This document shows positions 1-35,357 of a stretch of DNA of 35,357 nucleotides, piece by piece. The DNA is taken from the NCBI GenBank assembly GCA_018699395.1, contig JABIQN010000013.1, forward strand, positions 1-35,357. Reading direction: 5' to 3'. Numbering within the stretch: position 1 is the first letter of the stretch; every line of letters begins with the position of its first letter. A program made the translations under genes and the position numbers. Source of the DNA: Gammaproteobacteria bacterium (GTDB lineage: Bacteria; Pseudomonadota; Gammaproteobacteria; Steroidobacterales; Woeseiaceae). Under the pieces are notes generated by a model that did not search any database, was not told the origin of the DNA, and saw only the letters and a list, made by a program, of their open reading frames with translations.

Positions 1-720
1 GTCCAACGTCAGGCCGAAGTTCGCAAAAACGGCATCTTGCCGTGGTTGCGCCCTGACGCAAAAAGCCAGGTCACATTCAATTACAAGAACGACAAGCCAA
101 TATCCATTAACGCTGTCGTCTTGTCGTCGCAGCACGCGCCGGAAGTCTCAATGCCTGATTTGCGCGAAGGCATTATGGAAGAAATCATTAAACCGGTCTT
201 GCCTCTGGAGCTCCTGAGCAGTGACACCCAATATCATATCAACCCAACTGGTCGTTTCGAGATCGGTGGTCCAATGGGTGATTGCGGACTGACAGGACGG
301 AAGATTATCGTTGATACTTACGGCGGCTCAGCTCGTCATGGTGGTGGTGCCTTCTCAGGTAAGGACCCATCCAAGGTTGATCGGTCTGCTGCTTACGCCA
401 GCCGTTATGTCGCGAAAAATATCGTTGCCGCCGGTCTCGCCGAACGCTGCGAGATTCAAGTTTCCTATGCTATCGGCGTTGCTGAACCCACATCGATCAG
501 CGTACATAGCTTTGGCACCGGCACTATTTCGGATGCTAGAATGACGGAACTGATTCGCGAGCATTTCGATCTCACACCGTATGGTATTTTGAAGATGCTG
601 GATCTATTGCGGCCAATGTATCGCCAGACAGCCGCCTATGGCCACTTCGGTCGCGAAGACATCGATCTCAGCTGGGAACGAACAGACAAAGCAGAAGCGT
701 TAAAAGCCGCTGCCACATAA
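1..720 (+). CDS. metK: S-adenosylmethionine synthetase, 3' part (5' end outside window)
   Basis: Makes S-adenosylmethionine from methionine and ATP in the cytoplasm. The frame is open from base 1, giving 239 residues beginning [11 protein letters not shown], so roughly the N-terminal 145-150 residues of a ~385-residue enzyme lie upstream of the window. Visible family signatures are [13 protein letters not shown], the glycine-rich loop [19 protein letters not shown] (ATP and phosphate binding) and the C-terminal AAYGHFGRE. The match to the Escherichia coli enzyme as I remember it is close throughout. The stop lies 22 bp before ahcY on the same strand, so the two form an operon for the SAM/SAH cycle. 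Identification is essentially certain. Only the true start is unseen. Confidence 0.98.
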
Positions 721-742
721 AAAGATTTTTGGAGATATACCT

Positions 743-2056
743 ATGATCAGTGAAGCTCAAACCATTCAACAAAACGATTATAAAGTTGCCGATATGTCCT
801 TAGCTGAATGGGGCCGTAAGGAAATTATGATTGCCGAAACCGAAATGCCAGGACTCATGGCATTGCGCGAAGAATATAAAGGCAAGAATCCTTTGGATGG
901 TGTACGTCTGACCGGTTGTCTGCACATGACGATTCAGACTGCCGTTCTTATCGAGACACTGCGCGAATTGGGAGCCGATATTCGCTGGTCATCCTGTAAC
1001 ATTTTCTCAACGCAAGATCATGCAGCAGCTGCTATTGCAGAGACCGGTGTTCCGGTATTCGCATGGAAAGGCGAATCAGAGGAAGAATACTGGTGGTGCG
1101 TCGAGCAGACCATCAATGGGCCCTATGGCTGGCAGCCAAATATGATTCTTGATGACGGAGGTGACCTCACAATGCGATTGCATGAGAAGTACCCAGAGAT
1201 CATGAAAGGTGTTAAAGGCCTGTCTGAAGAAACGACGACAGGCGTCAAACGCTTGTATGACATGATGAAAGACGGCTCGCTTGCTTGTCCCGCTTTCAAC
1301 GTCAATGATTCCGTAACAAAATCTAAATTCGACAACCTGTACGGTTGCCGAGAGTCACTGGTCGACAGCATCAAGCGTGCGACCGACGTTATGATCGCTG
1401 GTAAGGTTGCAGTCGTCTGCGGTTACGGCGATGTGGGTAAAGGATCTGCCCAGTCTCTAAAGGGTCTTGGCGCGACCGTATGGGTTACAGAAGTCGATCC
1501 TATTTGTGCGTTACAAGCTGCAATGGAAGGCTACCGCGTCGTCAAATTCGACGACATCTGCGATCAAGTCGACATCGTTGTGACAGCAACAGGCAACTAT
1601 CATATCGTTTCTGGCCCGCAGATGGACCGTATGAAAAACCAGGCAATCGTCTGCAATATCGGGCACTTCGATAATGAAATCGATGTTGCCTACCTGAAAC
1701 AATATGAGTGGGAAAACATCAAGCCACAGGTCGACCATATTATTTTTCCTGATGGCAAGAAAATTATCCTGCTCGCGGAAGGTCGTCTCGTAAATCTTGG
1801 TTGTGCGACTGGACACCCAAGTTTCGTCATGTCGAATTCGTTCACCAATCAGGTGCTTGCACAGATAGAGCTCTGGAAAAACGGCGAAAATTATGGGAAA
1901 GAAGTCTATGTGTTACCGAAACATCTCGACGAAAAAGTTGCGCGGTTGCACCTAGATCGCATCGGCGCGAAGATCACTGAACTGTCCGACGAACAAGCAG
2001 ATTACATTGGTGTTAAAAAGTCTGGACCTTACAAGTCAGAGCAGTATCGCTATTAA
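743..2056 (+). CDS. ahcY: S-adenosylhomocysteine hydrolase
   Basis: Splits S-adenosylhomocysteine into adenosine and homocysteine, relieving product inhibition of methyltransferases. The protein has 437 residues, normal for bacterial SahH. The substrate domain carries [18 protein letters not shown] and [16 protein letters not shown]. The NAD-binding Rossmann part carries [16 protein letters not shown] with its GxGxxG turn. The C-terminus ends in the family's lysine and tyrosine (KSEQYRY), which reach into the neighbouring subunit's NAD site. The start is ATG with GGAG at 730-733. It follows metK by 22 bp, too short for a SAH riboswitch, so expression is probably by read-through from metK. No metF follows, unlike many proteobacteria. 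Confidence 0.98.
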
Positions 2057-2058
2057 GG

Positions 2059-2250
2059 AAAGAGTGTATCCCGGCAAGCAAAGATGCCACTGACAGAGAT
2101 TCGATTCAGGTGTTTTACCTGGCCGACTCGCATTTGTTCGCCAATTCCTCAGGTGAACTTCGAAGCACTGTCACTGCGGATTCACTGCAACAGATTCTTG
2201 ACCGCTATAGCGCCAGTGATTGGCGCGTATCTCGCGCGCTGATGAGTTGA
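2059..2250 (+). pseudogene. Decayed N-terminal fragment of a CpdA/Icc-like cyclic-nucleotide phosphodiesterase
   Basis: Between ahcY and hemL a frame reads DSIQVFYLADSHLFANSSG from 2098 and then a T-x-D-S-L-Q-Q-I-L pattern, ending at TGA 2248-2250. This follows the first 45-50 residues of CpdA (3',5'-cAMP phosphodiesterase), whose first metal motif is D-(T/S)-H-L-F followed by a G-x-L and a (D/E)-S-(L/Y)-Q segment. The other metallophosphoesterase motifs (GD..., GNH(D/E), H-x-H) are missing because the frame stops. There is no ATG in frame; the first GTG is at 2110. The similarity is judged by eye. I infer a truncated remnant, not a working enzyme. The hairpin GCGCCA/TGGCGC at 2210-2226 lies inside it. 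Confidence 0.55.
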
Positions 2251-2276
2251 GTGAGCTACCCACAATCCGGTAGGAT
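2247..2276 (+). promoter_or_regulatory. Candidate sigma-70 promoter for hemL
   Basis: TTGAGT (2247-2252), an 18-bp spacer and TAGGAT (2271-2276), followed directly by a GCGC discriminator. The start of transcription would be near 2283, just before the ribosome site GGGAGGAG at 2289-2296. Judged by eye only. Confidence 0.4.
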
Positions 2277-2299
2277 GCGCCCCCCTCGGGAGGAGATTA

Positions 2300-3568
2300 A
2301 TGAGTCTATTTAGTAATGCCCAAGCAGTCATCGCCGGAGGCGTTAATTCGCCGGTTCGTGCATTCAACGGCGTCGGCGGTGATCCGATATTTATTTGTAG
2401 CGCCGCTGGTGCGTACCTCGAGAGCGAAGACGGTCGTCGATTTATCGATTACGTCGGCTCGTGGGGACCCATGATCCTAGGTCACAGTCATCCAGACGTG
2501 ATCGCAGCCGTTATTGAAACAGCAAAACGAGGTTTAAGTTTCGGTGCACCCTGCGTGCTCGAAACTCGTATCGCTGAAAAAATCTGTGAACTTGTGCCTT
2601 CAATAGACAAGGTCCGTATGGTCAGCTCTGGTACTGAAGCAACGATGAGCGCTATCAGACTCGCGCGAGGGCATACTGGACGAGAAAAAATCATCAAGTT
2701 TGAAGGCTGCTATCACGGTCACTCGGACTCGCTATTAATCAAAGCTGGATCCGGTGCACTTACGCTCGGCATTCCAAGCTCGCCAGGTGTTCCAGCTAGC
2801 CTGGCAGAGCACACTATCACTCTGCCATTTAACGATATCGGCGCTCTTGGAGCGGTATTCGGAGAGATTGGAGAGCAAATCGCCTGCGTAATAGTTGAGC
2901 CTGTAGCTGGTAATATGAATATGGTTCCGCCCATTGCCGGCTTCCACGATGATTTGCGTGAACTCTGCACATCATCCGGAACTGTTCTGATTTTTGACGA
3001 AGTCATGACAGGTTTTCGGGTCGCCAAAGGCGGTGCCCAGTCAACACTCGGAATAACACCAGATCTAACAACACTCGGCAAGATCGTCGGCGGAGGCATG
3101 CCAGCGGCAGCCTTTGGTGGACGCGCTGACATCATGGCAAGCCTTGCCCCAGATGGACCGGTTTATCAGGCAGGAACGTTATCAGGCAACCCGGTAGCTA
3201 TGGCTGCGGGATTAGCAACATTGGAGGCGATAGACCAGGACGGATTCTATGAATCTCTTAGTGCGAAGACGAAGCAGTTGGTCGATGGCCTTGCTTCGGC
3301 TGCGTCAGAAACTGGCATTTCAATGGCGACGGAGTGCGAGGGCGGCATGTTTGGGCTGGTCTTTACCGATGCTCCATCAGTTCGTACTTTCGATCAGGTC
3401 GCCGCCGCTGATATTAAACGATTCAAGAAGTTCTTCCATGGCATGTTGAATGAAGGCGTGTACCTGGCTCCTTCTGCATTTGAAGCGGGCTTCGTTTCGG
3501 CCGCACATGGTGACGAAGAGATCAATACGACGATTGCAGCCGCGCGAAAAGTATTTCCCTTGATATAA
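2300..3568 (+). CDS. hemL: Glutamate-1-semialdehyde 2,1-aminomutase
   Basis: PLP enzyme of the C5 route to 5-aminolevulinate, the first committed tetrapyrrole precursor. The protein has 422 residues, the usual length. Motifs seen are [10 protein letters not shown] at residues 13-22, [15 protein letters not shown] (109-123, PLP phosphate), the [10 protein letters not shown] stretch (231-240) with the aspartate that contacts the PLP ring nitrogen, and the Schiff-base lysine Lys261 in [18 protein letters not shown]. The start ATG has a strong Shine-Dalgarno (GGGAGGAG, 4 nt away). It stands alone, with its own candidate promoter just upstream, and converges on the broken LON-domain gene 30 bp downstream. 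The tetrapyrrole supply may also feed B12 for the NrdJ reductase in this window, but nothing in the sequence ties the two. Confidence 0.97.
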
Positions 3569-3598
3569 CTTAATTAAGGGCGGTGCCTCGAATCTTAC

Positions 3599-4182
3599 TC
3601 AGTGATTAGCAGGTCCGCGAATAGAATCCAGCAGTTCGACAACGAAATTTAGTCTTGCGATGGTATCGCTATCCTCAAGACTCGTTTGCTTTTGGTGGAG
3701 GTCAATTGGCAGTATTTCAAGAAAACGATAGGAAACCCAAACCGCATCGTTATAGCGGTTATCTTGCCCTTCATACAATCGACCAAGCTCTTCCAGCACA
3801 TTCGCGAGCATTTTGGTAAGAGCTCGAATTCGGGCGGTAGCACAAATGATCTCTCCGCTTCGATTAGCTCGATCTCACCAACATTTAATCCGTTTTTTTG
3901 GTGCTCGCTCGAGATTAGCCGAAATCGCTGGCCGCCTTTAGCGGTGACGCCAAGTAGCCCATCACTGCCTTGATAAAAATCGGTGATCTTCGCCAGTGTG
4001 CCAACTTTGTACATCGACGCTTGGCTAGCGTCATGGGTATGTCGAATCAGTAAGGCACCAAACGACTCATCCGATTTCATACACTCACTCACCATATCGA
4101 TATAACGGGATTCGAAAATCCGCAGTGGCAGCGGGCCGTCAGGAAACAGCACTGCATTGAGAGGGAATATGGGTATGCGCAC
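3599..4182 (-). pseudogene. LON substrate-binding (N-terminal-like) domain protein, frameshifted
   Basis: Two overlapping minus-strand frames together make one protein of about 194 residues. The N-terminal frame reads from GTG 4182 (RIPIFPLNAVLFPDGPLPL...FESRYIDMV) and is the stand-alone LON substrate-binding domain found beside mpl or other genes in many proteobacteria. Its C-terminal half continues in another frame from 3811 (MLANVLEELGRLYEGQDNR... to the stop at 3599). The join is at the A4 run (plus-strand T run 3811-3814): one more A restores ...LLPKMLANVLEELGRLYE. Without it the first frame runs on as unrelated sequence to a stop at 3649. The start has no good ribosome site and lies 21 bp after mpl, whose stop codon is in frame upstream, which fixes the start region. 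It is either a real mutation or a homopolymer sequencing error. Function in the family is not firmly known. Confidence 0.85.
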
Positions 4183-4203
4183 TTGTTTAAGTATATGTGT
4201 AGA

Positions 4204-5574
4204 TCAAGAGCCGTGCATTCTCTGCAATAGAGCGGTCAATGCTTGCCTAGCTGATCCGAAGCCACCGTTACTCATAAACACGATCTGATCGCCGCCCAAT
4301 ACTTTCTTGGACATGTCATTGACCAGCTGGTCATAATCAGTGTGCATCAGCAACTTGCTGCCCAAAGACTCGAGCGACGCGTCAAAATCTTCGGCCATAT
4401 CATCCGGTCGATACATCCAGATCAGGTCCGCGTCTTTAAGCGAATTCGCCAAAGCATCATTGTGCACGCCAAGCTTCATAGTATTTGATCGTGGCTCGAT
4501 GGCCACCACAACTCGATGGCCTGGGTAGCGACGTCGCATCGACGCGATCGTCGTTTTGATCGCTGTGGGGTGGTGCGCGAAATCATCGTAGATAGCAATA
4601 TCAGTGATCGTCGCGGTGCGCTCCATTCGTCGCTTAACGCCTTCAAAGCGCGATAATGCGTCAACCGCATGCTCGAATTCTACGCCAACGGATACGGCCG
4701 CCGCGACCGCCGCCATCGCGTTTCCAAGGTTGTGATAGCCGCCCATTTGCCAGTGTGTTTCAGCTTCTGCGCCAGTTGGGCTTCGCATGCCGATATGTCG
4801 CTCTACTTTGTCGACGAATCTTGCGGCCCAATCGGTGTCATTCCGGGTCCCGAATGTTTGCACCGGCGTCCAGCATCCCATATTGAATAAACTCTGTAAA
4901 TTTTCATCAGCGCCATTGTTAATAATGTTGCCGTCTGCTGGCACCATGCGCAGCAATTGATGGAACTGCCACAGGATCGCATCCATGTCCTTGTAGATAT
5001 CCGCGTGATCGAACTCAAGATTATTAAGAATCAAAGTTTGCGGTCTGTAATGAACAAACTTCGCGCGTTTATCGAAGAACGCTGTATCGTACTCATCAGC
5101 TTCGACGACGAAAAATTGGGATTTTCCGAAGCGGGCTGAAGTGCCGAAGTTTATCGGAATGCCGCCGATCAGGAATCCGGGTTCAAGACCGGCATCTTCC
5201 AGCATCCAAGCAAGCATACTGGCGGTTGTTGTCTTTCCGTGCGTACCGGCAACCGCGATTACATGGCGGTCATGAAGAACGTTCTCCGCGAGCCACTCGG
5301 GTCCCGATGTATAGCGATGCTTGTTATTCAGCATCGCCTCAACAACATCGACTCCACGACTCATCACATTACCGACGACAACGCGATCAGGGTCAATCGA
5401 CAGCTGATCAGCGCCAACACCTTTGTGAATATCGATGCCGAGTTCCTTGAGCTGTGTGCTCATCGGCGGGTAAACGTTGCGATCGCAGCCCGTAACCTTA
5501 TGCCCTGCAGCACGTGCAAGCGCAGCGACTCCGCCCATGAATGTTCCGCAAATTCCAAGTATATGTATATGCAT
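4204..5574 (-). CDS. mpl: UDP-N-acetylmuramate:L-Ala-gamma-D-Glu-meso-DAP ligase (Mpl)
   Basis: ATP-dependent ligase that joins recycled murein tripeptide to UDP-MurNAc, feeding peptidoglycan precursors back into synthesis. The protein has 456 residues, the usual Mpl length. The N-terminal domain starts HIHILGICGTFMGGVAALA, a hallmark that separates Mpl from MurC. The ATP loop GTHGKTT is at residues 110-116. The central EADEYDTAFFDKRAKF and LNNLEFDHADIY motifs, and the C-terminal YDDFAHHPTAIK and EPRSNTMK motifs, are intact. The start is ATG 5574, 6 bp after the upstream membrane-protein gene, so they are co-transcribed. The LON-domain gene follows 21 bp downstream. Confidence 0.96.
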   Translation of the reverse strand: MHIHILGICGTFMGGVAALARAAGHKVTGCDRNVYPPMSTQLKELGIDIHKGVGADQLSIDPDRVVVGNVMSRGVDVVEAMLNNKHRYTSGPEWLAENVLHDRHVIAVAGTHGKTTTASMLAWMLEDAGLEPGFLIGGIPINFGTSARFGKSQFFVVEADEYDTAFFDKRAKFVHYRPQTLILNNLEFDHADIYKDMDAILWQFHQLLRMVPADGNIINNGADENLQSLFNMGCWTPVQTFGTRNDTDWAARFVDKVERHIGMRSPTGAEAETHWQMGGYHNLGNAMAAVAAAVSVGVEFEHAVDALSRFEGVKRRMERTATITDIAIYDDFAHHPTAIKTTIASMRRRYPGHRVVVAIEPRSNTMKLGVHNDALANSLKDADLIWMYRPDDMAEDFDASLESLGSKLLMHTDYDQLVNDMSKKVLGGDQIVFMSNGGFGSARQALTALLQRMHGS

Positions 5575-5580
5575 GCTGCC

Positions 5581-6108
5581 CTATGCCACCGATCCAAACA
5601 TTGGGTTCAGATAAGCGAACAACTGCAGCTGCACGAAAAGCACTGCAATTGCGATCAGAAAGCCGAATACCCATTGCCGATCAATTGTGCGGGAAATAAT
5701 ATGTCCTTCCACAGGAATCGACCACAACCAGATAATTTGCATCGCTAGCCCGGTCGCGTCACTAGTCAGAACCGCAGGTAAGGCGACCTGAACCAGAAGT
5801 AAGATAATGCTGAATATCACGCTGCAACCAAGAATCGCGGTAAAGCAGCGGATGATCCGTTCGCTCCGCCCAAACGAATTGATAATAAGCGCATATATCG
5901 CCAGTCCGGCTATGGCCAGTATCAAGTCGAACAAGAGACCTTCTCTCTGATTGGTTTCTATAACCACAGAAGCAACAATACCGAACAGACACCAGAAGGC
6001 AGATACCATTAGTAATAAGATGGGCGAATGTGGAATGCCGCCCGGACCTTTGCGGAAGAAGATTATCTCGATGAACACTTTGAATAGAGTTAACACACCA
6101 TCGATCAT
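5581..6108 (-). CDS. Predicted membrane protein, five or so transmembrane helices
   Basis: 175 residues, not recognised beyond being an integral inner-membrane protein. Hydrophobic segments lie roughly at residues 28-50 (SPILLLMVSAFWCLFGIVASVV), 60-78, 88-110 (CFTAILGCSVIFSIILLLVQVA), 118-135 and 148-168, with a short loop RSERIIRC between the second and third. The layout resembles Yip1-type small membrane proteins, but I cannot assign a family. It is first in a minus-strand unit with mpl, 6 bp apart, which suggests an envelope role. The start ATG 6108 has GGAGG 10 nt upstream. A better spaced ATG at 6113 opens only a two-codon frame (ATG CGA TGA) that overlaps this start. Confidence 0.8.
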   Translation of the reverse strand: MIDGVLTLFKVFIEIIFFRKGPGGIPHSPILLLMVSAFWCLFGIVASVVIETNQREGLLFDLILAIAGLAIYALIINSFGRSERIIRCFTAILGCSVIFSIILLLVQVALPAVLTSDATGLAMQIIWLWSIPVEGHIISRTIDRQWVFGFLIAIAVLFVQLQLFAYLNPMFGSVA

Positions 6109-6151
6109 CGCATGTTAACCTCCAATTCTAAATCCTGAATGCGCCCCTCTT

Positions 6152-7225
6152 ATGCCTGAATACCAGTTTGTCGACCATCCCGACAACATCAGCCAAAACA
6201 TTATCGGACACGAACAACTCGGCGTCGATACAGAGTTCATGCGGGAAAAAACCTATTTCGCGCAGCTTTGCCTAGTGCAGATATCGACCCGCGATAGTAT
6301 TTTCTGCGTTGATCCGCTAGTCAAAAACAGCCAGACCGAATTCTGGAAGCAGCTGCTCTCGAGCAGCTGGGTCGTACATTCCGCGCGGCAAGATATTGAG
6401 GTCGTCTCCCAAACGGTTGATGCGATGCCGAGTAAAATATTCGACACCCAAATAGCAGCAGGACTCATCGGCATGCCAGCACAAGTGGGGTATGCAGGGC
6501 TGGTCAAAGAACTGTTTGATGTCACCATGGCCAAATCACATACGCGCGCCGACTGGACGCGACGACCTCTTGCTGAGGCCGTGTTGGATTATGCCGCCGA
6601 GGACGTCGAGTATTTACTTCCGGCGGCGGACATCTTGTCGGAAAAGCTCGATCAAAAAGGACGACTGGATTGGGCGCATCAGGATTCCGCACTATTACTC
6701 AACCCAGCGCTATATGACATTTCTGGCGAAACTGCGATCGGCCGTCTGAAAGGTGCCCGAAATTTTCACGGTGCTAAACGTGCAGTCGCTGTGCGTCTCG
6801 CCATCTGGCGAGAAGAAGAAGCTATCCGCCGCAATCGTCCGCGACAATGGATTGTCCGTGACAACGTACTGCTCGATATAGCGTACAAGTCACCCGCCTC
6901 CGAAAAACAGCTTTCCGAAATCGAAGGCGTGCCACCCAAGCTCCTGACTCACTTCGGCAAGCAACTCATCGATATCGTTGCCGCATCAAACGACTCCGAC
7001 AACAACTATCAACCACCGCGACCGCCTGACGAAAATCAAAAAGCGCTTTTGAAGGAAATGCAGTCAACGGTTGCAGAGTGCGCGAAAGACCTAGGACTGG
7101 CCACAGAAACAGTCGCATCAAAACGCGAACTATCGTCAGTAATCATCTCGGGAAATCGAGACACAAGAGTCTTTAATGGCTGGCGACGGGAATTAATCGG
7201 AAAGCGATTACTGCAAATGTTCTAA
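6152..7225 (+). CDS. rnd: Ribonuclease D
   Basis: 3'-to-5' exoribonuclease of the DEDDy class that trims tRNA and other RNA 3' ends. The protein has 357 residues (usual about 370). Exo I is VDTEFMRE with Asp26 and Glu28. Exo II is the VVHSARQDIEVV segment with its aspartate. Exo III is YAAEDVEYLL with Tyr and Asp. The HRDC domain follows (ARNFHGAKRAVAVRLAIWREEEA... to about residue 285), and a C-terminal helical part completes the protein. The start ATG 6152 has no clear Shine-Dalgarno. It is divergent from the membrane protein-mpl unit, with 43 bp between starts, and converges with adk. Confidence 0.96.
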   Translation: MPEYQFVDHPDNISQNIIGHEQLGVDTEFMREKTYFAQLCLVQISTRDSIFCVDPLVKNSQTEFWKQLLSSSWVVHSARQDIEVVSQTVDAMPSKIFDTQIAAGLIGMPAQVGYAGLVKELFDVTMAKSHTRADWTRRPLAEAVLDYAAEDVEYLLPAADILSEKLDQKGRLDWAHQDSALLLNPALYDISGETAIGRLKGARNFHGAKRAVAVRLAIWREEEAIRRNRPRQWIVRDNVLLDIAYKSPASEKQLSEIEGVPPKLLTHFGKQLIDIVAASNDSDNNYQPPRPPDENQKALLKEMQSTVAECAKDLGLATETVASKRELSSVIISGNRDTRVFNGWRRELIGKRLLQMF

Positions 7226-7244
7226 ACCAAAACGCGGGACACAG

Positions 7245-7303
7245 TGTGGTAATAGGTCGCGACTGCATGTCAGGCTAAAAGAGCGACCTTAGTAAGTACC
7301 ACA
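7245..7303. repeat. Long imperfect inverted repeat between convergent rnd and adk
   Basis: TGTGGTA (7245-7251) pairs with TACCACA (7297-7303), and GGTCGC (7255-7260) with GCGACC (7283-7288). The two stems are separated by short unpaired bases (3 on one side, 8 on the other), with a 22-nt loop. There is no T-run, so it is not a classic terminator. It could halt or stabilise both convergent transcripts. Confidence 0.6.
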
Positions 7304-7319
7304 TCGCACCCCTTCCGGA

Positions 7320-7961
7320 CTAGACCAGCGCTCCAGTCAGCCGTTCGTAAACTTCGTCGATAGAGCCTTCCGCATCTATCGTAACCAGCTTCTGGCGATC
7401 TCGATAGAAATTGATCAGTGGTTCCGTATTTTTGCGATAAACATATAGACGGTTGCCGATCGTGTCTTCATTGTCATCTTCGCGATGAACCAATTGGCCG
7501 CCAGCATTCGTACACTCATCCAGCTCTTCTTGTGATGAGAAATAGACGTTCAGAAGCTTTCCCGTTATGGAGCAGGTTCTGCGGCCTGTTAAGCGCTTCA
7601 TAAGAATATCGAAATCGATGTTCATCAAAACTGCCGTGTCGAGCGGCGTGCCCATTTGATCCAGCAAATTTTCCAGATCAAGAGATTGTTGTTTCGTGCG
7701 CGGGAAGCCGTCGAGGATGAAGCCGTTCTCGGCATCCACTTTTACGAGTCGTTCACTGATGATCCCGAGGACGACTTCATCCGGGACCAGATTACCGACA
7801 TCCATGAGGGCTTTTGCCTTGAGACCAAAGCGCGTGCCGTTGACCACTGCTTCACGCAGCATATCGCCTGTTGAAATCTGCGGAATATTTCTATCCGCCA
7901 TTAATTTTTTAGCCTGAGTACCTTTGCCCGATCCGGGCGCGCCCAGCAGTACGATTCGCAT
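7320..7961 (-). CDS. adk: Adenylate kinase
   Basis: Interconverts ATP + AMP and 2 ADP in the cytoplasm. The protein has 213 residues, the long form with a LID domain. The P-loop GAPGSGKGT is at residues 7-15, the AMP site includes STGDMLR and LDGFPRT, and the LID spans about residues 123-165. Odd point: of the four LID positions that bind zinc in many adenylate kinases, only two are cysteine here (Cys130 and Cys150), while the other two are Thr133 and Ala153, so a normal zinc site is unlikely. ATG 7961 has a weak AAGAGA ribosome site. It is divergent from the PPi-dependent phosphofructokinase gene, with 134 bp between the starts. Confidence 0.97.
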   Translation of the reverse strand: MRIVLLGAPGSGKGTQAKKLMADRNIPQISTGDMLREAVVNGTRFGLKAKALMDVGNLVPDEVVLGIISERLVKVDAENGFILDGFPRTKQQSLDLENLLDQMGTPLDTAVLMNIDFDILMKRLTGRRTCSITGKLLNVYFSSQEELDECTNAGGQLVHREDDNEDTIGNRLYVYRKNTEPLINFYRDRQKLVTIDAEGSIDEVYERLTGALV

Positions 7962-8095
7962 CTTTGGATTCTCTTATTTATTTGACGTTTTGCCAGTCGT
8001 TGACTGAGACAAAGTACGCTACCGAGAAAGGACATTGGGGTCAATGCGAGGTATCATCTCATGCCTTAATTAAATGCAATGGGGAATCGAACACA

Positions 8096-9358
8096 ATGTC
8101 TGCAAGGAATGCCTTTTACGCCCAATCGGGCGGTGTCACCGCTGTCATCAACGCTAGCGCCTGTGGCGTCATCGAAACAGCCCGTAAGCACACGCATAAG
8201 ATCGCAAACGTATACGCTGGACGAAATGGCATCATCGGTGCGTTAACCGAAGACATGATTGACACCAGCAAGGAAAGCGCAGCAACGATAGCAGCGCTTA
8301 TGTATACGCCTGGCGGAGCCTTCGGATCAGCCCGCTACAAGCTGAAGGGTCTCGAAGAAAATCGCGCCGAGTATGAGCGCTTGATCGAAGTCTTTAAAGC
8401 GCACGATATCGGCTACTTCTTTTACAATGGTGGCAACGATTCAATGGACACAGCACATAAGGTGTCGCAAATATCCAAGAGCATGGGTTATCCGGTCATC
8501 TGTCTTGGCGTGCCGAAAACAGTCGATAACGACCTGCCCGTCACTGATAATTGTCCAGGCTTTGGCTCCGTTGCTAAATACATTGCGGTATCAACACAGG
8601 AGGCGGCCATGGACGTCATGTCAATGTCCATGACCTCGACCAAGGTGTTCATTCTCGAGGTCATGGGGCGTCATGCTGGCTGGATCGCGGCGGCTGGTGG
8701 ACTTGCTGGAAAGAATCCTGAGGACGCGCCACACATCATCTTATTCCCTGAAATACCGTTCAAGAAACGTGAGTTTCTCAAGAAGGTTCGTGATTGTGTG
8801 GAGAAATACGACTTCTGCGTGATCGTAGTGAGTGAAGGCGCTGCCTATGCGAATGGCAAATTCCTTGCTGAGGCCGGTACCCGGGACGCATTTGGACATG
8901 CTCAACTTGGCGGTGTCGCGCCGGTCATTGCCAATATGGTTCGCGAGAAGCTAGGCTACAAATTCCATTACGCTATTGCTGACTACCTACAACGCTCTGC
9001 GCGCCACATCGCCTCGGACGTTGATGTGAAGCAGGCTTATGCTGTTGGCAAAGCGGCTGTTCAATATGCGCTGCAGAACAAAACAGCGGTCATGCCCATC
9101 ATCAAACGTGTTTCACAAAAGCCGTATCGCTGGAAGATCGAATCGGCGGCGCTTGGTCGAATTGCGAACAAAGAAAAAATGCTGCCCCGTCGCTACATCA
9201 CAAAGGATGGATTTGGCATCACCGAAGCAGGCCGCCGTTATCTGGAACCGCTAATAAAGGGGGAGAATTACCCCCCATATATCAATGGCTTACCAAAGGT
9301 CGCCAAACTCAAAAACAAGCCAGTTAAGCCACTGACTGGAACAAAATTTATGGTATGA
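8096..9358 (+). CDS. pfp: Pyrophosphate-dependent 6-phosphofructokinase
   Basis: Phosphorylates fructose 6-phosphate reversibly using PPi instead of ATP. The start chosen is ATG 8096 (MSARNAFYAQSGGVTAVIN), with GGGGA at 8081-8085, giving 420 residues. An open frame back to 7964 would run almost into adk and lacks family similarity. Two residues mark PPi use: the second Asp of GGNDS (residues 112-116; ATP enzymes have GGDGS) and the Lys of PKTVDND (140-146; ATP enzymes have GTIDND). The catalytic motif TVDND and the substrate motif MGRHAGW are intact. It resembles the Methylococcus-type enzyme, whose gene is also followed by a membrane pyrophosphatase gene. In that group it can also act on sedoheptulose phosphates, which is possible but unproven here. 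Confidence 0.93.
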   Translation: MSARNAFYAQSGGVTAVINASACGVIETARKHTHKIANVYAGRNGIIGALTEDMIDTSKESAATIAALMYTPGGAFGSARYKLKGLEENRAEYERLIEVFKAHDIGYFFYNGGNDSMDTAHKVSQISKSMGYPVICLGVPKTVDNDLPVTDNCPGFGSVAKYIAVSTQEAAMDVMSMSMTSTKVFILEVMGRHAGWIAAAGGLAGKNPEDAPHIILFPEIPFKKREFLKKVRDCVEKYDFCVIVVSEGAAYANGKFLAEAGTRDAFGHAQLGGVAPVIANMVREKLGYKFHYAIADYLQRSARHIASDVDVKQAYAVGKAAVQYALQNKTAVMPIIKRVSQKPYRWKIESAALGRIANKEKMLPRRYITKDGFGITEAGRRYLEPLIKGENYPPYINGLPKVAKLKNKPVKPLTGTKFMV

Positions 9359-9468
9359 TGCGCAGCCATTATGGTCTGTAATCGCTTATTCTTTAGGTCG
9401 AAAAAAGCCATAACTAAATTAAAAACAAAAACTTAGACTTTAGCGAACGACACCTTGACGTCGATAAT
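9332..9468 (+). promoter_or_regulatory. Two candidate promoters for the membrane pyrophosphatase gene
   Basis: First: CTGACT (9332-9337), a 16-bp spacer, then an extended -10, TGG-TATGAT (TATGAT at 9354-9359), with GCGC just after. It overlaps the last codons of pfp. Second: TTAGCG (9440-9445), 17 bp, GATAAT (9463-9468). Both would let hppA be expressed apart from pfp. By eye only. Confidence 0.4.
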
Positions 9469-9532
9469 AAATCGGCGGCGACTCTGCGGTGGCGTTCGAT
9501 TTTTCGCTTTACACGTATCAGGAGAAGATCGA

Positions 9533-11572
9533 ATGAATGACGAGATGGCCCTTTGGCTCTCGATTGGGGGTGGGTTACTCGCCGTGCTATACGGAATTAT
9601 TTCTACTCAATGGGTCATTAAGCAGCCGGCTGGTAACGATCGTATGCAGAAAATCCAGCAAGCAATTCAAGAGGGTGCTAATGCGTACATGAATCGTCAA
9701 TACATGACGATCGGTGTCGTTGGCTTTGCTCTATTCGTCGTTTTGACCTTCGTGCTTGGTTGGACTATCGCGATCGGATTCGCGATCGGCGCGCTCCTCT
9801 CCGCTCTGGCTGGCTATATCGGAATGTTCGTTTCGGTTCGCGCCAATGCACGTACAGCCCAAGCTGCAACTTTAGGCGTGAATCCTGCACTGAAAGTCGC
9901 GTTCCGCGGAGGTGCTATTACGGGCATGCTCGTTGTCGGTCTCGGCTTGCTGGGTGTTGCTGGTTACTACATGGTTCTGCTGAACATGGGATACAGCACG
10001 GACGATGCGATTCATGCGTTGATTGGCCTCGCATTCGGTGGCTCTCTAATTTCAATCTTCGCTCGACTGGGTGGCGGCATCTTCACCAAGGGTGCAGATG
10101 TTGGCGCTGATCTGGTGGGTAAAGTTGAAGCCGGTATTCCAGAAGACGATGCGCGAAATCCAGGTGTTATCGCAGACAACGTCGGCGATAACGTTGGCGA
10201 CTGTGCGGGCATGGCAGCCGACTTGTTCGAGACCTACGCGGTAACCATCATCGCTACCATGCTGCTCGGTGGCCTTGTTACAGCGACCTATGGCTCTGAA
10301 GCGATTGTTTATCCATTGGTGCTTGGCGCGATTTCGATCGTCGCTTCAATTGTCGGCACCTTCTTTGTTAAAACCTCAGATGGCGGCAAGGTCATGGGCG
10401 CTTTGTACAAAGGCATGATCGTGGCAGCCATTCTCGCCGTGATAGCGTTCTACTTCATCACCAACAAAATGATGGCTGGCAGTGGCAATGCGATGGGCAT
10501 TTACTATTCATCACTTATCGGGTTAGCACTGACAGCCGCTTTGGTTGTCATCACTGAGTACTACACCAGTACTGAGTATGGGCCCGTGAAAACAATCGCT
10601 AACGCGTCTTTGACCGGTGACGCGACCAACATCATTGCGGGCCTTGGTATTTCAATGAAAGCGACGGCACTACCGGTACTCGCTGTTTGTGCCAGCATCT
10701 GGGGCGCATTTCAACTGGCACCCGCTAGTGACAATCTTGCTGGCCTCTACAACGTTGCTATTGCAGCAACCGCAATGTTGTCGATGACAGGCGTGATCGT
10801 CGCCCTTGATGCCTTCGGTCCAATCACAGATAACGCTGGTGGTATTGCTGAAATGGCAGAGCTCCCAGCAGAAGTTCGTACCATTACAGACCAACTCGAT
10901 GCTGTTGGTAATACGACCAAAGCCATGACCAAGGGTTATGCAATTGGCTCTGCTGGTCTTGCGGCTCTGATTCTATTTGCTGATTACACGAACGCATTAG
11001 ATAAAGCTGGCATTGACTCGGTGTTCCTGTTGAATGATTACATGGTCATTATTGGCCTATTCATCGGCGGCTTGGTGCCGTTCCTGTTTGGCGCCATGGC
11101 GATGGAAGCTGTTGGACGTGCTGCGGCTTCAGTTGTCACCGAAGTTCGTCGTCAGTTCAGAGAAATTCCAGGCATCATGGAGGGGACTGGCAAGCCCGAC
11201 TACAGTCGTGCAGTCGACCTGTTGACCAAATCTGCCATCAAGGAAATGATTATTCCTTCGTTGCTGCCGATCCTCGTACCGCTGATCGTTGGTTTGTTGC
11301 TCGGACCGAAAGCGCTGGGCGGCTTGCTGCTCGGTACAATCATTACGGGACTCTTCCTTGCTATCTCAATGACCGCCGGTGGTGGTGCATGGGATAACGC
11401 CAAGAAGTACATTGAAGATGGTAACTGCGGCGGCAAGGGCTCTGATGCTCACAAAGCCGCAATCACGGGCGACACTGTAGGTGATCCGTATAAAGATACG
11501 GCTGGCCCTGCGATCAACCCATTGATTAAAATCATCAACATCGTTGCATTGCTGATGGTTCCGCTTCTGTAA
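9533..11572 (+). CDS. hppA: Membrane-bound proton-translocating pyrophosphatase, K+-independent type
   Basis: Hydrolyses PPi and pumps ions across the membrane. The start is ATG 9533 with GGAG at 9521-9524 (spacing 8), giving 679 residues. A longer frame from 9455 adds 26 polar residues with no ribosome site. About 16 hydrophobic segments are spread over the protein. Catalytic signatures are [54 protein letters not shown] and, near the C-terminus, [21 protein letters not shown]. The K+ selectivity segment reads [10 protein letters not shown] with Lys463 and Thr466 (positions equivalent to 460 and 463 in the standard numbering), which is the K+-independent class known for H+ pumping. It follows pfp by 174 bp and ends at a strong terminator. 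PPi from biosynthesis can thus serve both glycolysis and the membrane potential. Confidence 0.97.
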
Positions 11573-11596
11573 GTTGTACTAGCAAAATTCGATTAT

Positions 11597-11630
11597 AAAA
11601 ATCCGTTGAATTAGTTCAGCGGATTTTTTT
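11597..11630. terminator. Strong bidirectional terminator between hppA and the DUF808 gene
   Basis: A stem of about 14 bp (AAAAATCCGTTGAA pairing with TTCAGCGGATTTTT, one G-T pair) with loop TTAG, flanked by A and T runs so it works on both strands. The minus-strand gene stop lies at its edge. Confidence 0.9.
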
Positions 11631-12579
11631 ATGTGCTGGAGATTTTGCTGGGCAGCAATCGTTTGGTGCCGCTACCGATACCCACCAACAATCCCCCGGC
11701 GAGAAAACCAAAAAGCCCATTAAATCCTATTGGCGCGAGTGCAGCAATGATGCCACCGGCAGTGTCAAGCCCGCGGGCAAGCTCCACAACATGTTGTAAT
11801 ACCTCGGCAACGGGTGGTATACCGTGCACAAGGATACCGCCGCCCACCAGGAACATCGCGACTGTACCGACAAATGACAAGGCCCTCATGAGCTTCGGCG
11901 CGAAGCAAAATATCCACTCACCGAGCCAATGCTGAAATCGAGTCCATCGGGAATCGCCTTGCTTGTTGAGAAGATGCATGCCGATGTCATCAAGCTTAAC
12001 AATGGCTGCAACTAGACCGTAAACCCCTATCGTTATCAGCGCTGCAATGATGGACAATACCGCGATGCGTGTAATGAGATCCGCATCTTGTACCGTACCA
12101 AGGACGATAACAATAATCTCGGCCGATAGAATTGTGTCGGTACGTATCGCGCCTCGAATACGTTTTTTCTCGAAGGCGACCGTATCCACATTTTCATCAC
12201 TGACAGCCTGCGGGCACTCCTCACGCTCATCTTCTGATGCTGGATGCGGTGGGTGATGAGCAACTTTTTCGAAACCTTCGTAGCATAGGAACGCGCCTCC
12301 AAGCATGAGTAACGGTGTAATAATCCATGGCATGAAGGCGCTTAGTGTCAAGGCTATAGGGACCATGATTAGCTTATTGAAGGCCGAGCCTTTGAATACT
12401 GCCCATACAACGGGCAACTCACGTTCCGCACGAACACCAGTCACTTGCTCTGCATTGAGCGCCAGATCGTCACCGAGGACGCCGGCCGTTTTTTTCGCTG
12501 CAACTTTGGTTAGAAGGGACACATCATCCAGCAGTGTCGCTATATCATCGAGCAGCGCTAAGAGACTGGATCCAGCCAA
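11629..12579 (-). CDS. DUF808 (YedI-like) inner-membrane protein
   Basis: 316 residues, matching the DUF808/YedI family of unknown role. It begins [20 protein letters not shown], the family's typical N-terminus, then has [18 protein letters not shown] and [12 protein letters not shown]. Hydrophobic spans are near residues 70-100, 147-200, 235-260 and 275-305, with a charged cytosolic loop [14 protein letters not shown] in between. The start is TTG 12579 with GAGGAAGG four bases upstream in the right place, so I prefer it to later starts. It is a single-gene unit ending in the terminator shared with hppA. The membrane location is clear. The function is not. Confidence 0.9.
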
Positions 12580-12831
12580 AAGGCCTTCCTCGCTTTACTA
12601 TAAACAAGTGCATCGTATCGCTTCATCGCCCCTAAAACCTCGGTATCGGTATGCATAAGCGGTGTACATGCACTGCTCTATGGCGCAAAATTGAGACTTG
12701 GATCATTACTGAACCCTACCTACTGAATGCACCCTAAGGAAGAACTTCTTATCAATGACGCTGATTATTCGGCATCAAAATGTTCGATTTTCAGCTTTAA
12801 CTATTTTTAACGATCGACAGGTAATCCAAGC

Positions 12832-13482
12832 ATGAATACAGATTTCGCCCGCCAGCAAATGATTAAGCAGCAAATCCGCGCTTGGGATGTCTTCGACACG
12901 AACGTGCTCGATGGATTGAGAGAAGTGCGCAGAGAGTTGTTTGTCCCCGCTGAGTTTGAGGCGCTCGCGTTTGCTGATGCTGGGATTCCATTGAGCCATG
13001 GCGAAGTAATGATGACACCGACGATTGAAGGTCGGGTGCTGCAAGCACTCGCCCTAACTGGCCGCGAAAACGTGCTTGAGATCGGAACAGGAAGCGGCTT
13101 CCTAACGGCCTGTCTCGCGAGATTATCAACACACGTAACGAGTATTGATATTCACGATGACTTTCTAGACGCAGCACGACAGCGCCTCGACGATTGCGAT
13201 ATCGAAAATGTGCATCTGCTGAAAATGAATGCCATGCAAGAGCTCCCCAAAGGTACATTTGATGCAATCGCGGTTACGGGCTCAATTCAGACTCTTGATC
13301 CGCGATTCACAAACGCCTTGGCGCCCGACGGACGCTTGTTCGTCGTCGTCGGTGATTCACCTGCGATGGCCGCTACACGCGTGACGCGAATTGACGAGGA
13401 TGAGCTGCAAAGCGATACTATGTTTGAAATCGACCTCGCGCCATTAATGAACGGCGCTTTACTGCCGCAATTTTCATTCTAA
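12832..13482 (+). CDS. Protein-L-isoaspartate O-methyltransferase family protein
   Basis: SAM-dependent methyltransferase of the Pcm family (216 residues, usual 205-225), which in characterised members repairs isoaspartyl residues. N-terminal DFARQQMIKQQIRAW and FVPAEFEALAFADAGIPL, then a Pcm-like segment GEVMMTPTIEGRVLQAL and SAM motif I, VLEIGTGSGFLTACLARL, at residues 82-99. Motif I is GTGSGF where Pcm has GTGSGYQ, and the sequence ends soon after PDGRLFVVVGDSPA. This family member commonly sits just before tolC in gammaproteobacteria, so it may have a role distinct from classical pcm. Start ATG 12832 has AGGTAA about 11 nt upstream. 141 bp separate it from tolC. Confidence 0.85.
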   Translation: MNTDFARQQMIKQQIRAWDVFDTNVLDGLREVRRELFVPAEFEALAFADAGIPLSHGEVMMTPTIEGRVLQALALTGRENVLEIGTGSGFLTACLARLSTHVTSIDIHDDFLDAARQRLDDCDIENVHLLKMNAMQELPKGTFDAIAVTGSIQTLDPRFTNALAPDGRLFVVVGDSPAMAATRVTRIDEDELQSDTMFEIDLAPLMNGALLPQFSF

Positions 13483-13497
13483 GAAGATAATTCAAAA

Positions 13498-13526
13498 TTG
13501 GGCAAAACTAGTTACGCGCTTATTAC
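13498..13526 (+). promoter_or_regulatory. Candidate tolC promoter
   Basis: TTGGGC (13498-13503), exactly 17 bp, then TATTAC (13521-13526). It would place the start of transcription near 13533, about 90 nt before the tolC start. Weak -35. Confidence 0.35.
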
Positions 13527-13623
13527 ATCTAAGCTGTGACAGGAAGGCATTCTAACTGGTTTAGTGATATATCAAACTATAACACCTAAGCCATCTGGCA
13601 GTTCAATTGCGAAACAGGCAAAG

Positions 13624-15039
13624 ATGAAAAAAGTTAATAAAATCAATACATTACTATTTTCCTTTGGTGTTTTTATGCTTGTGGGTCCAGCTCACGCGGC
13701 CTCATTACTAGAAATTTATCAGCAAGCTTTACAGGGAGACCCCCAGATTCACGAGGCAGAGGCTAGGCGGCTCGCTGCACTTGAGGCCAAGCCACAGGCC
13801 CGCGGTGTCCTGATGCCGCAGATTCGGGCAACAGGAAATTGGGATGACACGAATACCTCGGGATCGAGTTTCTCGATTATCGATCAAGCAAGGCGGACGT
13901 TCGATCAGGACTCCGCCAATACGAGCTGGGGTGTTAGCCTCAAACAGTCCGTGTTTCGCTGGGACCAGATTGTCAACCTTAGACGTGCTGACAAAACGGT
14001 AGCGAAAGCGGAGGCCGTTCGCGAAGCGGCGCAACAAGACCTTATCATCCGAGTGGCACAGCGCTATTTCAACGTCCTTGCTGCTGAAGACCAGCTGACG
14101 TCCAGACAAGCCAATGGCGAAGCTATCGCACGGCAATTAGAGCAAGCGAAACAACGATTCGACGTTGGTTTGATCGCAATTACAGACGTGCAGGAATCTC
14201 AGGCTGCATACGATCAATCCGCAGCAGATGTAATTGGCTCGAAGCGCACCCTCGCCACTGCACGCGAGTTCATGCGTGAGATTACTGGGCAATACGTCGC
14301 GAAACTCGATGCGCCGGGCGAAGACTTTCCATTACTCAATCCAATGCCGAATAATGAGGAGAGCTGGATCAACCTGTCATTGGGACAAAACCTTAATCTT
14401 ATTGCCAGCCGACTCGACGAGAAACTCGCCCGGGACGAAATATCGTTCCGCCGAAACGGCTACTATCCGTCACTCGACCTGATCGTCAGCACCAGCAAGT
14501 CAGCATCGGAAGGTGACGTGTTCGTAACCCCCGGTAATGGCATGAGCTTTTTTGATGACAACAACGCGCGTGATCAAATATCATTACAACTCACTGTACC
14601 GCTGTTTACTAGTGGGTATAATTCATCGCGGGTAAGGGAAGCCATCTACCTACACCGCGCCAGCCGTGAGCAATTGCAGCGCGTAACGCGCGAAACGGAA
14701 CGGCAGGCCCGTGATGCGTATCTCGGCGTCACCTCTGAGATGAGTCGCGTAAGAGCGCTTGACCAAGCGGTGGCATCCAGTCAAACAGCGTTACAAGCAA
14801 CGCAGGCCGGTTACGAAGTAGGTACAAGAACGATTGTTGAAGTGCTTAACTCACAATTTTCCTTGTACGCCGCAATCACGAATTTCTACCAAAGCCGTTA
14901 CGACTACATCATGAACGCTCTGCGACTGAAGCAGTCTGCAGGTACATTGCAAGTGCAGGATTTGGAGCTAATCAACAAATGGCTTAGAGATCGCGCGTCC
15001 CCTGAAGAGGCTCAGGCCCAAAGAGTAGAAGGCTCTTAG
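13624..15039 (+). CDS. tolC: TolC-family outer-membrane efflux channel
   Basis: Forms the trimeric outer-membrane and periplasmic tunnel used by tripartite efflux pumps and type I secretion. The start chosen is ATG 13624 because it begins a clean signal peptide, with MKKVNK, a hydrophobic core and cleavage after GPAHA, giving 471 residues. A GTG 60 nt upstream would bury the signal. The mature part starts ASLLEIYQQALQGDPQIHEAEARRLAALEAKPQARGVLMPQI, which is the TolC N-terminal pattern, and has two internal repeats rich in coiled-coil heptads (e.g. IIRVAQRYFNVLAAEDQL and LDQAVASSQTALQATQAGY followed by GTRTIVEVLNSQ). It overlaps the convergent waaA stop by 4 bp. No secretion or pump genes are adjacent. 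Confidence 0.96.
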   Translation: MKKVNKINTLLFSFGVFMLVGPAHAASLLEIYQQALQGDPQIHEAEARRLAALEAKPQARGVLMPQIRATGNWDDTNTSGSSFSIIDQARRTFDQDSANTSWGVSLKQSVFRWDQIVNLRRADKTVAKAEAVREAAQQDLIIRVAQRYFNVLAAEDQLTSRQANGEAIARQLEQAKQRFDVGLIAITDVQESQAAYDQSAADVIGSKRTLATAREFMREITGQYVAKLDAPGEDFPLLNPMPNNEESWINLSLGQNLNLIASRLDEKLARDEISFRRNGYYPSLDLIVSTSKSASEGDVFVTPGNGMSFFDDNNARDQISLQLTVPLFTSGYNSSRVREAIYLHRASREQLQRVTRETERQARDAYLGVTSEMSRVRALDQAVASSQTALQATQAGYEVGTRTIVEVLNSQFSLYAAITNFYQSRYDYIMNALRLKQSAGTLQVQDLELINKWLRDRASPEEAQAQRVEGS

Positions 15040-16310
15040 TTCATAGTCTGATCATTGATAAACGGCTCCAACAATACCAAGAGCCGCCGCAGTGAACCGC
15101 GGCTTTGCTCGACTAACTTCAATCCTCTAGCGCCCATCATGGCCGCTGCATCCGGATCGTCCAATAGCGCCACAACGGCAGCTGCCAGCTCAGCTCCATT
15201 CGCGACGACGACGCATGCATCTTGTTTGATCAAATCTGCAGCGATCTCCTCAATATTAAAAAGATGCGGTCCTGTGACGATCGGTAATCCTTGTACCGCC
15301 GGCTCGAGTAAATTATGACCACCGATCGGCACCAGGCTTCCGCCGATAAATGAAACATCACTGGCTGCAAAGAAAAGCGGAACTTCACCCATGGTGTCCA
15401 CGAGAAAAACTTCAGTGGATATAGCATCAGATTGTTCGTCAGTTCTGGACATAACTGTGAATGAAGAATTTTCAATCAGCTCTCTCACCTCAGAAAATCG
15501 CTCCGGATGACGCGGGACCATTACCAGCAAAAGATCTGGGTATGCCTTGAGTAAAATACGGTGCGCCTCAAGAACCTTTTGCTCCTCACCACTGTGAGTG
15601 CTCACAGCAATCCAGACGGGTCGGCACGCAAAAAGTGTGTTCCGTAACTGCTTGCCTCGAATAAAAACGGCTTGATCACACTCAACATCAAATTTGAGGT
15701 TACCTGTTATGTACGTACGCTCGGGGTCTGCGCCCAACTCAAGAAAACGACTGGCATCTGCCTGAGTTTGCGCTGCAATAATAATACCGTGCGACAAGGT
15801 CTCTCGAATGAGTGACATCAATCGCCGGTAACCCAGAATTGATTTGGGAGATATACGTGCGCTGACAAGAATTAATGGGATATTGCGAATACCACAACCG
15901 TGGTAGAGGTTTGGCCAAATCTCGGTCTCCATTATCATCGCTACTCGTGGCTTAACCGATTTGAAAAAACTACGAATAGCATTTGGAAACTCGAATGGCA
16001 TATAGCAATGCACTACCTTTTCACCGAACAGCTCAGCAACTCGGGATGCGCCTGTCGGCGTCACGGTAGTCAAAATAATTCTTTGTAGAGGAAAGCGCTC
16101 CATCAGTGCATGAATTAGTGGTACCGCAGCTTGTACTTCGCCAACTGAAACGGCGTGAATCCAAATACTATTTTGGAATTTCGGAAAGCCAAATCCGAAT
16201 CGCTGCGGCAATCTGTCTCGATACGAGCGATTGCCGATACTTCTACTGATCCAGTAAATGGCTAATGGGATCAGTAATAGATACGTAAAAAAGTTATAAA
16301 GAAAACGCAC
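15036..16310 (-). CDS. waaA: 3-deoxy-D-manno-octulosonic acid (Kdo) transferase
   Basis: Transfers Kdo from CMP-Kdo to lipid IVA in the inner membrane, the first inner-core step of LPS. The protein has 424 residues, the usual length. An N-terminal membrane anchor (YNFFTYLLLIPLAIYWI) precedes RSYRDRLPQRFGFG. The catalytic Glu58 is in WIHAVSVGEVQAAVPLI. ETEIWPNLYHGCGIRNIPLILVSARISPKS, the GNLKFD segment and the CMP-binding GGSLVPIGGHNLLEPAVQG follow. The GTG start shares one base with the hldE stop, so it is translationally coupled to hldE. It converges with tolC. Whether it adds one or two Kdo units cannot be told. Confidence 0.96.
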   Translation of the reverse strand: MRFLYNFFTYLLLIPLAIYWISRSIGNRSYRDRLPQRFGFGFPKFQNSIWIHAVSVGEVQAAVPLIHALMERFPLQRIILTTVTPTGASRVAELFGEKVVHCYMPFEFPNAIRSFFKSVKPRVAMIMETEIWPNLYHGCGIRNIPLILVSARISPKSILGYRRLMSLIRETLSHGIIIAAQTQADASRFLELGADPERTYITGNLKFDVECDQAVFIRGKQLRNTLFACRPVWIAVSTHSGEEQKVLEAHRILLKAYPDLLLVMVPRHPERFSEVRELIENSSFTVMSRTDEQSDAISTEVFLVDTMGEVPLFFAASDVSFIGGSLVPIGGHNLLEPAVQGLPIVTGPHLFNIEEIAADLIKQDACVVVANGAELAAAVVALLDDPDAAAMMGARGLKLVEQSRGSLRRLLVLLEPFINDQTMN

Positions 16311-17728
16311 TAGTCTCGGAGCTTATCGATAATACAACTAGATGAGTATCCGTCACGAAAAGTAAGCACTTGTACCTCTCCGCCGTTATTAAGAACGTCT
16401 TTCGCTCCTGCAATATCGTCTGGCTTGTAATCACCGCCTTTAACAAGCACATCAGGAAGAACATCCGCAATCAATGATGCTGGCGTATCGTCCGAAAAAG
16501 GCACAGCCCAGTCGACCGCGGCCAATCCGGCAAGAATCAGCAATCGATCCTCAATCGAATTAATAGGTCTCGATTCGCCTTTCAGTCGCTTGACTGAAGC
16601 GTCGTCGTTTACAGCGACAATCAAACGGTCGCCGAGCCCTTTTGCCTCTTCTAAATAGGAGACGTGACCGGCATGCAATATATCAAAGCAACCGTTAGTC
16701 ATGATGATCGTCTCGTCTCGCTCGCGCGATTCCGACACCAGTAACTTGAGCTCGTCGAGCCCGACAACCCCACGCCCACCTTCGCCGCGTTGATGTAAGG
16801 CAATACTGATCTCACCTGGCGTAACGGTTGCTACACCAGTCTTGCGAACAACAAGGCCAGCCGCAACGTTTGCCAGAGCGGCGGAAGACGCCATATTATG
16901 GCCACTGGCCAATGCGCCAGCTAGTGTCGCGATAACAGTATCGCCGGCACCCGTTACGTCATAGACCTCACGAGCCTGCGTCGAAAGGAACACTGGCTCC
17001 ATGTCAGCCTCGATTAATAACATTCCTTTTTCGCTGCGAGTGACCAATATCGCATCGAGATCAAGATTGTCGATCATTTCATACGCTCGACTGACCAGCT
17101 CTTCATCTGATTCACAAACGCCCGCGACCGCTTCAAACTCCGTCTGATTCGGTGTGATCAAAGATGCTCCACGATAACGTTCAAAATCGCTGCCCTTGGG
17201 GTCAACCAGTGCTGGCACCTGAGCTTCCCGGCAAGCTGAAATCATCGCTTCGATATTACTCAAAGCACCCTTACCATAGTCAGACAAAACCACAGCACCA
17301 GCACCCAATATCAATTTCTTCAAAACAGCGGTGACCTCGTCGCCATGCATCATCGCCACATGTTCTTCATCGAGACGAATTAGTTGCTGGCCACGACTCT
17401 GGACTCGCGTTTTGGTAGTGGTTGGTCGATCATTAGCGCGATGAAAGTTGCACTCGATGCCACGCTTTAACAGAATATCCTGCAGCACGTTTCCCGCGTC
17501 ATCCTCACCAATTACACCAACGAGGCACGTGCTGCCACCGAGGCTCGCAAGATTGACTGCGACGTTGGCAGCGCCGCCGGGTCGGTCGTCCGTTTCTTGG
17601 ACATGAACGACAGGAACGGGCGCCTCCGGAGAGATGCGACCGATTGAGCCAAACAGGTAGCGATCGAGCATCACGTCGCCAGCTACGACGACGCGTGTCT
17701 TTGAAAAATCAGGAATAGTTATAGCCAC
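16310..17728 (-). CDS. hldE: Bifunctional heptose 7-phosphate kinase / heptose 1-phosphate adenylyltransferase
   Basis: Makes ADP-heptose for the LPS inner core. The N-terminal half is a PfkB-type kinase (SRISPEAPVPVVHV-like motif GRISPEAPVPVVHVQE; GGAANVAVNLASLGG; catalytic DVTGAGDTVIATLAGAL). The C-terminal half is a nucleotidyltransferase with TNGCFDILHAGHVSYLEEAK (HxGH motif) and DYKPDDI. The start chosen is GTG 17728 (AITIPDFSKTRVVVAGDVML), giving 472 residues, close to the 477 of E. coli. The longer frame to 17830 overlaps the nrdJb end and has no similarity. It follows nrdJb by 55 bp and overlaps waaA by one base, so the nucleotide and LPS genes may share a transcript. Confidence 0.96.
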   Translation of the reverse strand: MAITIPDFSKTRVVVAGDVMLDRYLFGSIGRISPEAPVPVVHVQETDDRPGGAANVAVNLASLGGSTCLVGVIGEDDAGNVLQDILLKRGIECNFHRANDRPTTTKTRVQSRGQQLIRLDEEHVAMMHGDEVTAVLKKLILGAGAVVLSDYGKGALSNIEAMISACREAQVPALVDPKGSDFERYRGASLITPNQTEFEAVAGVCESDEELVSRAYEMIDNLDLDAILVTRSEKGMLLIEADMEPVFLSTQAREVYDVTGAGDTVIATLAGALASGHNMASSAALANVAAGLVVRKTGVATVTPGEISIALHQRGEGGRGVVGLDELKLLVSESRERDETIIMTNGCFDILHAGHVSYLEEAKGLGDRLIVAVNDDASVKRLKGESRPINSIEDRLLILAGLAAVDWAVPFSDDTPASLIADVLPDVLVKGGDYKPDDIAGAKDVLNNGGEVQVLTFRDGYSSSCIIDKLRD

Positions 17729-17783
17729 GCGCGGAACTTTATCACGATCGCCCGGCGTTGGCCGCTGGCTCGATACCCTCAGC

Positions 17784-18488
17784 CTAGCCGCATTTGCTGT
17801 CGCCGCACGACAGGCAAGTCTGGCAGCCATCCATCATAATCACAGCAGCGGTATTACATTTACTGCAAAGTAGTGCGCCTTCAGGATACGAGCTATCCGC
17901 AAACGCATCTTGCTGCTTTTTAGACTCCTCAAACTCCACGCGTTTCTCGGCGATCAGTTGTTGCTGGCCTGCATCCAATTCTGGCGAAGCCAGCATACCA
18001 ATCATAATCAGATGTTTTTCAACAACGTGACCGAGTTCAGCAATAATTGATGGCATGAATTTGCCGCCCGGCTGCCAATAGCCGCCACGCGGATCGAATA
18101 CAGCCTTCAGCTCCTCCACCAGGAATGTCACGTCACCACCTTTACGAAATACCGCTGAAATAATTCGGGTCAGCGCCACTATCCATTGATAGTGATCAAG
18201 GTTCTTGGAATTGATGAAGACCTCGAACGGTCGACGTTTCTCGTTTTCCGTACCTTCATTAAGAATGATGTCATTAATCGTCACGTACATCGCATGGTCA
18301 GACACCGGCGTCTTCACTTTGTAGGTGGAGCCGATAAGCATTTCAGGACGCTCAAGCTTTTCGTGCATGCGAATCACTTCAGCACGATCACCACCACCTT
18401 CGCGAGGGAAGTCTTTCTTCGTTTCTTTCTTTTCGGCTTCTGGCTGATTTACCGCATAGCCCACAATTTTCTTATCTACTTTGATCAT
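17784..18488 (-). CDS. nrdJb: B12-dependent ribonucleotide reductase, small split subunit NrdJb
   Basis: Second part of a split class II reductase like NrdJa/NrdJb of Pseudomonas aeruginosa, where NrdJb is needed to work with NrdJa. The start is ATG 18488 (MIKVDKKIVGYAV), giving 234 residues. A TTG three bases earlier is possible. The central part has RRPFEVFINSKNLDHYQWIVALTRIISAVFRKGGDV, a TSCPD-like region (FEVF... and the later GGKFMPSIIAELGHVVEKH). The end is cysteine-rich: CSKCN, then CQTCLSCGDSKCG. These cysteines may relay reducing equivalents to the active site or bind zinc. The gene starts 14 bp after nrdJa. Confidence 0.93.
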   Translation of the reverse strand: MIKVDKKIVGYAVNQPEAEKKETKKDFPREGGGDRAEVIRMHEKLERPEMLIGSTYKVKTPVSDHAMYVTINDIILNEGTENEKRRPFEVFINSKNLDHYQWIVALTRIISAVFRKGGDVTFLVEELKAVFDPRGGYWQPGGKFMPSIIAELGHVVEKHLIMIGMLASPELDAGQQQLIAEKRVEFEESKKQQDAFADSSYPEGALLCSKCNTAAVIMMDGCQTCLSCGDSKCG

Positions 18489-18502
18489 CAATTACTTACC
18501 AT

Positions 18503-20659
18503 TCAAAACTTACCGTAATAACCTTCTTTCAAGGCATCAAATAAATTAGCAGCCGTATGCACTTCACCATCGTATTCAAGCTCTTCGTCGCCCTTAAGGT
18601 CGACCGTTGAGCCGTCATCAAGCGTAAACGTGTACTCCGTATTCTTAAGATCTTTCTCTTTCACAAGAACGCCCTGGAACGCTTCCGGATTAAATCGGAA
18701 TGTTGTGCAGCCCTTCAAGCCTTGCTGATACGCATATAAATAGATGTCCTTGAAATCATCGTAGTTGTAATCGGTCGGTACATTCGCTGTCTTGGAAATC
18801 GAAGAATCGATCCATTTTTGTGCTGCCGCCTGAATATCGACATGCTGTTTTGGCGATACACCATCAGTTGTGATGAAATATTCCGGTAGATTGCCAGGAC
18901 CTTCGTCATCGCCCATCCCGCCCGGCATTGCCTGAGCGTTAATTGTCTCACGGTAAGCGAGCAATTCGAATGAAAAGACATCAACTTTTTCCTTGGTCTT
19001 TTTGCCCTGACGAATCACGTTGCGAAAATAGTGATGCGCGAAGCTTGGCTCAATACCATTACTGGCATTATTCGCCAGCGATAGAGAGATCGTACCCGTC
19101 GGCGCAATCGAACTATGATGTGTAAAGCGTGCGCCTGTTTCGGCAAGTTTTTCAACCAGCTCTGGCGCCTCGGCAGCCACCCGCTGCATGTAACGACTGT
19201 AGCGCGCATGTAATATGCGTCCTGGTACTTTGTCGCCAGCCTGGTAACCATCATCGCGCATCTCAGGACGCTTACATAGCATTTCATCGGTCACCTCAAA
19301 GTTCTCGTTCATTATCGGTGCCGGACCTTTTTCTCTGGCCAGTTCGAGAGCTTCCTCCCAACCGGCCATCGCCAACTGACGCGAAACCTCTTCCGTGAAC
19401 TCAACGGCCGCCGGCTCGCCGTATTTCATGCGCATCATTGTGATCGATGAACCAAGACCTAAAAAGCCCATACCATGGCGCCGTTTGCGCTCAATTTCAC
19501 TGCGTTGCTGAGGCAACGGTAACCCATTAATTTCAACAACATTATCGAGCATTCGTGTAAAGACCTTTACTACCTTACGGAAGCTGTCCCAATCGAACGC
19601 AGCTTCCGCGGTAAACGGCTTACTGACAAAGCGCGTTAGATTCACCGAGCCCAACAAGCAGGAACCATACGGTGGTAATGGCTGCTCACCACACGGATTG
19701 GTGGCACGAATATTCTCGCAGAACCAGTTGTTGTTCATTTCATTAACTTTATCGATGAGCACAAAGCCAGGCTCCGCGAAATCGTAAGTCAATGCCATGA
19801 TGATGTCCCAGACTCGGCGAGCCGGCAGTACTTTGTAAATTTTGCATGCCGCCAAGCCTTCACTGCTCGTTACATAATTGCCAGCCTCAGGCCATTCTCG
19901 CCATACAAACTGTGATTCATCAGAAATATCGAGCCCATCAATTTCAACTTCTTTCGGTGTAACCGGAAACGCGAGCTTCCATTCATCTTCGTTGATGACC
20001 GCCTGCATGAACTCGTCGGTTATGAGTAAAGACAGATTAAACTGCCGCAAACGACCATCTTCGCGCTTGGCGCGAATGAAATCCATGACATCTGGATGAC
20101 CGACGTCGAATGTGCCCATTTGCGCACCACGGCGACCACCGGCCGACGACACGGTAAAACACATCTTGTCGTAGATATCCATGAATGACAGAGGACCCGA
20201 TGTGTACGCACCGGCCCCTGTCACATAGGCCCCTTTCGGGCGCAATGTAGAGAACTCATAGCCGATTCCACAACCGGCCTTTAAAGTTAGCCCCGCCTCA
20301 TGAACCTTATTGAGAATATTGTCCATCGAATCACCAACGGTGCCGGACACCGTACAGTTGATCGTAGAAGTTGCTGGCTTGTGCTCGCGAGCGCCCGCAT
20401 TGGAAATAATGCGGCCAGCCGGTATTGCGCCAGAGCGAAGCGCCCAGACGAACTCTTTAAAATAGTGTTCGCGCTTTGACTCGGTCTCTACGTCAGCCAG
20501 CGCCGCAGCAACTCGCTTATAAGTGTCATCAATATTCTCATCGATCTTCGAGCCATCTTTGGCTGTCAGGCGATACTTCACATCCCATATATCCAAGGAT
20601 GCGGGTTGAAATTGAATGTCGGTAACCGTGTGCGTATCCAAATTCACAGCTGACTTCAT
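18503..20659 (-). CDS. nrdJa: B12-dependent (class II) ribonucleotide reductase, catalytic subunit NrdJa
   Basis: Reduces ribonucleotides to deoxyribonucleotides using adenosylcobalamin, with or without oxygen. The start is ATG 20659 with AGAGGA four to five bases upstream, giving 718 residues. A 14-residue longer frame from 20701 is less likely. The N-terminal cysteine of the active pair is in TSTINCTVSGTV (Cys102). The radical site is ATNPCGEQPLPPYGSC (Asn321, Cys323, Glu325). HHSSIAPTGTISL is also seen. The C-terminal region YQQGLKGCTTFRFNP precedes a short domain. No ATP-cone is visible at the N-terminus. A sigma-70-like promoter and two NrdR-box-like palindromes lie upstream. Confidence 0.97.
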   Translation of the reverse strand: MKSAVNLDTHTVTDIQFQPASLDIWDVKYRLTAKDGSKIDENIDDTYKRVAAALADVETESKREHYFKEFVWALRSGAIPAGRIISNAGAREHKPATSTINCTVSGTVGDSMDNILNKVHEAGLTLKAGCGIGYEFSTLRPKGAYVTGAGAYTSGPLSFMDIYDKMCFTVSSAGGRRGAQMGTFDVGHPDVMDFIRAKREDGRLRQFNLSLLITDEFMQAVINEDEWKLAFPVTPKEVEIDGLDISDESQFVWREWPEAGNYVTSSEGLAACKIYKVLPARRVWDIIMALTYDFAEPGFVLIDKVNEMNNNWFCENIRATNPCGEQPLPPYGSCLLGSVNLTRFVSKPFTAEAAFDWDSFRKVVKVFTRMLDNVVEINGLPLPQQRSEIERKRRHGMGFLGLGSSITMMRMKYGEPAAVEFTEEVSRQLAMAGWEEALELAREKGPAPIMNENFEVTDEMLCKRPEMRDDGYQAGDKVPGRILHARYSRYMQRVAAEAPELVEKLAETGARFTHHSSIAPTGTISLSLANNASNGIEPSFAHHYFRNVIRQGKKTKEKVDVFSFELLAYRETINAQAMPGGMGDDEGPGNLPEYFITTDGVSPKQHVDIQAAAQKWIDSSISKTANVPTDYNYDDFKDIYLYAYQQGLKGCTTFRFNPEAFQGVLVKEKDLKNTEYTFTLDDGSTVDLKGDEELEYDGEVHTAANLFDALKEGYYGKF

Positions 20660-20670
20660 CTGTCCTCTTA

Positions 20671-20679
20671 CCCCCCCCC
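20671..20679. repeat. Nine-base C/G homopolymer just upstream of the nrdJa ribosome site
   Basis: A run of nine C on the plus strand (nine G in the nrdJ leader) lies a few bases upstream of the AGAGGA ribosome site. Slippage here would change leader length and perhaps the folding around the ribosome site, not the protein. Confidence 0.85.
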
Positions 20680-20735
20680 TTTCGGAGACCCCTAAATACA
20701 TTAATAACTAGCTTTTTTTTAACAAAATAACCCCG

Positions 20736-20778
20736 CTCGCCGACGGCCAGAAAACGTGCGGCGAGAGCCGTAAACGGC
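20736..20778 (-). other. Paired stem-loops in the nrdJa leader
   Basis: CTCGCCG (20736-20742) pairs with CGGCGAG (20759-20765), loop 16 nt. A small GCCG-TAAA-CGGC hairpin (20767-20778) sits next to it. No T-run follows. They lie in the predicted 160-nt 5' leader between the promoter and the start codon. No cobalamin riboswitch core was recognised. Confidence 0.6.
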
Positions 20779-20798
20779 CTCTTCCCTCTTTAGAGTAG

Positions 20799-20814
20799 AC
20801 ACAAGATGTTGTGT
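20799..20814. promoter_or_regulatory. NrdR-box-like operator of nrdJ, proximal
   Basis: ACACAAGATGTTGTGT is a perfect inverted repeat in its outer arms and fits 14 of 16 positions of the published NrdR consensus as I remember it. It sits about +9 to +24 from the predicted nrdJ start of transcription, where a bound repressor would block transcription. Confidence 0.85.
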
Positions 20815-20827
20815 CTGAACGCAGACA

Positions 20828-20856
20828 AGATTATGCCCGAATGGGACTTCTGTCAA
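20828..20856 (-). promoter_or_regulatory. nrdJ promoter
   Basis: Minus strand: perfect TTGACA (20851-20856). The -10 is either CATAAT after 15 bp (20830-20835) or TAATCT after 17 bp (20828-20833). Transcription would start near 20822, leaving a leader of about 160 nt. Confidence 0.65.
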
Positions 20857-20977
20857 GCATTTTACGTATTTAATTGTTAGTGCCTTTTTTATAAAAAATC
20901 AATGACTTACGATAATATGGAGATTAAGTTCTTTAAAAAAAAGGTAAAAAAAACAGCACTTTCATTGAATTTTAACG

Positions 20978-20993
20978 TCACTAGATATAGTGG
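20978..20993. promoter_or_regulatory. Second NrdR-box-like palindrome, distal
   Basis: TCACTAGATATAGTGG fits about 13 of 16 positions of the NrdR consensus. Its centre is 179 bp from the proximal box, close to 17 helical turns, whereas known NrdR boxes are usually about three turns apart. Function is unproven. Confidence 0.6.
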
Positions 20994-21112
20994 CAATGTT
21001 CAGGATCAAATTTTAGCACCCATATCGCGCAAATGATTGCATTTTTCATAATATTACCCCCTTGAAATACATTGCAGAGCCCCGAAATCTGCGTTTAGTA
21101 TCGTAATATTTT

Positions 21113-21129
21113 TAGGAGAGCATCTCCTA
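21113..21129. repeat. Operator-like palindrome
   Basis: TAGGAGA (21113-21119), three bases, TCTCCTA (21123-21129), perfect arms. It lies about 90 bp upstream of the candidate degQ-like gene promoter and could be a binding site for an unknown regulator. Confidence 0.6.
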
Positions 21130-21217
21130 CGTCTGCACAGCTTCAGGCCCGGCAGATCGCCACCAAGGTCACATAAAAAGAGCAAAAAAATATATCTGAT
21201 CGCAATAAATAAGCGCG

Positions 21218-21246
21218 TTCAGTAATTTTTTATTTAAGCCTATAAT
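21218..21246 (+). promoter_or_regulatory. Candidate promoter of the degQ-like protease
   Basis: TTCAGT (21218-21223), exactly 17 bp, and TATAAT (21241-21246). The start of transcription would be near 21253, giving a leader of about 77 nt. I did not find a sigma-E consensus. Confidence 0.55.
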
Positions 21247-21329
21247 TTTATTTAGCCCGTCCATTCATGATTAATTCAGCTGTCTGACTCTAATCTGGAC
21301 ATGATCCACAGCATTTATAGAGATTGAAT

Positions 21330-22691
21330 ATGACATCCAAAATACGATTTTTTCTTCTCGCATTGCTTAGTGCGTTGGCCTACACATCACTTGCCGCGGC
21401 GGCCCTGCCGCAAGGTGTCAAGGGTCAGCCAGTAATCAGTCTCGCCCCATTAGTTGAGGAAGCCTCACCTGCAGTCGTTAATATTCGCGTCAGCCAAACC
21501 GTGACACGCCGTAATTCGTTTGAGAATGACGCTTTTCGGCGTTTCTTCGGGCTTCCTGATGGTGGTGGCAGTGGCAGTGGCGGTGTACAGGAAGTTGCCA
21601 GCGCCGGTTCCGGTGTAATAGTCAATGCCGAACGAGGATATATCCTGACGAATCATCATGTTGTCGGCGACGCGGATGCCATTCAGATCTCGTTGATGGA
21701 TGGCACCGTCCATGATGCTGAGATCGTCGGCTCCGATCCGGCAACGGATATTGCTGTTATCAAGGTCGATGCGGATGGCCTAACCGAAATGGCCATCGGC
21801 GACTCCACAGGAGCCAGAGTGGGTGATTTCGTCATTGCGATCGGTAATCCGTTCGGTCTCGGTCATACAGTGACCTCCGGCATTATTAGTGCGCTCGGAC
21901 GCTCGGGCATTAGCAGAGACGGCTACGAGGATTTCATCCAGACCGATGCATCGATTAATCCCGGTAACTCCGGTGGTGCGCTGGTTAATATGAGCGGCGA
22001 ATTGATCGGCATTAATTCAGCTATCATCAGTCGATCGGGCGGTAATGTCGGAATCGGATTCGCGGTGCCGACGGAAATCGCTAGTTCGATAATGAGGCAA
22101 ATTCTGGACTTCGGTGAAATCAGGCGCGGACTTCTGGGCGTCAATATTCAGACGATTGATGCTGAAGATGCAAAAGCATTGGGCAATGATATCGATAGTG
22201 GTGCTCTGATCACCGGCATACAGGCCGATTCCGCGGCGGAGCACGCCGGACTGCAAGTCGGTGACATCATCATCGATGTCAATGATAAGAAGGTCAATGG
22301 TGCACCTCAACTCAGAAACCATATCGGTCTACTAAGATCCGGCGAGCAAATCGAAATCAGATACCTGCGCGATAATGAATCGTATTCAACCAAGGCGGAA
22401 CTCGGTCGGAAGCAGAGTCAGGTCATTTTGGGCGAAGAGATTCATCCTGGACTGGCGGGCTCCAGCTTCTCTCTAGCTTCAACGTCAAGCGGTAACGGCA
22501 TCGAAATTGACGAAGTTCAGGAAGGCACTCCAGCCGCACAACGAGGTCTTCGTACTGGCGACTTGATTACGCATGTCAACCGAGCGTCGGTTAAAAACCT
22601 GGGCGACCTGCGAGAAATCGCTTCTCGCTATGATATTTTATTCCTGAATATCCGTCGTGGCGATAGAGCGCTGATGTTTCAAATTCGCTAG
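21330..22691 (+). CDS. Periplasmic serine protease, DegQ/DegP type (HtrA family)
   Basis: Periplasmic quality-control protease and chaperone. The start is ATG 21330; TTG 21324 is possible but weaker. A signal peptide (TSKIRFFLLALLSALAYTSLAAAA) precedes the mature part, giving 453 residues. The catalytic triad is His110 in TNHHVVG, Asp140 in DPATDIAVI and Ser214 in NPGNSGGALVN. A short LA-type loop, FENDAFRRFFGLPDGGG, sits between about residues 64 and 80. Two PDZ domains follow, at about residues 255-345 (GVNIQTIDAEDAK..., SAAEHAGLQVGDIIIDVND) and 360-450 (GTPAAQRGLRTGDLITHVN). DegQ and DegP cannot be told apart by eye. It stands alone. Confidence 0.93.
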   Translation: MTSKIRFFLLALLSALAYTSLAAAALPQGVKGQPVISLAPLVEEASPAVVNIRVSQTVTRRNSFENDAFRRFFGLPDGGGSGSGGVQEVASAGSGVIVNAERGYILTNHHVVGDADAIQISLMDGTVHDAEIVGSDPATDIAVIKVDADGLTEMAIGDSTGARVGDFVIAIGNPFGLGHTVTSGIISALGRSGISRDGYEDFIQTDASINPGNSGGALVNMSGELIGINSAIISRSGGNVGIGFAVPTEIASSIMRQILDFGEIRRGLLGVNIQTIDAEDAKALGNDIDSGALITGIQADSAAEHAGLQVGDIIIDVNDKKVNGAPQLRNHIGLLRSGEQIEIRYLRDNESYSTKAELGRKQSQVILGEEIHPGLAGSSFSLASTSSGNGIEIDEVQEGTPAAQRGLRTGDLITHVNRASVKNLGDLREIASRYDILFLNIRRGDRALMFQIR

Positions 22692-22760
22692 ATTCGAGTT
22701 TTTTTATTAGAGGTATTCACCTGATCCAGGAACCTCAATTCACTCGAGCCCGAGAGCAAT

Positions 22761-22836
22761 ATTTTGTCGGCTAGGATGCGCGCCGCCACTCCAAGTGGGG
22801 TGCAGCTATCAAGCATTTATTTGACGGCGACAAAAT
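22761..22836. repeat. Nine-base inverted repeat in the degQ-cca spacer
   Basis: ATTTTGTCG (22761-22769) and CGACAAAAT (22828-22836), perfect, with a small CCAC-TCCAA-GTGG hairpin between them. Could be a leader fold or a leftover mobile-element end. No evidence for either. Confidence 0.5.
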
Positions 22837-22887
22837 GTAGGCGGCAATTTTAGTGTAACGGTCGAAACGCCAACCCAAAATGTCGGT

Positions 22888-22893
22888 TACAAT
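22888..22893 (+). promoter_or_regulatory. Candidate -10 for cca, placed for a leaderless message
   Basis: TACAAT ends six bases before the cca ATG at 22900, so transcription would start at or one base from the ATG. No Shine-Dalgarno is seen. The -35 is not recognisable. Confidence 0.35.
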
Positions 22894-22899
22894 TCCGCC

Positions 22900-24117
22900 A
22901 TGCAAATTTTTCTCGTTGGTGGTGCCGTCCGTGATGAGCAGTTGGGTATCTCGCTGAGAGAGCGGGACTGGTGCGTCGTGGGCGCAACACCCGAAATATT
23001 AATCGCTGATGGCTACAAGCAAGTGGGTAAAGATTTTCCAGTTTTCCTACATCCGACCACCAGCGAAGAGTATGCGCTTGCACGGACAGAGCGCAAAACA
23101 GGCCCTGGTTATCACGGGTTCACATTTGATTTTTCGGCGGACGTTTCTATAGAAGACGACCTTTCGCGCCGTGATTTGACGATTAATGCAATCGCAAAAG
23201 ATGATGAAGGAAAACTGATCGACCCGCATGGCGGCTTGAAGGATATCGAGAAGCGTGTGCTGCGCCATGTCTCCGATGCTTTCAGTGAAGATCCAGTACG
23301 AATACTTCGAGTCGCTAAATTTGCGGCCAGGTTTTCAGCGCTTGGATTTCGAATCTCTGTTGAAACCATGACGCTTATGCGATCAATGGTCGACGCGGGT
23401 GAAATAGATGCCCTAGTAGCAGATCGCGTATGGAAGGAAACTGAAGAGGTGCTACGCGGCAATAACTCACGCGTCTTTTTTGAAGTGTTACGCAACTGCG
23501 GAGCATTGGAGCGTCTGTTTCCTGAGCTCGAGGCACTCTTTGGTGTTCCCCAGCCGGCCAAATGGCATCCAGAAATTGATACTGGCCTGCATACAATGTT
23601 GGTTCTAGATCAAGCCGAACAGCGGAGCCCCGAATTGGCGGTGCGCTTTGCCGCGCTTACCCACGACCTTGGTAAGGGTACGACGCCAAAGGATGCATTG
23701 CCCAGTCACCCTGGACATGAAGCACGCGGCGCCAGACTCGTCCGTGAGCTAGCCAAGCGGCTACCTATTCCGAAGTCCTGCCGTGATTTGGGTGTCATGG
23801 TCGCGCAGTTTCATACTCATTGTCATCAAGCATTAGAGCTACGCAACAAGACGATCCTCGATTTACTTGAAAAGACCGATGCGTTTCGTCGCCCCGAAAG
23901 ATTCGAGCATTTCCTAATTGCTTGCGAGGCTGACGCAAAAGGTCGTACGGGTCTCGAGAATTGCGCCTACCCGCAGTCCGACTTCTTGCGCGGGGCGTTC
24001 GCCGCAGCATCGTCGGTCGACGCAGGCGCTATTGCCAAAAAACATCAAGGCGCAAAAATTCCAATCGCTATACGAGAAGCCAGAGCGAAAGCTATAAGAA
24101 GCTTTAAGGAACTTTAA
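22900..24117 (+). CDS. cca: CCA tRNA nucleotidyltransferase with HD domain
   Basis: Adds or repairs the CCA end of tRNA. The protein has 405 residues, with the bacterial class II layout plus an HD phosphohydrolase domain (HTMLVLD... then THDLGKGTT), as in the E. coli multifunctional enzyme. The N-terminal GGAVRD motif is at residues 7-12. The two catalytic aspartates that hold Mg in E. coli (Asp21, Asp23) are Glu21 and Asp23 here (RERDW), a conservative but notable change. The template motifs TERKTGPGYHGF and EDDLSRRDLTINAIA are intact. The start is ATG 22900 with no visible ribosome site and a -10 six bases upstream. It is a single gene on this strand and converges with uppP. Confidence 0.96.
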   Translation: MQIFLVGGAVRDEQLGISLRERDWCVVGATPEILIADGYKQVGKDFPVFLHPTTSEEYALARTERKTGPGYHGFTFDFSADVSIEDDLSRRDLTINAIAKDDEGKLIDPHGGLKDIEKRVLRHVSDAFSEDPVRILRVAKFAARFSALGFRISVETMTLMRSMVDAGEIDALVADRVWKETEEVLRGNNSRVFFEVLRNCGALERLFPELEALFGVPQPAKWHPEIDTGLHTMLVLDQAEQRSPELAVRFAALTHDLGKGTTPKDALPSHPGHEARGARLVRELAKRLPIPKSCRDLGVMVAQFHTHCHQALELRNKTILDLLEKTDAFRRPERFEHFLIACEADAKGRTGLENCAYPQSDFLRGAFAAASSVDAGAIAKKHQGAKIPIAIREARAKAIRSFKEL

Positions 24118-24304
24118 AAGGCCAACGGAACTGCTGCCGTAGAAATAAAAGAAAATCGAGAAAAACGAGTCTTTCCCTAATGCCAACGTCTACTATCACG
24201 ACGCCTGACAGGGTGACGGCCGAACCAGACTCGACGGCAACGTCAATAATAAAGTTTCCTACGACCCACGCCATGCTTGGTAATTAGAAGCAAAACCAAA
24301 GAGT

Positions 24305-25102
24305 CTAAATCAATGCATAAAGAATATAAGCGGCCAGCAATAATCGATAAATCGCAAATGGTGCGAGCCCTACACGGGTAACCACGCGCATAAAGAATCC
24401 TATACTAAGGTAAGCAACAATACAGGCGCTCAAAGTGGCTAGGCCCAGCTGGCCCCAAGCAACCGCCACGCCGCTCATTAGCATTTGTACAAACTTGTAG
24501 CCAGCGGCCAGCAAGATGACTGGCGCTGACAATAGAAAAGAAAAACGGGCCGCATCCTGTCGTTCGAAGCCCAGTAGTCGTGCTGCTGTGATTGTAACGC
24601 CCGAGCGTGACGTACCAGGCACTAGTGCAAGCGCTTGGGCACAGCCAATAATGAGTGCATCCTTCAGTCCGACGGTCGATATATTTCTTTCACGGCTGCT
24701 AAAGCGGTCGGCCAATGCCATCACAACTCCGTAACCCGACAAGGTATAGACGATAACGGCCGGATCGCGCAGATTGTCTTCTATCCAGGAAGCAAACAAA
24801 AGGCCTGCCATTGCAGCCGGAATGGTGCCGAGCAATATCGCCAACGCCATTCGTGATTCTGACGTCTTGATATTACCGTGGAGTATCTGTACGCCTCCCG
24901 ATAATAATGAGGCAATGTCTCTCCGAAAGAAGATGCACACAGCCGCAAGGGACCCAACATGCACTGAAACATCGAACGCTAAACCCTGATCAGCCCACCC
25001 GAACAAGAACGGCACCAGCACGAGGTGGCCCGAGCTTGAAATCGGTAGAAACTCAGTGATGCCCTGCACAATGGCAAGTATGACGATCTGTAGTGTGGTC
25101 AA
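24305..25102 (-). CDS. uppP: Undecaprenyl-diphosphatase
   Basis: Dephosphorylates undecaprenyl diphosphate so that the carrier lipid for peptidoglycan and other glycans can be reused. It acts in the inner membrane. The protein has 265 residues, the usual length for BacA/UppP, with eight or so hydrophobic helices. The signature QGITEFLPISSSGHL (residues 13-27, with Glu17) and the second motif VPGTSRSGVT (Arg167) are intact. The TTG start overlaps the midA-like stop by four bases (TTGA), so the two are coupled. It converges with cca across a 187-bp spacer in which I see no gene or clear terminator. Confidence 0.96.
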   Translation of the reverse strand: MTTLQIVILAIVQGITEFLPISSSGHLVLVPFLFGWADQGLAFDVSVHVGSLAAVCIFFRRDIASLLSGGVQILHGNIKTSESRMALAILLGTIPAAMAGLLFASWIEDNLRDPAVIVYTLSGYGVVMALADRFSSRERNISTVGLKDALIIGCAQALALVPGTSRSGVTITAARLLGFERQDAARFSFLLSAPVILLAAGYKFVQMLMSGVAVAWGQLGLATLSACIVAYLSIGFFMRVVTRVGLAPFAIYRLLLAAYILYALI

Positions 25103-26283
25103 AGGGCCTGCGTCCTGTCAGCGAACTTAAATGCCGTTGGTGAAGCAATATCGCCACGTCCCAACGCCATACATTTGAAGTTTTCACCCATCTCACCGGG
25201 AAGAGTAAGTGTTTTGATCTGACCGGACAATTCGAGTTGCTTCATGACGGGTAAATCAGAAAATTCCTGCATTTCGATTTCCAGCCCTCCTCCCATCAGA
25301 AATTGGGACTGTGTTTGATACCCCAAGATGTCTAGGCCACCGGCGACCGCCGCACTCGCAACGGACGAAAAATCAACCCAAGCAGTCAAATCCTGAATAC
25401 CGGGCAGTATCAGCGGATCATTGTGCGCATAATGACGATAGTGGCAGCGTAACCAGCCATCATCACGATCGGGCGCATAGTATTCACGCTGCGATATGCC
25501 ATAGTCGAATAGGAATACAACGCCATAACGTAAGCAATCAGACAACTCAGCTATCCACGCTGATGTCGCGAGACAAATCTCTGACCGGTAACCCGTTGGA
25601 AAAGGTGCGGCAATCTCCCTTTCGATATTAGCTACCGCTGCGGCTAGCTGTTCCGAAGCCTCAGCCTCAGTCCAAACGAATGCATCACCACTAAGCGAGA
25701 CGAGCATCTGGAACACTCCTGCTTCTCGCCGCACGAATCGCTCTACAGGCAACGCATCAAGCACCTCATTGGCAATGATTACTCCTTCGAAGTTGCTTGG
25801 TAGTGTTGAAAGCCAGCGAACCCGTTCCACTAAATGCGGTAATTCGTCCTGCAGCCTGCTTTTTTGCCTTTCGATAAGATCCGGCGAAACTTCAAAAATA
25901 TTGTAAGCAGCAGGCAGCACACCTTGTGCTTCAAGTGTCGACAAAACATCAACAGCAAGTTTGCCACTACCTGCGCCGAACTCCAGGACTTCGCCATTAT
26001 CGATCTGAACTAAAACCTCGGCACATTGGCGTGCCAACACTCTGCCGAAGACAGTCGACACTTCCGGCGCCGTAACGAAGTCACCGTCCCTGCCGAATTT
26101 TATCGAGCCCGCGCTGTAATAACCCAGACCCTGCGAGTAAAGCGCCTCATACATGAACTCGGCGAAACCGATTTGGCCGCCTGCTGCTCGAATTTTTGTG
26201 CTGATGTGGCGAGCGACCCGTGCACTGTGTGCTGCGCTAATTTGGTCGGGCTTCGGCAGAGATGTTAGCTGTTCGTATTGCAT
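25099..26283 (-). CDS. MidA/NDUFAF7-family SAM-dependent methyltransferase
   Basis: Class I methyltransferase of the MidA family (formerly DUF185). The mitochondrial relative NDUFAF7 methylates a complex I subunit; the bacterial substrate is not known. The protein has 394 residues from ATG 26283 (GTG 26289 is possible). Signatures are GQIGFAEFMYEALYSQGLGYY, FVTAPEVSTVFGRVLARQ, SAM motif I, VLEFGAGSGKLAVDVL, and FGVIIANEVLDALPV (read as FEGVIIANEVLDALPV). It overlaps uppP by four bases. The divergent pteridine reductase starts about 20 bp away, so both promoters are squeezed together. No ribosome site is seen. Confidence 0.92.
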   Translation of the reverse strand: MQYEQLTSLPKPDQISAAHSARVARHISTKIRAAGGQIGFAEFMYEALYSQGLGYYSAGSIKFGRDGDFVTAPEVSTVFGRVLARQCAEVLVQIDNGEVLEFGAGSGKLAVDVLSTLEAQGVLPAAYNIFEVSPDLIERQKSRLQDELPHLVERVRWLSTLPSNFEGVIIANEVLDALPVERFVRREAGVFQMLVSLSGDAFVWTEAEASEQLAAAVANIEREIAAPFPTGYRSEICLATSAWIAELSDCLRYGVVFLFDYGISQREYYAPDRDDGWLRCHYRHYAHNDPLILPGIQDLTAWVDFSSVASAAVAGGLDILGYQTQSQFLMGGGLEIEMQEFSDLPVMKQLELSGQIKTLTLPGEMGENFKCMALGRGDIASPTAFKFADRTQAL

Positions 26284-26289
26284 ATACAC

Positions 26290-26296
26290 GATAATG
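26290..26296. promoter_or_regulatory. Shared -10 region between midA and the pteridine reductase gene
   Basis: GATAAT (plus, 26290-26295) and CATTAT (minus, 26291-26296) overlap. Transcription from each would start at or very near the first codons, so both mRNAs may be leaderless or nearly so. The -35 boxes are weak. Confidence 0.3.
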
Positions 26297-26301
26297 TCTT
26301 T

Positions 26302-27063
26302 ATGAATGATGGCATGCCAGAAAAAACACTCAACAACAAAGTTATTCTCGTCACCGGTGCCGCCCGCCGAATAGGCGCTGCCATTGTGACACGCTTACAC
26401 GACAACGGTGCACGAGTTGCAATTCATTATCGTGGCTCAGCGGACGAGGCGAAATCGCTTGCGGGCGATTTCAATAACTTGCGTCCTGATTCCGCTGCAG
26501 TTTTTCAGGCGGATCTTAACAAAGTGGACAGTCTGTCGCCGTTAATCGACGCGGTCGTCAGTTGGGGTGGCAGCCTTAATGGTCTGGTCAACAATGCATC
26601 GACCTTTTACCCCACACCTATCGGCAGCATCTCCGAGCAACAGTGGGACGACATCTTGGGTAGTAACTTGAAAGCACCACTGTTCTTAACGCAAGCCGCT
26701 GCACCCCATTTGCGTGAGTATGGCGGCGCGATAGTCAATATTGTGGATATTTACGCGGATCGGCCACTGCGTGATCACGTTTTGTATGGCTCTGCGAAAG
26801 CAGGACTTGCGATGCTGACCCGCTCGCTGGCCAAAGACCTCGCCCCGGACATTCGGGTGAATGGGGTTGCACCGGGTGCGATCATCTGGCCGGAAAATGA
26901 GATGACAGAGATGAATCAGCAGAGCATTCTGCGACAGATACCGTTGAGTCGTGCGGGAGAGCCCGCAGACATTGCCGGGTGCGTGCTGTATCTGATGCGC
27001 GACGCGACCTATGTAACAGGTCAGATCATAGCGGTCGATGGCGGCCGCTCGACTGGCTGGTAA
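26302..27063 (+). CDS. Pteridine reductase (short-chain dehydrogenase/reductase), FolM-like
   Basis: SDR protein of about 253 residues. NAD(P)H motif VILVTGAARRIGAAIVTRL (the TG-x3-G-x-G pattern with RR, as in pteridine reductases), NNAS at the NNA-G position, catalytic Tyr and Lys in YGSAKAGLAML, and VDGGRSTGW at the end. The ARRIG turn and the folate context (folK and folB downstream on the other strand) favour a dihydrofolate or dihydrobiopterin reductase (FolM) over a generic SDR. Start uncertain: ATG 26302 or ATG 26314 (MPEKTLNNK). Neither has a good ribosome site. The -10 at 26290-26295 fits a leaderless 26302 start. Confidence 0.85.
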   Translation: MNDGMPEKTLNNKVILVTGAARRIGAAIVTRLHDNGARVAIHYRGSADEAKSLAGDFNNLRPDSAAVFQADLNKVDSLSPLIDAVVSWGGSLNGLVNNASTFYPTPIGSISEQQWDDILGSNLKAPLFLTQAAAPHLREYGGAIVNIVDIYADRPLRDHVLYGSAKAGLAMLTRSLAKDLAPDIRVNGVAPGAIIWPENEMTEMNQQSILRQIPLSRAGEPADIAGCVLYLMRDATYVTGQIIAVDGGRSTGW

Positions 27064-27065
27064 AA

Positions 27066-27242
27066 GTGCTGGTAGAAGTGCTGTTAACTAAAGCGCGTCA
27101 AACAGGTTGCGATGCCGTAGACTCTGCGACGCCAACCGCGTTAGCAGCTTTACATGCCGTCAGGCCGGCGAAAGTGAGTATACAAACAGCGCACGCATAC
27201 CAACTCCATTACCAATCAACGTTTACTTTCTCTAAAGGCTGA
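27066..27242 (+). pseudogene. Possible FolX/FolB-like C-terminal remnant
   Basis: After the reductase stop an open frame of 58 codons runs from GTG 27066 to a stop at 27240-27242. Its end reads AKVSIQTAHAYQLHYQ, which I can line up with the FolX C-terminal AEVEIDKLHALRYAD-like strand at about seven of 24 positions. FolX genes occur beside folM in several bacteria. It lacks the rest of the fold and overlaps the folK 3' end by 34 bp on the other strand. This is a weak, by-eye claim; it may be chance. Confidence 0.25.
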
Positions 27243-27697
27243 CTTTTGCTGTCAAAATTCTGCCAATGCTCTAATACAGTTTTGCCAGTCAAAGGATGAA
27301 GTAGAGCTGGCGCCAGCTCCGCGATCGGCCGCAATACGAAGCTATACTGCAAAATATCATCACGTGGCACCCGCACCGGTCGCTCGTCACTGACAAGATC
27401 ATCGTAAAGCAACAGATCAATATCTAAAGGACGTGATTCCCATTTATTACCTTCGCGTACGCGACCGGCCAAATTATGTATCAGCTCGATCTCACCACAA
27501 ATATCCAGCGGTGTTTGATTTGATTGCAGGCTCACGACAAGATTCAGGAAATCCGCGCCGTCAAAGCCGACAGCAGCGCCTCGGTATACTGCCGATCGCT
27601 TAAGCTCACCATAACGGGCTTCAAGCTCTCGAATCGCTATCGAAAGATTTATATCCGGCGATACATTACTACCCAATCCGAGATAAACGCTTGCCAT
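27209..27697 (-). CDS. folK: 6-hydroxymethyl-7,8-dihydropterin pyrophosphokinase
   Basis: Transfers pyrophosphate from ATP to the pterin alcohol in folate synthesis. The protein has 162 residues, the standard HPPK size. YLGLGSNVSPDINL at the start, then the active-site segment ESRPLDIDLLLYDD (with the Asp pair that binds Mg), VPRDDILQYSFVLRPIAELAP and the C-terminal LHPLTGKTV. Start ATG 27697 shares one base with the folB stop (TGATG), so translation is coupled. The product of folB is two steps from its substrate, so the pair runs the middle of the pathway. Confidence 0.96.
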   Translation of the reverse strand: MASVYLGLGSNVSPDINLSIAIRELEARYGELKRSAVYRGAAVGFDGADFLNLVVSLQSNQTPLDICGEIELIHNLAGRVREGNKWESRPLDIDLLLYDDLVSDERPVRVPRDDILQYSFVLRPIAELAPALLHPLTGKTVLEHWQNFDSKSQPLEKVNVDW

Positions 27698-28056
27698 CAG
27701 TTTGATTGCTCTCCCCGCTCGATCTCAACCCCGACTGCTTTTGATCCACGAATTGCACCAGGCTTATTCACTCGAACTTTGACCCAGGATACTGAAAACT
27801 CGTCGCGAATTATCGCCGCAATGTGTTCCGCTAGAGTCTCGACAAGCTGGAAACTCGACTTGGCTACAAATTTTTGAACTCGTTTCGCAATGGATTTGTA
27901 ATTCAGTGTGTCGGCAACATCATCTGTCGCAGCAGCCTTCGCGATGTCTGCGCTCATCTCGAGGTCAACGACGACAGTCTGACGAATGCGACGCTCCCAT
28001 TCAAAAATACCAATGACGGTATCGATTTTAAGCTCGCTAAGAAAAATTTTGTCCAT
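27697..28056 (-). CDS. folB: Dihydroneopterin aldolase
   Basis: Converts dihydroneopterin to 6-hydroxymethyldihydropterin plus glycolaldehyde. 119 residues, as usual. The family pattern is IFLSELKIDTVIGIFEWERRIRQTVVVDLEM, with Glu19 as the pterin-anchoring residue by position, NYKSIAKRVQKFV and the SFQLVETLAEHIA helix. The last part, VKVRVNKPGAIRGSKAVGVEIER, has the lysine typical of FolB. It follows tsaD by 15 bp on the same strand and precedes folK with a one-base overlap, so the three form one operon. Confidence 0.94.
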   Translation of the reverse strand: MDKIFLSELKIDTVIGIFEWERRIRQTVVVDLEMSADIAKAAATDDVADTLNYKSIAKRVQKFVAKSSFQLVETLAEHIAAIIRDEFSVSWVKVRVNKPGAIRGSKAVGVEIERGEQSN

Positions 28057-28071
28057 AGTTCCTTCCGTGAA

Positions 28072-29094
28072 TTAGGCCACTGGGATACCCAGCGAGTCCA
28101 GTGACCATCTTGCCTGTGCCTGAATTTCTGTCGGGTTCGTTGCTTCCGAGTGTCGTAGTGCACCCGCGACCGCGATCATCGCGCCATTGTCGGTACAAAA
28201 CTCGAATCGCGGATAAAAAACATCGCCGGAAAATCGCTCTGCCATTTCACTGCGTAGCAATCGATTCGCCCCTACCCCACCTGCAATTACGATTCTACCC
28301 AGACCTTCGGCTGCGGCTGCTTTTAGGGATTTTCCGACGAGAGTATCAACAGCGGCACGCTGAAAAGAGGCCGCAATATTCGCGCGACTAGCATAGAGCT
28401 CATCGTCGGCCTCGGATCTTCGGACCTGCAGCATTACTGCTGTCTTCAGCCCACTAAAACTAAAGTCCAGATTGGGTTTGTTCAGCATCGGTCGGGGAAA
28501 AGCGTATGCCTTATCGTCACCCTCGTCCGCCAGAGCAGCCAGCAATGGACCACCAGGATACCCAAGGCCTAATAATTTCGCGGTCTTATCAAAAGCCTCT
28601 CCCGCCGCATCATCGAGTGTCGTACCCAATAATTTGTACTCACCAAGCCCGCGAACAGAGATGAGCATGGTGTGTCCGCCCGACACCAAAAGCGCCAGAA
28701 ACGGAAATTCGGGCGAATTTTCCTCCAGCATCGGCGCCAGTAAATGCCCTTCCATATGATGCACGGGGATAACCGGACAGCCCCATGCCAATCCCAGTCC
28801 ATTTGCCATGCCACCACCCACCATGAGAGCGCCGACTAGGCCCGGGCCCGCCGTGTACGCGATTGCATCCGGCTTCGTGATGCCAGCCTCATCCATAACT
28901 TTTTGAATCAAAGGTAAAAGCATCCGAACATGGTCCCGAGAGGCGATCTCTGGGACAACGCCGCCATAAGCCGCGTGCAGATCCACCTGACTGTGCAGGG
29001 CATGCGCAATCAGTCCTCTTTGGGGGCTGTAAAGGGCAACTCCGGTCTCATCGCAACTGGATTCAATTCCAAGGGTTATAGTTTGACTTACCAT
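28072..29094 (-). CDS. tsaD: tRNA N6-threonylcarbamoyladenosine transferase subunit TsaD
   Basis: Adds the threonylcarbamoyl group to A37 of tRNAs reading ANN codons, with TsaB and TsaE (not in this window). The protein has 340 residues, the usual length. Metal ligands His113 and His117 are in [13 protein letters not shown]. The nucleotide motif [16 protein letters not shown] opens the protein. PPGT-like [14 protein letters not shown] and [11 protein letters not shown] are present. Start ATG 29094, no strong ribosome site. It is divergent from rpsU, the usual gammaproteobacterial arrangement. folB-folK follow directly. Confidence 0.97.
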
Positions 29095-29120
29095 AGGGAG
29101 CGAATGATAACCCGAACCCT

Positions 29121-29149
29121 TTGCAAACCGCCAAATGTGGGGTTAGTAT
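29121..29149 (+). promoter_or_regulatory. rpsU operon promoter
   Basis: TTGCAA (29121-29126), exactly 17 bp, TAGTAT (29144-29149). Transcription would start near 29156, leaving a leader of about 54 nt that includes the hairpin at 29162-29178. Confidence 0.55.
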
Positions 29150-29161
29150 GCTCGGCTGAGT

Positions 29162-29178
29162 CCCGGCCATGTGCCGGG
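29162..29178 (+). other. Hairpin in the rpsU leader
   Basis: CCCGGC (29162-29167) pairs with GCCGGG (29173-29178) across a five-base loop, followed by a T/A-rich stretch. It resembles a short attenuator or mRNA stabiliser. S21 autoregulation is possible but not shown. Confidence 0.5.
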
Positions 29179-29209
29179 TTTATTTATGTCTGGACGGAAT
29201 ACCTGAACA

Positions 29210-29425
29210 ATGCCAAGCGTTCGATTAAAAGAGAACGAGTATTTTGACGCTGCACTGCGTCGCTTCAAACGCGCCTGTGAAAAGGCGGGAATTCTTACTG
29301 AGTTGCGTCGTCGTGAATTCTACGAAAAGCCAACTCAAGAGCGGAAGCGTAAGAAAGCCGCAGCCGTCAAGCGTCATCTGAAGAAAATATCTCGCGATGA
29401 TGCCAAGCGCACGCGCCTTTATTAA
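29210..29425 (+). CDS. rpsU: Ribosomal protein bS21
   Basis: Small basic 30S subunit protein of 71 residues, needed for efficient initiation with Shine-Dalgarno messages. The sequence [26 protein letters not shown] and the basic tail ([16 protein letters not shown]) match bS21. It is the first gene of the macromolecular synthesis operon (rpsU, yqeY, dnaG, rpoD), which links translation, replication priming and transcription. Confidence 0.98.
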
Positions 29426-29446
29426 TCAGAGGTTCATTGCACCGCG

Positions 29447-29896
29447 ATGTCCCTCAAAGGCCAAATCACAGAAGACATGAAGTCTGCCATGAAGGCCGGT
29501 GAAAAAGACCGGTTGAAAGTGGTGCGCCTCATTCTCGCTGCGATCAAACAGATTGAAGTGGACACGCGAGAAGATCTTGATGAGGCCACTGTGCTTGCCG
29601 TATTGACCAAAATGGTCAAACAGCGACGTGATTCTGTTGAGCAGTTCGAGCAAGGAAATCGTGAAGATCTCGCTGCTATTGAGCGCGCTGAAATCGTGAT
29701 TCTTGATACCTATCTTCCAGAACAATTGTCAGCCAATGAACTGGCCGTCATGATCGACAAGGTCATTCAGGCGACAGGCGCGAGTGGCATTCGTGACATG
29801 GGTAAGGTCATGGGCCAAATCAAGGTGAAGGCATCTGGCCGAGCCGATATGGGCGCCGTCAGCGCCGTAATCAAAGAGCGGTTAAGCGCCAACTAA
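29447..29896 (+). CDS. yqeY: GatB/YqeY domain protein
   Basis: 149 residues, matching the GatB C-terminal-like YqeY family, which in GatB contacts tRNA. The free-standing role is not established. Signatures are LKGQITEDMKSAMKAGEKDRLKVVRLILAAIKQIEVD, YLPEQLSANELAVMI and MGKVMGQIKVKASGRADMGAVSAVIKERL. The ATG has AGAGG about 14 nt upstream, rather far. It lies 21 bp after rpsU, in the usual order of this operon in proteobacteria. Confidence 0.93.
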   Translation: MSLKGQITEDMKSAMKAGEKDRLKVVRLILAAIKQIEVDTREDLDEATVLAVLTKMVKQRRDSVEQFEQGNREDLAAIERAEIVILDTYLPEQLSANELAVMIDKVIQATGASGIRDMGKVMGQIKVKASGRADMGAVSAVIKERLSAN

Positions 29897-30016
29897 AGCA
29901 CCCTCCGCAAACTGGCGCGTTTTTTGCGCTCTGGTAAAGCCTCAACATTAGGCTATGCTTCACAAAATAATAAAAACTCCAAGACCCACAGTTGACCGGG
30001 TGACGTTTGAATTCAT

Positions 30017-31762
30017 ATGGCTGGATTAATCCCTCAGGATTTCATCGATGATCTGATCGCAAGAGCAGATATTGTTGAGGTTGTGGGTCGCCGTACCCAG
30101 CTGAAAAAGGCTGGGCGCGAGTTCAAGGGCTGCTGCCCATTCCACGATGAGAAAACTCCGTCGTTCACCGTTAGCCCCGGAAAAGGCTTTTACCACTGCT
30201 TTGGCTGCGGCGCGCATGGGACGGTGGTCGGATTTCTTATGGAGTTCGACCACATGAGCTTTGTCGATGCGATCGAATCTCTCGCGAGCTCTATGGGGGT
30301 AGAGGTTCCGCGGAGTGAAACCAGCCAGCCCACGCGACGCTATGATGAGCTGTTTTCTCTCATGGATACCGTGGCACGTCACTGGCAGTCCTGTCTTAAG
30401 GAAACACAAACAGCAGTTGAATACTTAAAGAACAGGGGGATTGATGGTCCGACCGCGAAGCGCTTTGGCATTGGCTTTGCCCCAGATGGCTGGAGCAACG
30501 TGCTGGACAAGTTCGGTAAATCTGAAGAAGCAATAGAAAAGCTGCTGGCGACTGGACTCATTATTCGCAAAGATAACGGCAAGCATTACGACCGCTTCCG
30601 AGACCGAGTCATGTTTCCAATTCGAGATGCTCGCGGTCGCACAATCGGCTTCGGTGGTCGGACAATGGGAGATGGCGAGCCGAAGTATCTGAACTCCCCT
30701 GAAACAGCTCTATTTCACAAGAGTCGTGAACTCTATGGCCTTTATGAGGCTCGTCAGGCACTCAGACACATCGAGCGCCTGGTCGTAGTCGAGGGCTACA
30801 TGGACACGGTGGCGATGGCGAGACATGGCATCGATTTCGCCGTCGCGACCCTGGGTACCGCAACCACTGATGAGCACCTGAATCGATTATTTCGGCTGAC
30901 GGACAACGCCTACTTTGCGTTTGATGGTGACCGCGCCGGGAAAAAGGCCGCCTGGCGCGCGCTCGAAAATGCCTTGCCGCATATCCGCGAGGGGCGGCAA
31001 GTTCGATTCGTTTTCCTCCCAGACGGCCATGACCCGGACTCTTTCGTCAATGAAAATGGCGCCGACGCGTTTGTGAAACTAATGGATGCTGGAATGCCGC
31101 TGTCCGAGTTTCTGATCCACGAACTCAGCACTCAGGTAGACATGGATTCGATAGACGGCCGGGCTAAACTGGCGGAAATGGCCCGCCCACTCGTTAACAA
31201 AATACCGACCGGAATTTACCGAGAGTTATTGACTGAAGGCCTTGCTGCGGCCGTCGGATTAACGGGGCAGAAACTCGAAATGATGATGACGGCAGATCAG
31301 AAAAGGAATGATTCATCGTCGATGATAGGGGCGAATCGTGTAAGGGTCTGGCAACAACCAAATGCCAGCGGCGGCCCTTCAGTCGTTCGACGAGCGATAA
31401 CGCTGATTTTGAATCATCCGGAGGCCGGGGCGAAACTGGATATCGAGAAACTGGCTGGCATACAACGGGCAGGGGTTGATTTATTGTCCGCGCTCATTGA
31501 AACCGCACAATCTGAGCCCACTATAACGACCGCTGGTTTACTGGAGCGTTGGCGGCACGATGAAAAGGGTGGACATCTGGGCAAACTGGCTGCTGTAGAT
31601 GTTCCGGTTGATGAAGAATTTGACGCTGCGGCGGAACTTGACGAATGCCTGCAGCAGCTGGCGCTAGCTGGTCGCAAGGAAAGAATTGAATTTCTTATTG
31701 AAAAACAACGAGTTATGGGACTGAGTGACGACGAAAAATCGGAGCTGAGGCAACAGCACTAA
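30017..31762 (+). CDS. dnaG: DNA primase
   Basis: Synthesises RNA primers at the replication fork. The protein has 581 residues, normal for DnaG. The N-terminal zinc finger is Cys40, His43, Cys61, Cys64 (CCPFHDEKTPSF... HCFGCG). The RNA polymerase domain has the TOPRIM core VVVEGYMDTVAMARHG with Glu259 and FDGDRAG with Asp303 and Asp305. A C-terminal helicase-binding domain ends the protein. No clear ribosome site precedes ATG 30017. 120 bp separate it from yqeY. I saw only a weak hairpin there. Confidence 0.97.
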   Translation: MAGLIPQDFIDDLIARADIVEVVGRRTQLKKAGREFKGCCPFHDEKTPSFTVSPGKGFYHCFGCGAHGTVVGFLMEFDHMSFVDAIESLASSMGVEVPRSETSQPTRRYDELFSLMDTVARHWQSCLKETQTAVEYLKNRGIDGPTAKRFGIGFAPDGWSNVLDKFGKSEEAIEKLLATGLIIRKDNGKHYDRFRDRVMFPIRDARGRTIGFGGRTMGDGEPKYLNSPETALFHKSRELYGLYEARQALRHIERLVVVEGYMDTVAMARHGIDFAVATLGTATTDEHLNRLFRLTDNAYFAFDGDRAGKKAAWRALENALPHIREGRQVRFVFLPDGHDPDSFVNENGADAFVKLMDAGMPLSEFLIHELSTQVDMDSIDGRAKLAEMARPLVNKIPTGIYRELLTEGLAAAVGLTGQKLEMMMTADQKRNDSSSMIGANRVRVWQQPNASGGPSVVRRAITLILNHPEAGAKLDIEKLAGIQRAGVDLLSALIETAQSEPTITTAGLLERWRHDEKGGHLGKLAAVDVPVDEEFDAAAELDECLQQLALAGRKERIEFLIEKQRVMGLSDDEKSELRQQH

Positions 31763-31850
31763 CTCGCTACGCATATGAAAAATAGTAGATCACCCTCTTT
31801 GAAGAGAGTAATATTAATCGTTTGTATCTTTTACCCGCAGGGGTTTTATC

Positions 31851-33662
31851 TTGACCGAAAAAAGTGCAGTAGCTGTCGGCGGTAAGCAAGCACAGCAACT
31901 AAGAGAATTAATTGCCCGCGGTAAGGAGCAAGGCTATCTGACATACGCAGAAGTCAATGATCACTTGCCAAATGACATCGTCGACCCGGAGCAAATCGAA
32001 GACATCGTTAATATGATTAATGATATGGGTATCGCGGTTCATGAGAAGGCGCCTGATGTCCAATCCATTACCTTATCGGACGCTACAGCGACTGACGACG
32101 ATGGCGCCGAGGAAGCGGAAGCCGCCCTCGCCAGTGTCGATGCCGAATTTGGACGGACGACTGACCCGGTTCGTATGTATATGCGCGAAATGGGCACAGT
32201 CGAACTCCTGACGCGTCAGGGCGAGATCGAAATCGCCAAACGAATTGAAGCCGGCCTGAATCAGGTCAAGTACCATATGGTGCATTTCCCGCCGACTGTT
32301 CAAGCGCTGCTTGAAGTCGCCGATAGAGTTATCGGTGGCGAGACTCGTATGCAGGATTTCGTCGTTGGATTTATTGATCCGAACGAGCCTGAAGAGATTA
32401 AGCCGCCGGCACCGAAGTCAGATGATGATGATGAGGTTATTGATACTGGCCCTGATCCAGACGAAGTGAAGGCACGCGTTAAAGTCATTCACCGCCACTA
32501 CAACCGTGGCATGAAGTACCTCGAAAAGTATGGCTTCAAGGACAAGCGCACCATCAAAGCGCTATCCGAAATGGCCGACCAAATTATGGAGCTTAAGCTC
32601 GCACCGAAACTGTTCGAGGCTCTGGTACGTAATCTTCGAGATGTCGTGTCAATCATCCGCAGCCAGGAACGTATGGTGATGCAGATCTGCGTTCGCGACG
32701 CTGGCATGCCGCGCAAAGACTTCCTGTCTAGCTTTCCGAAGAGTGAAACCGACTATTTGTGGATCGAAAAACACATTCGCGCCAAGCGCAAACACTCATC
32801 GATTCTGGCGAAACTGAGAGACGATGTAATCCGTTGCCAGCGAAAACTCATCGCCGTCGAAATTGCTACGCAAATTAGCATTGTCGAAATCAAAGAGATC
32901 AATCGACAAATGTCGATCGGTGAAGCCAAGGCTCGTCGTGCCAAGAAGGAAATGGTCGAAGCTAACTTACGTCTCGTTATTTCCATCGCGAAGAAATACA
33001 CGAACCGTGGCCTGCAGTTTCTAGATTTGATTCAGGAAGGCAACATCGGTTTAATGAAAGCCGTCGACAAGTTTGAATATCGACGCGGCTACAAATTTTC
33101 GACATACGCAACCTGGTGGATTCGTCAAGCGATCACGCGTTCGATCGCAGATCAGGCTCGCACCATTCGAATTCCAGTGCATATGATTGAAACGATCAAC
33201 AAACTCAATCGCATCTCACGACAAATGCTGCAAGAAATGGGACGTGAACCGCTACCGGACGAACTGGCAGAACGCATGGAAATGCCGGAAGACAAGGTTC
33301 GCAAGGTATTGAAAATCGCGAAAGAGCCAATTTCAATGGAAACGCCAATTGGTGACGACGAAGATTCTCATCTCGGTGACTTCATCGAGGATCAGACGGT
33401 GCACTCGCCGGTCGATTCTGCGACGACTTCGGGTCTTAAAGAAACCACTCACTCGATTCTTGCTGGTCTTACACCTCGTGAGGCAAAAGTGCTTCGCATG
33501 CGTTTCGGTATCGATATGAATACCGATCACACGTTGGAGGAAGTCGGTAAGCAGTTTGACGTGACGCGCGAGCGTATTCGTCAAATTGAGGCGAAAGCGC
33601 TGCGTAAATTACGCCATCCAACACGTTCGGATCAGCTGCGGAGCTTCCTGCTCGAAGACTAA
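31851..33662 (+). CDS. rpoD: RNA polymerase primary sigma factor (sigma-70)
   Basis: Housekeeping sigma factor of 603 residues. Region 1.1 runs from [35 protein letters not shown]. Region 1.2 has [30 protein letters not shown] spacer region includes an acidic run ([16 protein letters not shown]). Region 2 has [57 protein letters not shown]. Region 3 follows, and region 4 ends [20 protein letters not shown]. Start TTG 31851 with AGGGG at the right distance, preferred because it gives the family N-terminus. It follows dnaG by 88 bp. The tRNA lies 9 bp downstream. Confidence 0.98.
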
Positions 33663-33671
33663 AGAATTAAA

Positions 33672-33748
<77 letters not shown>

Positions 33749-33767
33749 CCCTAAACTCAATAATACC

Positions 33768-33786
33768 AACGCTTTCAGCGTTTTTT
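33768..33786 (+). terminator. Terminator of the rpsU-rpoD-tRNA unit
   Basis: AACGCT (33768-33773), loop TTC, AGCGTT (33777-33782), then four more T. Six-base stem plus T-run, a classic rho-independent terminator 19 bp after the tRNA. Confidence 0.85.
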
Positions 33787-33842
33787 GTCGGTGTGTATGT
33801 CTTCTATATAAAAAGACATTTCTCACCCTTTATGACAATAAC

Positions 33843-35099
33843 TTACCAAGCCTCGAGGCCCATCTGCTTCTTGCCAAGTTCGCTAAGATCGCTAATCCGC
33901 GACCGACCCTTGAAATCCAATTCGTAGTCTTCGGCAGCAAAATCCGGTGAGCTTTTACCTGCCATAAAACACTTCGCCTGTGCATCTAGAAAACTCACGT
34001 TTTTCTCGCAATAGGGCGCTGCACCAATATAGATAACATTGCTAGATTCCTTTCCATTGTGCTCGTCTTCGACCGCATGAACCAAATCCCCATGCCACCA
34101 GATGCTGTCGCCCACCTGCATTTCCGGGATGGTGCATAAACCTTCCAGCACCAGATCGTGCCACTCGGGTTCACAGGACAAAGCACGTCCTGGCTGCGCG
34201 CCGCATAATTCATCGTCCGGCACGTCATCTTGCAAGGCGCGTAAAATCATCCAGCCTAGGACGCGCGCACTAGGTATTAACTGCAAGGTACCATCGCCCG
34301 GTCCCTGCGAACTCAAAGCCGTCCAGCCCTGAAAGGTGCGAAACATACTGCAAACCGCTGGGGATGAAATCTGACTGGTTTCGGTGCGATAAGCGGCATC
34401 AAACGGGTCATATTTTTCCCAATTGCCGTCCAGCAGATGCCGATATACCGATTGATAACCGGAATTTTCCAGCCAGCGTTCGACCGAACCACCGTCGATA
34501 TGCGGCTTTATTCCCAGTGAATTGTCGCCCGGTTCGCGTCTGCGGGTTCGGTCCGCATAAGTACATTCCTGATCCGGATCAAATATCGGTTTACCATCAA
34601 CATGGTATTTCCATAGGCCATTCAAGAATCGCCTTATGGTAGCCAGATTTTCGTGCTGACGCGCCTGAATCTGTGGTCGCGACCAGTACACACTGAAAAT
34701 CTGTGGATGATGATATTTACCTTCCTGAAGAGAAGAAAAGTACTTGTCGAGACCTTTATCGGGATTCTCGTAGTAACCAACCTCCTCGATATATCGTCCT
34801 AGCTCTTCATTCCAGTTCTGCGCCAGGGAAGATTCAAATGTATTCCGAATAATTACACAGCCGCGTTTTTTAATCAGGGCCCTATCGTCGTCGCTAAACC
34901 CCTTCTCGCCCAACGATTTAAAATCGATTTCGGGTATCACTGATAACCCGTTATTTCTCAGGATCCTGATTTCTTCAATTTCCTGTTTCACGGAGGCGCT
35001 CATGTCCTTAAATACTGCCGCATAGTCGACACCACGCTGTCTGAGTCGTTTTTTTGAAAAAATTATCTCGGCTTTTATATCGTTTATCTTCAACCCCAT
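33843..35099 (-). CDS. DUF1479 (YbiU-like) protein, probable Fe(II)/2-oxoglutarate-type oxygenase fold
   Basis: 418 residues from ATG 35099, chosen because GGAGG lies 8 nt upstream. Longer starts (ATG 35114, TTG 35120) lack that. It belongs to the DUF1479/YbiU family. His200-x-Asp202 (KPHIDGGSVERWL) and a distal His341 in GDLVHAVEDEHNG could form the Fe(II) triad of 2-oxoglutarate oxygenases. The exact distal ligand (His336 or His341) is not certain. The substrate is unknown. It converges on the tRNA terminator and diverges from a Gfo/Idh/MocA oxidoreductase gene, 117 bp apart. Confidence 0.88.
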   Translation of the reverse strand: MGLKINDIKAEIIFSKKRLRQRGVDYAAVFKDMSASVKQEIEEIRILRNNGLSVIPEIDFKSLGEKGFSDDDRALIKKRGCVIIRNTFESSLAQNWNEELGRYIEEVGYYENPDKGLDKYFSSLQEGKYHHPQIFSVYWSRPQIQARQHENLATIRRFLNGLWKYHVDGKPIFDPDQECTYADRTRRREPGDNSLGIKPHIDGGSVERWLENSGYQSVYRHLLDGNWEKYDPFDAAYRTETSQISSPAVCSMFRTFQGWTALSSQGPGDGTLQLIPSARVLGWMILRALQDDVPDDELCGAQPGRALSCEPEWHDLVLEGLCTIPEMQVGDSIWWHGDLVHAVEDEHNGKESSNVIYIGAAPYCEKNVSFLDAQAKCFMAGKSSPDFAAEDYELDFKGRSRISDLSELGKKQMGLEAW

Positions 35100-35216
35100 T
35101 TTGGGTGCCTCCATTAACAATAATGCTAAACATTGTAATACCTAAGAAACGAATGTCAGCTTTAATATGTAGCATGCGTTATTATTTGATGCAGAATCTA
35201 AAAAAAGGATCTCCTC

Positions 35217-35357
35217 ATGACTATTGGTATTGGCCTAATAGGCGCGAGCAGCATTGCGCGAGATACGATGATACCGGCAATGCGAAATCATCCAGAATGT
35301 GAAGTTGTCAGCGTGTTCAGCAGCAATCCTGAACGTGGCAAGAGTTACGCAGCGGAA
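35217..35357 (+). CDS. Gfo/Idh/MocA-family oxidoreductase, N-terminal part (truncated by window end)
   Basis: 47 codons are visible: MTIGIGLIGASSIARDTM, then PAMRNHPECEVVSVFSS and ERGKSYAAE. This is the N-terminal Rossmann start of Gfo/Idh/MocA dehydrogenases, with a G-x-I-G-A-S-S-I-A NAD(P)-binding turn and the typical VSVFSS-N at the end of the second strand. AAGGAT about 8 nt before ATG 35217 is a fair ribosome site. The substrate cannot be told. It is divergent from the DUF1479 gene, so the two may be one small catabolic locus, starting after the tRNA. Confidence 0.85.
   Translation, partial: MTIGIGLIGASSIARDTMIPAMRNHPECEVVSVFSSNPERGKSYAAE

Follow-up and report, generated by a model that had tools for sequence, protein, structure and literature searches.

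Organization of the nrdJ upstream region

The 35,357-nucleotide window analyzed here (contig JABIQN010000013.1, the whole stretch of DNA under study) encodes on its minus strand an adenosylcobalamin-dependent class II ribonucleotide reductase (RNR), nrdJ (18503-20701), identified by a profile search (NrdJ_Z TIGR02504, 577 bits, cut-off 400). Downstream of nrdJ, an ORF on the same strand (17784-18491) matches the C-terminal part of a B12-dependent RNR model (NF006417, positions 592-759 of 759), albeit with 48.6 bits and thus below the cut-off of 961, while a DegQ/DegP-like protease gene (21324-22691, plus strand) is encoded divergently, with about 600 bp between it and nrdJ. The genome, about 1.5 Mb in 97 contigs, also encodes NrdR (TIGR00244, 202 bits, over cut-off, cut at a contig edge), IHF alpha (contig C20 of the genome, 20944-21228) and IHF beta (C20, 9134-9409). 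By record titles, the nearest named relatives of its NrdJ are mostly Woeseiaceae or unclassified gammaproteobacterial metagenome genomes.

Reading toward nrdJ, the intergenic region contains a distal NrdR box (box 2, 20993-20978, TCACTAGATATAGTGG), a match to the IHF consensus (20909-20897), a -35 element TTGACA (20856-20851, minus strand), a -10 element TAATCT (20833-20828, minus strand), a proximal NrdR box (box 1, 20814-20799, ACACAAGATGTTGTGT), the leader and nrdJ. The first-pass annotation had correctly placed both boxes, 179 bp apart, as well as the TTGACA. The TAATCT lies at a 17-bp spacer from the -35, whereas the better-looking CATAAT would leave only 15 bp. The start of transcription is predicted near 20821, and box 1 falls just downstream of it. 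A half-NrdR-box-like ATCTTGT (20823-20838) overlaps the -10 about 24 bp from box 1 and is kept in many genus members, but this spacing is not a whole number of helical turns.

Box 1 is a perfect match to the likely NrdR consensus and sits inside a 20-bp near-palindrome. By contrast, box 2 matches 12 of 14 consensus positions and by sequence alone is not beyond chance: a degenerate motif with up to 3 mismatches gave 9 hits in the window against 8.3 expected. At 11 of 14 or better the window holds three sites, box 1 (14), box 2 (12) and a 16-mer at 11784-11799 (11) that lies inside an ORF and is probably a chance match. With 163 bp between the boxes, the pair is not a classical tandem operator with boxes 15-16 bp (or 24-27 bp) apart, and no 31/32-bp partner of score 10 or more was found beside either box in the window's own promoter.

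We also asked whether a riboswitch or structured leader could explain the region. An Rfam search at gathering thresholds gave only a tRNA elsewhere in the window, and a permissive scan of 20600-21400 gave only two implausible sub-threshold hits. The nrdJ leader downstream of box 1 (20700-20814, minus strand) has conserved stems in the genus, with G-C, A-U and G-U exchanges in several pairs, but it folds only mildly better than shuffles (z = -1.26).

Conservation of the NrdR box pair

We examined the conservation of the pair. In 31 aligned promoters of the genus (30 relatives and the window) both boxes are kept, 179 bp apart in 29 and 178 bp apart in two, although most of the interval has diverged and conservation falls away just outside box 2. 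It is this conservation at a fixed distance that makes box 2 credible. The conserved columns between the boxes are the promoter, a T-rich element beside box 2 and TAA-NNNN-YTG-W-T, the reverse complement of the IHF consensus WATCARNNNNTTR. The T-rich element (20943-20973, minus strand) consists of TTTCANNAAAGTG followed by a T run and lies within the interval between box 2 and the IHF consensus; its role is unknown.

To determine if the arrangement extends beyond the genus, we collected 256 upstream regions, leaving out a set of NrdJ matches that lacked the N-terminus, and removed six that lie upstream of other RNR-like genes. Of the remaining 250 regions, 155 have a long pair (140-200 bp), 17 a classical pair (29-33 bp), 59 one box, 13 none and 6 another arrangement. 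The 155 include duplicates (148 distinct intervals) and at least one wrong assignment, Methylomonas koyamae, which has a classical 31-bp pair but was scored as 172. By family label, 52 of the 89 gammaproteobacterial families whose nrdJ upstream DNA was fetched have a long pair, while 37 show none at our threshold, so nrdJ can be regulated otherwise; 8 of these 37 have a classical pair. Named examples with long pairs are Povalibacter uvarum (177), a Thiogranum MAG (179), Candidatus Rariloculus versatilis (177) and Sedimenticola selenatireducens (170), whereas Methylomonas and Methylovulum examples have 31 or 32. An apparent absence of spacings at 169-174 did not survive the larger sample. Two upstream regions (L129 and L236) carry three NrdR-like boxes, 145 or 143 bp and 167 bp apart, as if two loops were possible. 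The arrangement is thus not peculiar to this genome but common at gammaproteobacterial nrdJ.

We next searched for long pairs without anchoring on nrdJ. A whole-genome pattern hit 37 of 370 genomes of the class, with 0 for the reversed pattern, and all 30 fetched loci lie directly upstream of nrdJ; six of the remaining seven coincide with nrdJ upstream regions already in our collection. As the pattern covers spacings of 148-178 only, and misses even the window's own 179, 37 of 370 is a lower bound. For the same reason, its absence from 150 genomes drawn from the phylum (0 hits; 110 outside the class and 40 inside) is only weak evidence on occurrence outside the class. In G037, G052 and about twenty other genomes, and at loci L261, L269, L270 and L283, the NrdJ matches are split at about residue 338, and in a few at about 144, inside one long open frame with about 1 kb extra, indicative of probable inteins at two sites of NrdJ.

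A central IHF-like site with helically phased arms

The first-pass annotation had not noted the IHF consensus between the boxes. In the window the site (20897-20909, plus strand, AATCAATGACTTA; on the nrdJ sense strand TAA-NNNN-TTGATT) is an exact match to WATCARNNNNTTR, one of six in the window, with TTTTTTATAAAAAA alongside, and it conforms to the published consensus TAAnnnnTTGATW (PMC10380432). Its bend centre, which probably lies 6 bp from the consensus centre, is at about 20897, while the midpoint of the boxes is 20896. The exact midpoint depends on this offset, but the phasing of the arms described below does not.

Between families the box spacing varies (145-193 bp), yet the site remains near the middle. 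In the 148 distinct intervals, the bend centre of the best IHF-like site is at the midpoint (mostly -1 to +1) where the spacing is 155-159 or 173-182, and usually 4-6 bp to one side where it is 143-148, 164-170 or 186-193, as expected if one arm gains or loses one turn. Using 71 clusters of dissimilar promoters, 23 were set aside for ties or low scores and 48 had a unique best site, of which 40 were central and in one orientation, against 55 of 1326 in shuffles, and 8 were not central. With one promoter per family, chosen for having a long pair, 44 of 52 families have an IHF-like site of score 11 or more within 6.5 bp of the midpoint and in one orientation, while 8 lack it; shuffles that keep local composition gave a mean of 3.2 and at most 8 in 300 runs. 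A midpoint alignment of 31 clusters made without any IHF motif returned TAA....TG.TTTT, sharper than when aligned on either box.

Notably, each arm changes in whole helical turns (about 67.5, 78, 88 and 98 bp). The observed lengths are 76.5-80.5, 86.5-91.5 and 97.5 from box 2 to IHF (arm A), and 67.5-69.5, 77.5-79.5, 86.5-91.5 and 98.5-101.5 from IHF to box 1 (arm B). Phase concentration at 10.5 bp is R = 0.76 for arm A and R = 0.82 for arm B (n = 44), although arm B phasing could partly reflect phasing of IHF to RNA polymerase. The box spacing alone is only moderately phased (R = 0.42 in 52 families). Thus, the sharper phasing is that of each box to the central site, rather than simply the roughly 17 turns between the boxes noted in the first-pass annotation.

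Importantly, promoters with the classical 31/32-bp pair have no phased IHF site of score 12 or more (0 of 17), against 44 of 71 long-pair clusters. Among single-box promoters, 8 of 55 have a phased IHF-like site. In 6 of these 8 (two are identical sequences) the best distal 16-mer, with a score of 10 of 14, falls at a phased distance, and in 2 it does not.

We then inspected the proteins. An nrdR gene was found in 26 of 26 genomes tried, and 25 NrdR proteins (15 from long-pair and 10 from classical-pair genomes) were aligned. We saw no length difference between the two domains, so nothing suggests a special NrdR. Of 30 genomes with a long nrdJ pair, 6 had an NrdA match at E <= 1e-100; upstream of nrdA, 4 of these 6 show a box with a weaker partner (at least 10 of 14) 30-32 bp away and 2 do not. 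NrdR therefore does not appear to use only long pairs in these genomes, and the difference seems to be in the DNA. IHF alpha was over the cut-off in 32 of 41 genus genomes and in 34 of 35 genomes outside the genus (one of which has only a single box), but since IHF is present in most of these genomes its presence says little. A conserved TAG seen in HU-like hits was, in the four of five loci where the protein sequence was obtained, just the ordinary stop of an HU gene.

Discussion

The first-pass annotation offered two readings, an unusual NrdR pair that could need DNA looping or a distal box serving something else in the region. Our results support the first: the pair is conserved, nrdR is present in the genome, and the boxes are helically phased, found beside nrdJ and separated by a predicted bend site midway. 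We consider it likely that the two NrdR boxes are one operator split across a DNA hairpin, although binding by NrdR or IHF, loop formation, the start of transcription and the direction of regulation are inferred from sequence. NrdR loaded with ATP and dATP is a tetramer with two box-binding sites about 80 A apart, which at classical sites kinks each box about 90 degrees and turns the DNA through 180 degrees (PMC9110341). It needs two boxes for strong binding, as one intact box lowers affinity 530-1000-fold, and prefers a whole number of turns between them (PMC12051234). With boxes about 180 bp apart, a bend is needed to bring both to one tetramer. IHF, which bends DNA sharply at this consensus, would supply it at the midpoint, and phased arms would present both boxes on the right face. 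The promoter lies in the arm between IHF and box 1, and a TTGACA-like hexamer starts 37-42 bp before box 1 in 58 of 71 clusters, so box 1 covers the region just after the predicted start. A closed loop would block initiation or escape and repress nrdJ when dATP is plentiful.

Other readings appear unlikely. The boxes might loop together through NrdR around an apex that is merely intrinsically bent or bound by HU, since the centre is AT-rich with A/T tracts, the majority base at one consensus position is T rather than A on the nrdJ sense strand, and HU plays this part in the gal loop (PMC4693257). However, the conserved columns spell the IHF consensus in one orientation, which shuffles that keep local composition do not reproduce. 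It is about equally improbable that IHF activates nrdJ by bending DNA toward RNA polymerase, with box 2 letting NrdR or another factor modulate this without an NrdR-bridged loop. IHF indeed sits upstream of the promoter in a fixed orientation, and NrdR is reported to have positive effects in P. aeruginosa (topA; nrdJ lower anaerobically in the mutant; PMC4409342), but this model explains neither why box 2 is helically phased to IHF nor why the bend stays near the midpoint as the spacing changes, and classical-pair promoters lack the site. Least likely, box 2 serves the divergent degQ-like gene or is a chance match. Its sequence alone and its location between divergent genes would permit this, yet its fixed, phased distance to box 1 in many families, the loss of conservation just outside it in the genus and the location of all 30 fetched whole-genome long pairs beside nrdJ argue otherwise.

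A more far-reaching possibility, which we regard as only slightly more likely than not, is that IHF is an obligatory co-repressor with NrdR at nrdJ in much of the Gammaproteobacteria. In this view, an old, IHF-built hairpin replaces the short DNA turn that NrdR makes at classical sites, so that one unchanged NrdR uses two geometries (short pair at nrdA, long hairpin at nrdJ) and class II RNR expression responds jointly to dATP/ATP and to IHF level or DNA supercoiling. NrdR is regarded as a short-range repressor acting on boxes three or four helical turns apart. If the loop model is right, the same protein also works over about 14-18 turns, which ties the nucleotide sensor to nucleoid architecture and would explain nrdJ promoters that appear to have a single NrdR box. 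The promoters also provide a natural series with arms of about 6.5, 7.5, 8.5 and 9.5 turns. Within the open-access literature searched, which excludes subscription papers such as Rodionov and Gelfand 2005, we found no paper describing NrdR looping, IHF with NrdR or long-spaced NrdR boxes. Two earlier surveys would probably miss this arrangement, as one searched spacers of at most 50 nt (PMC12051234) and the other used a profile spanning two boxes and their linker (PMC9110341).

The classical tandem NrdR boxes of S. coelicolor and E. coli (PMC9110341, PMC12176259) share with the nrdJ operator the 16-bp palindromic box, the repressor, the placement of boxes on one helical face and the promoter-proximal position. 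However, those pairs are 15-16 bp apart (31-32 between starts) and the NrdR tetramer itself makes the turn with two kinks, whereas here 145-193 bp separate the box starts, with an IHF site in the middle. In Streptococcus, NrdR boxes with 25-26 bp spacers likewise depend on whole helical turns and on two boxes for strong binding (PMC12051234), but with one extra turn only and no architectural protein. The P. aeruginosa nrdJ promoter also has two NrdR boxes at a class II RNR gene, and mutation of its box 2 mimics the nrdR mutant, while its box 1 overlaps the -10 (PMC4409342). The proposed mechanism resembles the GalR-HU repressosome of the E. coli gal operon (PMC4693257), in which two distant operators flank a DNA-bending protein at the apex, the promoters lie inside the loop and helical phase is important, but the gal system relies on an unrelated repressor of the LacI family, HU instead of IHF, a 113-bp loop and galactose rather than dATP/ATP as the signal.
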